Origin: Hyphomicrobiales bacterium
GTDB lineage: Bacteria; Pseudomonadota; Alphaproteobacteria; Rhizobiales; Xanthobacteraceae
Assembly: GCA_021730985.1 (NCBI GenBank)
Contig: JAKFYI010000025.1
Span: 1 to 64,000 of the forward strand
Direction of reading: 5' to 3'
Length of the DNA: 64,000 bases
Shown here: positions 1 to 64,000 of the stretch, piece after piece
Layout of the letters: each line of letters starts with the position of its first letter
How positions within the stretch are numbered: position 1 is the stretch's first letter
Made by a program: the position numbers and the translations under genes
Notes under the pieces: generated by a model
Seen by the model: the letters and a program-made list of their open reading frames with translations, nothing else
The model's database searches: none
Told to the model about the DNA's origin: nothing

Positions 1-28
1 ATACCCCCCGAACAGCCCCTCGGCGAAT

Positions 29-61
29 GACCCCAGACCTCCCGGTCTGGGGTCTTTTTTT
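29..61 (+). terminator. Rho-independent terminator
   Basis: An 11-bp GC-rich stem (29-39 with 44-54) closes a four-base loop and is followed by a run of T on the + strand. It would end a transcription unit lying mostly to the left of the window. Confidence 0.9.
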
Positions 62-196
62 GCCCGATGTGAACCATCCGGCCGGTTGCCTACACCAACT
101 ATCCGGCGGATTGCGGCGGCGGCGCCGAGTCCCGCCACAATTTCTGCGCTACGCTACAGGCGTCTCAATCACCCGTCCCTTTCAGGAGTCTCGCGC

Positions 197-763
197 ATGT
201 CCACCACCGGCTGGGTCGTTATCGGCGTGATCGTCGTCCTCGTGCTGTGGATCATCATGATCTACAACCAGCTCGTCGCGATGCGACAGCGGGTCAACCA
301 GGCATTCGCCGACGTCGATGTGCAGCTCAAGCTGCGCCATGACCTGATTCCCAACCTGGTCGAGACGGTAAAGGGCTACGCCGCCCATGAGCGCGGCACG
401 CTTGAGGCTGTGATTCAGGCGCGCAACGCCGCGATCTCGGCGCAGGGCCCGGCCCAGCAGGCGGCGGCTGAAAACATGCTGAGCGGCGCGTTGCGGCAGT
501 TGTTCGCATTGTCGGAGGCGTATCCCGACCTCAAGGCGAATCAGAACTTCCAGCAGCTGCAGACCGAGATCGCGGACGTCGAGAACAAGATCGCGGCGTC
601 GCGGCGCTTCTTCAACAACGCGGTCTCGGAATACAACACCGGCATCCAGCAGTTTCCGGCGGCGCTGTTCGCGGGCTCGCTCGGCTTCCGGGAGCGCGAG
701 TTCTTCGATGTCGGCGAGGAACAGCGCGCCCAGCTCGACAAGCCGCCGCAGGTCAAGTTCTAG
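197..763 (+). CDS. LemA family protein
   Basis: This 188-residue protein has one N-terminal membrane anchor (about residues 6-24) followed by a long alpha-helical domain. The motif RHDLIPNLVETVKGYA at about 47-62 is the LemA signature. The ATG at 197 is preferred over an upstream in-frame codon because CAGGAG lies eight bases before it and the anchor starts immediately. LemA proteins are helical membrane-anchored proteins of poorly defined role. The next gene, an M48 membrane protease, begins 27 bases downstream, a pairing seen in many bacteria, so the two are probably one operon concerned with envelope quality control; that role is an inference. Confidence 0.92.
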   Translation: MSTTGWVVIGVIVVLVLWIIMIYNQLVAMRQRVNQAFADVDVQLKLRHDLIPNLVETVKGYAAHERGTLEAVIQARNAAISAQGPAQQAAAENMLSGALRQLFALSEAYPDLKANQNFQQLQTEIADVENKIAASRRFFNNAVSEYNTGIQQFPAALFAGSLGFREREFFDVGEEQRAQLDKPPQVKF

Positions 764-790
764 CGCCTTCCCGTCGATCGGGAGTCTGGC

Positions 791-1939
791 ATGGCGGCCG
801 CATACGGCCTCTACACGCACATCCGAGCGAACCATTGGCGTTCGATCGCGCTGCTGCTTGGCCTGTTCTTCCTGGTCTATGTGATGGTGTACGCCGGCGC
901 CTTGGCGGCGGAGGCGCTGCTCTACGACGCCTCGCTCGACTGGCTGTTGCGCGCCGCCTGGCGCGACACGATCCACGCGTTGCCCTTCGCGACCGGCGGC
1001 ACCATCATCTGGATGCTGATCGCCTACCGCTACCACCAGACCATGATCGACGCCGTCACGGACAGCCACGAGGTCACGCGCAAGGAACAGCCGCGGCTCT
1101 ACAACCTGCTCGAAAACCTCTGCATCTCCCGCGGCCTGCCGATGCCGAAGCTGAAGGTGATGGACAGCAGCGCGCTCAACGCGTTCGCCAGCGGCCTGAA
1201 CCAGAAGCAATACGCCATCACGGTCACGACCGGGCTGCTGGACCGGCTCGACGACGCCGAGGTCGAGGCGGTGCTGGGCCATGAGCTGACCCACATCCGC
1301 AACGGCGACGTCCGAATGCTGGTGATCGCCGTCATCATCGCGGGCGTGATCGGCTTCGTCGCCGAACTGGTGTTCCGCATGCTGTTCGAGGGCGGGCTGC
1401 GCTACCGGCCCGGACGCTCCAGTTCGAGCGGCGACAGCGACCGCGGCAAGGGCGGCGCGTTTTTCGCCATCATCATCGCGGTCGCGATGATCGCGCTGGC
1501 CTGGTTCCTGTCGATCGTGATCCGCTACGCGCTGTCGCGGCGGCGCGAATACCTGGCCGACGCGGGCGCGGTCGAGCTGACCAAGAACCCCGACGCCATG
1601 ATCACGGCGCTGCGCAAGATCGAAGGCCGGGGCGAGCTTGAAGGCTCGACATCGGCGGTGATGGAGATGTGCGTGGACAATCCAAGGTCGGGGTTTGCCG
1701 ACCTGTTCGCCACCCATCCCTCGATCGACCGGCGGGTCGCGGCCCTGGTGCAATTCGCCGGCGGCCACGATCCCGGCCCGCTGGAATTGCCGCCGCCCGA
1801 CGATCCGGTCGAAGAACAGGCCGCGCCGGAACAGGCCGAGGCCGAGCCGGACAAGCCGTCCCTGCCCGGCCAAACCGCCGGCGGCGCGATACCGCCCGTG
1901 CCGGGTTCCGGGCCGTGGGGCACACCCCACCGCAATTGA
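791..1939 (+). CDS. M48 family membrane zinc metalloprotease (HtpX-like)
   Basis: The protein has 382 residues. HELTH at 164-168 is the zinc-binding HExxH motif and REYLADAGA near 252-260 supplies the third ligand glutamate, as in HtpX. Hydrophobic segments lie near 18-40, 63-80, 176-197 and 223-246, placing the active site at the cytoplasmic face of the inner membrane. A proline- and glutamate-rich tail of about 60 residues follows the protease domain. HtpX-type enzymes degrade misfolded membrane proteins. It follows lemA closely and is probably co-transcribed. It is longer than classical HtpX (about 290 residues), so I give the family and not the htpX symbol. Confidence 0.9.
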   Translation: MAAAYGLYTHIRANHWRSIALLLGLFFLVYVMVYAGALAAEALLYDASLDWLLRAAWRDTIHALPFATGGTIIWMLIAYRYHQTMIDAVTDSHEVTRKEQPRLYNLLENLCISRGLPMPKLKVMDSSALNAFASGLNQKQYAITVTTGLLDRLDDAEVEAVLGHELTHIRNGDVRMLVIAVIIAGVIGFVAELVFRMLFEGGLRYRPGRSSSSGDSDRGKGGAFFAIIIAVAMIALAWFLSIVIRYALSRRREYLADAGAVELTKNPDAMITALRKIEGRGELEGSTSAVMEMCVDNPRSGFADLFATHPSIDRRVAALVQFAGGHDPGPLELPPPDDPVEEQAAPEQAEAEPDKPSLPGQTAGGAIPPVPGSGPWGTPHRN

Positions 1940-2077
1940 GCGTTGTCGAGGCGTTTTCGCTTTGCGAGCAGTGGGGAAAACGTCGGCCCCGCGCGTGTCA
2001 ATTGCGTTGCCGTTCTGCCATGTTCGCAGCGTAGGAATGGGGGTGAATGCCCCTGACTTCGATTCGAAGGGCGGCGA

Positions 2078-2851
2078 ATGGCGAAGCCGGCAGTCATTTT
2101 GGTGGGCGCGGACAAGGGTGGCGTCGGCAAGACCACCGTGTCGCGCGCGCTGCTCGACTATCTGATCGCGCACAACATCCCGACCCGGGCGTTCGACACC
2201 GAGGCGCCGAAAGGCACCTTGCGGCGGTTTCATCCCGATCTGGTCGATGTGATCGATATCACCTCGACCGCCGACCAGATGAAGGTGTTCGACACGGTGA
2301 GCACCACCAGCGCGCAGATCACGGTGATCGACGTGCGCGCCGGGCTGCTGTCCTCCACCCTGCGGGCGCTGCGCGACATCGGATTTCTCGACGCTGCCAA
2401 GAAGAGCCAGCTCAACTTCTCGGTGTTTCATATTCTCGGGCCTTCGGTCGCTTCGCTCGACGAGATCGCCGAAACCTCCGGCTTCATGGCCGACTCCAAC
2501 TACTTCCTGGTGAAGAACTTCATCAACAACACGACGTTCTTCGAATGGGATCCGGCGACCTACAATTCCTATTTCAAGAAGATCAAGGGCGCCTACGAAA
2601 TCACCATCCCGAAGCTCAACGAGATGGCCTGCGAGCAGGTCGAGCTGGCCTCGGTGCCGTTCGTATCGTTCGTCGCCAACAAGGGGCTCGACGGCCAGGC
2701 CGCCAACTATTCCTTCGTGCTGCGTGGCTACGTCCGGCACTGGCTGGGCAATGTGTGGGCCGAGTTCGACCGCGTGAAATTGAACGACACCATCGCCGCC
2801 GACGTGCCGCGCAAGGCCCAGGCCCAACCCCGGCAGGAGCGCGCCGGCTAA
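2078..2851 (+). CDS. MinD/ParA-like P-loop ATPase, paralogue 1
   Basis: This 257-residue protein opens with a deviant Walker A motif, KGGVGKTT at residues 13-20, including the signature first lysine of the ParA/MinD family. Instead of the usual strongly conserved MinD body, the middle (about 75-190) is unlike MinD, Soj or CpsD in ways I can recognise. The C-terminus is basic and proline/glutamine-rich. AAGGG at 2067-2071 provides a ribosome site seven bases before the ATG. A second P-loop protein of similar layout begins 24 bases downstream, so the two probably act together. Its role is unknown; partitioning or positioning of a cellular cargo is only a family-level guess. Confidence 0.8.
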   Translation: MAKPAVILVGADKGGVGKTTVSRALLDYLIAHNIPTRAFDTEAPKGTLRRFHPDLVDVIDITSTADQMKVFDTVSTTSAQITVIDVRAGLLSSTLRALRDIGFLDAAKKSQLNFSVFHILGPSVASLDEIAETSGFMADSNYFLVKNFINNTTFFEWDPATYNSYFKKIKGAYEITIPKLNEMACEQVELASVPFVSFVANKGLDGQAANYSFVLRGYVRHWLGNVWAEFDRVKLNDTIAADVPRKAQAQPRQERAG

Positions 2852-2875
2852 CGGCGGGGCGACCCGACGGGCTGA

Positions 2876-3586
2876 ATGAAACGCCGAACACCGCTCTTCG
2901 TGATTTGCTCGTCGCGGCCTCGCGTCGGCAAGACGTTGCTGGCGCGTGCGCTCGCGGAGTTCTTCCGCTCCGAGAGCCGGCCGGTCGCGTGCTTCGACGT
3001 CAACCCGGACGAGTTCGCATTGGTCGATTACCTGCCCGGCCACACGGCCGTCGCCAGCATCGACGACACCCGCGGACAGATGGCGCTGTTCGATCAAGTG
3101 CTCACGCCCGACCAGGTGCCCAAGGTGGTCGATCTCGGCCACACGGTGTTCGACCGGTTCTTCGCGGTGATCGAGGAGATCGGCTTTGCCGACGAGGCGC
3201 GCCGCCGCGCCGTGGCGCCGGTGGTGCTGTTCGTCGCCGACCAGGACCGCCGTTCGCGCCAGGGCTACGAGATGCTGCGCAGCCGGCATCCAAAGCTGGC
3301 GCTCATTCCGGTGCTGAACGACGCGCTGCCGAACGCCTCGCGCTGGAGCGACCAGTTCCCCGGAACGCGGCTCGGCGGCGCACCGCTCCATGTGCCCGCG
3401 CTGTCGCCGATGGTGCGCGGCGTGATCGAGCGGCCGAGCTTCTCGTTCGCCGCGCTTGCAGCCACCCCATCCGACACCACCAGCGAGCTTTTCGGCTGGA
3501 CCCGGCGCGTATTCATCGAATTCCGCGAGCTTGAATTGCGGATGCTGCTCGCCGACCTTCAGCCGGCGCTGAAGTTCTCCGCATAA
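2876..3586 (+). CDS. P-loop ATPase with degenerate Walker A, paralogue 2
   Basis: The protein has 236 residues. Its N-terminus (LFVICSSRPRVGKTLLARAL) matches the fold position of the upstream ATPase, but the P-loop reads SRPRVGKT at 13-20, so the KGG signature lysine of the MinD/ParA class is lost while GKT is kept. CFDVNPDEF near 38-46 corresponds to the switch region after strand two. It lies 24 bases after its partner and 19 bases before a small membrane protein, so a three-gene operon is likely. Function is unknown. Loss of the signature lysine would be expected to impair dimer-dependent hydrolysis if it works like MinD, which is an inference. Confidence 0.75.
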   Translation: MKRRTPLFVICSSRPRVGKTLLARALAEFFRSESRPVACFDVNPDEFALVDYLPGHTAVASIDDTRGQMALFDQVLTPDQVPKVVDLGHTVFDRFFAVIEEIGFADEARRRAVAPVVLFVADQDRRSRQGYEMLRSRHPKLALIPVLNDALPNASRWSDQFPGTRLGGAPLHVPALSPMVRGVIERPSFSFAALAATPSDTTSELFGWTRRVFIEFRELELRMLLADLQPALKFSA

Positions 3587-3605
3587 AGTCCGGCAAAGTC
3601 CCCTC

Positions 3606-3884
3606 ATGGCGATCGACAAGATATTTTTCGGCTACATGGCCGTCATCGGGATCGCGGTCGGCGCGGCCCTTGTCGCCATTCCGTCGATCCAGAACATGGT
3701 CCTCAAACCGTACTTCTGGGTTCTGCTCGCGGTCGTGACGTTCGACGTCGGCGCCTATCTGCTTGGCAAAGGAGCTGAGGGTGATCGGCTGTTGATGCCG
3801 TCGCGGCTGCTCGGCTTCTTGATCGGCGTCGTGCTGATGGTGGCGATCCCCGCCCTGGCCGGTACGACGGTGCGTTACTTCTGA
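3606..3884 (+). CDS. Small integral membrane protein, unknown function
   Basis: The 92-residue product has three hydrophobic stretches (about 8-28, 36-53 and 66-86) separated by short charged loops, so it is probably a three-helix inner-membrane protein. I recognise no family. It starts 19 bases after the second P-loop ATPase on the same strand, which suggests co-transcription and a possible membrane partner for that pair. Confidence 0.65.
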   Translation: MAIDKIFFGYMAVIGIAVGAALVAIPSIQNMVLKPYFWVLLAVVTFDVGAYLLGKGAEGDRLLMPSRLLGFLIGVVLMVAIPALAGTTVRYF

Positions 3885-3955
3885 ACGGGCAGTCTCTTCC
3901 GCAAAATGACGCCGATGCGCCTTGCACAGACGGCATCCGCGCTTAGATTTGCCGC

Positions 3956-4456
3956 GTGGACACCCCCGAATCGTTTCAATCGATCAAGCGCGGTGCCCTG
4001 CACGGTGCGCTTGCCGTGGCGGCAGTCGGCACGGCATCGGTGCTCGGCCAACTCGCGACCTATCCCAATCTCGTGCCCTGGTATGCGGGGCTGGTGAAGC
4101 CCTCATTCAATCCGCCGAACTGGGTGTTCGGCCCGGTCTGGACCTCGCTCTACCTGCTGATGGCATTCGCGGCCTGGCGCATCCTGCGATTGCCGCCCTC
4201 GCCCGCCAAGCGCAACGCGCTGATGCTGTTCGCGGCGCAACTCGTGCTCAACGCCGCATGGTCCTGGATGTTCTTCGCAGCGCACAGTCCGGCACTCGGC
4301 ATGATCAACATCGTGCCGCAGCTCATGGTGATCCTCGCCACCATTGGCACGTTCTACAGGCTCGACCGGCTGGCGGCGCTATGCCTTGTCCCACTCGCGT
4401 TATGGGTGGCGTTCGCAACCGCGCTCAACTTCGAAATCTGGCGGCTGAACGGCTGA
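3956..4456 (+). CDS. tspO: TspO/MBR family protein (tryptophan-rich sensory protein)
   Basis: The 166-residue protein has five transmembrane helices and the TspO signature around residues 42-60 (WYAGLVKPSFNPPNWVFGPV), including the proline/tryptophan-rich loop. TspO proteins bind tetrapyrroles in the membrane and influence porphyrin and stress metabolism. The start is a GTG at 3956; no in-frame ATG precedes the conserved region closely. It converges on apt with only six bases between the stop codons and so is not in the apt operon. Confidence 0.92.
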   Translation: MDTPESFQSIKRGALHGALAVAAVGTASVLGQLATYPNLVPWYAGLVKPSFNPPNWVFGPVWTSLYLLMAFAAWRILRLPPSPAKRNALMLFAAQLVLNAAWSWMFFAAHSPALGMINIVPQLMVILATIGTFYRLDRLAALCLVPLALWVAFATALNFEIWRLNG

Positions 4457-4462
4457 GCCCGC

Positions 4463-5011
4463 TCAGTGCCCCTCGAAGCCAACCAGGGTGCGGACTGGCA
4501 CGCCGAGCTTCCTGATCTTGTCGGCGCCGCCGAGCTCCGGCAGATCGATGATGAAGCAGGCGGCAAGCACATCGGCGCCCTGCTGCTTGAGCAGCTTGAC
4601 CGCGCCCTCGGCGGTGCCGCCGGTCGCGATCAGGTCGTCCACCAGGATGACCTTGTCGCCCGCAGTCACCGCATCGGTGTGCATCTCCATCTCGTCGAGC
4701 CCATACTCCAGCGAATAGGCGATGCGCACCGTGGCGTGCGGCAGCTTGCCCTTCTTGCGGATCGGCACGAAGCCGGCCGAGACCTGATGCGCCACCGCGC
4801 CGCCGATGATGAAGCCCCGCGCCTCGATGCCCGCGACCTTGTCGATCTTGGACCCGGCCCACGGCTGCACCAGTTCATCCACCGCGCGGCGGAACGCGCG
4901 CGCGTTGCCGAGCAGCGTGGTGATGTCGCGGAACCTGATCCCCTTCTTGGGGTAGTCCGGAATGGTGCGGATCGAGGATCGCAGATCGAATTCAAGCGCC
5001 GGCGAAGTCAT
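4463..5011 (-). CDS. apt: Adenine phosphoribosyltransferase
   Basis: Apt makes AMP from adenine and PRPP in purine salvage. The protein has 182 residues, the usual length. The PRPP-binding motif [13 protein letters not shown] lies at 121-133, and [14 protein letters not shown] at 61-74 is the conserved dimer/PRPP loop of the APRT group. It recycles the adenine released by methylthioadenosine or adenosylhomocysteine breakdown, which fits with the mtnP gene 1.8 kb away. It is divergent from the FAD oxidoreductase gene. Confidence 0.95.
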
Positions 5012-5048
5012 GAAAGCCTTTCAGTGCGCATTGATGAAACCGGGACGG

Positions 5049-5072
5049 CCTGCCAAGTATCCTGCCAAGTAT
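5049..5072. repeat. Tandem 12-bp direct repeat in a divergent spacer
   Basis: CCTGCCAAGTAT occurs twice without a gap (5049-5060 and 5061-5072) between the divergent starts of apt and the FAD oxidoreductase gene. It could be a regulator-binding site or a simple duplication; nothing more can be said from sequence. Confidence 0.6.
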
Positions 5073-5139
5073 TGTGTCGGGGCGAACCGGCACGGTCAAA
5101 CCTCTACAACAACCCGCCTCCCTCAACCAAATAGTCCTT

Positions 5140-6363
5140 ATGGCGAACAACAGCACCGAGGTTGCGATAGTCGGCGGCGGCGCGGCGGGCCTTGCCGCGG
5201 CCAGGCGCCTGCGGCAGGCGCAAGTCGATTGCCTGGTGATCGAAGCGCGGTCCCGGCTCGGCGGCCGAGCCTGGACCGAAGTGCGGGCGGGCCTGACGCT
5301 CGACCTCGGCTGCGGCTGGCTGCATTCCGCCAACCGCAACCCGTGGAGCGAGATCGCGCAACAGCAGGGCCGCGGCATCGACAAGACGCCACCGCCCTGG
5401 GAGCGGCCCTCGATGGCGGATCGCTTCCCGCTCGCCGACCAGCGCGATTATTACCAGGCGCAGCACGCGTTCGACGAGCGCCTGGAGGCCCAGGCCGAAA
5501 TCGGGCCTGACCGCAGCGCCGCGGCGTTCCTGGAACCGGGTTGCCGCTGGAACGCGCTGATGGACGCCGTGAGCACGTATTACAGCGGCGCGGAGCTGGA
5601 GCGTGTCTCGGCGCTCGATCTGGCGCGCTACCGGGAGGACAACGCCAACTGGCGCGTGGTGGGCGGCCTGGGCGCCACGATCGAGGCCTACGGCGCAGGT
5701 CTTCCGGTCATGCTGGATTGTCAGGTGAAGCGGATCGATCATGGCGGCAGGCGTCTCGCGATCGAAACAAACAAGGGCGCGATCGGCGCGGACCGCGCGA
5801 TCGTGACCCTTCCGGCTGCGCTGATCGAGCCGGATCTGTTCGCTCCAGCCTTGCCCGGAAAGGCAGAAGCTGCCGCGGGCCTGCCGCTCGGGCTTGCCGA
5901 CAAGCTGTTCCTGTCGCTCGATGGCGCCGAAGAGTTCGCGGAAAACAGCCGCGTGTTCGGCCAGCTCGATCGCACCGCGACCGGCTCGTACAACCTGCGC
6001 CCGTTCGGCGCGCCGATGATCGAGGCCTATTTCGGCGGTGAACTCGCCTGGCATCTGGAGAATGGCGGCGACGCCGCGTTCGCCGATTTCGCCACGGAAG
6101 AACTCACCGGCGTGTTCGGCGCTTCGTTCGCGCGCCGGATCAAGCTGCTGCGGCTGCACCGCTGGGGCGCGGACCCATTCGCCCGCGGCTCCTATTCGTA
6201 TGCCATCCCCGGCAAGGCGGACTGCCGCGCGGCGCTGGCAGCGCCCGTCGATGACCGCCTGTTCTTTGCCGGCGAGGCCTGCTCGCTGCTGGATTTCTCG
6301 ACCGTCCACGGCGCGTTCGCGACCGGCGTGGCGGCCGCCGAACTGGCGATCGCTTGGCGCTGA
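5140..6363 (+). CDS. FAD-dependent amine oxidase family protein
   Basis: This 407-residue flavoprotein has an N-terminal Rossmann FAD motif (VGGGAAGLAA at 11-20), the ribose-binding acidic residue and GGRAW motif near 37-48, and a C-terminal FAD-contact segment (FFAGEACSLLDF, near 375-386). This layout is that of the monoamine-oxidase/phytoene-desaturase group, which oxidises amines or desaturates hydrophobic substrates. Start: the ATG at 5140 puts the Rossmann fold at the very N-terminus; the open frame extends to a GTG at 5074 inside the tandem repeat, with no convincing ribosome site. The substrate is unknown. The C-terminal aromatic clamp typical of true monoamine oxidases is not obvious. 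Confidence 0.85.
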   Translation: MANNSTEVAIVGGGAAGLAAARRLRQAQVDCLVIEARSRLGGRAWTEVRAGLTLDLGCGWLHSANRNPWSEIAQQQGRGIDKTPPPWERPSMADRFPLADQRDYYQAQHAFDERLEAQAEIGPDRSAAAFLEPGCRWNALMDAVSTYYSGAELERVSALDLARYREDNANWRVVGGLGATIEAYGAGLPVMLDCQVKRIDHGGRRLAIETNKGAIGADRAIVTLPAALIEPDLFAPALPGKAEAAAGLPLGLADKLFLSLDGAEEFAENSRVFGQLDRTATGSYNLRPFGAPMIEAYFGGELAWHLENGGDAAFADFATEELTGVFGASFARRIKLLRLHRWGADPFARGSYSYAIPGKADCRAALAAPVDDRLFFAGEACSLLDFSTVHGAFATGVAAAELAIAWR

Positions 6364-6364
6364 C

Positions 6365-6819
6365 CTACCAGTATCTCGCCATCAGCTCCTTCACCCAGTT
6401 GGGCTCGCGGATCGTGCCGCGCGGCGCGAAGCCCGAGATGTAGGGCTTGATGTCGAGCACCGGCGTGCCATCGATCGCATCGAGGCCGCGCACGCGCAGC
6501 TTCAGACCGTCAACCGACAGAAGCTCGACGGTGGTGACGCCGATGCGGTTCGGCCGCGAACGGGCCGGTTGCGCGAGGATGCCGGACTTCGGCCAGTCGG
6601 TTCGCTCGCGCGGATGCCGCGCCCCGGTTTCGACGCTCACCTCCGCCACCTTGTGCATGTGGAAGACCACCACGACGTGGCTGTAGTCGGCGAGCCCCAC
6701 CGTGGACTCCGGTCTCACGCGGGCCGCATCGAGCACAATGTCCGTTTCGATCGTGCCCCAGGCATCGTCCTCCGCCTCTGTCCGCCCACCGCGCACGGTT
6801 CCGATCGGCACGATGTCGA

Positions 6820-6823
<4 letters not shown>
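6365..6823 (-). CDS. TsaA/TrmO family tRNA methyltransferase-like protein
   Basis: The 152-residue protein carries the family motifs RPNRIGVTTVELL (about 90-102) and GLDAIDGTPVLDIKPY (about 112-127). TrmO methylates N6 of threonylcarbamoyl-adenosine 37 in certain tRNAs using S-adenosylmethionine. The ATG at 6823 overlaps the mtnP stop codon by ATGA, so translation is probably coupled. A longer frame runs inside mtnP but has no family similarity there. A second TsaA-family gene lies at 61835; this copy is shorter and more divergent, so its substrate is less certain. Coupling to mtnP hints at a link with methyl-group or methylthioadenosine metabolism. Confidence 0.82.
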
Positions 6824-7695
<872 letters not shown>

Positions 7696-7717
7696 GCGTC
7701 ACTCCCCACACATGCGA

Positions 7718-7737
7718 AGGGCCCCGAAAGGGGCCCT
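7718..7737 (-). terminator. Hairpin after petC
   Basis: An 8-bp perfect stem, AGGGCCCC with GGGGCCCT around a GAAA loop, lies between the petC stop codon and the mtnP start. It has no U-tract on the minus strand, so it may end the petABC transcript only partly or stabilise its 3' end. Confidence 0.5.
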
Positions 7738-7765
7738 CGCGTCAAGTCGGGTCTTTGAGGCCGCG

Positions 7766-8608
7766 CTAGATGCGTCCGGCCTTCACGTCGTACCAGACCT
7801 TCTGCTTGACGAAGTACAGCAGGCCCGCGAACACCAGCAGGAAGATCATGACCTGGAAGCCGATCCGCTTCCTCGCCTCCATGTGCGGCTCCGCCGTCCA
7901 CATCAGGAACGCGGTCACGTCCTTGGAGTATTGCGCGAGCGTCTGCGGCGAGCCGTCCTCGTAGGTAACGCGGCCGTCTTCCATCGGCTTCGGCATCGCG
8001 ATGGCGTGGCCTGGGAAATACTTGTTGTAGGACAGCGTCGGCGGCAGCGTGACGCCCGCCGGCGCCTTGTCCTCGTATCCGGTCAGCAGCGCCACGAGAT
8101 AATCGGGGCCGTTCTCCTGGTACTGCGTGAAGATGTCGAAGATGAACCAGGGAAAGCCGCGCTCGTAGGTGCGCGCCTTGGCCATCACCGACAGGTCCGG
8201 CGGCACCGCGTTGTATTGCACGCGCGCGGCGTTCTCATTGGCCCACGGACGCGGGAAGCGGTCGGCCGGCCTGCCTTCGCGCTCGAACATCTCGCCCTGA
8301 TCGTTCGGGCCGTCCTTGATCTTGTATTCGCTGGCGATCTGCTTGACCTGCGCCTCGGAATAGCCGAGCGCGCCGGGCTGGCCGAGGTTGCGGAACGACA
8401 CCAGGTCGAGGCCGTGACAGACCGCGCAGACTTCGCGATAGACCTTGAAGCCGCGTTGCACCTGGGCGCGGTCGAACTTGCCGAACGGCCCGGAGAACGA
8501 CCACTTCTGGCGCGGCGGCGGCGGCGTATCGTCCGCGGCGGACGCGAGCTGCGGCGCAACGCCCAACAACGAGGCTGCGAGAACGGCGGCGAGGATCGAT
8601 CGCATCAT
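7766..8608 (-). CDS. petC: Cytochrome c1, bc1 complex
   Basis: The 280-residue precursor has a signal peptide (about 1-25), the haem-binding motif CAVCHG at 61-66, an axial-methionine region (AIAMPKPMEDG) and a C-terminal membrane anchor (about 252-270). It carries electrons from the Rieske protein to soluble or membrane cytochrome c on the periplasmic side. The start was set at the ATGATG after AGGAG; the frame upstream reads into petB. It lies ten bases after petB. In Bradyrhizobium and relatives cytochromes b and c1 are made as one FbcH polyprotein; here petC has its own start and signal peptide. Confidence 0.95.
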   Translation of the reverse strand: MMRSILAAVLAASLLGVAPQLASAADDTPPPPRQKWSFSGPFGKFDRAQVQRGFKVYREVCAVCHGLDLVSFRNLGQPGALGYSEAQVKQIASEYKIKDGPNDQGEMFEREGRPADRFPRPWANENAARVQYNAVPPDLSVMAKARTYERGFPWFIFDIFTQYQENGPDYLVALLTGYEDKAPAGVTLPPTLSYNKYFPGHAIAMPKPMEDGRVTYEDGSPQTLAQYSKDVTAFLMWTAEPHMEARKRIGFQVMIFLLVFAGLLYFVKQKVWYDVKAGRI

Positions 8609-8618
8609 CGGCGCCTCC

Positions 8619-9887
8619 TTAATGCTTGCTGACCGTGGGAGCCGGGCCCGATCCACCGGCAGGCAGACCCTCTTTGAGGATCGACTCGGAGATCGAATTC
8701 GGCAGCGGCTTGGTTTTTTCGATCCAGCCGAGCAGCGGCAGGATGATGATGAAGTGCGCGAAGTAGTAAATCGTGAGGATGCGCGCGGCGATGACGTAGC
8801 CGCCCTCCGCGGGCTTGGCGCCGAGCCAGCCGAGGCCGAGGCACACCAGCACGAATATCCAGAAGAACTGACGGAACAGCGGGCGGTAGTTCGCCGAACG
8901 CACCTTCGAGGTATCGAGCCACGGCAGGAAGGCCAGGATCACGATCGAGCCGCCCAGCGCAACCACGCCCATCAGCTTGTTCGGAATGGCGCGCAGGATC
9001 GCGTAAAACGGCAGATAGTACCATTCCGGCACGATGTGCAGCGGCGTGACCGCAGGATTGGCGGGAATGTAGTTGTCGGCGTGGCCGAGATAGTTCGGCA
9101 TGTAGAACACGAACCAGGCGAACACCACGCAGAAGCACATCATGAAGAACGCATCCTTCACGGTGGCGTAAGGCGTGAACGGCACGGTGTCCTTTGCGGA
9201 CTTGGGCTCGATGCCGGTCGGGTTGTTCTGGCCGACCACATGCAGTGCCCAGACGTGCAGCACCACCAGGCCGACGATCACGAACGGCAGCAGGTAATGC
9301 AGCGAGAAGAATCGCTGCAGGGTCGGATTGCCGACCGAGTAGCCGCCCCACAGCCAAGTCACCACCGATTCACCGACCACCGGGATGGCGGAGAAGAAGT
9401 TGGTGATGACGGTCGCGCCCCAGAAGCTCATCTGGCCCCACGGCAGCGTGTAGCCGAGGAACCCGGTCGCCATCATCAGCAGGTAGAGAATAACGCCGAG
9501 GATCCACAGCACCTCGCGCGGCTCCTTGTAGGAGCCGTAGTACATGCCGCGGAACATGTGGATGTAGACGGCGACGAAGAACATCGATGCGCCGTTGGAA
9601 TGCAGGTACCGCAACAGCCAGCCGTAGTTCACGTCGCGCATGATGTGCTCGACGGAATTGAAAGCCATGTCGGCGTGCGGCGTGTAGTGCATCACCAGGA
9701 TGATGCCGGTGACAATCTGCATACCGAGCAGGAAGGTAAGGATGCCGCCGAACGTCCACCAGTAGTTCAGGTTGCGCGGCGTCGGATACGCGACGAAGGA
9801 GGAATGGATCAGCCCGGCAATCGGAAGCCGGCGCTCCATCCACTTCATGAACGCGTTTTGCGGCTGGTAGGTGGAATGTCCGCTCAT
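8619..9887 (-). CDS. petB: Cytochrome b, bc1 complex
   Basis: The 422-residue polytopic protein shows the cytochrome b landmarks: [20 protein letters not shown] around the quinol-oxidation site, [13 protein letters not shown] carrying the PEWY motif, and paired histidines in helices two and four. It holds both b haems and the quinol/quinone sites in the inner membrane. It sits between the Rieske and cytochrome c1 genes, 26 bases after petA, in the standard order. It ends about ten residues after a soluble GGSGPAP tail, with no continuation into cytochrome c1. Confidence 0.97.
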
Positions 9888-9913
9888 GGTCGAACCTGCA
9901 ATTGGAAACTTCT

Positions 9914-10438
9914 TCAGCCGATCCGGATCTTGCTGTCGGAAACGAACTCGTAGGGCGGCAGCGGCAGATTGGTCGGAGCCGGACCGCTGCGGATACGGCC
10001 TGAGGTGTCATAGACCGAGCCATGGCACGGGCAGAAGTAGCCGTTGTACTGCCCCGAATGCGCGATCGGGATACAGCCCAAGTGGGTGCAGATGCCGATC
10101 AGCACCTGCCACTGCGGCTTGCCTTCCTTGACGCGCTTGTCATCGGGTTGCGGGTCGGGAAGGCTCGCGAGGTTGACGCTGCGCGCCTCCTCAATCTCCT
10201 TCTTGGTGCGGTGGCTGACGAAGATCGGTTTGCCGCGCCAGAACACCTTGATGACCTGGCCCTCGGCGATCGGACCGAGATCGACCTCGATCGGAGCGCC
10301 TGCGGCGATGGTCGAGGCGTCGGGGTTCATCGCTGCGATCAGCGGCACCAGGGCCGCGGCAACACCGACCGCACCCACAGAGGCGGTCGCGATGTAGAGG
10401 AAATCGCGGCGAGTCGGCTCGGCCGAAGTGGTGGTCAC
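9914..10438 (-). CDS. petA: Rieske iron-sulfur subunit, bc1 complex
   Basis: The 174-residue protein has a twin-arginine/anchor N-terminus ([11 protein letters not shown] at 9-19) and the two [2Fe-2S] ligand boxes CTHLGC at 117-122 and CPCHG at 136-140. It takes electrons from quinol and passes them to cytochrome c1. I chose the GTG at 10438, preceded by GAGGG, because it gives the family's usual N-terminus; an ATG at 10489 would add 17 residues with no Tat context. It is first in the petABC operon, so the promoter should lie in the 235-base spacer shared with trmL. Confidence 0.94.
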
Positions 10439-10673
10439 GGGCTTACGTCCCTCGTTTGTATCGTCCAGCCCATCCACGCAGCAGGCCATGAACGCGCTTG
10501 CATTCGACGGCGGTGGACGGGCCAGCCGCCCTAGCCCTGGGGAAGGGCAAATGCGGCGATCCGGCGGCGTTTATTGGCACCCTTATAATGAGAGCGCAAG
10601 CCCGGCGCGGCGGCAATGACCAAAGGCCGCACAATTCGTTTGCCGGCCGGGGCTTTCGGTCCATCCTGGGGCC

Positions 10674-11135
10674 ATGCGGCTCGCCCTCTACGAACCCGAT
10701 ATCCCGCAGAACACGGGCACCATCCTGCGCCTGGCGGCCTGCCTGGGATTCGAAGCCCATATCGTCGAACCGACCGGATTCCCTGGCTTCGACCGGGCGT
10801 TGCGCCGCTCCGGCATGGACTACATCGACAAGGTGAGCCTGACGCGGCACATATCCTGGGCAGCTTTCGACGCCTGGCGGAGGGGTCGGGACCTGCGGCT
10901 CGTCCTGTTCACCACCGCAGCCGAGCGCACCTACCTCGACCACCCGTTCCAGCCCAACGACATTCTGCTGTTCGGCCGCGAATCGGCGGGCGTGCCGGCC
11001 GCGGTTCACGAGGCGGCCGACGTCCGGCTCAAAATCCCGATGCGCGAGGGCCTGCGCTCCCTCAACGTGGCGATGTCGGCGGCGATGGCAGCCGGCGAAG
11101 CACTCCGGCAGGCGCGCGGCCAGCGGGGAACCTGA
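10674..11135 (+). CDS. trmL: tRNA (cytidine(34)-2'-O)-methyltransferase
   Basis: TrmL methylates the 2'-O of the wobble base in leucine tRNAs. The 153-residue protein is a minimal SPOUT methyltransferase. It starts with LYEPDIPQNTGTILRLAA and ends with the knot motifs LLFGRESAGVP (about 102-112) and IPMREGLRSLNVAMSAAMA (about 121-139). It is divergent from petA. The upstream spacer contains a TATAAT hexamer at 10584-10589 but no matching -35. Confidence 0.95.
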   Translation: MRLALYEPDIPQNTGTILRLAACLGFEAHIVEPTGFPGFDRALRRSGMDYIDKVSLTRHISWAAFDAWRRGRDLRLVLFTTAAERTYLDHPFQPNDILLFGRESAGVPAAVHEAADVRLKIPMREGLRSLNVAMSAAMAAGEALRQARGQRGT

Positions 11136-11138
11136 CGC

Positions 11139-12719
11139 TCAGCCCTTCACCGGATCGAGTGCCTTCGACCACAGCACATTGTCGTCGATATCCTTGAGCG
11201 CCACCGTCAGCACACCCGTGGAGCCATCGATCGCCACCCGGCCGAAGAACTGCATGCCGTAGCTCGGCCCGTGGTTGATCCTATTGTCCCGCGGCGCGGA
11301 CTTCTCGAACACGACCTGAGGGCCGAACGTAGCGTCCGGCGGGAAGGCGCGTCCGGTGCCGGCGTTCAACGGCCCCGCGACGAACTCCCAGAACGGCTCG
11401 AAGTCCTGGAACGCCGCCTTGTTGGGATCGTAGTAGTGCGCGGCCGCGTAATGCACGTCGGCGGTGATCCAGATCGTGTTTTGGATTTTCTCGCGCTTGA
11501 TAAAGGACAGGATGTCGGCGAGCTCATGCTCGCGGCCGCGCGGCGACCCCCCGTCGCCCTGCGACATCGATTCCTGACCCCACCGGCGATCGCCATCATA
11601 CGTGCGCGGCAAGGACAGCGGCATGTCACAGGCGATCACCTTCCATTCGGCCTTTGAGGACTTCAGCGCCTGCTTCAGCCAGGCGACCTGCGCCGGCGCG
11701 AAGAAATACGCCGTGGGTCCGTAGCCCTCCTCCATGTTCTCGGCGTTCGGCCCGCGATAGCTGCGGGTGTCCAGCATGATGACGTCGAGCAGCGGCCCAT
11801 ACGCCAGCTTTCGGTAGATGCGGTTCACCTCGGCCAGCGTGCTTCGGATCGGCATGTACTCGTGGAACGCCTTGGCGCCGCGGGCCGCCATGACCAGCAT
11901 GTTCTTCTCGGTATAGTTCCGGCGCCGATGCTCGGCACGGGTCAGCGGCTCACCCGGCCACCAGTTGTTGGTCACCTCGTGATCGTCCCATTGCGCGAAC
12001 ACCGGAATCTCCGCGTTCATCGCCAGCACGTTCCTGTCGGTAAGATTGTATTTGTAGTTGCCGCGGTACTCGTCGAGGGTTTCGGCGGGCTTCGACTTGG
12101 CCTCGGCCAGGACATTCTTCCAGACGCTGCCGTCGGCGAGTTTCACCTCGCTCTGCAGCGGTGCGTCGGAGTAGATCGTATCGCCGGAGTGAACGAAGAA
12201 ATCCGGACGGTTCCTGTGCATAGTGCCGAAGCAGCGCAAGCCACCGCGCGCCTCGTCAATGCCCCAGCCCTGGCCGCAGACATCGCCGCCCCATACGAAC
12301 GACACATTGCGCCGGTCCGCCGGCGCAGTGCGGAAGCGCCCGACCGCAGGCTCGCTCAGGATGTGCGGCTGCGAATGGTCCTGGAACCGCACGCGATAGA
12401 AGATGTCCTGGCCGGGCGGCAAGTCGTCGAGCAGCGCCTTGGCGGTGAAATCGCTCTGCGGCAGCGCATCGACGAATACGCCCTGGCGCACGTCGCGGAA
12501 GCTCTCGGTGGTGGCGATCTCGATCTGCATGCGTGCCGGCCGGTCGGTGCGCGCCCAGATGACGCCGCCATCCGGGCCGACGTCGCCGGATTGCACGCCG
12601 TGGGTGATGAGCGGCCGGTCGTTGGCGCGGCTGATATACGGGTGCGCAACGCCCAGCGCAGCGGCCGAGCTCGAAACGGTCAGGAATTTGCGGCGGGTCA
12701 GCATCGGTCGGTTGCGCAT
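11139..12719 (-). CDS. PhoD-like alkaline phosphatase, Tat-exported
   Basis: The 526-residue protein begins with a twin-arginine signal (LTRRKFLTVSSSAAALGVAH), so it is exported folded. A PhoD N-terminal beta domain (about 40-130) is followed by the metallophosphatase domain with GGDVCG near 144, HSGDTIYSD near 177, FAQWDDHEVTNNW near 239 and ITADVHYAAAHYYDP near 425. PhoD enzymes are calcium- and iron-dependent phosphodiesterases/monoesterases of the periplasm that release phosphate. An ATG at 12704 is an equally good start; neither has a clear ribosome site. No Pho box is obvious upstream. Confidence 0.9.
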   Translation of the reverse strand: MRNRPMLTRRKFLTVSSSAAALGVAHPYISRANDRPLITHGVQSGDVGPDGGVIWARTDRPARMQIEIATTESFRDVRQGVFVDALPQSDFTAKALLDDLPPGQDIFYRVRFQDHSQPHILSEPAVGRFRTAPADRRNVSFVWGGDVCGQGWGIDEARGGLRCFGTMHRNRPDFFVHSGDTIYSDAPLQSEVKLADGSVWKNVLAEAKSKPAETLDEYRGNYKYNLTDRNVLAMNAEIPVFAQWDDHEVTNNWWPGEPLTRAEHRRRNYTEKNMLVMAARGAKAFHEYMPIRSTLAEVNRIYRKLAYGPLLDVIMLDTRSYRGPNAENMEEGYGPTAYFFAPAQVAWLKQALKSSKAEWKVIACDMPLSLPRTYDGDRRWGQESMSQGDGGSPRGREHELADILSFIKREKIQNTIWITADVHYAAAHYYDPNKAAFQDFEPFWEFVAGPLNAGTGRAFPPDATFGPQVVFEKSAPRDNRINHGPSYGMQFFGRVAIDGSTGVLTVALKDIDDNVLWSKALDPVKG

Positions 12720-12838
12720 CGGTCCAGTCGCCGGTTATCGGGTTCGGCTCGTTCACCTTTGCGTTCGATCAATGCGGCGTCAACGCGACTGCTGGATGAC
12801 ATGGGACACCCTCAACCCGGCAGACGGATAGTATCCCG

Positions 12839-13825
12839 ATGAATATGATCGCATCCATGGCCTCCCCGCTCCCCGATCCCGATACCCTCGAAGCCAGAAA
12901 GGCCCAGGCCCGCGCCTGGTTCGAGCGGCTGCGCGACGATATTTGCACAGCCCTCGAAGCGGTGGAGGACGCCCTGCCACAAGGCGCGCCGCTGGCCGAG
13001 CGGACGCCCGGCCGGTTCAAGCGCACGCCTTGGCAGCGCACCGACCATTCGGGCGCGCAACCGATCTCGGGTTCACCCGAGATCGGCACTTTAAGTGCCG
13101 GGTCGGCCAAGGCCGGCCCGGCTGGTGGCGGCGGCGTCATGTCGATGATGTCGGGCCGCGTGTTCGAGAAGGTCGGCGTCCATGTCTCGACTGTGCATGG
13201 CGAGTTCGCCCCGGAATTCCGCAGCCAGATCCCCGGCGCCGAGACCGATCCGCGGTTCTGGGCATCGGGCATCTCGCTGATCGCGCACCCGCAGAACCCG
13301 AACGTGCCGGCCGTGCACATGAACACGCGTTTTGTCGTGACGACAAAAGCCTGGTTCGGCGGCGGCGCAGACCTGACGCCATTGCTCGACAAGCGCCGCA
13401 CCCAGGACGACCCGGACACGACGGCTTTCCACGCCGCGATGCAAGGCGCCTGCGATGCGCATCCGAAGGTCGCGCCGTACCAAAAATATAAGACGTGGTG
13501 CGATGAGTACTTCTATCTCAAGCACCGCCAGGAGATGCGCGGCATCGGCGGCATCTTCTACGATTATCTCGAGAGTGACTGGGACGCGGCGTTCGCGTTT
13601 ACGCAGGACGTCGGCCGTGCGTTCCGCAACATCTATCCGGAACTGGCGCAGCGCAACTTCGCCACACCGTGGGGCGACGCCGAGCGCGAGGAGCAACTGG
13701 TGCGGCGCGGCCGCTATGTCGAGTTCAATCTGCTGTACGATCGCGGCACCATCTTCGGCCTGCGCACCGGCGGCAACGTGGATTCGATCCTGTCGTCGAT
13801 GCCGCCGGTCGTAAAGTGGCCGTGA
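12839..13825 (+). CDS. hemF: Oxygen-dependent coproporphyrinogen III oxidase
   Basis: HemF converts coproporphyrinogen III to protoporphyrinogen IX with oxygen in haem synthesis. The 328-residue protein carries the family body: [48 protein letters not shown]. It is longer than most because about 20-25 residues (roughly 72-95) are inserted between WQRTDHSGA and GGGGVMSMM. This insert is encoded by a DNA run of three perfect or near-perfect hairpins at 13061-13121 (annotated separately). The reading frame is intact, so the enzyme is probably still made with a surface loop there. Confidence 0.93.
13061..13121. repeat. Triple-hairpin palindromic element inside hemF
   Basis: Three back-to-back inverted repeats fill 61 bases of coding sequence. 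First, an 11-bp perfect stem (13061-13071 with 13076-13086, loop TTCA). Second, a 7-bp perfect stem (13085-13091 with 13093-13099, one central T). Third, an 11-bp stem (13098-13108 with 13111-13121, loop AA) containing one T-G pair. Neighbouring hairpins share one or two bases. The element corresponds to the extra residues in HemF and keeps the frame. It looks like a REP- or RPE-type mobile palindrome that inserted in frame. Confidence 0.8.
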
Positions 13826-13877
13826 TACGGCTGTCACAGAAGCCTCCTACGATTTGCGTGTCGATATGGAGGACATC

Positions 13878-14135
13878 ATGAACATCGAAGCCGGCTCCGT
13901 CGTTACCCTGAAGTCCGGGGGACAGGCGATGACCGTAGTTTCCGTGGAGAGCGAAAGCGCCGACTGTCTGTGGTGCGGTGAAGAAGGCGACTTCTTCCGG
14001 CAGACGATCCCGACGATTGCTCTTCAGATCGCAGCGCCAATCCACAATGGCGAAGAGGACGACGAAGAAGACGAGGACGACGAAGACATCGAGGCCGACG
14101 ACGAGGCGATTTCTAGCAAGCGTACCGCTGCGTGA
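13878..14135 (+). CDS. DUF2158 (YodC-like) small protein with acidic tail
   Basis: The 85-residue protein starts GSVVTLKSGGQAMTV at about 5-19, the YodC/DUF2158 core, and has CLWCGEEGDFF near 31-41, a CxxC pair that could bind a metal. The last third is extremely acidic (about 65-80 is almost all D and E). The ATG at 13878 is chosen because GGAGGA lies just upstream; the frame extends 24 bases further. Function is unknown. The CxxC and acidic tail make metal or basic-protein binding conceivable, which is inference only. Confidence 0.75.
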   Translation: MNIEAGSVVTLKSGGQAMTVVSVESESADCLWCGEEGDFFRQTIPTIALQIAAPIHNGEEDDEEDEDDEDIEADDEAISSKRTAA

Positions 14136-14153
14136 TCTGGATCGGCGCGCTCG

Positions 14154-14909
14154 TCAACGCACCAGCGCGCCGATCACCATCACCGCGCCGCCGATCAGCA
14201 CCACGGCATCGAGGATCGCGGTGTGAACCTTCACCGGCAGCCGTTCGACGAACGAACGCGCCAGAAATGCGCCGCTGAAGCCGACCACGCCGATCAGCAG
14301 CCCGAACGCCACGATCTGCGCGGTGACGGCGCCAGCGTAGCCGAAAATAGTCAGCCGCACGATCCCGACTACGATCGAGATCACCGCATCGGTTGCGATC
14401 ACGGCGGCGCCCTGCAAGCCGGCCGACATCAGAATAGAGAGCAGGATCACGCCCGCGCCGACCGTGCCGCCCATCACCGCGCCGTACCCCATCGAGCTGA
14501 ACAGCAGCCCGCCATCGCCCAGCACGGTGGCGCGCCGGCGCATCGCGTAACGCAGCGGCACGGTGAGGATCAGCATGGTGCCGATCAGGATCTGCATCGC
14601 GCGTCCGGTCAGCAGCGTAAAGCCGTAGGCCGAGGCCGCCACGAACGGTATGGCCCCGGCCAGAGAAATCGCCGCCCGCCGCCAATCGACCAGCCGCAGA
14701 AAGGCAAACACGCGCCCGCTGTTGGTCAGCAGGCCGGAGATGGCGATGATCGGCACCACGGGCTCGGGGCCGAGCAGCGGCACCAGCACCAGCGGCATCA
14801 GCGCGCCCGTGCCGTAGCCCGCGACGCCGCCGACAATCGATCCAATCAGCGCAACGACCGCCACCAGCACCAGCTGCAAGATCGAAATGTCGGCAAAGAC
14901 TGCGCTCAT
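14154..14909 (-). CDS. TauE/SafE family membrane transporter
   Basis: The 251-residue protein has seven or eight hydrophobic helices and the internal pseudo-repeat typical of TauE/SafE (GSIVGGVAGYGTGALMPLVL near the N-terminus and SMGYGAVMGGTVGAGVILL near 135). Members export sulfite, sulfoacetate or other small organosulfur or carboxylate anions. The substrate cannot be inferred here. Its 3' end faces the DUF2158 gene with 18 bases between the stops. Confidence 0.85.
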   Translation of the reverse strand: MSAVFADISILQLVLVAVVALIGSIVGGVAGYGTGALMPLVLVPLLGPEPVVPIIAISGLLTNSGRVFAFLRLVDWRRAAISLAGAIPFVAASAYGFTLLTGRAMQILIGTMLILTVPLRYAMRRRATVLGDGGLLFSSMGYGAVMGGTVGAGVILLSILMSAGLQGAAVIATDAVISIVVGIVRLTIFGYAGAVTAQIVAFGLLIGVVGFSGAFLARSFVERLPVKVHTAILDAVVLIGGAVMVIGALVR

Positions 14910-14973
14910 GTCACGCTGTCATGCGCCCGCCGCGCCCCTGCCCGCAAGCGGGGGAGGACGCCCATAGACACAG

Positions 14974-15465
14974 CTATCGCGCCACCAGATCGGCCGGCGA
15001 GATCAGCACGCCGAACTGCTCGCACCAGATCACCACGCTTGGATATTTCTTCGGATCGACGCCAGAGGGAATGTCGTAGCGCTGGCTGCCCTTGAAGGCG
15101 CGCAGGCGGCCGAGGTCGACGAACATCGCGTCTTTGACATCAGCCTCGCGGCGCACCTTCGCGTTCGGCACCAGATAGACGTGGTACTTCGGCCCCGGCC
15201 CCACCTCGAAGTCGGTCTCCAGAAACACCGCGCGCTCGTAAAGCCCGACCTTGCCTTTGCCCCAGTGCACCGGATCGGACGGGTTGGCGTGGATGAAGCC
15301 GCCGCTCGCAACGGGCGCTGCGCGCTCCGCATCGCTCAATTGCTCGTTCGCCTCGGGCGGCGGAAATACAAATGGAAACAGAAAAAAGCCGAGCGCGACG
15401 CCGAAGCCGGTGCCCAGCGCTGCACCGGTCAGGAAGATGGCCAAGCCGCGCATCAAGCCGCGCAT
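14974..15465 (-). CDS. DM13 domain protein, membrane anchored
   Basis: The 163-residue protein has one N-terminal hydrophobic anchor (about 8-30) and an extracytoplasmic DM13 domain (about 60-160) with YHVYLVPNAKVR and a conserved cysteine in VVIWCEQFGVLISPADL. DM13 domains are thought to carry a redox-active cysteine or cofactor. The ATG at 15465 has GGGAG eight bases upstream; a longer frame to 15642 gives a non-family N-terminus. It is divergent from the outer-membrane gene. Confidence 0.8.
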   Translation of the reverse strand: MRGLMRGLAIFLTGAALGTGFGVALGFFLFPFVFPPPEANEQLSDAERAAPVASGGFIHANPSDPVHWGKGKVGLYERAVFLETDFEVGPGPKYHVYLVPNAKVRREADVKDAMFVDLGRLRAFKGSQRYDIPSGVDPKKYPSVVIWCEQFGVLISPADLVAR

Positions 15466-15683
15466 CAGCGATGCTCCCGCTTCTGGCCCACACCAATTAA
15501 GGCAATGGAACCATGTCGCTTTTTCGCAACACGCCGGGGAATTGGCAATCCGTTTAGGAACTGGAAAGCGTTTGGGCGCTTTTAAAGCCATCGGTCGGGT
15601 GAGCGACCTTTGTTTTGCCACGTCTCGGGCATGAGAAGTCACTCACGGGTTTAGTGCGCAGTGCGTGCGCGTAGGAGGGTAAA

Positions 15684-16388
15684 ATGCGTGGTCTTGCTTT
15701 GCTTTCAGTTGCCGCAACGCTCGCAGTCGGCGTCGCTGCCACCGCCACCGCTGCTGACATGCCGGTGCGGAACTACACCAAGGCGCCGGTCATGGTTCCG
15801 GTCTACAACTGGAACGGCTTCTACATCGGCGCACACGCCGGCTACGGCTGGGGCGACCATGATCGCACCGTGCTCGGCGGCGGCATCACCAACGGCTTCA
15901 ACACCGACGGTGGCTTCGGCGGCGGCCAGGTCGGCTACAACTGGCAGTTCAACAACTTCCTGCTCGGCGTCGAAGCCGACGTCGCCGGCACCGGCATCAC
16001 GGGCCGCGACAGCCCTGCCTTCAACGGCGGCACCGACGACTCGTCCAGGCTAAACTACATTGGCACCGTGCGCGGCCGCGCCGGCATCACCGCCAACCAG
16101 TGGCTTTTCTACGTCACCGGCGGTTACGCCTACGCCGACCTGCGCTGGTCGAACGTCGCTCCGCCGACCGACACCTTCAACGCCAGCGTGGACGGCTGGA
16201 CCATCGGCGGCGGCATCGAGTACGGCTTCCTGCCGAATTGGTCGGTCAAGGGCGAGTATCGCTACACCGATCTCAGTTCGTTCACCCGTGGGGCTCCGGC
16301 CAACGGCGTGTTCCCCTACCGGGTCAGCACGACGCTCAATCAGGTCATGGTCGGCGTGAACTATCGCTTCGGCGGCATCGGCTACTGA
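15684..16388 (+). CDS. Outer-membrane beta-barrel protein (Omp25/Omp31-like porin family)
   Basis: The 234-residue precursor has a signal peptide ending near ATAADMPVR (about residue 24), a proline-rich linker, then WNGFYIGAHAGYGWG, the start of the alphaproteobacterial Omp25/Omp31 barrel. Alternating Gly/aromatic strands run to a C-terminal GVNYRFGGIGY, the barrel-assembly signal. It is an abundant surface protein class tying the outer membrane to the cell envelope. GGAGGG seven bases before the ATG is a strong ribosome site and an efficient terminator follows, so it is a single-gene unit. Confidence 0.92.
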   Translation: MRGLALLSVAATLAVGVAATATAADMPVRNYTKAPVMVPVYNWNGFYIGAHAGYGWGDHDRTVLGGGITNGFNTDGGFGGGQVGYNWQFNNFLLGVEADVAGTGITGRDSPAFNGGTDDSSRLNYIGTVRGRAGITANQWLFYVTGGYAYADLRWSNVAPPTDTFNASVDGWTIGGGIEYGFLPNWSVKGEYRYTDLSSFTRGAPANGVFPYRVSTTLNQVMVGVNYRFGGIGY

Positions 16389-16407
16389 TCGCCTGATCGA
16401 ATAACTG

Positions 16408-16439
16408 AAAGGCCCCGGCTGTGTCGGGGCCTTTTTTTC
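16408..16439 (+). terminator. Rho-independent terminator of the porin gene
   Basis: A perfect 7-bp GGCCCCG/CGGGGCC stem (16411-16417 with 16425-16431), extended by A-T pairs, is followed by seven T residues. It lies 20 bases after the porin stop codon and just before the convergent cca stop. Confidence 0.93.
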
Positions 16440-17684
16440 TTATTTGCCGATGTTTGATACCGCCGCCGCATCGGCGATCGCCGCAATCGCAGCGGCATCA
16501 CTCGGGAAATCGGCTCCGATCCACTGAGCCTCCGCAGCGCGCAACGTCTCCCCCAGCGCCGGGCCCTTCTTGACGCCGCGTTTCATGAAATCGTCCGCCT
16601 TGAGCGGGAACACCGGCGCGGTCCAGCGCTGCGGCAACGTGGCAAGTTCGTGCCAAGCGGCATCCCCAGTGCCCGCCGCAGAGCGCGACCAGGCCAGCAG
16701 CACCCGGTCGGTGAAGCGCTCGGGGCCGAGCCCGTAGAGCAACGCCCGTGCGGCCTTGTCATCGCCCGGCGAAACTCTCCACCAATCCTTAACCATGTAC
16801 GCCAGCCGGTCGTGCTCCGCGTTGGAGAGGCGCAGCCGCTGCCACAGCCGGATCGCGTCCTCGGAAATGCGCGCGCCGAGCGCACCCAGCCGGCGCACCG
16901 GATCGGCTGCCGTTCCGATCTCAGCCTCCACCTTTGTCATATTGGAGAAGCCCGCCAGATCGGGCACGCCGCCAAGCACCCGGATCAGCAGACCTGCCTC
17001 GGTCATCACGGCGGCCGCCGGCACCGCGTGCCTAGCAACGGCAAGCTTGAGCAACTCCATGCGGATGCGTTCGCGCGACAACTGGTCGAGCCCGGCCCGG
17101 CCGGCGATACAGGCCGCGAGACCGTCGGCATCCGGCTCGCCCTCCCCGTAGGCTGCGTGAAAGCGGAAGAAGCGCAGGATGCGCAGATAGTCCTCCGCAA
17201 TCCGGCGGGACGCATCTCCGATGAAGCGCACCCGGCGCGCCTTCAGATCGTCAATTCCGCCGATTGGGTCGTGCACCCGTCCGTCCGGCGACATCGACAG
17301 CGCGTTCATGGTGAAGTCGCGGCGCTCGGCATCGACCGTCCAGTCGCGGCCGAACGCGACCTTGGCATGACGCCCGAACGTCTCGACGTCCTTGCGCAGC
17401 GTGGTCACCTCGAACGAACGGCCCTCCGCAACCACCGTGACAGTGCCGTGCTCGATGCCGGTCGGCACCGCGCGGAAGCCCGCGCCTTGCACGCGCCGCA
17501 CCACCTCGTCCGGCAGCGCCGTGGTCGCGACATCGATCTCGCCGACCTGCTCGCCCATTAGCGCATTGCGCACCGCGCCGCCGACCACGCGGGCTTCCTC
17601 GCCGCCGCGATCGAGCGCAGACAGAAGCTTTGACAGCAGCGGCTCGCGCAGCCATGCGGCCTCCGCGATCCGAACCTCGGTCAC
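16440..17684 (-). CDS. cca: CCA tRNA nucleotidyltransferase
   Basis: The enzyme adds or repairs the CCA end of tRNA. The 414-residue class II nucleotidyltransferase has VVGGAVRNALMG (nucleotidyltransferase loop, about 34-45), EIDVATTALPDEV, the arginine motif RDFTMNALSM and RIAEDYLRILRFFRFHA. The start is a GTG at 17684 that overlaps the upstream DUF6111 stop by GTGA, so translation is coupled. It is last in the operon DUF1285-nudL-DUF6111-cca. The first acidic position of the DxD catalytic pair reads glutamate (E-I-D), a variation to note, though activity is expected. Confidence 0.92.
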   Translation of the reverse strand: MTEVRIAEAAWLREPLLSKLLSALDRGGEEARVVGGAVRNALMGEQVGEIDVATTALPDEVVRRVQGAGFRAVPTGIEHGTVTVVAEGRSFEVTTLRKDVETFGRHAKVAFGRDWTVDAERRDFTMNALSMSPDGRVHDPIGGIDDLKARRVRFIGDASRRIAEDYLRILRFFRFHAAYGEGEPDADGLAACIAGRAGLDQLSRERIRMELLKLAVARHAVPAAAVMTEAGLLIRVLGGVPDLAGFSNMTKVEAEIGTAADPVRRLGALGARISEDAIRLWQRLRLSNAEHDRLAYMVKDWWRVSPGDDKAARALLYGLGPERFTDRVLLAWSRSAAGTGDAAWHELATLPQRWTAPVFPLKADDFMKRGVKKGPALGETLRAAEAQWIGADFPSDAAAIAAIADAAAVSNIGK

Positions 17685-17947
17685 TTGAATTGCCCCGGCA
17701 CGAACGTGCCGTCCTTGTCGATGTGGGCCGGGATGTAGTCCACGCCCGGAGGCGCGCCAGCGAAATGCGACAGGTAGATGAAGCTGCCGATCATCAGCAG
17801 GAACGCCACAATGCCGAGCCCCGCCAGCGTCTTCGGCGGCCAGGAGCTGCGTTCCAGCACCGCCGACTTGGTCGCGAGCAGGAAGATCGCGTAGGCGACG
17901 AACGGCGCCACGAACAACGCAAGCTCGGTGAGGATCGGGCGGATCAT
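17681..17947 (-). CDS. DUF6111-type small membrane protein
   Basis: The 88-residue protein begins MIRPILTELALFVAPFVAYA and has two hydrophobic helices (about 5-25 and 42-60) followed by a short conserved tail ending VPGQFK. The ATG at 17947 overlaps the NUDIX stop by ATGA and its stop overlaps the cca GTG start, so it is translationally coupled on both sides. Function unknown. A longer open frame upstream is the wrong frame of the NUDIX gene. Confidence 0.82.
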   Translation of the reverse strand: MIRPILTELALFVAPFVAYAIFLLATKSAVLERSSWPPKTLAGLGIVAFLLMIGSFIYLSHFAGAPPGVDYIPAHIDKDGTFVPGQFK

Positions 17948-18630
17948 TGCTGGTAAATCCGTTCGTACAGGTTGCGCAGAATACCCGCGGTGATGCCCCA
18001 GATGTAGCGCTCGCCGAACGGCATGGCGTAATAGTGCCGCTCGATGCCTTCTTTCCAGACCCGGCTGTGGCGCTTGTGGTTGTCCGGCTGCATCAGGAAT
18101 TCCATCGGAACCTCGAATGCCTCCACCACTTCGGCCGGATTGATGGTCAGCCGATAGTCGGGAGCGACGCGGGCCACCACCGGCAGAATGCGAAAACCGG
18201 AAAATGTCAGATAGAGATCGAGGTAACCGATCGGATCGACCAGGGCGCGAGCGAGCCCGATCTCCTCCTCGGCCTCGCGCAGCGCGGCGTCGAGCGGGCT
18301 GGCGTCGTCCGGGTCGATCTTGCCGCCGGGAAACGCGATCTGTCCGGAATGGCTCTTCAGATCGGGCGTGCGCAACGTCAGCAGCGCGGTCGGCTCGGCC
18401 CGCTCCACCACACCGATCAGCACCGCGGCAGGCTTGGTCGCCTGAACGCCGGCTTTTTTCCACAGTTCGTCGTCGAGATCGAGATCGCCGCGCACCGCGG
18501 TCGCGGTGTGATCGTCGAGTGCCGCCGGCACATCGAGATTGAGCCGCGCCCGCGCGCGCGACATGAACTCACGTCCGGTGAAATGCGGCGCCGCGCTTGC
18601 GGCCGCGTCGGCCGGAACGCCGGTGGCCAT
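17944..18630 (-). CDS. NUDIX hydrolase, coenzyme A pyrophosphatase-like
   Basis: The 228-residue protein has the NudL/UPF0035 pattern: LLTLRTPDLKSHSGQIAFPG (about 82-101) runs into the NUDIX box GGKIDPDDASPLDAALREAE, continuing EEIGL. This subgroup hydrolyses coenzyme A or its derivatives to phosphopantetheine and 3',5'-ADP. The ATG overlaps the upstream DUF1285 stop (TGATG), so the operon is tightly coupled. Confidence 0.88.
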   Translation of the reverse strand: MATGVPADAAASAAPHFTGREFMSRARARLNLDVPAALDDHTATAVRGDLDLDDELWKKAGVQATKPAAVLIGVVERAEPTALLTLRTPDLKSHSGQIAFPGGKIDPDDASPLDAALREAEEEIGLARALVDPIGYLDLYLTFSGFRILPVVARVAPDYRLTINPAEVVEAFEVPMEFLMQPDNHKRHSRVWKEGIERHYYAMPFGERYIWGITAGILRNLYERIYQQ

Positions 18631-19223
18631 CAGGCGAATTCCTTCAGCGTGTCGGCTGCGGCCATGACGAAGAATTCTCCCCCCGAAGTCACGCCGAACA
18701 TGCGCTCGCCATCAACGTCGCGCTCCTCGCCGAGCTCGACCAGATCATAGAACAGCGGCCGCGACACCTTTGCCCACAGATCCCGGCGTACATGCAGATA
18801 GGGCTTGAGTCCGCCGGTGCCGGCTTCCGGCTCAAAGCGTAGCGCATGACCCGGGCCGCAGGCGACCCAATCGTCGACGTTGGTGCGGAAGTGGAGAACG
18901 CGGCCCTCGGCGCCGGGCTCGATCTTCATCTCGACCGCGAGGAACGGCGCATCGTCCACCGTGATGCCGACCTTTTCGACCGGCGTGACGAGGAAGTAGC
19001 CGTCGTCCTCCCGTTTGAGCACCGAGGCAAACAGCTTGACCAGGGCATGCCGGCCGATCGGCGTCTTCAGGTAGTACCAGGTTCCGTCGGTGGCGATCCG
19101 CATATCCAGATGGCCGCAGAACGGCGGGTTCCAAAGATGCACCGGTGGCGGCGCCTTGCCGCCTTCGCGCCGCGCGGCCTGCGCGATGCCATCCAGTCCA
19201 CTGGGTTGCCTTTCGTTCGCCAT
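18630..19223 (-). CDS. DUF1285 domain protein
   Basis: The 197-residue soluble protein belongs to the DUF1285 family: PPPVHLWNPPFCGHLDMRI (about 24-42), WYYLKTPIGRHALVKLFASV and a C-terminal beta-rich half. Its function is not established. The ATG at 19223 is the first codon after a break in family similarity; the frame runs on upstream into non-coding sequence. It heads the operon with nudL, DUF6111 and cca, and is divergent from the MoxR operon, an arrangement seen widely in this order. Confidence 0.85.
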   Translation of the reverse strand: MANERQPSGLDGIAQAARREGGKAPPPVHLWNPPFCGHLDMRIATDGTWYYLKTPIGRHALVKLFASVLKREDDGYFLVTPVEKVGITVDDAPFLAVEMKIEPGAEGRVLHFRTNVDDWVACGPGHALRFEPEAGTGGLKPYLHVRRDLWAKVSRPLFYDLVELGEERDVDGERMFGVTSGGEFFVMAAADTLKEFA

Positions 19224-19457
19224 GGTTGACCCTGTGTATAGACCTTCGCGCCGAACCCGGCTCGCGCGAACGTGTATGCGCGAATCTGCACCCCTCCTAT
19301 TCCTCAGAAATAACGGGGGTTTCAGGCGAAAAGTGAGATACCGGCTCCGGAAATCGGGGATAATGACACTGGCACGGAAATTGTCTCGCTGGGTCCATAG
19401 GATCGCCTTCAGACGGGCGGATAAGCTGCAGCAATTCAGACGCAACAGGAGTGCATG

Positions 19458-20468
19458 ATGGCGGTGGCGGGCGGAGACGGCGTAGAGAAACTCGAAGACA
19501 TGATCGTGCGCGCCGCGGAATCCACGGCAGCCCACATCGCCGCCGCCAAGTCTGCGATCGGCGCGGTCATCTTCGGCCAGGAGCAGGTGGTCGAGCAGGT
19601 GCTCATCACGGTGCTGTCCGGCGGCCACGGCATGCTGGTCGGCGTCCCCGGCCTTGCCAAGACCAAGCTGGTCGAGGCGCTAGGCACCGTGCTCGGCATG
19701 GAGATGCGCCGTATCCAGTTCACGCCGGACCTGATGCCCTCCGACATTCTCGGCAGCGAAGTGCTGGAGGAAGGCGCCGGCGGCAAGCGGAGCTTCCGGT
19801 TCATCGCCGGGCCGATCTTCGGCCAGTTGCTGATGGCGGACGAAATCAACCGCGCCAGCCCGCGCACCCAGTCGGCACTGCTGCAGGCGATGCAGGAGCA
19901 GCACGTCACCGTGGCCGGCACGCGCCATGACCTGCCGAAGCCCTTTCATGTGCTCGCGACGCAGAACCCGATCGAGCAAGAAGGCACCTACCCGCTTCCG
20001 GAGGCGCAACTCGACCGCTTCCTGATGCAGATCGACGTCGATTACCCCGACGCTGCCGCCGAGCGCCGCATCGTGTTCGAAACCACCGGCGTCGATGAAG
20101 CCAAGCCCAAGGCCGCGATGACCTCCGACGACCTGATCGCGGCGCAGCGCCTGGTGCGCCGCCTGCCGGTCGGCGAGTCGGTGGTCGATGCGATCCTCAA
20201 GCTGGTGCGCTCGGCGCGCCCCGGCCCGGAAACCGGCGAACTCGGCAAGCTGATCTCCTGGGGACCGAGCCCGCGCGCCTCGCAGGCGCTGATGCTTGTG
20301 GCGCGCGCACGCGCGCTGCTGGACGGCCGGCTCGCGCCGTCGATCGACGACGTGATCGCGCTCGCAGAACCTGTTCTCAAGCACCGCATGGCGCTCACCT
20401 TTGCCGCCCGCGCCGACGGCGAAACCATTAGCGGCGTGATCGGCAAACTTGCCGCGCGCATCGCCTGA
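19458..20468 (+). CDS. MoxR family AAA+ ATPase
   Basis: The 336-residue ATPase has Walker A GVPGLAKTKLVEALG (about 58-72), Walker B LLMADEINRASPRTQSALLQ (about 116-135) and ATQNPIEQEGTYPLPEAQLD, all MoxR-type. MoxR proteins act as chaperone-like ATPases that activate vWA-domain partners. CAGGAG six bases upstream favours the second of two adjacent ATG codons. It is first in an operon with DUF58, DUF4159 and a vWA membrane protein, the usual partners. Confidence 0.93.
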   Translation: MAVAGGDGVEKLEDMIVRAAESTAAHIAAAKSAIGAVIFGQEQVVEQVLITVLSGGHGMLVGVPGLAKTKLVEALGTVLGMEMRRIQFTPDLMPSDILGSEVLEEGAGGKRSFRFIAGPIFGQLLMADEINRASPRTQSALLQAMQEQHVTVAGTRHDLPKPFHVLATQNPIEQEGTYPLPEAQLDRFLMQIDVDYPDAAAERRIVFETTGVDEAKPKAAMTSDDLIAAQRLVRRLPVGESVVDAILKLVRSARPGPETGELGKLISWGPSPRASQALMLVARARALLDGRLAPSIDDVIALAEPVLKHRMALTFAARADGETISGVIGKLAARIA

Positions 20469-20475
20469 GACCCGA

Positions 20476-21429
20476 ATGGCGGTTGACGGACCAGGCGGCC
20501 GCAACGAACTTCGGGCCACGCGACGCGCGACCGAAGGCGCGCGCGCGCTTGCGGCGGTGATGCCGCGGCTGGTGCTCGAATCGCGCCGGATCGCCGCCAC
20601 CGTGATCCACGGCCTGCACGGACGAAAGCGCGCAGGCTCCGGCGAGAACTTCTGGCAATTCCGCCGCTACGTGTCGGGAGAGGAAGCCCGCCGCGTCGAT
20701 TGGCGCCGTTCGGCACGCGGCGATGAACTTTACGTGCGCGAGCAGGAATGGGAGGCCGCGCACACGGTCTGGATCTGGCCGGATCGTTCGCCGTCGATGG
20801 ATTTTTCCTCGCGCACGGCGCAGCAGACCAAGCTGGAGCGCACGCTGGTGGTGGGCCTCGCGCTTGCCGAGGTGCTGGTCGATGCCGGCGAACGGGTCGG
20901 CGTGCCGGGCCTGATGCGCCCGACCGGCAGCCGCGCGGTGATCGACCGCATGGCCGACGCGATCATGCATGACCCGAACGACCGGGCCAGCCTGCCGCAT
21001 GGATTTGCTCCGGCCTCGCTCGCCGAGATCGTGGTGATCTCCGACCTGTGGAGCCCGATCGAGGAAATCCGCTCGACCATCTCGCAACTCTCCACCACCG
21101 GCGCCCACGGCCATTTGGTGCAGGTCGTCGATCCGGCGGAGGAGACGTTCCCCTATTCCGGCCGCATCGAATTCATCGATCCTGAGGGCGGCGGCGAAGT
21201 CACCGCGGGCCGGGCCGAGAACTGGCGCGGCGACTACGAGGAGCGGCTGAAGCGCCACCGCGCTGAAATTCGCGCCGCGGCCGACAAGCTCGGCTGGAGC
21301 TTCATCACCCACCGCACCGACCGCCCCGCCAACGAACTGCTGCTCGCGCTGCATGTGCGCATCGGCGAGGGCAACGCCGCGGTGGCGATGTCGCGCGGCA
21401 CCGGCGCACGCCCGAGGAGGTCCGCATGA
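20476..21429 (+). CDS. DUF58 (vWA-like) domain protein
   Basis: The 317-residue protein carries the DUF58 core FRRYVSGEEARRVDWRRSAR (about 59-78), followed by WIWPDRSPSMDFSS, in which DRSPS is a MIDAS-type metal motif. DUF58 proteins pair with MoxR ATPases in envelope or enzyme-maturation systems. It starts seven bases after the MoxR stop and overlaps the next gene by ATGA. Confidence 0.9.
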   Translation: MAVDGPGGRNELRATRRATEGARALAAVMPRLVLESRRIAATVIHGLHGRKRAGSGENFWQFRRYVSGEEARRVDWRRSARGDELYVREQEWEAAHTVWIWPDRSPSMDFSSRTAQQTKLERTLVVGLALAEVLVDAGERVGVPGLMRPTGSRAVIDRMADAIMHDPNDRASLPHGFAPASLAEIVVISDLWSPIEEIRSTISQLSTTGAHGHLVQVVDPAEETFPYSGRIEFIDPEGGGEVTAGRAENWRGDYEERLKRHRAEIRAAADKLGWSFITHRTDRPANELLLALHVRIGEGNAAVAMSRGTGARPRRSA

Positions 21430-24347
21430 TGGGCCTGCCGCTCGGCTTTGCGAGCCCGCTGATCCTGATGGGCCTGCTCTCCTTGCCCGCGCTGTGGTGG
21501 CTGCTGCGGCTCATCCCGCCGCGCCCGCAGCGCGTCCAATTCCCGCCCACCCGGCTGCTGTTCGACATCAAGCCGAAGGAAGACACGCCGTCGCGCACGC
21601 CGTGGTGGCTGACGCTGCTGCGCCTAACATTGGCCGCGCTGGTGATCCTGGCCGCCGCCGGGCCTTTGTGGAATCCACCGACCGCCTCGACCACCGGCGC
21701 ACGGCCGATCGCGCTGCTGATCGATGACGGTATCGCCGCCGCTGCAAGCTGGGACGCCCGCGTCCGCACCGCCGAGGACATCATCTCGCGCGCCGAAAGC
21801 GACAACCGCGGCATCGCGTTGGCGCCGCTTGGCGAAGCCAGCCGCGACTTCTCGCTGCAGACGCCGGCCGCGGCGCGGGTCCGGCTCAACCAGATCAAGC
21901 CCAAGCCCTACGCCATCGAGCGCAGCGATGCACTGCCGGCCATCACGCGGCTGCTGGCGGCGACGCCGAACATGGAAGTGCTCTGGCTGTCCGACGGTGT
22001 AGACTTCGGCCGCAGTTCCGAATTCGTCGAAGCGCTGGGCCGCGCGGCGGACGGCCGCCCGGTCGGCGTGGTGACCGGCGGACTGCCCACCGCGCATGCG
22101 CTGGCCGCCGCCGACAACGCGGCCGGTGCGCTCACGGTGAAGGTGCTGCGCGCCACCACCGCCGGCACCGAAAGCGGCTTGGTGCGCGCGCTCGATCTCA
22201 AGGGCCTGCCGCTCGGCGAAGGCCGCTTCGCCTTCAAGGAGGGCGAGCGAGAGGCTGAAGCCGAATTCAATTTGCCGGTCGAGATCCGCAACGACATCGC
22301 CCGTGTCGAAATTCCCGGCGAGAAGTCCGCAGGCGCAGTGCAACTGCTCGACAAACGCTGGCGCCGCCGCACCGTGGGCGTCGTGACCGGCGCCAGTGCC
22401 GACACCGCGCAGCCTCTGCTCGCCTCCACATTCTACTTGGCGCGCGCCCTCAATCCGTTCGCCGACGTGCGGCTCGCCGATGCCGCGGCCCCCACCGAGG
22501 CGGTGCGCCGCTTCATCGAGCAGGGCGTACCGATGATCGTTCTCGCCGACGTCGGCAATGTCGCCGGCGAATCGCGCGACCGGTTGTCCGCCTGGGTCGA
22601 TGACGGCGGAATGCTGGTGCGCTTCGCCGGCCCCCGCCTCGCCGGCTCCGACGACGATCTGGTGCCGGTGAAGCTGCGCCGCGGCGGCCGCATTCTGGGC
22701 GGCAGCCTGAGTTGGGAGCAGCCGCAGCAACTCACAGGCTTCTCGAAGGACGGTCCGTTCGGCAACCTCGCCGTTCCCAAGGATGTCACGGTGACGCGGC
22801 AGGTGCTGGCGGAGCCCGAGGCAGGCCTGATCGACCGCACCTGGGCAACGCTCGCCGACGGCACGCCGCTGGTCACGGCGGTTAGGCGCGGCAAAGGAAT
22901 GATCGTGCTGTTCCACGTAACCGCGGACACCCGCTGGTCCGATCTGCCGCTGTCCGGCAGCTTCGTCGAAATGCTCCGCCGTATCGTCGCGCTGGCCGGC
23001 TCCAGCGTGGTGGCGCAATCCGCAAGCGACAGCCAGACGGTGCGCGAAATGGTTCCGCCGACCCGCGTGCTCGACGGCTTCGGCGCGTTCGGCCCGCCGC
23101 CGCCAACCGCACGTCCGGTGCCCGCAGGCTATTCCGGGCGTGCCACCGCCGATCATCCGCCCGGCTTCTACGGCCCACCGGATGGGCTGCTCGCGGTCAA
23201 CGCGCTGACGCCCGCCGATCGCCTCGCGGTGCTCGACTACGCGCCGCTCAACGCTCGGCTTGAAGCGTATCAGGTCGGCGAGCCGCACGACCTGCGCGGC
23301 CCGGTGCTGCTGACTGCGCTGGCGCTGCTCGCCCTCGACGCCATCGTGGTGTTCTTCCTGGCCGGCGGACTGGCGCAACTGTTCCGCAGCCGTCCGCGCC
23401 GCGCCGCCGCGGCGCTGTTGGCGGGCGTGCTGTTCGGAGCACTCGGCATGCCGGGACAGAGCCTGGCGCAACAGCAGCCGGCACCCGGATCGCGCGGTCC
23501 AGTCCGGATGCTGATCGAGCAGCGGCCGCTCGTTCAACAGGTCCAGCAACGGACACAGACACAGTCTCAGAACGACCCGGTGCTGGATTTCGCGCTGCGC
23601 GCCACCACCGAGACCAGGCTCGCCTATGTCGTGACAGGCGACGCCGAGGTCGATGCGATCAGCCGCGCGGGCCTGCAAAGCCTGACCGTTTTCCTGGCGC
23701 AGCGCACCGCGCTCGAAGCCGGCGAACCGGTGGCGCTCGACATCGGGCGCGATGAGCTGGCGTTCTTCCCGCTGATCTATTGGCCGGTGGTGCCAGGCAC
23801 GGCCAAGCCCACACCCACCGCGCTCGCCCGCATCGACGCCTACATGAAGCAGGGCGGCACCGTGCTGTTCGACACCCGCGACGCCATTATGGCGGCGCCG
23901 GGACCGGGCGGCGAAGCGCGCGCCCCCGGAATGGTGGCGCTGCGCGGCATTCTCTCATCGCTCGATATTCCCGAGCTGGAGCCCTTGCCGCGCGACCATG
24001 TGCTGACCAAGACATTCTTCCTGCTGAAGGACTTCCCCGGCCGCTTCAACTCCGGCCAGCTTTGGGTCGAGGCCACGCAGACCGGCGAAGACCCCGAAGG
24101 CGAGGACAAGCGCCCGGCGCGTGCCGGCGACGGGGTGTCCTCGATCATCATCACGTCGAACGATCTGGCCGGCGCATGGGCGACCCGCCCCGATGGGCAG
24201 GCGATGCTGCCGATGGTGCCGGGCGAACCCCGCCAGCGCGAGTTCGCCTTCCGCTCCGGCGTCAACATCGTGATGTACACGCTCACCGGCAACTACAAGG
24301 CCGACCAGGTGCATGTGCCGGCGCTGCTCGAACGGCTGGGCCAGTAG
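21426..24347 (+). CDS. DUF4159 domain membrane protein with BatA-type N-terminus
   Basis: The 973-residue protein starts with a BatA-type N-terminal region (about 1-75) containing two membrane helices around the PTRLLFDIKPKEDTPSRTPW loop. A long vWA/amidotransferase-like extracytoplasmic region follows, then a further membrane helix near 625-650, and a C-terminal DUF4159 domain (about 715-960) including RDELAFFPLIYWPVV and GGTVLFDTRD. AGGAGG precedes the ATG by five bases and the start overlaps the DUF58 stop. It is probably the membrane scaffold of the MoxR system. Function is unknown. Confidence 0.88.
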   Translation: MMGLPLGFASPLILMGLLSLPALWWLLRLIPPRPQRVQFPPTRLLFDIKPKEDTPSRTPWWLTLLRLTLAALVILAAAGPLWNPPTASTTGARPIALLIDDGIAAAASWDARVRTAEDIISRAESDNRGIALAPLGEASRDFSLQTPAAARVRLNQIKPKPYAIERSDALPAITRLLAATPNMEVLWLSDGVDFGRSSEFVEALGRAADGRPVGVVTGGLPTAHALAAADNAAGALTVKVLRATTAGTESGLVRALDLKGLPLGEGRFAFKEGEREAEAEFNLPVEIRNDIARVEIPGEKSAGAVQLLDKRWRRRTVGVVTGASADTAQPLLASTFYLARALNPFADVRLADAAAPTEAVRRFIEQGVPMIVLADVGNVAGESRDRLSAWVDDGGMLVRFAGPRLAGSDDDLVPVKLRRGGRILGGSLSWEQPQQLTGFSKDGPFGNLAVPKDVTVTRQVLAEPEAGLIDRTWATLADGTPLVTAVRRGKGMIVLFHVTADTRWSDLPLSGSFVEMLRRIVALAGSSVVAQSASDSQTVREMVPPTRVLDGFGAFGPPPPTARPVPAGYSGRATADHPPGFYGPPDGLLAVNALTPADRLAVLDYAPLNARLEAYQVGEPHDLRGPVLLTALALLALDAIVVFFLAGGLAQLFRSRPRRAAAALLAGVLFGALGMPGQSLAQQQPAPGSRGPVRMLIEQRPLVQQVQQRTQTQSQNDPVLDFALRATTETRLAYVVTGDAEVDAISRAGLQSLTVFLAQRTALEAGEPVALDIGRDELAFFPLIYWPVVPGTAKPTPTALARIDAYMKQGGTVLFDTRDAIMAAPGPGGEARAPGMVALRGILSSLDIPELEPLPRDHVLTKTFFLLKDFPGRFNSGQLWVEATQTGEDPEGEDKRPARAGDGVSSIIITSNDLAGAWATRPDGQAMLPMVPGEPRQREFAFRSGVNIVMYTLTGNYKADQVHVPALLERLGQ

Positions 24348-24353
24348 GAGCGG

Positions 24354-26423
24354 ATGGTGGGTTTCGGCGTCACATTCAGTCCCCTCGTCCCCGGCTATGT
24401 GCTGTGGGCGGCGTGCGGCGTGGCGCTGCTGCTCGCGATCATGCTGTTCGTGGTGCGAAGCCGCGGCGCCGGCGTCCGCGCTGTTGCGCTTGCGCTGATG
24501 GTGCTGGCACTCGCCAATCCTTCGCTGACCCGCGAGGACCGCGAGCCGCTGACATCGGTCGCGGTCGTGGTGGTGGACAAGAGCCCGAGCCAGAACTTCG
24601 CAGGCCGCACCGAGCAGACCGAGGCCGCGCGCGCCGCGCTGGCCGAACGGCTCGGCCGGATTCCCAATCTCGATGTGCGCTTCGTCGAAGCCGGCGAAGC
24701 CGACGGTGAAACCGACGGCACGCGGTTGTTCGCGGCGCTGGGGGCCGCGCTCGCCGACGTCCCGCCGGATCGCGTCGCCGGCGCGATCATGCTGACCGAC
24801 GGCCGCGTCCACGACATCCCGGACGATGCTGCAGCCCTCGGCTTCTCGGCGCCGGTGCATGGGCTGATCACCGGTACAGCGAACGAGCGCGACCGCCGCG
24901 TGGTGCTGGTGACGACGCCTCGGTTCGGCATCGTCGGGCAGGTGCAGACCGTCGTCTATCGCATCGAGGACCAGGGCGTTCGCGGCACGCCAGCCCAGGT
25001 CACGGTGCGCCGCGACGGCGAACTGGTCGATCGCCGCACCGTGATGCCCGGCAACACCGTCAACGCACAAATCCAGATTCCGCACGCCGGTCCCAACATC
25101 GTCGAGATCGAGGCGGCCCCGCTCGAAGGCGAACTGACCACGGTGAACAACCGCGCCGTGGTATCGATCGACGGCGTGCGCGACAAGCTGCGCGTGCTGC
25201 TGGTGTCCGGCGAGCCGCACGCCGGCGAGCGCTCCTGGCGCAACCTGCTCAAGGCCGACGCCAGCGTCGATCTCGTTCACTTCACCATTCTGCGTCCGCC
25301 GGAGAAGCAGGACGGCACGCCGATCAACGAGCTGTCGCTGATCGCGTTTCCGACTCGTGAGCTGTTCCAGCAGAAGATCAACGAGTTCCACCTCATCATC
25401 TTCGACCGCTACGCCCGCCAGGGCGTGCTGCCGATCATCTACTTCGACAACATCGCCCGCTACGTGCGCGAGGGCGGCGCGGTGCTGGTGGCTGCAGGCC
25501 CCGATTACGCAAGCCCGACCAGCCTGTGGCGCACCCCCCTCGACCAGATCCTGCCGGCCGAGCCGAGCGGCCTGACGACCGAGACCGCCTATCGCGCGGC
25601 GCTGACCGATCCCGGCAAGCGGCATCCGGTGACGCGTGGGCTCGAAGGCGCCGACAGTTCTCCGCCCAAATGGAGCCGCTGGTTCCGCCTGGTCGATACC
25701 AAGGCCTCGACCGGAACGAGTGTGATGGAAGGGCCGGACAACAAGCCGGTGCTGGTGCTGTCACGGGAAGGCGAAGGCCGCGTCGGCCTGTTGCTCTCCG
25801 ATCACATCTGGCTGTGGGCGCGCGGCTTCGAGGGCGGCGGCCCGCATCTCGACCTGATGCGCCGGCTGTCGCACTGGCTGATGAAACAACCCGATCTCGA
25901 AGAAGAGGCGTTGCGTCTGGTGGTGCGCGGCCGCGTTCTGCTGGTCGAACGCCAGACCATGGCGGACAGCGTCAACGAGGTGACCCTCACCCTGCCCTCC
26001 GGCGCGCGGCAGAACATCACCCTCTCCGCCGGCGAGCCCGGCCTGTGGCGCGGCACGGTGAAGGCCACCGAGCTCGGCCTGTGGCGCGCCACCGACGGCA
26101 AGCTCAACGCGCTGATCAACGTGGGGCCCGCCAACCCGCGCGAGTTCGCCGAGGTGACATCGACCACCGAAGCGTTACGGCCGCTCGCCGCGGCAACCGG
26201 CGGCGACGTGCGCCGCCTGACCGAGACGACCGGGCTGAACCTGCCGCGGATCGTCGCCATGCGCTCCTCCGATACGTTCCGCGGCGACGACTGGATCGGC
26301 CTGAAGATGCGAGACGCCAGCGTGGTGCGCGGCATCGGCGTGCTTCCGGTGTTCGCGGGCCTGCTCGGGTTGCTGCTGCTGGTCGGCGCGCTCGCCGCAA
26401 CGTGGGCGCGCGAGGGCCGCTGA
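24354..26423 (+). CDS. vWA/amidotransferase-like membrane protein of the MoxR operon
   Basis: The 689-residue protein has two N-terminal membrane helices (about 12-30 and 36-52), a vWA-like domain with MIDAS motif VVVDKSPSQNF (about 72-82) and IMLTDGRVHD, a glutamine-amidotransferase-like domain (roughly 280-530, without a recognisable catalytic cysteine) and a C-terminal helix ending ATWAREGR. Most of the protein should face the periplasm. It starts six bases after the DUF4159 stop, with GGAG overlapping that stop. It is the last member of the four-gene operon. Confidence 0.82.
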   Translation: MVGFGVTFSPLVPGYVLWAACGVALLLAIMLFVVRSRGAGVRAVALALMVLALANPSLTREDREPLTSVAVVVVDKSPSQNFAGRTEQTEAARAALAERLGRIPNLDVRFVEAGEADGETDGTRLFAALGAALADVPPDRVAGAIMLTDGRVHDIPDDAAALGFSAPVHGLITGTANERDRRVVLVTTPRFGIVGQVQTVVYRIEDQGVRGTPAQVTVRRDGELVDRRTVMPGNTVNAQIQIPHAGPNIVEIEAAPLEGELTTVNNRAVVSIDGVRDKLRVLLVSGEPHAGERSWRNLLKADASVDLVHFTILRPPEKQDGTPINELSLIAFPTRELFQQKINEFHLIIFDRYARQGVLPIIYFDNIARYVREGGAVLVAAGPDYASPTSLWRTPLDQILPAEPSGLTTETAYRAALTDPGKRHPVTRGLEGADSSPPKWSRWFRLVDTKASTGTSVMEGPDNKPVLVLSREGEGRVGLLLSDHIWLWARGFEGGGPHLDLMRRLSHWLMKQPDLEEEALRLVVRGRVLLVERQTMADSVNEVTLTLPSGARQNITLSAGEPGLWRGTVKATELGLWRATDGKLNALINVGPANPREFAEVTSTTEALRPLAAATGGDVRRLTETTGLNLPRIVAMRSSDTFRGDDWIGLKMRDASVVRGIGVLPVFAGLLGLLLLVGALAATWAREGR

Positions 26424-26425
26424 AC

Positions 26426-26932
26426 TCAGGACCTGAGCGGCCTGATCCTGCCGCCGACGCCGTCGAACGCGTCGGCGACCAGTTCCGCGACCAGCAGGCG
26501 GTCCGGATCGACCGGACCCGGCATCGTGGCAACACCCTTGGGAATGCGCTTGAAACCGGCGCGGGCGTAGTAAGGCTCGTCGCCCACCAGCACCACCAGC
26601 CGGTGCCCCTGCTGCTTCGCCTCCCGGAGCGCACGATCCATGAGCGCCTTGCCGATGCCGCGCTCGCGGAACGGCGGCTCCACGGTGAGCGGACCCAGCA
26701 GCAGCGCGGGTGCGTCGCCAATCGTGACCGGCGAAAGCCGGATCGAGCCGACCATCAGCGTGCCGATCCGCGCGATGAACGAGAGATCCAGACGATGCGG
26801 GACATCCTCACGGATGCGGTAGGCGGTGCGCGCGTAGCGCCCCGGGCCGAACGTGCGCTCGTGCAGACGGTCGATCGCTTCCGCGTCATCGGCGGTTTCG
26901 GACGTGATGCTTGGAGAAAGATCGGTCATCAA
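26426..26932 (-). CDS. GNAT family N-acetyltransferase
   Basis: The 168-residue protein has the acetyl-CoA loop RERGIGKALMDRAL (about 89-102) and the C-terminal GDEPYYARAGFKRIPKG motif of a YhbS/YpeA-like subgroup. The substrate is unknown. Its 3' end is only two bases from the stop of the MoxR operon on the other strand, so the two units converge with no room for a terminator between them. Confidence 0.88.
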   Translation of the reverse strand: MMTDLSPSITSETADDAEAIDRLHERTFGPGRYARTAYRIREDVPHRLDLSFIARIGTLMVGSIRLSPVTIGDAPALLLGPLTVEPPFRERGIGKALMDRALREAKQQGHRLVVLVGDEPYYARAGFKRIPKGVATMPGPVDPDRLLVAELVADAFDGVGGRIRPLRS

Positions 26933-27060
26933 CCTGCCTGCGCGCCTCAGATCGCGGACGCGCCCATGGATGCGCCCCGTGGCCGATTACCACGCGAGGT
27001 CACGCAACGTCCATCATCGGCCGAAACCACATAGGCCGATAAACCCGAGGACATGCGGAA

Positions 27061-28005
27061 TTATTCCGCGGTGATGCCGAGCTTCTTGATCTGCGGGCCC
27101 CAGAACGCCACTTCGCTTGCCAGCTTCTGCCCAAAGCCTTTGGCATCGAGCGCGCCGCGCACCCCTCCGGCCGCAAGACGGGCGGAAACCGCGGGGCTCT
27201 GCATCGCCTCCATCATGGCCTTCTCTAGCGTGCCCAGCGCGTCGGCAGACAGGCCGGCCGGCGCCAGCATGGCGTACCAGTTGTTCATCAGCATGCCCGG
27301 ATAGCCGAGCTCCGCCGCGGTCGGCACGTCCGGCAGCAGCGGCGACCGCTCGGTCGCAAACAACGCCAGCGCGCGCACCTTGCCGCTCTTCACCAGCGGC
27401 TCCAGCACCGGCAGATCGGCGCTCAGCAACTGAATGTGTCCGCCGATCAGGTCGGTCAGCGCGGGTGCGACGCCCTTGTAGGGAACGTGGACGGTCTTGA
27501 TGCCGGCCTCCGTGTTAATCACCTCGCCGATGATATGCATGGTCGAACCGGCACCCGCCGAGGCGTAGCTCAGCTTGTCGGTCTTGGCCTTGGCGATCAG
27601 TTCGGCCAGAGTCTTGGCCGGATAGTCCGGGCTCACGATCACCAGCATCGGCACGGCGCCTGCAAACCCAATCGGCGTGAACGACTTCACCGGGTCGTAG
27701 TTGAGCTGACCGCTGCGAAGTGCCGCACTGATAACATGCGAGCCGGAGCTCGCGAACAGCAGCGTCTTGCCGTCAGGAGCCGCGCGCGCCACCTGCTCGG
27801 TGGCCAGCACGCCGCCCGCGCCGCCGCGGTTCTCAATCACGATATCGGTCTTCAGGCGCGTCGCCATGTCGGCCGTGATGAGCCGCGCCAGCGTATCGAC
27901 CGGCCCGCCGGCCGCGAATGGCACCACGACCTTGATGGTCTGGGCCTGGGCGGACGCCGAGAACGAAAGTGTCAGCGCCGCAAGCGCCGCCAGGAGCCTC
28001 GTCAT
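27061..28005 (-). CDS. TctC (Bug) family periplasmic binding protein
   Basis: The 314-residue precursor has a cleavable signal (LLAALAALTLSFSASAQA, about 3-20), then IKVVVPFAAGGPVDTLAR and the family motifs VENRGGAGG-like (IENRGGAGGVLA), LSYASAGAGSTMH and HVPYKGVAPALTDLIGG. These bind carboxylates such as citrate, other organic acids or amides for tripartite tricarboxylate transporters. No tctA or tctB lies nearby, which is typical of the many orphan Bug receptors in this group. The start at 28005 removes 14 non-signal residues. Confidence 0.9.
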   Translation of the reverse strand: MTRLLAALAALTLSFSASAQAQTIKVVVPFAAGGPVDTLARLITADMATRLKTDIVIENRGGAGGVLATEQVARAAPDGKTLLFASSGSHVISAALRSGQLNYDPVKSFTPIGFAGAVPMLVIVSPDYPAKTLAELIAKAKTDKLSYASAGAGSTMHIIGEVINTEAGIKTVHVPYKGVAPALTDLIGGHIQLLSADLPVLEPLVKSGKVRALALFATERSPLLPDVPTAAELGYPGMLMNNWYAMLAPAGLSADALGTLEKAMMEAMQSPAVSARLAAGGVRGALDAKGFGQKLASEVAFWGPQIKKLGITAE

Positions 28006-28089
28006 GGTCGTTTCCTTCCGCATCCGTTCCAGCTTGTTTGGCGGCAAGCCTAGCGCCCTGGCGGCGCCGGTGGCAACGCGCGTTTGCGC

Positions 28090-28563
28090 CTACCAAACCT
28101 CGGAGGCGCGGACGCCGTGGAGCACCTCGGCGAGGCGGGCCCGCGTGCCTCTGGTGGTGCCTTCGGGCAACGCGTCGAGCGGGAAAAAGCCGTGGTTGAT
28201 GATCTCACGATCCGGCACCGGCTCGGCGTTCTGGCGGAAGTCGCGGATGACGTAGAGCGCGACCTGGTCGCGCCGCGAATACGTGGGGTTGAAATAGATG
28301 CTGTGCAGCACGGGTTCGCCGGTGATCTCGATCGAACCCTCCTCGGCGAGTTCGCGCCGCAGCGCTTCGACCATCGTCTCGCCGACCTCGACGCCACCGC
28401 CGGGCAGATGCCAGCCATCGACGTAGCTGTGCTCGATCAGGAAGACCCGGCCCTCAGCGTCGAGCACCATGCCGCGCACCCCGACGGTGAGCCCGCGCGA
28501 GATGCGCCAGTAGAAGTGCATCAGCACGCCCAGCCAATAGGTGCGGCGGAAAAGTGTTGCCAT
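28090..28563 (-). CDS. NUDIX hydrolase
   Basis: The 157-residue protein has the NUDIX box GGGVEVGETMVEALRREL, continuing AEEG, preceded by WHLPG (about 52-76). It cleaves a nucleoside diphosphate linked to another group; the substrate is unknown. The start was set where the family N-terminus begins, with the catalytic box at the usual distance. It shares a divergent spacer with the metallophosphoesterase gene. Confidence 0.85.
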   Translation of the reverse strand: MATLFRRTYWLGVLMHFYWRISRGLTVGVRGMVLDAEGRVFLIEHSYVDGWHLPGGGVEVGETMVEALRRELAEEGSIEITGEPVLHSIYFNPTYSRRDQVALYVIRDFRQNAEPVPDREIINHGFFPLDALPEGTTRGTRARLAEVLHGVRASEVW

Positions 28564-28637
28564 CGGCGATCCCTTCTTGAATGGTCTCCCATATCCGGTT
28601 TGCGAGGCCGGTTTAAGCGCCTTGCCGGGCCTTTCCG

Positions 28638-29516
28638 ATGTTCCTGCTGGCGCACATCTCCGACATCCACCTTGCTCCGCTGCCTCCCCCGAGGCTCGCG
28701 GAACTGATCGGCAAGCGGGGGTTGGGCTACATCAACTGGCTGCGCAAGCGACGCGCGATCCATCGCCGCGAGGTGCTCGATGCACTGATCGCCGATCTCA
28801 AAGCGCAGCGGCCCGACCACATCGCCGTGACCGGCGACCTGGTGAACCTCTCGCTCAGCAACGAGTTCGCGCCCGGCCGCAGCTGGCTCGAAGGCCTGGG
28901 TGGCGCGACCGACACCACTTTCGTGCCGGGCAACCACGACGCCTACGTGCGCTCCATCTCCGGGCAGGCCACGCGCGAATGGGGCGAATACATGCGGGGC
29001 GACCACGGCGAGCCGTTTCCGTTCGTGCGGCGGCGCGGCAACGTTGCGCTGGTCGGGGTTTCGACCGCGGTGCCGACACTGCCCCTCTCGGCGACCGGGC
29101 AGATCGGAGCGGCGCAGTTGGACCGGCTCGGCGTGGTGCTGGCCTCACTCGTGAAAGAGGACGTGTTCCGCGTCGTGCTGCTGCATCATCCGCCGATCGC
29201 CGGGGTGAACCGCTTCCGCCATCTGCGCGATGCGCCGGCGCTGCGCGACGTGCTGCGCAAGCATGGCGCCGACCTGGTGCTGCACGGCCACCTGCACGAG
29301 AGTTCGCTGATCTGGCTGGCCGGTCCGCGCGACAACGTTCCCTGCGCGGGGGCGCCGTCCGCATCCGGCGCGCCGGACAGCCACGACGAGCCGGCGGGCT
29401 ACAACCTGTTCGAAATCGGCGGCGAGCCCGGCGCGTGGCAGTGCACGGCGATCCGGCGCAGCCTCGACCGCGAAGACGGCGCGATCCGTGAAGTCGGCCG
29501 CCAGTTGCTGATCTGA
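28638..29516 (+). CDS. Calcineurin-like metallophosphoesterase
   Basis: The 292-residue protein carries all five metal-binding blocks: HISDIHL near 6-12, TGDLVNLS near 61, GNHDAY near 97, LLHHPPIAG near 178 and LHGHLHES near 214-221. It is a cytoplasmic dinuclear-metal phosphoesterase of the cAMP-phosphodiesterase/Icc type. The substrate is unclear; cyclic nucleotides or phospholipids are both known for this subgroup. Confidence 0.88.
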   Translation: MFLLAHISDIHLAPLPPPRLAELIGKRGLGYINWLRKRRAIHRREVLDALIADLKAQRPDHIAVTGDLVNLSLSNEFAPGRSWLEGLGGATDTTFVPGNHDAYVRSISGQATREWGEYMRGDHGEPFPFVRRRGNVALVGVSTAVPTLPLSATGQIGAAQLDRLGVVLASLVKEDVFRVVLLHHPPIAGVNRFRHLRDAPALRDVLRKHGADLVLHGHLHESSLIWLAGPRDNVPCAGAPSASGAPDSHDEPAGYNLFEIGGEPGAWQCTAIRRSLDREDGAIREVGRQLLI

Positions 29517-29554
29517 AGCGTCTTAGAGGTTTTCGGAGCAGCGATTGGCCGAGG

Positions 29555-30139
29555 CTATTTCACCATCCGCGACGCGACGATCCACAGCGCCGCGAACAGC
29601 GACACACAGCCGATGATCAGCCCGAACAGGAACGCGCGCACCATCCGCCAGCGGCGCCGACGCATCGCGACCCGAACGTCTTGTCGCAGTTCCACCGCCT
29701 GTGTGGCGGAATCCTCGGTGAGCGCGCGTGAGCGCTCGACCATCCGCGCGGCGACATAGTGGGTAATCGCCTCGGTCATACGGGGAATCTCAGCACTTTC
29801 CGCCAGCACCTTGCGGCCGTAGCGGGTGTCTTGCACCAGCCGGTACTGGCGCTTGTCGCGCCCCATCACAACATGGGCAACGACGTCGATCCACAATCGC
29901 GGCTGGTCGCCGTGACTGATGCCGCGATCGAACAGATCGATGTCGGCGGGGATGTCGTTGAACAGCGGGTCGAGCGATTCGTTCAGCAGTTCCAGCCGGG
30001 CCAGTTCCGCGTCGCGCAATTCGACCACGACGCTGGTGCGTTCGGCGGTCTCGATGCGGGCCTGGCGCACAGCCACCTTCAGCGCGGTCGGCTCAACCGG
30101 TGCTGTGTCCTCGGCGACTTTTCGTTTGCGGCCCCACAT
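29555..30139 (-). CDS. Unknown protein with C-terminal membrane anchor
   Basis: The 194-residue protein is mostly soluble and helical, rich in Arg and Glu, with one hydrophobic helix near the C-terminus (about 169-188) preceded by a basic stretch (MRRRRWRM). This is the arrangement of a tail-anchored inner-membrane protein with a cytoplasmic body. I recognise no domain. It converges on the metallophosphoesterase gene. Confidence 0.6.
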   Translation of the reverse strand: MWGRKRKVAEDTAPVEPTALKVAVRQARIETAERTSVVVELRDAELARLELLNESLDPLFNDIPADIDLFDRGISHGDQPRLWIDVVAHVVMGRDKRQYRLVQDTRYGRKVLAESAEIPRMTEAITHYVAARMVERSRALTEDSATQAVELRQDVRVAMRRRRWRMVRAFLFGLIIGCVSLFAALWIVASRMVK

Positions 30140-30208
30140 GCCACGAATCTATCAGCCGAGTCGCAGCCGAGACAGCGAAATGGTTGTGGCCACAATGGCC
30201 TGCCACAA

Positions 30209-30991
30209 TTATTTGGCTGCAATCCCGTACGAACGCGCCCAGCCGAGGCCCTCCTCCGTGTTGCCTCGCGGCCGGTACTCGCAAGCCGTCCAACCCGACC
30301 AGCCGAGCCGGTCGAGCGCCTTGAGAATTTCCGGATAGTTGATCTCCCCCTCGTCCGGCTCGTGGCGCGAGGGCACCGCCGCGATCTGCACATGGCCTAC
30401 CAGCGGCAGGTGCTTCTCGAAGCGGTGGATCAAGTCGCCGCTCACAATCTGCACATGATAGAAATCGAACTGGATTTTGACGTTCGGACGCCCGACCTTG
30501 GCGATCACGTCGGCGCCGTGCTCCACCCGGTTGAGGAAGTAGTCCGGCCGGTCTCGCGGATTGATCGGCTCGATCAGCAGCGTGACCCCGTGCGGTTTTG
30601 CGAGATCGGCGGCGCGCGTCAGATTCGAGACGAACACCTTGTCCGCCGCGGGACGGTCGTTCGGCGGCACCGGGCCGGTCATGCAGTGGACCGCGCTGCC
30701 GCCGATCGCCACCGTGTATTCGAGCGCCTGCTTGAAGCGCGCGTCCCACTCGGCTTCCCGGCCCGGGATCGCAGCCACGCCTGAATCGCCCTTGCCGCCG
30801 CCGGGCGGCGTATTGACGCCGAGCTGGGTGAGGCCGTGCTTTGTCAATTCGGCCTTGATCGCCGCCGGCGCGTGGTCATACGGGAACTGCAACTCCACCG
30901 CCTTGAAGCCCGCGGCAGCGGCGGCGGCAAACCGCTCGATCAGCGGCCGCTCGGTGAAGAGGTAGGCGACGTTGGCGGCGAGACGGGGCAT
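30209..30991 (-). CDS. Hydroxypyruvate isomerase-like TIM-barrel enzyme
   Basis: The 260-residue protein fits the Hyi/OtnI family: NVAYLFTERPLIERFAAAAA at the start, VELQFPYDH, LLIEPINPRDRPDYFL (about 131-146), IQFDFYHVQ and the closing WTACEYRPRGNTEEGLGW. These isomerise hydroxypyruvate and tartronate semialdehyde, or 2-oxo-tetronate. The ATG at 30991 is at the family start. It is divergent from a decarboxylating dehydrogenase gene with 78 bases between starts, so the two may share regulation and a sugar-acid pathway. Confidence 0.87.
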   Translation of the reverse strand: MPRLAANVAYLFTERPLIERFAAAAAAGFKAVELQFPYDHAPAAIKAELTKHGLTQLGVNTPPGGGKGDSGVAAIPGREAEWDARFKQALEYTVAIGGSAVHCMTGPVPPNDRPAADKVFVSNLTRAADLAKPHGVTLLIEPINPRDRPDYFLNRVEHGADVIAKVGRPNVKIQFDFYHVQIVSGDLIHRFEKHLPLVGHVQIAAVPSRHEPDEGEINYPEILKALDRLGWSGWTACEYRPRGNTEEGLGWARSYGIAAK

Positions 30992-31069
30992 GTTGATTTC
31001 CGGCTTGCGTGAGGTGATTGTGCCCATTCATCTAGCGCACTTCCCGCCCCTCGCACCATCCGGACTGCC

Positions 31070-32155
31070 ATGCTCGCCAACGACGCCTTCCATATCGCAG
31101 TGCTGCCCGGCGACGGTATCGGGCCCGAGGTCATGGCGCCGGCGCTCGAGGTGATGAAAAAAATCGAGGCGACCACGCCCGGCCTGAAATTCCGCTTCAC
31201 CGAAGCAGCGGCCGGCGCCAACCACTACAAAGAGACCGGCAAGTCGATGCCGGATTCCACCATCAAGCTGTGCGAGGAGGCCGACGCCATTCTGCTCGGC
31301 GCCTGCGGGCTGCCGTCGGTGCGATATCCCGACAACACCGAGATCATGCCGCAGGTCGAACTGCGCTTCATCTTCGACCTGTACGCCGGCGTGCGGCCCT
31401 GCCGGCTCATTCCCGGCGTGCCCTCCCCGATCGTCGGCGCCGAAAAGCACGGCATCGACCTGGTGGTAATCCGTGAGTCGACCGAAGGCCTGTTCGCCTC
31501 GATGGGCAAGGGCGTGGTGACGCACGACGAAGGCCGCGAGACGCTGGTCATCACCCGCAAGACCTCGGAGCGGCTGTTCGATTTCTCGTTCCGCTATGCC
31601 GCACGGCGCAAATCGCGCGGACCCAACAAGGGCAAACTGACCTGCGTCGACAAGGCGAACGCGTTCAAAGCCTACGCCTTCTTTCGCAGCATGTTCGACG
31701 AGTGCGCGGCGAAGCATCCGGGCGTGCCGACCGATCGGCTGTACGTCGATGCCTGCTCCGCCATGCTGGTGCGGCGACCGTGGGATTTCGACGTGATGGT
31801 GATGGAGAACATGTTCGGCGACATCCTGTCCGACCTCACTGCGGGGTTGATCGGCGGGATGGGTATGGCTCCGTCCGCCGACATCGGCGACAAGCACGCG
31901 GTGTTCCAGCCCTGCCACGGCACCGCGCCCGACATTATGGGCCAGGGCAAGGCCAACCCTTCGGCGATGATCCTCTCGGTCGCGCTGATGCTCGACTGGC
32001 TGGCCGACAAGCACAGCCACGGCCCGGCGGCACAAGCCGCAGCGCGGATCGAGAAGGCGGTGGACGCAGCTTATGCCACCGGCCTCAAGCCGTTCGAATT
32101 CGGCGGCAGAGACGGCACCGCAGCCGTCACGAATGCGGTGCTCAACGCGCTTTAA
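31070..32155 (+). CDS. Isocitrate/isopropylmalate dehydrogenase family protein
   Basis: The 361-residue enzyme has VLPGDGIGPEVMAPA near the N-terminus, VIRESTEGLFASMGKGV, and NMFGDILSDLTAGLIGGMGM (about 245-264), the beta-decarboxylating dehydrogenase signature. It oxidises and decarboxylates a 2- or 3-hydroxy acid with NAD. The usual LeuB or Icd residues are not diagnostic here, and the divergent neighbour is a hydroxypyruvate-isomerase-like enzyme, so tartrate, 3-isopropylmalate-like or sugar-acid substrates are all possible. Confidence 0.85.
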   Translation: MLANDAFHIAVLPGDGIGPEVMAPALEVMKKIEATTPGLKFRFTEAAAGANHYKETGKSMPDSTIKLCEEADAILLGACGLPSVRYPDNTEIMPQVELRFIFDLYAGVRPCRLIPGVPSPIVGAEKHGIDLVVIRESTEGLFASMGKGVVTHDEGRETLVITRKTSERLFDFSFRYAARRKSRGPNKGKLTCVDKANAFKAYAFFRSMFDECAAKHPGVPTDRLYVDACSAMLVRRPWDFDVMVMENMFGDILSDLTAGLIGGMGMAPSADIGDKHAVFQPCHGTAPDIMGQGKANPSAMILSVALMLDWLADKHSHGPAAQAAARIEKAVDAAYATGLKPFEFGGRDGTAAVTNAVLNAL

Positions 32156-32459
32156 GGTCGGCGTCTTCAAGTCATTGAACTCGTGAGAGTTTGTGGTGGG
32201 CAGGTCGTGGGCATGGCCCTACCCGCCAGCGCAAAGCACAGACATTCGCGCCCTGCCCACGATCAACTAAATTACGCAAACTATTTCAGTGTGTTGATAA
32301 GTGGGGCTATTGCCCATCTATTCGCCCACTAAGGCAGTGGGACATATTGTGGTTGACCCCTATTGGCAGGATTTGGTTCGCTTCAAGCGTCCCGCATCTG
32401 TTGAGACGCGCAAAAAGCCGCCTTCGCGGGACGACCGAGGAAACCGCCGGGGTGCCGCG
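32156..32459. other. Non-coding spacer, 304 bases
   Basis: No gene is supported here. The open frame of the next gene extends back through it to 32301 but the peptide looks unlike a protein domain. A 9-bp inverted repeat (GTGGGCAGG at 32196-32204 with CCTGCCCAC at 32252-32260) encloses about 47 bases and could be a degenerate repeat element or the terminator region of the dehydrogenase gene. The AT content rises near 32270-32360, where a promoter for the next gene may lie. Confidence 0.5.
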
Positions 32460-33890
32460 ATGAATGCGCAAGAACTGCTGCACGAGATCTCCGAATATTG
32501 CCGCCACACCGGCTTGGCCGAATCCACGTTCGGCCGCCGCGCGGTGAACGACGGCAAGCTCGCGAGCCGGCTGCGCCACGGCGGCCGCATCACCACCGAG
32601 ACCCTCGACCGCATCCGCTCCTTCATGCAGTCGAACCGGGAGGCTGGCGCACGGCCCGCCGTGATGCCGCGCGCGCCGGAGCGCATCGCCACGGCGAGCT
32701 CGCCGCTTGCGCCGGCCGCGCCGAGGGTCCCCGCCATGCCGTCATCGGGCGATGGACCGGATCCGCAACGCAACTTCCGTTTCTTCGACAATCGCCAGAA
32801 GTACCTGCTGTTCGTCAACACCTGCAGCGAAAAATGGGTGGTCGGCAATCGCGTCTCGCTGGAGCTCGCCAACATCCACCCGCGCCCGCCGGCGCTGCGC
32901 CTGTTCGACGCCGGCGTCGGCGATGGCACTGTGCTGGGCCGCGTCATGCGCTCGATGCATGACCGCTTCCCGCACACGCCGTTCTACGTGGTCGGCAAGG
33001 AGATCAGCCTCGAGGACGTCCGCCTGACCATGCAGAAGATGGCGGATCGCTTCACCGAGCATCCGGCCACGGTGCTGGTGCTGACCAACCTCGCCTATGC
33101 CGACGCGCCCTGGCTCGCTGTGAAATCGCTGTCCGCCGCATCGAGCATGGTCTGGCACGAAGTGGGGCTGACGGGCTCCACGTCGCACCAGTTCGAGCAG
33201 CAGATCACCGATCTGGTGCCGTTCCTCGACGAGAACTGGAAGGCCGGCGTGAGCCCAAAAACCGGCAACCCGGTCTACGACCGGCCGGTCGTGCTGGTGG
33301 TGTATCGCGACGATCACAAATTCCTGCTCGATCCGATCATCCCGAAACCGGGCGGCACGGTGGCGAACTACGATCTCGTCATCGCGTCGCAGCCCTATCG
33401 CGCCCGCGCCTCGCTCGACTTCAAGGCCAAGCGCGTCATCGCGCCGCTGGCGCGCGCGCTCGGTCCGGGCGGACGAATGATCGCCATTCACTCGCACGGC
33501 AACGACCCGGGCCTGGAGATCATTCAGAGCGTGTGGCCCGGCGACAATCCGTTCATTCACGACCGCCATCAGATCATGAAGGCGGTCAAGCACGAGCTTG
33601 GACCCGCGGGGCGCGAACTCAACTTCAATGCCTACGCCGACAACCGATCGCTGTTCCGCTACGACATGCACACGCTGCCGAGCGAGATCACCGGCGCGTC
33701 GGCGATCGGCACCTCGACGCTGTTCGCAGCCTGGAATGCCGCGATCTATGTGTCGCAGGTCGAGGATCATCGCGTCGCAGAGGCCGCTGCCGACGGCCGC
33801 TATCTGCAGGCCACCCAGGAGGTGCTGCAGAAGCACGGCGCGCTGTGGTTCTACGACGAGTCTTACGTGATCTCGCGCCGGCGCGACTGA
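32460..33890 (+). CDS. SAM-dependent methyltransferase with HTH-like N-terminal domain
   Basis: The 476-residue protein has two parts. Residues 1-58 form a small helical domain (EISEYCRHTGLAESTFGRRA, GKLASRLRHGGRITTE) like the lambda-repressor-type heads found on some alphaproteobacterial regulators. After a low-complexity Ala/Pro linker, residues 105-476 form a class I methyltransferase with the SAM loop LFDAGVGDGTVLG at 148-160 and LGPGGRMIAIHSHGND. The ATG at 32460 starts the head domain. The methyl acceptor is unknown. A short MetF homologue starts 26 bases downstream, so a one-carbon role is plausible. Confidence 0.75.
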   Translation: MNAQELLHEISEYCRHTGLAESTFGRRAVNDGKLASRLRHGGRITTETLDRIRSFMQSNREAGARPAVMPRAPERIATASSPLAPAAPRVPAMPSSGDGPDPQRNFRFFDNRQKYLLFVNTCSEKWVVGNRVSLELANIHPRPPALRLFDAGVGDGTVLGRVMRSMHDRFPHTPFYVVGKEISLEDVRLTMQKMADRFTEHPATVLVLTNLAYADAPWLAVKSLSAASSMVWHEVGLTGSTSHQFEQQITDLVPFLDENWKAGVSPKTGNPVYDRPVVLVVYRDDHKFLLDPIIPKPGGTVANYDLVIASQPYRARASLDFKAKRVIAPLARALGPGGRMIAIHSHGNDPGLEIIQSVWPGDNPFIHDRHQIMKAVKHELGPAGRELNFNAYADNRSLFRYDMHTLPSEITGASAIGTSTLFAAWNAAIYVSQVEDHRVAEAAADGRYLQATQEVLQKHGALWFYDESYVISRRRD

Positions 33891-33916
33891 CTTAAAGCGA
33901 AACCGGAGGCTTGCCG

Positions 33917-34843
33917 ATGCCTGCGCTCGCCCAAGTCGATGCCGAAGCCGAAACGCCAAACCCGTCCGTGGCGCGAATCGTCGCGTTCATGGAGGGTTTT
34001 TCGCTGGAAACAGCGCGGCTCGACGCAGCCGACATCGCCGCGCTGCAGTCCGTGCGGTTGCGCGCGCCGGTCTACCTCACCAGCGTGCCGGGCCGGCCGC
34101 TGGCCGGCATGATCGAGCCGGCCAAGCGCCTGCGCGCCGCAGGCTTCGAGCCGGTGCCCCACTTGGCGGTCCGGAATGTAGCCAGCATCACGATGCTCGA
34201 CGACTTCCTCTCCAGGCTCGCCGCACTCGGCGTGCGCCGCATCCTCGTGATCGCCGGCGACCGTAACAGGCCCGCAGGCCCATTTTCCGGCGCCATCGAC
34301 GTGATCGGGAGCGGCCTGCTGCAGCGGCACGGCATCCGCGAGGTCGGCATCGCGGGCTACCCGCAAGGCCATCCGCGCATATCACTCCTTGCGCTCGAAC
34401 AGGCTTTGGCGGCCAAGGCCGAGGCGGCGGTGCAGACCGGGCTTGCGGTCCACATCGTCACGCAATTCGGCTTCGACGCCGCGACGTTGTTGGCTTGGAT
34501 CGTGCGATTGCGCGACCGCGGGATCGAGCATCCGGTACGGATCGGCATGGCCGGCCCGACCGACCTTTCGACTCTGATGCGCTACGCCCGTCGCTGCGGG
34601 GTGCGCGCCTCCGCGCAGGGTCTCGCCAGGAACGCCGGATTGCTCAAACATCTGGTCGGAACCAGCACGCCCGACGCCATAATCCGGTCGCTGGCCGAAG
34701 CGGCTGCGGCGAACCGGCTGGGCCATGTGGTCCCGCACCTCTATTCGTTCGGCGGATTGGCCGGGACGGGACGCTGGGCCGCGGCCGCGCGGGCCGGCCG
34801 CATCGCACTCGACCGCGCCGACGGCTTCCGGGTCGAGCCGTAG
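33917..34843 (+). CDS. Methylenetetrahydrofolate reductase-like protein
   Basis: The 308-residue TIM barrel belongs to the MetF family by overall pattern (PHLAVRNVAS, ILVIAGDRNRP, GIAGYPQGHP, VTQFGFDAA, IGMAGPTDL). It lacks the FEFFPPK catalytic N-terminal motif of the true MetF at 59841, having GFSLETARL instead. GGAGG seven bases before the ATG supports this start over an upstream TTG. It is coupled to the methyltransferase upstream. It may be a folate-dependent enzyme of a methyl-transfer or demethylation route and not the biosynthetic reductase; this is inference. Confidence 0.78.
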   Translation: MPALAQVDAEAETPNPSVARIVAFMEGFSLETARLDAADIAALQSVRLRAPVYLTSVPGRPLAGMIEPAKRLRAAGFEPVPHLAVRNVASITMLDDFLSRLAALGVRRILVIAGDRNRPAGPFSGAIDVIGSGLLQRHGIREVGIAGYPQGHPRISLLALEQALAAKAEAAVQTGLAVHIVTQFGFDAATLLAWIVRLRDRGIEHPVRIGMAGPTDLSTLMRYARRCGVRASAQGLARNAGLLKHLVGTSTPDAIIRSLAEAAAANRLGHVVPHLYSFGGLAGTGRWAAAARAGRIALDRADGFRVEP

Positions 34844-34988
34844 CGGCGCGCAGGAACGGATGGCCGAGGGGCTGTTTCGGCTCCGCATTGTCCCCTATCA
34901 TTCGGTTGCGGCGCCTGAATTCGCCGCCAACAAGAACAAGCACGCCGGACCGTAAATCAGCAAACACGGTCGGCCAGGGGAGGATGCG

Positions 34989-35933
34989 ATGTCGAAGTTC
35001 GTCCTAATTTCATTGGCTGCGATCGCTGCCCTTGGCCTGAGTGCCGGCACCGCCGCCGCGCAGACCTACGGCTTTGCCACGCTGCCGCCGGGCACGCTCA
35101 ACCACACCACCGCCAGTTCGATATCCAAAGTCCTCAAGGAACGGGCCGGCATGAATGTGCTGGTTCAGCCCACCGCGGGCGACAACGTCATCATCCCGAT
35201 GGTCTCGCGCGGAGAAGCCGAGATTGGCATCGCCAACATCATGGAATCGCAGGACGGCTTCGAGAAGGGCCAGAAGGATTTGCGGATCATCGTGGCCGCG
35301 CATGCGCTGCGCACGCCGTTTTTCGTCCGCAAGTCGTCGGCCATGACAACCATTGCCGACCTTAAGGGCAAGCGCGTGACGATGGGATTCTCGGCGATGC
35401 GCAACATCGACGGCGTCGCTCGCGGCATGCTGGCGACGGCCGGCCTGACCGAGAAAGACGTGCAGCCGGTGCTGGTCCCCAACGTAGTGCGCGGTGCCGA
35501 CGATTTCATCGCCGGCGCCAACGACACCTTCACCTTTGCGTTCGGCGCGCCGAAGGTTCGCGAGGTCGATGCCACGGTTGGCGGCATCCGCGTGCTCACG
35601 ATCGACGAGAAAGGCATGGCCGCGTCGCGCAAGATCATGCCGTGGGCGTATCTGACCGAGGTTACGCCGGGGCCGGTCTTCATCGGCGTCGAAAAGCCGA
35701 TGAAGGTCTACAGCTTCGACAACGTTCTGCTAACCTCGGCAAAGGTTCCCGACGACGTGATCTACAAATTTCTCGACACGCTGGAGAAGAACAAGCCCGA
35801 CCTGATCGCGGTGCAGCCGGTGTTACGCGAGTTCTCGGCGGAGGCCGGATACAAGCAATACGGCGTGCCCTATCATCCGGGCGCGCTGAAGTATTTCAAG
35901 GAACGCAATCTCACCGCCAAGGCGCTGGATTGA
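34989..35933 (+). CDS. TAXI family TRAP transporter binding protein, copy 1
   Basis: The 314-residue precursor has a signal peptide ending near GTAAAQT (about 24) and the TAXI fold: YGFATLPPGTLNHTTASSIS, LVQPTAGDNVIIPMVSRGEA, DLKGKRVTMGFSAM. TAXI proteins capture carboxylates or amino acids for TRAP permeases. A nearly identical layout follows at 35981 and then a fused permease, so this is a three-gene transporter operon. Confidence 0.92.
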   Translation: MSKFVLISLAAIAALGLSAGTAAAQTYGFATLPPGTLNHTTASSISKVLKERAGMNVLVQPTAGDNVIIPMVSRGEAEIGIANIMESQDGFEKGQKDLRIIVAAHALRTPFFVRKSSAMTTIADLKGKRVTMGFSAMRNIDGVARGMLATAGLTEKDVQPVLVPNVVRGADDFIAGANDTFTFAFGAPKVREVDATVGGIRVLTIDEKGMAASRKIMPWAYLTEVTPGPVFIGVEKPMKVYSFDNVLLTSAKVPDDVIYKFLDTLEKNKPDLIAVQPVLREFSAEAGYKQYGVPYHPGALKYFKERNLTAKALD

Positions 35934-35980
35934 AGCGGTCGCCGAGCCGAAACAAAGCAAACGCAAGAGAGGGTCCATTC

Positions 35981-36928
35981 ATGAATGCCAGGACGTTCAG
36001 ATTGCTCGCCGCGTCGATCGCCATGGCCGCGCTCGGCGGACAGGCGGCTTCGGCGCAGACCTACGGCTTCGCCGCGATGCAGCCGGGATCGCTCAACCAC
36101 ACCGCCAGTTCCGCCATCGCCAAGGTTCTGAAGGAGAAGGGCGGGCTCAACACGCTGGTACAGCCCACCGCAGGCGAGACCGTGATGATCGCCATCGTGA
36201 ACCAGGGCGAGGCCGATTTCGCCATGGCGAACGCACCCGAACTCGGCGGCCTGATCGCCAGCAACCCGAACCTGCGGATGATCGGGCCGATCTACACGCT
36301 CAAGACCGGCTTCTGGGTCCGCAAGGACAGCGGGATGCAGACCGTCGCCGACCTCAAGGGCAAGCGCGTGACGATGGGCTACTCCGCGATGCGCGCGCTG
36401 GAGCCGATGTCGCGCGCGATCCTCGCGGCAGGCGGCCTGTCGGAAAAAGACATCAAGCCGGTGCTGGTGCCGAATGTGGTGCGATCGGCGGACGATTTTG
36501 TGGCAGGCGCGGCCGACATGTTCATGTTCGCGTTCGGCGCGCCGAAGGTGCGCGAGGTCGATGTGACGGTCGGCGGCACGCGCTTCCTCGCGATCCCGGA
36601 CTCACCCGGCATGGCCGCCGCCGACAAGATCTCGCCATTCGGCTACCTGTCGGACATCGCGCCGGGACCGGTGTTCGTCGGCGTCGAGAAGCCGATGAAG
36701 ACCTACACCATCGACAACATCCTGTTCACCCACGCCAAGGTGTCCGACGCCGTGGTTTACAAGCTGATCGAGACGCTTGAGGCCAACAAGGCCGATCTGA
36801 TCGCGGTGGCGCCCCCGCTGCGTGAGTACTCGGCCGCCAACCTCAACAAGAAGTATCCGTTCGCCTATCACCCTGGCGCCTTGAAGTACTTCAAGGACAA
36901 GAACATCGAAGCCAAGGCGATCCAGTGA
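35981..36928 (+). CDS. TAXI family TRAP transporter binding protein, copy 2
   Basis: The 315-residue precursor is a clear paralogue of the preceding gene (YGFAAMQPGSLNHTASSAIA, LVQPTAGETVMIAIVNQGEA, DLKGKRVTMGYSAM) but differs over much of its length, including EADFAMANAPELGG where copy 1 has EIGIANIMESQDG in the ligand-pocket region. ATG 35981 follows AGAGAGGG and begins a signal peptide; the frame is open further upstream only as an artefact. It overlaps the permease start by GTGA. Confidence 0.92.
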   Translation: MNARTFRLLAASIAMAALGGQAASAQTYGFAAMQPGSLNHTASSAIAKVLKEKGGLNTLVQPTAGETVMIAIVNQGEADFAMANAPELGGLIASNPNLRMIGPIYTLKTGFWVRKDSGMQTVADLKGKRVTMGYSAMRALEPMSRAILAAGGLSEKDIKPVLVPNVVRSADDFVAGAADMFMFAFGAPKVREVDVTVGGTRFLAIPDSPGMAAADKISPFGYLSDIAPGPVFVGVEKPMKTYTIDNILFTHAKVSDAVVYKLIETLEANKADLIAVAPPLREYSAANLNKKYPFAYHPGALKYFKDKNIEAKAIQ

Positions 36929-39072
36929 ACGACGCGAGACCGGCTTCGGGCGCGGTGGGCCAGTCCGCTGCGTCCGAAGAGCGATTCCTATCGAGCGCGG
37001 AGGAGTTTGCCGCCACCTCGTCGAAGGCCACTGTCCTTCTGACCAACATCCTCCAAGGCGTACTGGTCGCCTGCGTTGTGCTCTGGGTGATGGACATCCC
37101 CAGGCAGGTTTTCAACATCTCGTTTTACACCGAGCAGTTACTCACGGTGTGCCTGGGTCTCACCCTCGCGCTGGCGTTCGTCGTGGAGACCAGGCGGGAC
37201 TACCGCGCCATCGATCCGGCCGGCGCGATCGCCGTCGTCACCATCCTGATTTATATAGCCTACCGATTTCCCAATCCGCTCAATATCCCGGCGCTGTTGT
37301 GGCTCGGTCTGACGCTGGCGCTGGCGTGGACCCTCCTCGCCAGCAGGGAGAAATACGCGCGCTGGTTTGATTACGCCGCCGCCGTGACGTCGCTGTTGCT
37401 GTGCGGCTATATCTTCGTGCGATACGAGCCGCTGACCTACGAACTCGCCATGCTGCCGGTGGAGGGCATCGTCGGCAGTGCGATCCTGGTGTTCCTCGTG
37501 CTGGAGGGAAGCCGCCGCAGCTCGGGCTTCGGCTTCGTCGCCATCATCCTGGCAATGGCGGTCTACATTTACATCAGCCCGAACCTGCCGGGCGATTTCC
37601 AGACCCGCTGGGTGTCGCCGGAACGGCTGGTCGCCTACCTCGGCCTCGACACCAACAGCATCATTGGCGCGATCCTGGGCGTCGCCGTGCTGATCGTGAT
37701 CCCATTCACCATCATGGGGCAGGTTCTGGCCCGCACCGGCGGCGCCGACTTCTTTTCCGACGTTGCTATGGCGGCGATGGGCCGCTTCCGCGGCGGCTCG
37801 GCCAAGATCGCGGTGGTGGGCTCGGCGCTGTTCGGCATGATTTCCGGCAGCGCGGTGTCGAACGTGCTCGCAGTCGGCATCGTGACGATCCCGACGATGA
37901 TCAAAGCGGGCTTCTCGCGTTACAAGGCGGCCGCCATCGAGTCGGTTGGCTCGACCGGCGGCCAGCTGATGCCGCCGGTGATGGGCGCGTCCGCCTTCAT
38001 CATGGCGGAGTTCCTGCAGGTGTCTTACGGCACGGTGTGCATCGCCGCCGCCATCCCCGCCATTCTCTACTACGCCTGCCTGTTCATTCACGTCGATCTT
38101 GACGCCGCCAAACAGAAGATCGGTGCGGTGCAGGACCCCGATGCGCCGTCGTTTCGCGAGGTGATGAAATCGGGCTGGCACTTTCTGGTGCCGATCGCGT
38201 TCCTGGTGTTCGCGCTGGTCTATCCCGAAGTCACCATGCTGACGCCCGAGAAGGCCGCCATCGTGTCCACCGTTCTGCTGATGATCCTGACGTTCGTTTT
38301 CGGCTATCGCGGCAAGCGCCCCACCTTGCTGACGCTCGGCCAGGCCATTATCGACACAGGAAGGATTTCGCTCGACATCATCCTGATCGGCGCCGCAGCC
38401 GGCATCATGGTAGGCATCCTCGCGATCTCCGGCCTCGCCTTCAGCATGACGCTACAGCTCGTCGCGCTGTCCGGCGACAACATCTACCTGCTGCTGATCC
38501 TGATCGCGATCCTGGCTTTCGTGCTCGGCATCGGCCTGCCGACCGTCAGCGTCTACATCCTCACCGCAACGCTGCTGGCGCCGGCGCTGATCAAGCTCGG
38601 CGTGACGCCGATGGCCGCGCACATGTTCGTCATGTACAACGGCATGCTGTCCATGATCACGCCGCCGGTTGCGTTCGCGGCCTATGCGGCCGCCAACATC
38701 GCGCGCACTGACGGGTGGACCACGGGTTGGGTCGCCTGCCTGGTCGGCTGGAGCACCTTCGTGCTGCCGTTCCTGTTCGTGCTGACGCCGAGCCTACTGA
38801 TGGACGGCCCGTCGCACCTGGTCGTTTGGAATTTCGCCCGCATCATCTTTGGGCTGTACGTCGGTACGGCGGCGATCCTGGGCTTCGCGCTGACGCTGCT
38901 GTCGATGCCCTGGCGCGTGGCCTATGGCGTGGCCGCTTGCCTGATCTTGCTGCCGCCCGATCCGTTCGGCATGACCGGCCATGCCATCAACGTCGCCGGC
39001 ATCGCCGTTTCGGCTGCTTTGTTGATTGCAGAGCACCTGCGGCGGAAAGCGGCGTCGCTCAAGCCTGCATAA
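36925..39072 (+). CDS. TRAP transporter fused permease (DctQ-DctM type)
   Basis: The 715-residue polytopic protein combines the four-helix small subunit (about 35-170) and the 12-helix large subunit (about 175-700), with the GMISGSAVSNVLAVGIVTIP, STGGQLMPPVMGASAFIMAE and GIGLPTVSVYILTATLLAPA motifs of fused TRAP permeases. It uses an ion gradient to import the ligand delivered by TAXI binding proteins. It starts with GTG, overlapping the stop of the second TAXI gene. Confidence 0.95.
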   Translation: MNDARPASGAVGQSAASEERFLSSAEEFAATSSKATVLLTNILQGVLVACVVLWVMDIPRQVFNISFYTEQLLTVCLGLTLALAFVVETRRDYRAIDPAGAIAVVTILIYIAYRFPNPLNIPALLWLGLTLALAWTLLASREKYARWFDYAAAVTSLLLCGYIFVRYEPLTYELAMLPVEGIVGSAILVFLVLEGSRRSSGFGFVAIILAMAVYIYISPNLPGDFQTRWVSPERLVAYLGLDTNSIIGAILGVAVLIVIPFTIMGQVLARTGGADFFSDVAMAAMGRFRGGSAKIAVVGSALFGMISGSAVSNVLAVGIVTIPTMIKAGFSRYKAAAIESVGSTGGQLMPPVMGASAFIMAEFLQVSYGTVCIAAAIPAILYYACLFIHVDLDAAKQKIGAVQDPDAPSFREVMKSGWHFLVPIAFLVFALVYPEVTMLTPEKAAIVSTVLLMILTFVFGYRGKRPTLLTLGQAIIDTGRISLDIILIGAAAGIMVGILAISGLAFSMTLQLVALSGDNIYLLLILIAILAFVLGIGLPTVSVYILTATLLAPALIKLGVTPMAAHMFVMYNGMLSMITPPVAFAAYAAANIARTDGWTTGWVACLVGWSTFVLPFLFVLTPSLLMDGPSHLVVWNFARIIFGLYVGTAAILGFALTLLSMPWRVAYGVAACLILLPPDPFGMTGHAINVAGIAVSAALLIAEHLRRKAASLKPA

Positions 39073-39076
39073 GAAA

Positions 39077-39106
39077 AACGCCCCGCTTTCGCGGGGCGTT
39101 TCGTTT
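39077..39106. terminator. Bidirectional terminator
   Basis: A perfect 10-bp stem (39077-39086 with 39091-39100, loop TTTC) lies just after the permease stop and before the convergent dioxygenase stop. A T-rich tail follows on the + strand and an A-run precedes it, giving a U-run on the minus strand too. Confidence 0.92.
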
Positions 39107-39122
39107 CACGACAGCGCGGAGT

Positions 39123-40178
39123 TTACTTCCCCTCGCGCCAGATGCCGAGCGCTTCCTGCGCCGGCCGGTCGGAGATCGAGAACAGCACGGTCTGCTCCGG
39201 GCAGTTGTGCGCGTACTTCTTCCACGGCGGGATCACAAACACGTCGTTCGGGCCCCACTCCAGCACCTTGTCGTCGACCTTGGTCGAGCCGCGGCCTTCG
39301 ACGCAGACGAAGATCATGCCGTCGGTCGACTGGTAGTCCTTGCCCTTGAAGCCCTTCGGGAACATCGCGAGCCAAGCGCCCATGGTCGACATGACGTGGC
39401 CGCCGGTGACCGGGTTGGAATAGCGCACCCGCGCGCCGTGGCTCGGATCGACATCGCCGGTCTTCATCAGCCGCTCGCAGATCGGACGGGTGCGGGCGTA
39501 GGTATAATTGATGACCGGGCTGCGGTGCTTGAAGGTGTCGATGGTTTGCCCATCCGGCAGAACGCCCGAGCCGTAGCGCTCCAGCGAATCGCCGTCCTCG
39601 CGGTTGGTGTTCTGCGCCTTCTCGTCGTAGTGCTCCATGAACGACGTCTCGAAGTGATTGATGGTCGGCATGTCGAGCACGTCGAGCCACAGCACAGGGT
39701 TCTTGCCCGGGTTGCCGTGATCGTGCGGAGCCCAGTTCGGCGTCAGGATGAAATCGCCGCGCGCCATGTTGGCCTTCTCGCCCTCCACCGCGGTGTAGGC
39801 GCCCTCGCCGTCCAGCACGAAGCGGATCGCGGACGAGACATGCTTGTGCGCGTCGGCCACTTCGCCCGGCATGATGAGCTGGACGCCGGCGAACAGCGAG
39901 TTGGTGGCGCGGCTCTGACCGCGCAGCGTGGGGTTCTCCAGCACCAGCACGCGGCGCTCGGCCTCTTCCGGCGTGATGAGCTCGCCGGCCTCAAGGATGG
40001 ACTTCTTGATGTCGTCGTATTTCCAGACCTTCGCGGACGCCTTGGATTTGGGCTCCTTGGTCACGACGTTGCGGAGCACCTCCCACAGCGGCGTCATGTC
40101 CTGCTTGCTGATCTTGTCGTAGAAATTCTGGCGGACGGTCTGGACGTTGTGCTTGGGATCGGCTGCTGCGACGGACAT
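39123..40178 (-). CDS. Gentisate 1,2-dioxygenase-like bicupin
   Basis: The 351-residue protein is a two-cupin enzyme. The iron-binding set AHKHVSSAIRFVLDGEGAYT (about 107-126) with PNWAPHDHGN matches gentisate and related ring-cleaving dioxygenases, which open gentisate to maleylpyruvate. A second cupin lies at about 250-345. AAGGAGG five bases before ATG 40178 is an ideal ribosome site. Its usual partners, maleylpyruvate isomerase and fumarylpyruvate hydrolase, are not in this window, so salicylate or another aromatic substrate is also possible. Confidence 0.88.
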   Translation of the reverse strand: MSVAAADPKHNVQTVRQNFYDKISKQDMTPLWEVLRNVVTKEPKSKASAKVWKYDDIKKSILEAGELITPEEAERRVLVLENPTLRGQSRATNSLFAGVQLIMPGEVADAHKHVSSAIRFVLDGEGAYTAVEGEKANMARGDFILTPNWAPHDHGNPGKNPVLWLDVLDMPTINHFETSFMEHYDEKAQNTNREDGDSLERYGSGVLPDGQTIDTFKHRSPVINYTYARTRPICERLMKTGDVDPSHGARVRYSNPVTGGHVMSTMGAWLAMFPKGFKGKDYQSTDGMIFVCVEGRGSTKVDDKVLEWGPNDVFVIPPWKKYAHNCPEQTVLFSISDRPAQEALGIWREGK

Positions 40179-40308
40179 CACATCCTCCTTGGAATTGCTG
40201 GCCTTGGGGCGCTCCCACCGGCCGTTGTTGGCCGGAACATAGCGATTTCCGGGCCTGTTTAACAGAGTTGGCTCCGCCGCAGCCGCTATGCCCGGTTTGC
40301 AGGGCTTT

Positions 40309-41064
40309 TCAGGTGTTATTCGACCCGCCGTCCACCGCCAGCACCTGGCCGGTGAGGAAATCGCTGTCCTTGGATGCCAGGTACACCAGCGTTCCGGTCA
40401 AATCCTCCGGGACCTGGTCCCGCTTGATGGCGCGCCGCGCAATGGTTGGCCCGCGCGACTGGCCCAGATGATCGGCGTTCTGCTCGCCGCTGATGGTCAG
40501 CCCCGGCGCCAGGGTATTCACGCAGATGCCGTGCTGGCCAAGTTCGCGCGACACCGCCCGGGTGAACGAGGTCACCGCGCCCTTCGATGTGACGTAGTGC
40601 GCGAAATCCGGGATGCCGCGCGCGGCGGTGCCCGAGCCGATGTTGATGATCTTGCCGTACTTGCGCGCGATCATGTGGGGCGCGACGTGCTTGGTCATCA
40701 GAAACAGGCCACGCACGTTGACCGACATCACCTTATCCCAAAGATCCACATCGATATCGGTCACCGCGACCGGCGCGAGCGGAGCGTAGAGCGCGGCGTT
40801 GTTGACCAAGACATCGATCTTGCCGAACCGCTCCAGCGTCTTCGCCACCACGGCCTTGCACTGCGTCTCGTCGCTGACGTCGAACTGCACGCTGGCGGTC
40901 GAGTTGCGGCCGTACTTCGCGGCGATCTCCTCGGCGACCGCGGTGCCGTCCTTGATATCGGCGATCATCACCTGCGCGCCCTCGGCGGCAAGCGCGTGAG
41001 AATAGTGCCGGCCGATGCCCACCGCACCGCCGGTCACGATCGCCGTACGCCCTTCCAACCGCAT
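40309..41064 (-). CDS. Short-chain dehydrogenase/reductase
   Basis: The 251-residue protein is a classical SDR: TGGAVGIGRHY cofactor loop at 12-22, VNNAALYAP near 86, and a catalytic Ser with YVTSKGAV (YxxxK) near 155. NADH- or NADPH-dependent oxidation of an alcohol, probably in aromatic or organic-acid catabolism with the neighbouring dioxygenase. The substrate is unknown. Confidence 0.9.
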   Translation of the reverse strand: MRLEGRTAIVTGGAVGIGRHYSHALAAEGAQVMIADIKDGTAVAEEIAAKYGRNSTASVQFDVSDETQCKAVVAKTLERFGKIDVLVNNAALYAPLAPVAVTDIDVDLWDKVMSVNVRGLFLMTKHVAPHMIARKYGKIINIGSGTAARGIPDFAHYVTSKGAVTSFTRAVSRELGQHGICVNTLAPGLTISGEQNADHLGQSRGPTIARRAIKRDQVPEDLTGTLVYLASKDSDFLTGQVLAVDGGSNNT

Positions 41065-41101
41065 GTCCGTCTCCGCCCTTCTGGATCGCTGCGAAAGGTT
41101 A

Positions 41102-41151
41102 GCGCATGTCCCGGCGAAGTGGATACCGGTTCGCCGAAAAAGGACATGCGC
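41102..41151. repeat. Intergenic palindromic repeat element
   Basis: A 50-base hairpin has outer arms GCGCATGTCC/GGACATGCGC (10 bp, 41102-41111 with 41142-41151) and inner arms CGGCGAA/TTCGCCG (7 bp), with GTGGATACCGG in the loop and an asymmetric AAAAA bulge. The same plan and the GTGGATACCGG core are shared by a repeat I recall as very common between genes in Bradyrhizobium and Rhodopseudomonas. It lies in the divergent spacer between the SDR and SnoaL-like genes. Confidence 0.75.
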
Positions 41152-41163
41152 AACGCAAGGAAT

Positions 41164-41204
41164 CTAGAGGGCCTGCCGGTTCATTGAACCGGCAGGCCCT
41201 CTAG
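41164..41204. repeat. Perfect 41-base inverted repeat
   Basis: Two 20-base arms (41164-41183 and 41185-41204) are exact reverse complements around a single central T. It begins 12 bases after the preceding palindrome, in the divergent SDR/SnoaL-like spacer. No T-tract follows on either side, so it is not a normal terminator. It could be a mobile palindrome or an unusually long operator. Confidence 0.9.
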
Positions 41205-41240
41205 TGCAGTGTCGCGTATCGCGCCAGCGCGGAGGAGATG

Positions 41241-41840
41241 ATGGCTTCGGACACCAAGGACAAGCTCGCGATCCGCGAGCTGATCGAGAACTGGGTGATT
41301 TTTCGCGATGGCCTGATGTGGGATCGCTTCCGCACCGTCTGGCACAAGGACGGCCAGATGTGGGCGACCTGGTTCCAGGGCTCGGCCGAGGAGTTCATCG
41401 AGGTCAGCAAAAAGGGCTACGCCGGCGGCGTGCGGGTGTTCCACCATCTCGGCGGCACAACAGCCGATATCAACGGCAAGCGCGCCATCGCCATGACCAA
41501 GATGACGATCACCCAGCGCGGCAAGATCGACGGCGAACCGTGCGATGTGATCTGCGCCGGGCGGTTCTATGATTTCTTCGAGCAGCGCAGTGGCAAGTGG
41601 GGCCTGGTGCTGCGGCGGCTGATCTACGAGATGGACCGGCTGGTGCTGCTCGACCCCGCGGCGTCGATCAAACTCGACAAGGATATTCTCGACCGCTTTC
41701 CGGTGGGCTACCGCCACCTCGCCTATTTGCAGACCAAGGGCGGCTTCAAGGTGAAACCCGACCTGCCCGGCACCGACGGACCGGAGGTCGATGCGCTCTA
41801 CGCCAAGGGCGCGGACTGGCTGAAGGGGAAGAAGCTGTAA
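41241..41840 (+). CDS. SnoaL-like (NTF2 fold) protein
   Basis: The 199-residue protein has the SnoaL/limonene-epoxide-hydrolase-type pattern near the N-terminus (KLAIRELIENWVIFRDGLMW, FRTVWHKDGQMWATWF), an NTF2-like cone fold used for small-molecule enzymes and dehydratases. GGAGG five bases upstream favours the second of two ATG codons. The C-terminal 60 residues are less typical. It is likely to act in the same catabolic pathway as the divergent SDR, but the substrate is unknown. Confidence 0.8.
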   Translation: MASDTKDKLAIRELIENWVIFRDGLMWDRFRTVWHKDGQMWATWFQGSAEEFIEVSKKGYAGGVRVFHHLGGTTADINGKRAIAMTKMTITQRGKIDGEPCDVICAGRFYDFFEQRSGKWGLVLRRLIYEMDRLVLLDPAASIKLDKDILDRFPVGYRHLAYLQTKGGFKVKPDLPGTDGPEVDALYAKGADWLKGKKL

Positions 41841-41867
41841 CCACCGCAATAGCGCAGCACACCGGTG

Positions 41868-41944
41868 TCATGCCCGCGAAAGCGGGCATCCAGTAAACTC
41901 TGTCAGTTCAGTGAGTACTGGGTCCCCGCTTTCGCGGGGACGAC
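41868..41944. repeat. Mirrored double-hairpin repeat (BIME-like)
   Basis: Two roughly 29-base units face each other across about 20 bases. The left unit contains ATGCCCGC-GAAA-GCGGGCAT (41870-41889), the right contains GTCCCCGC-TTTC-GCGGGGAC (41922-41941), and both end in CAGTA/TACTG towards the middle. This is a repeat type common in alphaproteobacterial spacers. It lies between two convergent genes and may also act as their terminator. Confidence 0.85.
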
Positions 41945-41979
41945 ATTTCGTGTGCGGCCCGAGCGCGGGAAAAACTGAC

Positions 41980-42540
41980 TTACTTCCCGGTCAGCTTGCG
42001 CACATACTTCTCGTAGCCCGCAAGCTGCGCCTTGATCATGTCCGCAGTGGCTTGGTCTTCGAGCTTACCTTCCTTGAACTTCTGCGGTGCGAAGGTGACG
42101 ATCACCTCGGGACGGCCGAACAGGTGGCAGTCCATCGGGGTCATGACCTGGCGCAGGTGATACTGCATGCGCGAGCCGCCCAGGAGGCCGCCGGCCGCCG
42201 ACTGGATGGCGAGCGGCTTGCCGGTGAACGGGACTTCCTTGTAGCGCGACAGCCAGTCGATGGCGTTCTTCAAACCGGCCGGGATCGACCAGTTGTATTC
42301 GGGCGACACGATCAGCAGACCGTCGGCCGCGCGCACCGCGGCGGCAAGCGCATCGGACTCCGGCGGAAAGCCCTTCGAGTTCTGATCGTCCGCGTTATAG
42401 ATCGGCATCAGGTAGGACGGGCCCTCTTTGATCGCCATGCCCTCCGGCGCTAGCGAAATGGAGGTGTTCATCAGCATGCGGTTGAAAGAGCCTTTGCGCA
42501 GGCTGCCGCACATCGCAAGAATATTGAGCTTCTCAGCCAT
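41980..42540 (-). CDS. NADPH-dependent FMN reductase
   Basis: The 186-residue flavodoxin-fold protein has the phosphate-binding loop CGSLRKGSFNRML (about 11-23), SPEYNWSIPAGLKNAIDWLS (about 87-106) and LGGSRMQYHLRQ, as in NADPH:FMN reductases and quinone reductases. It reduces free flavin or quinones. Its context next to aromatic-catabolism genes suggests a flavin supplier or quinone-detoxifying role. Confidence 0.9.
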   Translation of the reverse strand: MAEKLNILAMCGSLRKGSFNRMLMNTSISLAPEGMAIKEGPSYLMPIYNADDQNSKGFPPESDALAAAVRAADGLLIVSPEYNWSIPAGLKNAIDWLSRYKEVPFTGKPLAIQSAAGGLLGGSRMQYHLRQVMTPMDCHLFGRPEVIVTFAPQKFKEGKLEDQATADMIKAQLAGYEKYVRKLTGK

Positions 42541-42649
42541 ATCAGTCCCTTCCCGTTAAATGGGCAATCGTCTGGTTATCGATGGCGCCAAGCCGCCTGC
42601 CTAGCACAGGCAGGCGCACATTGGCGATGCCGGTTTGGCCGTGGCCCCA

Positions 42650-43621
42650 TCAATTGGCCTGCAGGCCGGCCTTGCCGGCGACCTCCTTGAAGCCGCTGAT
42701 GTCGGATTCGATGGTCTTCTTGAACTCCTCCGGCGTCGAAAGGTTGGCGACCGCGCCCACGCCTTCGAGCTTCTTGCGGACGGCATCACGCGCCAGCACC
42801 TGCTGCAGCGCGCCGCGCAGCTTGTCGATGATCGGCTGCGGCGTGCCGGCCGGAAATGCGAGCCCGTACCAGCCGAGCACGCCGAACCCCGGCAGCGTTT
42901 CCGCGACCGCCGGCACATTCGGGATCGCGGTCCAGCGCTTCGGCGTCGAGGTCGCCAGCACGCGCAGTTCGCCCGCGTCCACCTGGCCTCGGATCGCGTG
43001 ATAGAGATCGACCGCGAAGGCGCTGTCGCCTCGGATCAGGGCGGTGACCACCTCGCCGGTGGTCTTGTAGGGCACGGCTTGCGCCTTCATCCCGGTGCGT
43101 TGCACCAGGTCCTCGGCGATCAGGTGCTGGGTCGAGCCCAAGCCCACCGTGGAATAGTTCAGCTTGCCAGACTCCTTGTTGATCAGCGCCACCAGGCTTT
43201 TGAGATCGGTGGCGGGCGAGTTCTTGCCGACCGCGACCACGATGGCGGAGTTGGTGAAGATGCCGATCGGCGCGAAGTCCGCGATCGGATCGTATGGCAC
43301 CGACTTGACCATCACCGCGGACACCGCATGCCCCATGCTGAGCGCGATCGCCGTGTAGCCATCCTTCGGCGCCCGGGCCACCAGACCGCCGGCGATGGTG
43401 CCGCCGGCGCCCGGCCGGTTCTCCACGGTGAACTGCTGGCCAAGGACCTCCGACAAGCCTTCGGCCACGATCCGGGTCGCAACGTCGGTGCCGCCGCCCG
43501 CGCCGAAGCCGATCAAAATGCGCACCGGCTTGTTCGGCCAGTCCTGCTGCGCGCCGGCCGCGCCCGATTGCAGAACGATGGCGGCGAGCGCCGCGATTGC
43601 AAGCTTGAACGTCCGTGACAT
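42650..43621 (-). CDS. TctC (Bug) family periplasmic binding protein
   Basis: The 323-residue precursor has a signal peptide (about 1-24, ending GAAGAQQ), then WPNKPVRILIGFGAGGGTDV and VENRPGAGGTIAGGL, LNYSTVGLGSTQH and AVPYKTTGEVVTALIRGD. Like its neighbours it binds an organic acid for a tripartite transporter. It is followed upstream by another TctC gene 52 bases away on the same strand. No TctAB genes are nearby. Confidence 0.9.
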   Translation of the reverse strand: MSRTFKLAIAALAAIVLQSGAAGAQQDWPNKPVRILIGFGAGGGTDVATRIVAEGLSEVLGQQFTVENRPGAGGTIAGGLVARAPKDGYTAIALSMGHAVSAVMVKSVPYDPIADFAPIGIFTNSAIVVAVGKNSPATDLKSLVALINKESGKLNYSTVGLGSTQHLIAEDLVQRTGMKAQAVPYKTTGEVVTALIRGDSAFAVDLYHAIRGQVDAGELRVLATSTPKRWTAIPNVPAVAETLPGFGVLGWYGLAFPAGTPQPIIDKLRGALQQVLARDAVRKKLEGVGAVANLSTPEEFKKTIESDISGFKEVAGKAGLQAN

Positions 43622-43673
43622 GAGCAACCTCCCCTGCCGAAATGTGATCCGGCGTTGTTTTGTTTGCCGTGCC

Positions 43674-44642
43674 TTATTGCTGCGGAATTCCGGCCTTCTC
43701 CCGAACCGCGCTCCACTTCGCGATCTCCGCCGCGACGTGGGCGGACAGTTCATCCGGCGTCGAACTGCGGTACAGCGCGCCCGCCTTGAGGATCTGCGCC
43801 CGCACCGTTTCCCGGTTGAGCGCATCGACCATCGCCTTGTGGAATTTATCGACGATCGGCTTGGGCGTCCCAGCCGGCAGCGAGATGCCGTACCAGCTCG
43901 TGACGTCGTAGCCCGGCAGGCCGGACTCCGCGAAGGTCGGCACGTTGGGCACCGACGGATAGCGTGCGGGCGACGTCACCGCGATGGCCTTCAGCGTGCC
44001 GGAATCGATCTGGCCGACCACGGTCTGGATCAGTTCGAACGTGTAGGTGATCTCCTTGGCGAGCAACGCCGTGGTGACCTGCGGCGTCGAACGATACGGA
44101 ATGTGGGTGACCTTGAAGCCGCCAAGCTGGCCGAACAGCTCGGCCGCGAAATGCTGCGTGGTGCCGACGCCCGGCGTGCCGAAATTGAACTTCTCGGCGC
44201 TGGCCTTGAGCACCGCGACGGCGCCCTTCACGTCGGTGGCCGGAAAGTCGGGCGCCGTCACCATGATGAGGCCGGCAGTGCCGACCATCGACAGCATCTG
44301 GAAGTCCTTCACGGGGTCGTAGGGCAGCGCCTTGTTGACCACCGCCGATACGGCGTGTGCATTGCTCATCATCAGCGCGGTGTGGCCGTCCTTGGCAGAC
44401 TTCGCCACTGCATCGGCGGCCGTCACGCCGCCGGCACCCGGGCGATTCTCCACCACCACCGGCTGCCCCAGAATTTCCGAAAGCGGCTGCGCCATGATGC
44501 GGGCAGCAAGGTCGGTGCCGCCGCCGGCGCCGAAGCCCACCAGAATTCGAATCGGGCGATTGGGCCACTCCTGCGCCGGCGCGATCGACGGCGCCAAAGC
44601 GAAAACGGCGAGCGCGATGGCCAGCCTCAAGCTGCGCGGCAT
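43674..44642 (-). CDS. TctC (Bug) family periplasmic binding protein
   Basis: The 322-residue precursor has a signal peptide ending near IAPAQEW and WPNRPIRILVGFGAGGGTDL, VENRPGAGGVTAADAV, FNFGTPGVGTTQHFAAEL. It closely resembles the adjacent gene at 42650 in its first 90 residues and differs more later, so the two are probably an old duplication. Starting at 44642 removes 40 non-family residues. Confidence 0.9.
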   Translation of the reverse strand: MPRSLRLAIALAVFALAPSIAPAQEWPNRPIRILVGFGAGGGTDLAARIMAQPLSEILGQPVVVENRPGAGGVTAADAVAKSAKDGHTALMMSNAHAVSAVVNKALPYDPVKDFQMLSMVGTAGLIMVTAPDFPATDVKGAVAVLKASAEKFNFGTPGVGTTQHFAAELFGQLGGFKVTHIPYRSTPQVTTALLAKEITYTFELIQTVVGQIDSGTLKAIAVTSPARYPSVPNVPTFAESGLPGYDVTSWYGISLPAGTPKPIVDKFHKAMVDALNRETVRAQILKAGALYRSSTPDELSAHVAAEIAKWSAVREKAGIPQQ

Positions 44643-44750
44643 TCCTCCCCCTTGTCCTTCCTTGGCCGCGCGGATGGCCGCGTGGTTGTCTTTCAGATTT
44701 CCATTTTGTCCCGGCAGCCGCAATCGAATTGTCTTTGCGCCAATGAGCAA

Positions 44751-44775
44751 AACGCCGCGCACGAGGCGCGGCGTT
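44751..44775 (-). terminator. Terminator of the dctQMP operon
   Basis: A perfect 10-bp stem AACGCCGCGC/GCGCGGCGTT around ACGAG (44751-44760 with 44766-44775) lies 42 bases past the dctP stop and is followed on the minus strand by TTTTGCT. Confidence 0.8.
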
Positions 44776-44816
44776 GCACAGAACTTGGCCTTCGTCCGCC
44801 GCAGCGCGCGGGCCGG

Positions 44817-45797
44817 TCACATCTTCTTGTAGGCATCCATTACCGCCTGCCCTTCGGCGCCGGCACGCTTCAGCCAATCGGTGGTGAGCTGTTCGCCGAC
44901 CTTCCTGAAGCCGGCTTGCAGTTCCGGGCTTGCCTTCTGCACCTTCATGCCGCGCTTGGCGATTTCGTCGTGATACCACTGCGTCTTGGTCTCCCACATC
45001 TTCCAGCCGCGCTCCTCGGCGGCGGTGGCCATGCGGAGCACCGCATCCTGGGTCGGCTTGTCGAGCGCGGCCAGCGCCGCCTTGTTGACGAACACGATGT
45101 TGCGCGGGATCCAGGCCTGCAGATCGTAGAAGTGTGTCAGCGTCTCCCAGACCTTTGAGTCGTATCCAGTCGCACCCGACGACATGAACGAGTTGACCAC
45201 CCCCGTCGCCAGCGCCTGCGGGAGTTCGGCGGCCTGCACCGTCACGGCCTGCGCGCCGACGATTTCGCCGATGCGGGCGGTGCCGACGTTGTAGGCCCGC
45301 CACTTGAGGCCCTTCATGTCATCGATCGTGTTGATGTCCTTCTTGGCGTACATGCCCTGCGGGCCCCACGGCACGCTGAACAGCACCTGCATGCCCTGGG
45401 CGCCGAGCTTCTGCTCAATCAACGGACGCGACGCCGCCCACAGCTTCTTCGCCTCCGGGAACGAGGTGGCCAGGAACGGCACCACGTCGATGCCGAAGAT
45501 CGGGCTTTCGTTTTCCAGAATGGAGATCAGGATTTCACCGGTCTGCGCCTGGCCTGTGGCGACCGCGCGCTTGATCTCCGGCCCCTTGAACAGCGAAGCG
45601 CCGGCATGGACGGAAATCGTCAACTTGCCGCCCGTCGCCTCCGAGACGTCCTTGGCGAACAGACCGATGTTTTCGAGGTGTGGATTATCGATCGGATAGG
45701 CACTCGGCAGGTTCCACTTGGTCTGCGCGGCAGCCGGCGCGGCCGCGAGCGCCAACGCGGCGGCCGCGAAAGCGAGGGATTTCACTTGATAGTTCAT
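44817..45797 (-). CDS. DctP-type TRAP transporter binding protein
   Basis: The 326-residue precursor has a signal peptide ending near AAPAAAQT and TKWNLPSAYPIDNPHLENIG at the mature N-terminus, with GGKLTISVHAGASLFKGPEI and GLKWRAYNVGTARIGEIVGA, typical DctP (non-TAXI) periplasmic proteins. It binds a C4-dicarboxylate or aromatic/keto acid. It follows the large and small permease genes of the same operon. Confidence 0.92.
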   Translation of the reverse strand: MNYQVKSLAFAAAALALAAAPAAAQTKWNLPSAYPIDNPHLENIGLFAKDVSEATGGKLTISVHAGASLFKGPEIKRAVATGQAQTGEILISILENESPIFGIDVVPFLATSFPEAKKLWAASRPLIEQKLGAQGMQVLFSVPWGPQGMYAKKDINTIDDMKGLKWRAYNVGTARIGEIVGAQAVTVQAAELPQALATGVVNSFMSSGATGYDSKVWETLTHFYDLQAWIPRNIVFVNKAALAALDKPTQDAVLRMATAAEERGWKMWETKTQWYHDEIAKRGMKVQKASPELQAGFRKVGEQLTTDWLKRAGAEGQAVMDAYKKM

Positions 45798-45874
45798 GGC
45801 TCTTGCCTTTCGGTTGGAGGCCCTGGCAACAGGTTATCAGGCTGTGAAAGCGCACGGCAATTGGCGTGCCGCCC

Positions 45875-47182
45875 CTACGCGGGGAACGCCAGCCGTGGCA
45901 GCCACATCACGAGGTCCGGGAACACCGTAATGATGGCAACCGCCACCACCAGCAGGAAGAAGAACGGCAGTGCGGCGCGCGCCACGGTGTTGGAATCCTC
46001 CCCCGACATGGTTTGCAGCACGAACAGGTTGAAGCCGACCGGCGGCGACACCTCCGCCATCTCGACCACCAGCACGACGAAAATGCCGAACCATATGAGA
46101 TCGAACCCCGCAGTCTTGATCATCGGGATCACCACCGCGGTGGTGAGCACGATCATGGAAATGCCATCGAGCGCGGTGCCGAGCAGGATGTACATGACGG
46201 TGAGCGCAGCGATCAGCATGTAGGGCGAAAAGCCCTGGTCGCCGACCCACGCCGCCAGCGCCTGCGGCACGCCCGTATAGGCCATCGAGGTCGACATGTA
46301 CGAGGCGCCGGCCAGGATCAGCATGATCATGCAGGTCAGGCGCGTCGCGCCCATCACGCTCTGCCAGAACGATGCCGGGCTCAGCATGCCGTGCCACCAC
46401 GCAATGGCGAGCGAGCCGAGCACACCCCACGCGGCGCATTCGGTGGCGGTCGCCCACCCCATCAACAGCGACAGGAAAACGAGCGCGATCAGCAGCAGCA
46501 CCGGACCGAGCTTGGCCGACTCCCGCAGCTTCTCCCGGAACGGCATCGGCGGATCGCGCGGCGGCGTCTTGTCCGGGTTGAACAACGACCAGACAATGAT
46601 GTAGCCGGAGTAGAGCATCATCACGATCAAGCCCGGGATAAAGCCTGCCAGGAAAACCTGGATGATCGAGACGTTGGCCTGCACCGCGTAGATCACCATC
46701 ATGATCGACGGAGGGATGAGAATGCCGAGCGTGCCGGAGCCGGCCAGCGAGCCCAGGCTCACCATCTTGTCGTAGCCGCGCTTCTTCAACTCGGGCAGCG
46801 CGATCTTGGCGACCGTCGCGGTGGTCGCGGCCGAAGATCCCGAGACCGAGCCGAAGATGCCGCAGGCCAGCACATTGACGTGCATCAGCCGTCCCGGAAG
46901 CCAGTTGAGCCACGGCGCCAGGCCGCGGAACATCTCTTCAGACAGCCGTGTGCGAAACAGGATTTCGCCCATCCAGATGAACAGCGGCAAGGCTGCGAGC
47001 GTCCAGGACGCGCTGTTGCCCCAGATCGTCGTCGCCAGCACCGGTCCCGGCGGAATGGTCGCGCCCGCAAACTGCATGCCGGCAAAGCCGCAGGCGATCA
47101 GCGTGATGCCGATCCACAACCCGCCAGCCAGCAGTGCAACCAGCAGGACCAGGAGCAGGCCTGCGATCTGGAGCAGCTCCAT
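45875..47182 (-). CDS. TRAP transporter large permease (DctM)
   Basis: The 435-residue polytopic protein shows the DctM motifs FGSVSGSSAATTATVAKIAL (about 109-128) and GTLGILIPPSIMMVIYAV (about 150-167), and GTALDGISMIVLTTAVVIP. It forms the ion-coupled transport channel with the small subunit encoded just upstream. It lies 77 bases before dctP. Confidence 0.94.
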   Translation of the reverse strand: MELLQIAGLLLVLLVALLAGGLWIGITLIACGFAGMQFAGATIPPGPVLATTIWGNSASWTLAALPLFIWMGEILFRTRLSEEMFRGLAPWLNWLPGRLMHVNVLACGIFGSVSGSSAATTATVAKIALPELKKRGYDKMVSLGSLAGSGTLGILIPPSIMMVIYAVQANVSIIQVFLAGFIPGLIVMMLYSGYIIVWSLFNPDKTPPRDPPMPFREKLRESAKLGPVLLLIALVFLSLLMGWATATECAAWGVLGSLAIAWWHGMLSPASFWQSVMGATRLTCMIMLILAGASYMSTSMAYTGVPQALAAWVGDQGFSPYMLIAALTVMYILLGTALDGISMIVLTTAVVIPMIKTAGFDLIWFGIFVVLVVEMAEVSPPVGFNLFVLQTMSGEDSNTVARAALPFFFLLVVAVAIITVFPDLVMWLPRLAFPA

Positions 47183-47294
47183 CTAGACCCCGCTCTGCCC
47201 GCCGCGCCGCCGAGTGGAGCGAAGCGACATGAGGGACCGGCGCGGCCACCCAAGAAGCTGCGCAACGAAAGCGGGGGCTGCCGACATCGTCATC

Positions 47295-47837
47295 TCACAC
47301 CCCGCTCTGCACCGCGCGCTCAACCACCTCCTCGGCGGTCTGCGGCTTGGGCTTCTCGTAACGGGGCGGATTTCCAAGCGCGACGTGGATCAATTCATCC
47401 ACGAAGGCGATCAGCAGAATGACGAGACCGGTCGAATAGCCGATCTGCGGTATCCACATCGGCACCAGCACCACGCCCTGCGACATGTCGCCGAACAGGT
47501 ACGATTGGTAATTCATCTTCACCGCGTGATAGGCGAAGAAGGCAATGAACCCCGTACCGATGACGAGACAGCCCAGTTCGACCCAATGCCGCGCGCGTTC
47601 GGGCATCTTGTCGATCAGAAGCCCGACCCGGATCATCTCGCCGTGGCGAAAGGTGTGCGCGAGGCCGAGAAATGCCATCGCCGCCATGCACCAGGACACG
47701 AAGTCGTCGGCCGCCGGGATATTGATGCCGGCCGGCCGGCCGGCCGACAGCACCATCATCTGGACGAAGATGGCCACCATGAACGCGCCGGCTGCATAGC
47801 CCGCGTAAAGGTAGAGCCTATCCAGAAAAACCCGCAT
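47295..47837 (-). CDS. TRAP transporter small permease (DctQ)
   Basis: The 180-residue protein has four membrane helices and the DctQ pattern ([28 protein letters not shown] in part, positions about 48-75). The start at 47837 follows AGGGGATGTT; the longer frame overlaps the divergent hydantoinase gene. It pairs with DctM, 112 bases downstream. Its start is 19 bases from the divergent hydantoinase start. Confidence 0.9.
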
Positions 47838-47856
47838 AACATCCCCTCGGAACACG

Positions 47857-51564
<3,708 letters not shown>

Positions 51565-51601
51565 CCTTCAGGCTTCGTGCAGACGCGCAGCTCGGTTTGT
51601 G

Positions 51602-52579
51602 CTACTTCGCTTCGACGCCGGCTTCCTTGATGATCTTCCCCCAAGTGGCGATCTCCTCGGGGATGTACTTCTTCAGGTAGGCGGGCGTCCGGCGCTCGGG
51701 AGCGACCACCGCAGCGCCGACATTGCGCAGCTTCTCATCGACAGCAGGCGACGCGAGAGCGGACAAGGCCGCCTGTGTCAGCTTCGCGGCAATCGGTTCC
51801 GGCGTTCCGGCCGGCGCGAAGATGCCCAGCCAATACCCGCCCTGGATTCCCGGCAGACCCTGCTCGGCCACCGTCTGCAGATCCGGCAACAATGGCGACC
51901 GCTCGGCCGTCAGCACGCCGTAGAACTTGATGGCCTTGGAGCGGATGTGCGGCAACGCTCCCGCCACCACCGGGCAATAGAGATCGAGGTTATCGGAGAG
52001 CATGTCCTGAATGCCGGCAGCAGCGCTCTTGTAGGGCACGTGAGCGAGTTTCACGCCCAGAGCGTTGACAACTTGAGCGCAGGCCAGATGCGTCACCCCG
52101 CCGATGCCCGACGAGCCGAAATTCATCTTGTCCTGGTTCGCCTTCATGTAGGGCATGAGTTCCTTCAGGTCGTTCGGCGGCAAGCCCTTGCGCCCGACCA
52201 GAACGAGCGGCATCTCGACCCCGAGCACGATCGGAATGAAGTCGGTCGCGGGATTGTAGGGCGGCTTTTCGAACAACCACTGGTTCTGCGCCATGGTGTC
52301 CGTCCCGCCGATGACGATCGTGTAGCCGTCGGGCGCGGCGCGTGCCGCCCGCAAGGTGCCCGTGGCGCCGCCGGCGCCGCCGACGTTCTCGACGATGACC
52401 TGCCGGCCCAGAACCTCCGACATGTGCGCGGCCATGATGCGGGCGAAGATGTCCACGCTGTTGCCTGGGCCAAACGATACGATCGCCGTGATGTGTCTGG
52501 TCGGATATTCCTGGGCCGCAGCGACTCCGAGCTGCGAGAGGATCAGCACGGCGGACGCGACCAGGCGAAACAAACTCAT
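51602..52579 (-). CDS. TctC (Bug) family periplasmic binding protein
   Basis: The 325-residue precursor has a signal peptide ending near LGVAAAQE, then YPTRHITAIVSFGPGNSVD and VENVGGAGGATGTLRAA, MNFGSSGIGGVTHLA and HVPYKSAAAGIQDMLSDN. AGGAGG before ATG 52579 sets the start; 84 residues of upstream frame do not belong to the family. Like the others in this region it has no TctAB neighbour. It may serve the transporter locus of the adjacent hydantoinase. Confidence 0.9.
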   Translation of the reverse strand: MSLFRLVASAVLILSQLGVAAAQEYPTRHITAIVSFGPGNSVDIFARIMAAHMSEVLGRQVIVENVGGAGGATGTLRAARAAPDGYTIVIGGTDTMAQNQWLFEKPPYNPATDFIPIVLGVEMPLVLVGRKGLPPNDLKELMPYMKANQDKMNFGSSGIGGVTHLACAQVVNALGVKLAHVPYKSAAAGIQDMLSDNLDLYCPVVAGALPHIRSKAIKFYGVLTAERSPLLPDLQTVAEQGLPGIQGGYWLGIFAPAGTPEPIAAKLTQAALSALASPAVDEKLRNVGAAVVAPERRTPAYLKKYIPEEIATWGKIIKEAGVEAK

Positions 52580-52793
52580 CAGGGCCTCCTGGGAGGATGG
52601 AAGGTTGGATTCGGCGGCAACCGATCGGGTCGGCAGCGCCTTCGATATGCGGCTTGGGCTCTGTTTACTTTGAGCAATTGTCGGCTCTTCGGGCGGTCGC
52701 GCAAGGCCAATATTCGAGCAACGGTTGAGCGATGTTTGATCGTTTGCAGCCCCAATCAAGATGGAGCAGCTACGCGCTTCACGCCGCAAATAA

Positions 52794-52822
52794 AAATGGC
52801 CGGGCAGATTGCCCGGCCATTT
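52794..52822 (-). terminator. Terminator of the Tim44-like gene
   Basis: A perfect 13-bp stem (52794-52806 with 52810-52822, loop GAT) lies 22 bases past the stop of the Tim44-like gene and continues on the minus strand as a T-rich run (TTTTTATTT). Confidence 0.9.
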
Positions 52823-52843
52823 GCATTTCATCCGTACCCGAAC

Positions 52844-53851
52844 TCAGTCGGTCTGCTGGATCGCCGAAACCATCCAGGCGCCGCCGCGCGCGCGGCGGAA
52901 GGTCCAGTACTCGACCCCCTCGTCCGGCGTATCGCCGCCTTCAACCAGCTTGCCGGAGTTGCGGTCCAGCAGCTTGTCGACCTGGCTGTAGCGCATCGAG
53001 ACGGTGGCGTATTCGTCGTCACCCTCGCGCCATGCCTCGGAAAGATCGCCCTGGACGAGTTTCACGTCGGACAGCTTGTTGATCACGCCGCGGCTCGCGT
53101 TCGCCGCGAGTTCCTCGGAGTAGTACGACAGCATCTCGGGCGTGACGCGCAGGCGCAGCGCGGCAAGGTCCTCGTTGCTGTAGGCAGCCTGGACTTCGCC
53201 GAGCGTGCGCTCGAACGCGTCGAAGTCCTCGGGCTTGACTTCGATCGGCTCGCCAACATCGGTCGCCGGAGCATTGTGGCCGTTCATGCCGAAGCCGTTG
53301 AGGAAGCTGCCGCCCTGCTGCTGTTGCGGCTGAGGCTGCATGCCCATGCTCGTCGAGTCACGGTTCATCGCCGGGCCGCTGGCGTAAGCCGCCGCCGCAG
53401 GCTGCGAACGGCGCTGCCACCAGCGGTAGGCCAGGAAGGCGACCAGAATGACGAGGCCAATCTGGATCAGCATGCCGAGCATCCCTGCGAAGCCTGCCAT
53501 GCCGCCCATGAAGCCGTTGCCCATCAGCATGCCGATCAGGCCGGCGCCGAGGAAGCCAGCGGCGAGGCCGCCGAGCATGCCGCCACGGCCGCCGAACAGG
53601 CCGCCGCTGGGCTGCGCTGCCGGCTGGGCCGGACGCGCGGCTGTGGCCGCGCCCGGCTGTCCGGGGGTGGTCATGGTGCGATCGATCGGACGCGCGGCAT
53701 TCGGCGCGCTCTGGGTGGCGGGCGGCGCTGCCTGGGTGCGGTTTCCGCGGCTGCCGGAATTCATCCTGGGAGCGGCCATGGCCTCGACGGCCACGAACGC
53801 GAGCGTGGCGGCAACGGCCAAGAACGCAATCAGCGATCTATTGCGAAACAT
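52844..53851 (-). CDS. Tim44-domain membrane protein
   Basis: The 335-residue protein has an N-terminal signal or anchor (about 5-25), a long Ala/Pro/Gln-rich linker, a glycine-rich membrane segment (about 90-140, with repeated GGMAGFAGMLG-type motifs) and a C-terminal Tim44-like domain (about 190-335, ending WTFRRARGGAWMVSAIQQTD). The Tim44 fold binds membrane lipids or partner proteins and resembles MlaC-like modules. AGAGGAAAC before the ATG supports the start; a longer frame overlaps the spacer. Confidence 0.85.
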   Translation of the reverse strand: MFRNRSLIAFLAVAATLAFVAVEAMAAPRMNSGSRGNRTQAAPPATQSAPNAARPIDRTMTTPGQPGAATAARPAQPAAQPSGGLFGGRGGMLGGLAAGFLGAGLIGMLMGNGFMGGMAGFAGMLGMLIQIGLVILVAFLAYRWWQRRSQPAAAAYASGPAMNRDSTSMGMQPQPQQQQGGSFLNGFGMNGHNAPATDVGEPIEVKPEDFDAFERTLGEVQAAYSNEDLAALRLRVTPEMLSYYSEELAANASRGVINKLSDVKLVQGDLSEAWREGDDEYATVSMRYSQVDKLLDRNSGKLVEGGDTPDEGVEYWTFRRARGGAWMVSAIQQTD

Positions 53852-54109
53852 GCGGTTTCCTCTCTGCGGGTCATCGAGACCCAAGGCGTCGTTTTTTGCC
53901 TTCGAGGCGTCATGTGGGAAACCATCACCGGATCCGGTAGTGGCTGCCCACGGCCTCAAAGGGTGCCCCCACGCCAGTGACGAGGGCCGTGCCAACCCAA
54001 CGTATCACATTCAATGTGCCGCAAGTTTGACAATGCGTGGTGGCGAGGGGTGGAAAGCCGCGACGCTATGCCGCTCTGCACAACGTCAGGCGGCACGTCC
54101 CGTCTGAGG

Positions 54110-55564
54110 CTAGCGCACCTGGTGACGGTCGGAATTCCAGTCGATCGGCGGACGCGGGCTCGGATCTTCAATCCAATCAAGGTCTTCGGCGCTGGCCTCG
54201 ATCGGCGGTTTGCGCTTTGCGGCAATCGAGCCGGTGGTTGCGGGGTCGCTGCGCCGCACACTGTCGCCGCGCCAGGCGAACGGGTCGTTGCGGGCGTCAA
54301 ACGGCGGGTCATAGCGCCGCGTCGGGGGCGGCTCGAACGGCCGCTGCGCCATCATGCTGCCGCCCTTGCGAACCCGCGCGGCGACCACATCGCCATCGAC
54401 CGCACCTGGCTGGCAGATGCGCCGGCCGCTGGCGCGCCGCATCAAGTCCACATGGATGTGGTCGTAGTGATACTTGTTGGAGCCCGGCGCCAGCACGGTG
54501 GTGAACTGGTCGCACGCCGCGGCCTGCACGTCGCGCAGGAAGCCCTGCTCCTCGGCGGAGCCGTTCCAACTGCCCTTGATCGTGATGCGGCGGCCGTCGG
54601 CCAGAACGAAGGCTGCGATGTCGAGTGCGTTGCCGAACGCATGTTCGGAGATGCGCGCGCCAACCTGGCCGTTCATGCCGCGGCAGGAGTAGGCCGAGAT
54701 TTGCTTGATCTCCACCACCGGCTGGCCGAACCACTTGTGCGCGGCCGGTTGCACCGAACTCGCGAGCCATTGATCGAGTGCCGAAACGATCGGGCACGCC
54801 AGCGTCGCCGCAGGCTTGATCTCGACCGGCGTCACTGAGCCGGTGATGCGCCCACCGCGCTGGGGGCCGAGCGAAGGCAGCGGCCTGTTGTACGACGGCT
54901 CGGGCGCCGCTGGCCTTGTCTGCACGCGGGCGTCGTCATCCTCGTCATCGTCGGGCTCGCCAGCCCGGCGCTGCGCGGGCCCCTGCGGATAAGCGCCGCG
55001 CGGTGCATCGAGCGCAGGACGCTGCGGATACGGATACTGGTTCTGCTGCGGCGCGCTGGCCTGGGGATCGACGCCCGGCGGGCTGATCGACAGAGGCGAG
55101 CCGATCGGGCGCGGCGGCGGTGCGTAACGGTCCTGAACCGGCGGCGGGTGGTTGTTCGCGCCGGGTGGCGCCAGCATGCGCGGCTCGTTGGACGGCACGT
55201 AGCGCGGCTGCCCCATCATCGGAGCCGGCTGCGGATTGGATTGAGATGCGACCGGCCAGCGTGGCTGCGATCCTGGAATGCCGCCCGGCGGCCGCACGGC
55301 TTCATCGGCAAAGCCGTAACTGGAGCCCACGCCAAACGCCGCGATCTTCATGGGATGACTGGCGCCGCAGACGCCTGGGCCTTCGATCGGAGCGATGCGC
55401 ACCAAGCCCGCGTTCTCGCGCACGGTACCCGACTGCAGACACGCCACCTCGGCCTGCTCGCGCCACGGCTCACGCTGCATGTACTGGACCAGGCCGCGTC
55501 CGCAGCCCGCCAACGCAACAAGGATCACGCACCCGGAGAGGTACCAACGCACGTCACGCACCAT
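54110..55564 (-). CDS. Extensin-like C-terminal domain lipoprotein
   Basis: The 484-residue protein has a lipoprotein signal (VILVALAGCGRG, lipobox cysteine near 21), a long proline/glutamine-rich middle (about 80-260) and a C-terminal extensin-like/peptidase-M15-like domain (about 265-410) with SEHAFGNALDIAAF near 308 and HYDHIHVDLMRR, zinc-ligand-type histidines of the D-Ala-D-Ala carboxypeptidase fold. It probably acts on, or binds, cell-wall material in the periplasm. Confidence 0.85.
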   Translation of the reverse strand: MVRDVRWYLSGCVILVALAGCGRGLVQYMQREPWREQAEVACLQSGTVRENAGLVRIAPIEGPGVCGASHPMKIAAFGVGSSYGFADEAVRPPGGIPGSQPRWPVASQSNPQPAPMMGQPRYVPSNEPRMLAPPGANNHPPPVQDRYAPPPRPIGSPLSISPPGVDPQASAPQQNQYPYPQRPALDAPRGAYPQGPAQRRAGEPDDDEDDDARVQTRPAAPEPSYNRPLPSLGPQRGGRITGSVTPVEIKPAATLACPIVSALDQWLASSVQPAAHKWFGQPVVEIKQISAYSCRGMNGQVGARISEHAFGNALDIAAFVLADGRRITIKGSWNGSAEEQGFLRDVQAAACDQFTTVLAPGSNKYHYDHIHVDLMRRASGRRICQPGAVDGDVVAARVRKGGSMMAQRPFEPPPTRRYDPPFDARNDPFAWRGDSVRRSDPATTGSIAAKRKPPIEASAEDLDWIEDPSPRPPIDWNSDRHQVR

Positions 55565-55920
55565 GATGCGGACAATGCGAGAAATTCTCTTAAGGACTGC
55601 TCAAGGACGCGCGGTCTCGAATGGTTAATCAATTGTGCGAGGCAAACTCTCCAAGATGCCTGGCGCGCGCGCCGGGGTCCGGTCGAGACGCGCGGCTCTC
55701 CACACCCCCGTGAGTTGCGATAGCCCAAACTATGTGCGTTTGGTCGCACCTTGATCAATGTGGATAACCACCCCTCGTGACAAATAATTATGCAATCAAT
55801 TCAATTCGATAGGAAGTCTTAGTGCTCGCCGAAACCGTGCGGCAATGCAGCACGTTTGGCTCTTGGTGGGGTCCGTGACTCTGCTAGACTCAAGGCATGT
55901 CCAGCCGACGGAGGCCTTAG
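55565..55920. other. Non-coding spacer, 356 bases
   Basis: No supported gene. The right half (about 55730-55830) is AT-rich and probably holds promoters for the divergent extensin-like gene and the small gene at 55921. A TTGATCAA palindrome lies near 55753. No tRNA-like fold is evident. Confidence 0.5.
55863..55890 (+). promoter_or_regulatory. Candidate promoter for the small gene at 55921
   Basis: TTGGTG (55863-55868) and the extended -10 TGCTAGACT (TAGACT at 55885-55890) are spaced 16 bases apart, 31 bases before the GTG start. The match is moderate. Confidence 0.4.
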
Positions 55921-56004
55921 GTGGACCTGACCTTGCGGATGAACTTGCTGGCAGTGCTCGCGGCGATCGGATTCGTCTCCGCGGTGCTGTTCGGAGCGTT
56001 CTAA
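55921..56004 (+). CDS. 27-residue membrane microprotein
   Basis: A GTG-started frame of 27 codons encodes VDLTLRMNLLAVLAAIGFVS followed by AVLFGAF, a single hydrophobic helix. GGAG at 55910-55913 lies seven bases before the start, and a strong terminator follows the stop, so it is a complete small transcription unit. I believe short proteins of this layout occur between genes in related genomes, but cannot verify it. Its role is unknown; a membrane-stress or regulatory microprotein is possible. Confidence 0.6.
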   Translation: MDLTLRMNLLAVLAAIGFVSAVLFGAF

Positions 56005-56052
56005 AGATCGGTTTGCCAACACAGCTTTATCGGCCGTCAAACGGCCAAGCGG

Positions 56053-56083
56053 CACCGGAGGGAAACCTCCGGTGTTTTCTTTT
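56053..56083 (+). terminator. Terminator of the small gene
   Basis: A perfect 9-bp stem CACCGGAGG/CCTCCGGTG around GAAA is followed by TTTTCTTTT on the + strand. It lies 49 bases past the microgene stop and faces the metH stop on the other strand. Confidence 0.93.
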
Positions 56084-56109
56084 GAGGCACTACCTGTCCA
56101 CGAGAGCGG

Positions 56110-59100
56110 TCAGGCCGCAGCCTCTCGCCGCACGGCCGCCGGCACGTAGTTGAGGACGGGAGCGAGCCACCGCTCGGCCTCCGCCACCGTCCAGCCCTTT
56201 CGCAGCGCGTAGTCCTCGACCTGATCGCGCTCGATCTTGCCGACCCCGAAGTAGTGGCTCTCCGGGTGGCTAAAATAAAGACCGCTGACCGAGGCACCGG
56301 GCCACATGGCAAAGCTCTCGGTGAGCTTCACGCCGATCCGATCGCCGCCGATCAGTTTGAACAGCGTGCCCTTCTCAGTGTGGTCAGGCTGCGCCGGGTA
56401 GCCCGGAGCCGGCCGGATGCCACGGTACTTTTCCTCGATCAGATCGGCGTTGCTCAATGTCTCGTCCACGGCGAAGCCCCAAAGTTCCTTGCGGACCATT
56501 TGGTGCATCCGTTCGGCAAAAGCCTCGGCGAGCCGGTCGGCCAGCGCCTTGATCAAGATCGACGAGTAGTCGTCGTTGGCGTTCTTGTAGCGGTCGGCGA
56601 CGGCGTCCTCTCCGATCCCGGCGGTGACGACGAACGCCCCGATGTAGTCGGCGTGGCCGCGGGGCGCCACAAAATCGGCGAGCGCAACGTTGGCGCGGCC
56701 GGCGCGGCGCGCAAGCTGCTGACGCAGCGTATGCAATCGCGCGATCGGAGCGCTGCGATCCGCATCGGCGAACAACTCGATGTCGTCACCATGCGAATTG
56801 GCCGGCCAGAACCCGACCACCGCATTGGCCTTGAACCATCGCTGCTCGACGATCTCGCGCAGCATCTTCTGCGCGTCCTCGAACAGCGAGCGGGCCGCCT
56901 CGCCGACGATGTTGTCAGTGAGGATGGCCGGATATTTTCCGGTCAGCTCCCAGGTCGAGAAGAACGGCGTCCAGTCGATGTACTCAATCAGCTCCTCGAC
57001 CGGATAGTCCTCGAACATCCGGGTGCCGATGAAGGCCGGCACCGGCGGCGCATAATTCGACCAGTCGAGCTTCAGCGCGTTGGCCCGCGCATCGGCGAGC
57101 GGCAGCCGCAGCTTGTCGTCCTGAGCGCGGGCATGAGCCGTCGCGATCCGCAGGTATTCGGTGCGCGTCTCGCCGACGTACTTCTCGCGGCCCTCACGCG
57201 ACATCAACGCCGACGCGACGCCAACCGCGCGGCTGGCATCGGTGACGTACACCGCCTGGCCGCGCCGGTAGTTCGGGTGAATCTTCACCGCGGTGTGGAC
57301 GCGGCTCGTGGTGGCGCCGCCGATCAACAGCGGCAGGTCGAAGTTCTGCCGCTCCATTTCGGCGGCGACATGGCACATCTCGTCGAGCGAGGGGGTGATG
57401 AGGCCCGAGAGCCCGACGATGTCGGCGTTCTCGGCCTTCGCCGTCTCCAGGATTTTCGCCGCCGGAACCATGACGCCAAGGTCGATGACCTCGAAGTTGT
57501 TGCACTGGAGCACGACGCCCACGATGTTCTTGCCGATGTCGTGAACGTCGCCCTTCACGGTCGCCATGATAACCTTGCCGGCGCTGCTGCGCTCGGTGCC
57601 GCCACGCAAAGCCTTTTCGGCCTCCATGTACGGCATCAGGTGCGCGACCGCCTGCTTCATCACCCGCGCCGACTTCACCACCTGCGGCAGGAACATCTTG
57701 CCGGAACCAAACAAATCGCCCACCACGTTCATGCCGTCCATCAGTGGGCCTTCGATGACGTGCAGCGGCCGCTCGACCGCAAGCCGCGCTTCCTCGGTGT
57801 CCTCGCTAATGAATTCAGTGATGCCGTGAACCAGCGAATGGGCGAGCCGCTTGGCAACCGGCCACGAACGCCATTCGAGATCGATCTCCTTGGCCTCCTT
57901 GCCCTGTCCGGCGAAGCGCCCGGCGATGGCAAGCAGCCGCTCGGCCGCGTCAGGCCTACGGTTGAGCACCACATCTTCGCAGGTCTCGCGCAGTTCGGCG
58001 TCGAGATCGTCGTACACTGCCATCTGGCCGGCGTTGACGATACCCATATCCATGCCTGCCTTGATGGCGTGATACAGGAACACCGAGTGCATCGCCTCGC
58101 GCACGCGCTCGTTGCCGCGGAAGGCGAACGAAAGGTTGGACACACCGCCAGAGCAATGCGCACACGGCATTTGCTGACGGATCTGACGCGTTGCCTCGAT
58201 GAAGGCGACACCGTAGCCGTTATGCTCCTCCATCCCGGTCGCGACCGCGAAGATGTTGGGATCGAAGATGATGTCCTGGGGCGGGAAGCCGATCTGCTCG
58301 GTCAGTATCTTGTAGGCGCGGGCGCAGATCGAGACCTTGCGCTCGATAGTGTCCGCCTGCCCCTGCTCGTCGAACGCCATGACAACGACGGCGGCGCCAT
58401 AGCGGCGCACCATCCGCGCGTACCGGATGAACTCCGCCTCGCCTTCCTTCAGCGAGATCGAATTTACCACCGGCTTGCCCTGCAGGCACTTCAGTCCGGC
58501 TTCGATCACCGAGAACTTTGACGAATCCACCATCACAGGCACGCGGGCGATGTCGGGTTCCGCCGCGGTGAGATTGAGGAACGTGGTCATCGCGTTCTCG
58601 GAATCGAGCAGGCCCTCGTCCATGTTGACGTCGATGATCTGCGCGCCGTTCTCGACCTGATCTCGCGCGATGGCGAGCGCCGCGGTGTAGTCGCCCGCCG
58701 TCACCAGCTTGCGAAACTTGGCCGAGCCGGTGACGTTGGTGCGCTCGCCAACGTTGACGAACGGAATTTCCGGCGTGAGCGTGAACGCCTCAAGGCCTGA
58801 CAGCCGAAGCAGCGCGGCCTGCTCCGGAATCGAACGCGGCGCCTTGCCCTTCACCGCGTCGGCGATGGCGCGGATATGCTCCGGCGTGGTGCCGCAACAG
58901 CCGCCGACGATATTCACAAGGCCGGCCGCGGCAAATTCGCCAAGATGGCGCGCCATGTCCTTGGGGCTCTCGTGATAATGGCCGAACTCATTCGGCAGGC
59001 CAGCATTCGGATAGGCGCAGATCAGCGTGCCGGCCACGCGAGACAATTCCGCGATGTGCGCGCGCATTTCCGTTGCGCCGAGCGCGCAGTTCAGCCCGAT

Positions 59101-59838
59101 CGACACCGGCTTGGCGTGCGTGACCGAATTCCAGAACGCCTCCGGAGTCTGTCCAGCCAACAGGCGGCCCGACCGGTCAGTGATGGTGCCCGAGATCATC
59201 ACCGGCATATCGACGCCGCGCGCTTCGCAGATTTCGATGATGGCGTAGATCGCGGCCTTGGCGTTGAGCGTGTCGAAGATCGTCTCGATCAATAAGATGT
59301 CCGCGCCGCCGTCGAGCAAGCCCACGACCTGCTCGCCGTATGCCTTGCGCAGATCGTCGAATGTCACGGCGCGATAGCCGGGGTTCGATACGTCCGGCGA
59401 GATCGAAGCCGTGCGGTTGGTCGGCCCGAGCGCGCCTGCGACGAAGCGCGGGCGACCGTCCTCGCGCTCGGCCTGCGCCGCCGCCTCCTTCGCCAGCCGC
59501 GCACCCTCGCGATTGAGCTCGGTGGCAATCTCCGACAGGCCGTAATCGGCTTGCGCGATCGACGTGGACGAAAACGTATTGGTCGAGACGATGTCGGCGC
59601 CGGCACGGAAGTAGGCGAGATGAATTTCGCGGATCGCGTCGGGCCGGGACAAATTGAGCAGATCGTTATTGCCGCGCACCTCACGGTTCCACGCGTCGAA
59701 GCGCGAGCCGCGATAGCCCTCCTCGTCGAGCTTCATCTCCTGGATCATGGTGCCCATCGCGCCGTCGAGCACGAGGATGCGCTCCGAAGCGAGCTTTCTG
59801 AGCAAGGCTTGAGCGCCGGTATGGGACGGTGTGGGCAT
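56110..59838 (-). CDS. metH: Cobalamin-dependent methionine synthase
   Basis: The 1242-residue protein has all modules of MetH: homocysteine-binding barrel (about 1-330, with [13 protein letters not shown] and the zinc cysteines in GLNCALG and [10 protein letters not shown]), folate barrel (about 360-620, [13 protein letters not shown]), cobalamin cap and B12 domain (about 660-900, [20 protein letters not shown] with the lower-ligand histidine) and SAM-reactivation domain (to the end, [12 protein letters not shown]). It makes methionine from homocysteine and methyl-folate. It lies two bases after metF in the same operon. Confidence 0.97.
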
Positions 59839-59840
59839 GT

Positions 59841-60707
59841 CTAAGCTGCTTTTTTTGCCGTGGGCCGCAGGCCCAACAGATGACAGACCGCGTAGACGAG
59901 ATCGGCGCGGTTCATGGTGTAGAAGTGAAAGTCGGTGACGCCGCGCTTCACGAGATCGAGCGCCTGCTCGGCAGCAACGGCTGCCGCAATCAGTTTGCGC
60001 GTCGCCACGTCCTCATCGAGGCCATCGAAGCGCTCCGCCAGCCAGCGCGGCACCGAGGCGCCGCAGCGCTGCGCGAAGTTCGTGGTCTGCTTGAAGTTCT
60101 GCACCGGCAGGATGCCCGGCACGATCGGAATCTCGATGCCGCGCGCGCGCACGCGATCGAGATAGCGGAAGTAGAGATCGTTCTCGAAGAAGAACTGCGT
60201 GATGGCGCGCGTCGCACCAGCGTCGATCTTGCGCTTCAGCATGTCGATGTCGGATTCGACGTCGGCGCTGTCCGGATGCTTCTCCGGATAGGCCGACACC
60301 GACACCTCGATATCGCCCGCGCGCTTGATGCCGGCCACCAGATCGGCGGATGTGCCGTAGCCACCGGGATGCGGCGCATACTTGTCGCCAACGCCACCGG
60401 TCGGATCGCCGCGCAACGCCACGATATGGCGCACGCCGGCGTCCCAGTAGCTGCGGATCACCTCGTCGATCTCAGTGCGGGTCGCGGCGACACAGGTGAG
60501 ATGCGCCGCCGGCGTCAGCGCGGTGTCGTTCAGGATGCGGCGCACGGTCGAATGGGTGCGCTCGCGGGTCGAGCCGCCGGCACCGTAGGTCACCGAGACG
60601 AAGTTCGGCGACAGCGGCGCAAGCCGCGCCACCGCCTCCCAGAGATTGCGCTCCATTTCCTCGGACTTCGGCGGAAAGAACTCGAACGAGACGCGGATGC
60701 CACCCAT
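59841..60707 (-). CDS. metF: Methylenetetrahydrofolate reductase
   Basis: The 288-residue enzyme has the catalytic N-terminal [11 protein letters not shown] (about 7-17), the FAD-contact RGDPTGG near 104 and [17 protein letters not shown]. It makes 5-methyl-tetrahydrofolate for MetH. The ATG at 60707 overlaps the ArsR-type gene stop (TGATG), so it is translationally coupled; the longer frame is not homologous. It is distinct from the short MetF homologue at 33917. Confidence 0.95.
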
Positions 60708-61711
60708 CACGCAACCTCGCGGGCGGACTTCGCCATCAGGATGCGCGGATCGCGGCCGAGCCAGATCGAGACCGCGACCTTGCCGTCGGAGCCGGGCTCC
60801 GGCGGCAGGCTCTTGTGGGATGCCACGTCGAGACCAGCCGCCGCCATCCACTGCGACACCGTTTCGTCGGCAAAGCCGAGCCTGCGGTGGGCATGCTCCT
60901 CGCGCAGGAATTCGAGATCGTGCGGCGCGAAGTCCACCACCACCAATCGCCCCGACGGTGCCAATACGCGCGCCGCCTCGCGGATCGCGCGGCCGCCGTC
61001 GTCGAGAAAGTGCAGCACCTGGTGAATGACCACGACGTCGAACGAATTGGCCGGCACCGGCAGGTCGTAGATGTCGCCCTGCCGCACGCTGCAATTCCGC
61101 AGACCCGTACGTTCAAGGCGTGCGCGCGCCAGCAGCAGCATGTCGAGCGACATGTCGATGCCGAGCCCACGCTCGATGTGAGCGCCGAACAGTTCGAGGA
61201 TGCGCCCGGTGCCGGTGCCGAGGTCGAGCAGCGATCGGAACGGCTTGTCGCGCAGCGCGTCGCTGATCGCGCCTTCGACGGCTTCGTCGGTGACGTGCAG
61301 CTTGCGGATGCGATCCCACTCCGCCGCGTGCGCGCGAAAATAGGCCTGCGCCGCCTCGGCGCGGGCGCGACGCACCGCCGTCAGCCGCTCGCGGTCGCGC
61401 AGCACCATCGGGTCGCGCGGATCGAGCCTCGCCACCAGCGCACGGGCCAGTTCCGCGCTGCCGCTGCCCTCGGCGAGACGGAAGAACGCCCAGGCGCCTT
61501 CACGGAAGCGCTCGACCAGACCCGCCTCGACCAGCAGTTTGAGGTGCCGCGAAATTCGCGGCTGCGACTGGCGCAGGATGTCGGTCAGATCGGACACGGT
61601 GAGTTCTGCTTCGGCCACCAGAGCCAGAACACGAAGACGCGTCGCCTCACCCGCGGCCTTGAGGGCTGCGTTCAGGGTGTCGAAGGTCAGGTGGGCAGCC
61701 GGATCGTCCAT
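60707..61711 (-). CDS. ArsR-type regulator fused to a SAM methyltransferase
   Basis: The 334-residue protein has an ArsR winged-helix head (about 1-95: EATRLRVLALVAEAELTVSD, ILRQSQPRISRHLKLLVEAG) and a C-terminal class I methyltransferase domain (about 150-290: LLDLGTGTGRILELF, NSFDVVVIHQVLHFLDDG, LAPSGRLVVVDF). In this bacterial order such fusions precede metF-metH and are thought to sense S-adenosylhomocysteine or methionine status. It is the first gene of the operon and lies just next to a candidate operator. Confidence 0.88.
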   Translation of the reverse strand: MDDPAAHLTFDTLNAALKAAGEATRLRVLALVAEAELTVSDLTDILRQSQPRISRHLKLLVEAGLVERFREGAWAFFRLAEGSGSAELARALVARLDPRDPMVLRDRERLTAVRRARAEAAQAYFRAHAAEWDRIRKLHVTDEAVEGAISDALRDKPFRSLLDLGTGTGRILELFGAHIERGLGIDMSLDMLLLARARLERTGLRNCSVRQGDIYDLPVPANSFDVVVIHQVLHFLDDGGRAIREAARVLAPSGRLVVVDFAPHDLEFLREEHAHRRLGFADETVSQWMAAAGLDVASHKSLPPEPGSDGKVAVSIWLGRDPRILMAKSAREVA

Positions 61712-61727
61712 GGGACATATCCCATCA

Positions 61728-61745
61728 TATAAAGATATGCTTATA
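61728..61745 (-). promoter_or_regulatory. Candidate ArsR-type operator of the metF-metH operon
   Basis: TATAA-AGATATGC-TTATA is an AT-rich inverted repeat in otherwise GC-rich sequence, 16 bases upstream of the regulator's start. ArsR-family operators are AT-rich inverted repeats, and a TATAAG-type site is what I recall for homocysteine/SAH-responsive regulators in this group. It may serve autoregulation. Confidence 0.5.
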
Positions 61746-61834
61746 CCGTTAAACTATGGCGGAGCAAGGGCAGCATTTTCCGACTCAGGCCATGCCGCCT
61801 TGGCGATACGGGCCGGAGGGGACAAAGTCAGGCC

Positions 61835-62359
61835 ATGACCCAGCAAAAAGACCCCTTCGGCGTCCGGGAGGGTGAGGTATCCGCCCCCCTGCCCGAGCAA
61901 CCCGATGCCTCGCTCTATTTCATCGGCCGGATCCGGACGCCCTGGACCGAACGCAAGGACTGCCCGAAGAACGCCCGGGAATCCCGGGAATCCGGCTTGG
62001 TTTGCACCATCGAGGTCGATGAGCGCTGGGCGGCCGCGCTCAAGGGTGTCGAAACCTGCACCCACTTGATCCTGCTCTATTGGATGGACCGCTCACGGCG
62101 CGACCTCGTGGTCCAAGTTCCCGGCCACTACGGAACCGGTCGCGGCACCTTTGCCTTGCGCTCGCCGGTGCGGCCGAACCCGATCGCCATGAGCGTGGTG
62201 AAACTGCTCAAGGTCGAGGGCAATACACTCTCTATTGTCGGCGTGGATTGCCTCGACGGTACCCCGCTCCTCGACATCAAGCCCTATTTTGCCAGCGGCG
62301 ATTCCATTCCCGACGCGGTGGTTGGCTGGCACGCGAAGGGTTCGAACGATCCGGTTTGA
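61835..62359 (+). CDS. trmO: tRNA (N6-threonylcarbamoyladenosine(37)-N6)-methyltransferase TrmO
   Basis: The 174-residue protein has the TsaA/TrmO motifs RTPWTERKDCPKNARE (about 34-49), RPNPIAMSVVKLLKVEG and GVDCLDGTPLLDIKPYF. TrmO methylates t6A37 of threonine tRNA. It is longer and closer to the family than the copy at 6365. It is divergent from the ArsR-metF-metH operon, so the operator in between could also affect it. Confidence 0.88.
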   Translation: MTQQKDPFGVREGEVSAPLPEQPDASLYFIGRIRTPWTERKDCPKNARESRESGLVCTIEVDERWAAALKGVETCTHLILLYWMDRSRRDLVVQVPGHYGTGRGTFALRSPVRPNPIAMSVVKLLKVEGNTLSIVGVDCLDGTPLLDIKPYFASGDSIPDAVVGWHAKGSNDPV

Positions 62360-62409
62360 ACCTTACGCCGCGCTCGCGCGACCGACTTGAGACAAGAGTG
62401 CGACGCGTT

Positions 62410-62441
62410 GCGCCGGCCAGGAACCCATGCCCGGCCGGCGC
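62410..62441 (+). terminator. Candidate terminator of trmO
   Basis: A 9-bp stem GCGCCGGCC/GGCCGGCGC (62410-62418 with 62433-62441) with a 14-base loop lies about 50 bases after the trmO stop. The following CTTAATTG is only a weak U-tract. Confidence 0.45.
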
Positions 62442-62525
62442 CTTAATTGTCCAAGGAACCGTGGACGAAACCGCACGTTGTGATCCCAGACCACGGATTA
62501 GAGATCGAATGTCGGGAGCCACCTC

Positions 62526-63413
62526 ATGCGTCATCCGTACCTTCCACGCGCCGTCGGGGCTGCGCTTGTCTTGGCCGCCATCTCCGCACCCGCGCTCGCC
62601 CAGCCGATGGCGATGCAAGACAGCACCAACTATCCCAACTCCGTTTTCCGCGAGGTAATGCCGTCCGAGCCTGCCTACGAGCGCCAGATGCCGCGTTACG
62701 AGACCACCGCGCCTTCAGAAGCGGAAGCAACCGCGGAGTTGCCCGCGCATCTGCGCCGTCAGGTCGTGAACTATCCGACCCGCGAAGCGCCGGGCACCAT
62801 CATCGTCGATACGCCCAACACCTATCTCTACTATGTGCTCGGCGGCAGCCGCGCGATCCGCTACGGGATCGGCGTCGGCCGCGAGGGCTTTACCTGGTCG
62901 GGCACGCAGACGGTTGCTCGCAAAACGGAATGGCCGGATTGGCATCCGCCAGCCGACATGCTGGCGCGCCAGCCCTACTTGCCGCGCTTCATGGCCGGCG
63001 GCCCGGGAAATCCACTCGGCGCGCGCGCGATGTATCTCGGCAACTCGGTCTACCGAATCCACGGCACCAATGCGCCCTCCACCATCGGACAGCGCATGTC
63101 GTCGGGCTGCATCCGCCTCACCAACGAAGACGCGATCGACCTCTACAACCGCGTCGGCCTCGGCGCCAAGGTCGTGGTGCTGAACGATCCGCAGTTGCGC
63201 TCGGTGGACACCGCAGCAAGCGCACGGGTCTCGCAACCGGAACCCGTGCCGGCCGCTCGCACGCAGCGCTATCAGGATCCGGTCGCCGAGGCGTCTCGCC
63301 CGCGCGCCGAAGTGCCGGCTTATCGCGAACCGGCATATCGTGATCCTGTCGGCGAACCGGCGTTTTTCAGCGCCTTCCCGCTGTTCGGCCCTTCAGCCTC
63401 CCGGATCTACTAA
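62526..63413 (+). CDS. L,D-transpeptidase (YkuD domain)
   Basis: The 295-residue precursor has a signal peptide (about 1-26) and a YkuD domain (about 90-215) with IHGTNAPSTIGQ (about 178-189) and the catalytic MSSGCIRLTN (cysteine 195, arginine 197). These enzymes make 3-3 cross-links in peptidoglycan or attach outer-membrane proteins. A Pro/Arg/Glu-rich tail follows. This domain layout is common in this order. Confidence 0.92.
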   Translation: MRHPYLPRAVGAALVLAAISAPALAQPMAMQDSTNYPNSVFREVMPSEPAYERQMPRYETTAPSEAEATAELPAHLRRQVVNYPTREAPGTIIVDTPNTYLYYVLGGSRAIRYGIGVGREGFTWSGTQTVARKTEWPDWHPPADMLARQPYLPRFMAGGPGNPLGARAMYLGNSVYRIHGTNAPSTIGQRMSSGCIRLTNEDAIDLYNRVGLGAKVVVLNDPQLRSVDTAASARVSQPEPVPAARTQRYQDPVAEASRPRAEVPAYREPAYRDPVGEPAFFSAFPLFGPSASRIY

Positions 63414-63442
63414 GCTTCTCCGCCGTCGATCAAAAGTTGTGG

Positions 63443-63473
63443 AACGGCGCCCGTCAACCGGCGGGACGCCGTT
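63443..63473 (+). terminator. Terminator of the L,D-transpeptidase gene
   Basis: An 11-bp stem (AACGGCG with CGCCGTT, then CCCG with CGGG) has one bulged A and lies 30 bases after the stop, followed by a modest T-containing tail. Confidence 0.6.
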
Positions 63474-63554
63474 CGTTGCCTTTGGTAACTCCTAAGCAAA
63501 TTCTTAACTACGCGGAGCTACAAAGCGCAGCATTGCGACGCGTGAGGCGGTCTT

Positions 63555-63902
63555 TTGAACTCCATCGGCTCCATTCTTGGCCGCTCCCTCGACATCGCAT
63601 TTCTGGCATGTCTGTCGATCGGCGCCCTCTATGCCACGGCGCGAGTGGGCCTGACGCCGCGTGACCCGCAGTCCGGCATCGCGGTGATCTTCTCACCGTG
63701 GACGGCGCCCGACGCCACGCTGAGCCAGGCCGTCGCAACCGGCAGCCGCTTCGTGCGGTTCGGCGGATTTTCGTTCATCGCCATCGTCGTTCCGGACGAC
63801 CTCGACTACCCATCCCGGATTCTCTCCGCTGGAGCCTGGCTGGTCGTCGATCCGAAAGCCCTGGCGGCCTGCCTGCCGAATCTCAAAATCCGCAGCGATT
63901 GA
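63555..63902 (+). CDS. Unknown 115-residue protein, probable membrane anchor
   Basis: The 115-residue product has one hydrophobic helix near the N-terminus (about 13-30) and a soluble remainder with SGIAVIFSPWTAPDATLSQA and a C-terminal LVVDPKALAACLPN. The start is a TTG, with no strong ribosome site. No known family. The next gene begins six bases after its stop codon. Confidence 0.55.
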   Translation: MNSIGSILGRSLDIAFLACLSIGALYATARVGLTPRDPQSGIAVIFSPWTAPDATLSQAVATGSRFVRFGGFSFIAIVVPDDLDYPSRILSAGAWLVVDPKALAACLPNLKIRSD

Positions 63903-63908
63903 ACTCAC

Positions 63909-64000
63909 ATGACCGACCTTGAAGTATTCCAGCGCAGGATCGTCCGCGCCCTGACCGCCCTGGCGTTTGCCCACGTTCCCATCCTCACGATCGTCGCGTG
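63909..64000 (+). CDS. Start of a gene cut by the window end
   Basis: An ATG at 63909 opens a frame that runs to the window edge (about 30 codons: MTDLEVFQRRIVRALTALAF is the N-terminus). The beginning is amphipathic, then hydrophobic, as in membrane sensors or chemotaxis receptors, but the fragment is too short to classify. Confidence 0.4.
   Translation, partial: MTDLEVFQRRIVRALTALAFAHVPILTIVA

Follow-up and report, generated by a model that had tools for sequence, protein, structure and literature searches.

The window that we analysed, a stretch of 64,000 nt from the genome of a Hyphomicrobiales bacterium, contains hemF on the forward strand (positions 12839–13825), which encodes an oxygen-dependent coproporphyrinogen III oxidase of 328 residues. 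The protein matches PF01218 over residues 95–327 (Pfam, E-value 4.2e-84), and solved structures of nine distinct sequences match it. By comparing filled and empty sites we located a net insertion of 63 bp, or 21 residues, in the region 13055–13120 of the same strand (residues 73–94). The exact ends of the insertion are ambiguous because the terminal CCGG of the element matches the target's own CCGGG, and since the ends match the target, a target duplication is likewise unreadable. A preliminary description of this DNA had proposed an in-frame HemF insertion of about 20–25 residues, with the open frame maintained across a set of hairpins; both points hold, as the frame is open through the insert and most relatives lack the 21 residues.

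Most of the insert is made up of two hairpins, which are separated by a spacer, all on the forward strand. Hairpin 1 (13061–13086, CCGATCTCGGGT-TC-ACCCGAGATCGG) has perfect 12-bp arms at 13061–13072 and 13075–13086, and the second hairpin (13098–13121, CCGGGTCGGCC-AA-GGCCGGCCCGG) pairs over 11 bp, including one T·G pair, with arms at 13098–13108 and 13111–13121. Between them lies an 11-nt spacer (13087–13097) that is unpaired in the minimum-energy fold and shows no covariation. The fold of 13059–13122 beats all 200 shuffled sequences, with z −6.9 as DNA and z −8.2 as RNA, and both outer hairpins are present in the minimum-energy fold of either. In this copy the spacer belongs to a perfect 15-nt dyad, GGCACTTTAAGTGCC (13085–13099), which had been described as a third, middle hairpin with a 7-bp stem. 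This candidate overlaps the arms of the outer hairpins and is missing from both the minimum-energy and the centroid folds; in a set of 17 hemF inserts it pairs no better than expected by chance (its share of paired cells was equalled or exceeded in 134 of 500 column shuffles), and pair 29–35 is broken in ten of the 17. Of the three hairpins reported at 13061–13121, the outer two are thus borne out by folding and covariation and the middle one is not, the perfect middle dyad being a peculiarity of this copy.

Such hairpins are rare in the window, yet not unique to hemF: 11-bp stems with loops of 2–6 nt occur eight times in the 64 kb, whereas 20 first-order Markov simulations average 0.45, longer repeats being scored more than once in window and simulations alike. 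The window also holds a perfect 20-bp inverted repeat at 41164–41204 (arms CTAGAGGGCCTGCCGGTTCA and TGAACCGGCAGGCCCTCTAG, 1 nt apart), which is not of the hemF family and sits about 35 bp before an apparent gene start, as well as a terminator-like pair of 19-nt arms at 52788–52828 (89% complementary), with a GC-rich core and A/T-rich ends.

We aligned HemF from related genomes across the site. A query with the whole protein matched 57 of 61 genomes, and most of these alignments break at about residues 72–73 and resume at about residues 92–95. With a 62-residue query spanning the site, 375 of the 391 genomes of the family matched, and a similar insert was aligned through in 19 of the 375 at an E-value of 1.6e-15 or better (among the matches listed; dissimilar inserts may escape). 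A twentieth carrier, G006, has a different hairpin pair at the same hemF codon. The 20 carriers fall into ten genera (g1, g3, g9, g20, g55, g56, g57, g58, g62 and g66), and, as a caveat, the five hemF-carrying records with titles that we examined (L217, L257, L266, L275 and L281) are all metagenome assemblies. Relative to the standard empty site of 54 nt, the added length is 63 bp in six carriers, this genome included, 60 bp in nine and 57 bp in two, while shortened or degraded copies remain in G146 (54 bp), G177 (45 bp) and G157 (39 bp). The site has the clean standard length in 52 of the 56 non-carriers used for the tree below, the exceptions being L036, L122, L029 and L051. Two of the carriers, G006 and G362, have a partly different insert peptide. 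That most relatives lack the insert residues leaves the mobile-element reading of the preliminary description standing.

What is conserved in the insert is the DNA, not the protein. In all 105 pairs of 15 carriers (leaving out G006 and G362, which have other hairpins, and the damaged G177, G146 and G157), identity at third codon positions was higher in the insert than in the rest of hemF, 0.82 versus 0.585; as the carrier pairs are not independent, this tally should not be read as a probability. At third positions the highest value among 20-codon windows of hemF was 0.69, and at four-fold sites the insert was the higher in 95 of the 105 pairs. At codon positions 1 and 2 together, identity was 0.85 in the insert versus 0.83 in the rest of the gene. 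Covariation was assessed across 17 hemF inserts (G177, G146 and G157 left out) with 500 column shuffles. The outer hairpins are paired in 94.9% of cells, with nine pairs changed on both sides, and their covariation score of 0.166, versus 0.076 in the shuffles, was reached by none of the 500. They exceed every shuffle on four of five measures, the fifth, further pair types, being reached by nine of 500. In the second hairpin, seven of 11 pairs carry changes on both sides. The loops also vary by inversion: TAAA replaces TTTA in two of the 17 inserts, and one insert has TGAA where this genome reads TTCA. The inverted loops and compensatory stem changes fit template switching between hairpin arms. 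In the passages on this process in two published studies, template switching is a mutational mechanism that accounts for compensated stems and inverted loops (PMC8794818, PMC8604942); the precedents there are RNA genes and yeast coding sequences, whereas the case here is a palindromic unit. At the protein level, an AlphaFold model of HemF built from a 29-sequence alignment had a mean pLDDT of 80.4, with residues 72–92 below 50. This low-confidence segment lies between the strands at residues 61–66 and 97–104, just ahead of the conserved GGGG motif, and the insert is accordingly modelled as a slack, disordered loop.

The hemF insert has counterparts elsewhere. The recurring unit, about 60–66 bp long, is a hairpin with the core TCGGGTNNACCCGA, a spacer and a second hairpin; outside hemF it measures 57–71 bp, most commonly 62–64 bp (124 units), and its spacer is 8–17 nt long, most commonly 10–12 nt (126 units, two of them hemF copies). 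The stem of hairpin 1 is the commonest of the family, occurring with a TT/AA centre in 35 of 95 sampled hairpins. Pairing extends over at least 11 bp in 74 of 91 hairpins sampled outside hemF (one central position per hairpin was not scored for pairing, so that 12 counted corresponds to 11 paired), with 11 different outer stem sequences among them. In this genome, which is 86% complete, TCGGGTNNACCCGA has five sites, versus one for a reversed control pattern: the one in hemF, one near the N-terminus of purF that keeps the frame, two that are the hairpins of a single unit on contig 10, and one on contig 14. The search for further copies that the preliminary description had called for thus found them in the host genome and also among its relatives: of 100 related genomes, 35 have the hairpin, 25 of them at two or more sites. 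Counting this genome with its 100 relatives, TCGGGTNNACCCGA occurs in 36 of 101, with at least two sites in 26, and is most frequent in G066 (37 sites), G009 (29) and G024 (27). Single sites may be due to chance, since the control pattern occurs once each in ten of the 101 genomes. Hairpin 1 followed by RGTCGG was found in at least 118 stretches in GTDB. Among the matches listed (80 titles), the hosts are Hyphomicrobiales or are given unspecifically as Alphaproteobacteria, Proteobacteria or Pseudomonadota; those named include Xanthobacteraceae, Pseudolabrys, Pseudorhodoplanes, Rhodoplanes, Methylosinus and Methylocystis. At four loci of G030 (L197, L200, L201 and L202) no more than 40 nt separate the copies from contig ends, which suggests that longer identical repeats broke this assembly. 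The unit is also present on four IMG/VR contigs (L325–L328), of phage or host DNA.

Several other genes carry the unit in frame, as judged in a screen based on an ad hoc GC3 rule. In hrpB of G009 (L176/L208) the gene continues on both sides (HrpB_C, E-value 1e-51); an hrpB query matched 42 of 61 genomes, and among the matches listed only that of G009 was long enough for the 22 inserted residues. A two-sided, in-frame unit is likewise found in the gene for the large subunit of a molybdopterin dehydrogenase at L242 and in a gene for a DnaE-type polymerase (by Pfam) at L308; the same junction recurs at a contig end at L224, and we take the polymerase gene at both loci to be dnaE2-like. A query with the dnaE2-like protein matched 40 of 61 genomes, some of them solely through a unit copy elsewhere, and was aligned through the insert region in five (G019, G021, G011, G027 and G036). 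In G021 (L330), the one of these five loci read in sequence, the gene has a different in-frame insert, a CGTC-type REP pair, in the same region as the TCGGGT unit of L308 and L224. The dnaE2-like protein thus joins HemF as a case in which palindromes of different kinds have entered one and the same loop. The text search that located this insert gave nothing at L224 or at the 11 other loci obtained with the query. The L224 protein also contains two more in-frame repeat-like peptides (PPPLWGR...PLPNPPP...), apparently from another type of palindromic repeat. At L219 the unit lies near the C-terminus of a gene that is presumably RluB-like, by its sequence, and further copies form C-terminal tails on MetF, a ChrB/rhodanese protein and RecO. 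These tails on MetF, ChrB and RecO, together with the purF N-terminal stretch, are weaker cases than the two-sided insertions. In purF (L086, contig 3 of G000), two in-frame hairpins precede ECGVFG; an ATG within the first is a possible start, but the second hairpin has to be translated unless a CTG start is used.

Part of the unit copies lie at the tips of larger palindromes. In G009 (L175), for example, the unit is placed between TCATTCCGGGGCGCGCCA and TGGCGCGAGCCCGGAATCC, and a short-loop palindrome, TCATTCCGGGGCGCGCC-GAA-GGCGCGAACCCGGAATC, can be set against similar arms in which the unit replaces the loop. Short-loop forms of such palindromes, such as TCATTCCGGGGCGCGCCGAAGGCGCGAACCCGGAATC, were present in all six genomes searched. 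The arms flanking the unit are complementary over at least 6 bp in 30 of 124 units versus 4.9 expected from shuffled partners, and over at least 5 bp in 41 of 124 versus 12.3 expected. At least one of the REP-like flank words searched was present at 71 of the 124 units and none at 53. Since a clear flanking outer stem is seen in only 30–41 of 124 units, hairpin tips are not the sole target. The outer palindromes around many copies fit the description of CGTC REPs, as far as that description is given in the text on these repeats (PMC3733652). The G004 genome has 77 short-loop TCATTCCGGG REPs on one strand and 88 on the other; among the places listed, their variable tips are mostly still self-complementary.

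How the unit relates to known systems bears on the proposal that it is a selfish palindrome like the Rickettsia palindromic elements (RPE) and that no element of this triple design was known from this order. As in the RPE-like class, the unit occurs both between genes and in frame in conserved genes, and orthologues that lack the insert show a clean site (52 of 56 rows). The Rickettsia elements RPE-4, RPE-6 and RPE-1 are likewise short, dispersed palindromes that lie between genes and in frame in conserved genes, as summarised in a study of REP-like repeats (PMC3733652). They differ from the unit described here, which consists of two hairpins of about 12 bp with the core TCGGGTNNACCCGA in GC-rich Hyphomicrobiales; RPE-4 and RPE-6 correspond, by the same account, to CGTC-tagged repeats (PMC3733652), whereas our unit is untagged. 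When we read the flanks of the hemF unit directly, neither a terminal unpaired CGTC (or TGTC/CCTC) tag nor a terminal GTAG-type tag was present. The passages of that 2013 study on intragenic repeats also report in-frame REP-like palindromes outside Rickettsia, often encoding 20–30 residues, with targets that include DnaE2, RNA helicases and pseudouridine synthases, and insertions into recB at nearly matching positions in two Xanthomonas species (PMC3733652). The GTAG/CGTC REPs, in what is reported of them there, share with our unit the targets (dnaE2-like, hrpB and RluB-like genes) and the nesting in other palindromes, but differ in being tagged and in that our unit has a recurrent site, hemF, across ten genera (PMC3733652). 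In the same order, the palindromic repeats Br-REP1 and Br-REP2 are described from intergenic regions of Bradyrhizobium in the relevant text (PMC5082802): Br-REP2 is similar to the CCGGAATGA palindromes on either side of many units here, Br-REP1 belongs to an element of three stem-loops, and the Br-REP consensus CCGGAATCTCGAGATTCCGG is not the TCGGGTNNACCCGA hairpin. We found neither the family nor its recurrent hemF site in the running text of the papers searched, and short sequence strings gave, among the matches listed, what looked by title like chance primer or marker matches. The family and its hemF site therefore appear to be new to print, while the phenomenon itself is not, in-frame REPs having been reported in 2013 in the portions of text cited (PMC3733652). 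By this analysis the unit can be classed as a new RPE-like palindromic repeat of Hyphomicrobiales, its likeness to RPE being one of behaviour.

The distribution of the hemF insert was followed on a tree of 76 HemF proteins from which the insert site was left out (20 carriers and 56 non-carriers, a non-random choice of rows). The carriers are not one clade: an AU test rejects 19 of them as a single clade (p 2.8e-12; G006, a fragment, was kept among the other 57 rows). The state of the site needs 13 changes on the tree, at least seven of them forced by well-supported branches, gain and loss being indistinguishable in this count. Shuffled labels need 17.9 changes on average, and only 2–3 of 500 shuffles were as low as 13; carriers are thus more clustered than chance, and part of the pattern is inherited. 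Carriers also adjoin empty relatives, as with G278 next to G344 and G358, and G176 next to G144. Repeated gain is favoured by the empty sites being clean, whereas visible decay leaves remnants. A hemF-specific subtype of the second hairpin instead favours one or few origins: GGGTCGGC or a near relative forms this hairpin in 15 of 17 alignable hemF inserts, and none of the 124 units outside hemF contains GGGTCGGC, which makes it less likely that copies were drawn into hemF again and again from the common stock. The second hairpins of G006 and G362 are of a type found elsewhere in genomes, and these inserts are either separate arrivals or rewritten copies. Other copies of the unit are present in seven of eight hemF carriers versus 23 of 53 non-carriers (Fisher p 0.023, weak evidence as the genomes are related). 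The 20 known carriers would go back to a small number of insertions, perhaps a single one, at the same codon, after which the element was repeatedly lost, transferred or inserted anew. A bolder version makes hemF a true landing site, at which a hemF-adapted subtype would have been gained repeatedly at one codon across the family by the same single-stranded, hairpin-tip-directed process that operates at REP palindrome tips, so that proteins would grow by parasitic palindromes at fixed loops; we put this forward tentatively and consider it somewhat doubtful.

The reading that we favour, with a probability of about 0.8, takes the hemF feature for a single member of a dispersed family of non-autonomous palindromic repeats in Hyphomicrobiales, lying in frame in a HemF loop. 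On this reading the unit would spread as folded single-stranded DNA by way of hairpin tips and lagging-strand gaps, copies within genes would be tolerated only if they keep the reading frame open and fall in a slack loop of the protein, and the stems would afterwards be kept perfect by replication template switching between the arms and not by selection on HemF. No mobilising enzyme was found among the candidates considered. A RAYT (Y1) transposase (PF01797) as partner was rejected as not general: of 14 genomes with copies, four have one, and G000, G009, G024 and G080 do not (G000, G009 and G080 being 80–86% complete). In L188 two copies lie 1.16 kb apart; that they bound a composite transposon was set aside as well, the open reading frames between them looking metabolic by eye and none of them transposase-like. 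Of the earlier comparison to RPE, then, the in-frame insertion at the DNA level stands, while a selfish nature in the sense of active mobility goes beyond the results, no transposase having been linked to the element.

Four other explanations were weighed against the dispersed-repeat reading. Ordinary homologous recombination at hemF could have carried the inserts from one species to another, with no property of the element needed, and both the hemF-specific subtype and the conflict with the gene tree would agree with this. Codons within 12 of the site, however, are no more alike among the 19 carriers than under shuffled labels (490 of 500 shuffles at least as high), so that a shared flanking tract is not seen, and we regard this route as rather unlikely. 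The unit could also be a REP dimer variant within the CGTC REP superfamily and not a separate family, given that many copies sit inside palindromes fitting the CGTC REP description and that CGTC REPs, in the sections describing them, also heterodimerise and enter genes (PMC3733652). Membership is nevertheless improbable, since the hemF unit has neither a CGTC nor a GTAG tag, the unit stems lack the paired AT described at the base of CGTC stems, and 53 of 124 units have none of the REP-like flank words searched.

The remaining two explanations place the selection on the hemF product. Hairpins kept as a functional RNA element that regulates hemF translation or mRNA stability would account for the DNA-level conservation, the covariation and the strong RNA fold (z −8.2). 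This is very unlikely, as the insert is missing from most HemF-bearing relatives, the unit also lies between genes and in unrelated genes, and three carriers (G157, G146 and G177) hold only shortened or damaged copies. No Rfam family reached its gathering score in the window, the one sub-threshold match scoring 15.8 bits versus 82, and at seven other unit loci the only Rfam matches, to tmRNA and tRNA genes, lay outside the unit. If the 21-residue loop were instead a selected part of HemF, the maintained frame and a peptide recognisable across ten genera would be expected features; yet codon positions 1 and 2 of the insert are barely above position 3 (0.85 versus 0.82, compared with 0.83 versus 0.585 in the rest of hemF), the loop is without confident structure in the model, and the peptides of G006 and G362 are partly different, which makes such an adaptation very improbable. 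The dispersed repeat remains our preferred reading, with hemF an unusually recurrent coding site for a known kind of in-frame palindrome.

In-frame palindromic insertions are best known from the obligate intracellular Rickettsia, where they are often ascribed to small populations. Here the same behaviour is met in a heme-synthesis enzyme of Hyphomicrobiales, where comparison can draw on many lineages, on sister sites that are empty and on copies in decay. The system makes it testable, by sequence comparison and simple genetics, how palindromes spread without a known transposase, and whether compensatory stem changes arise from structural selection or from template switching.
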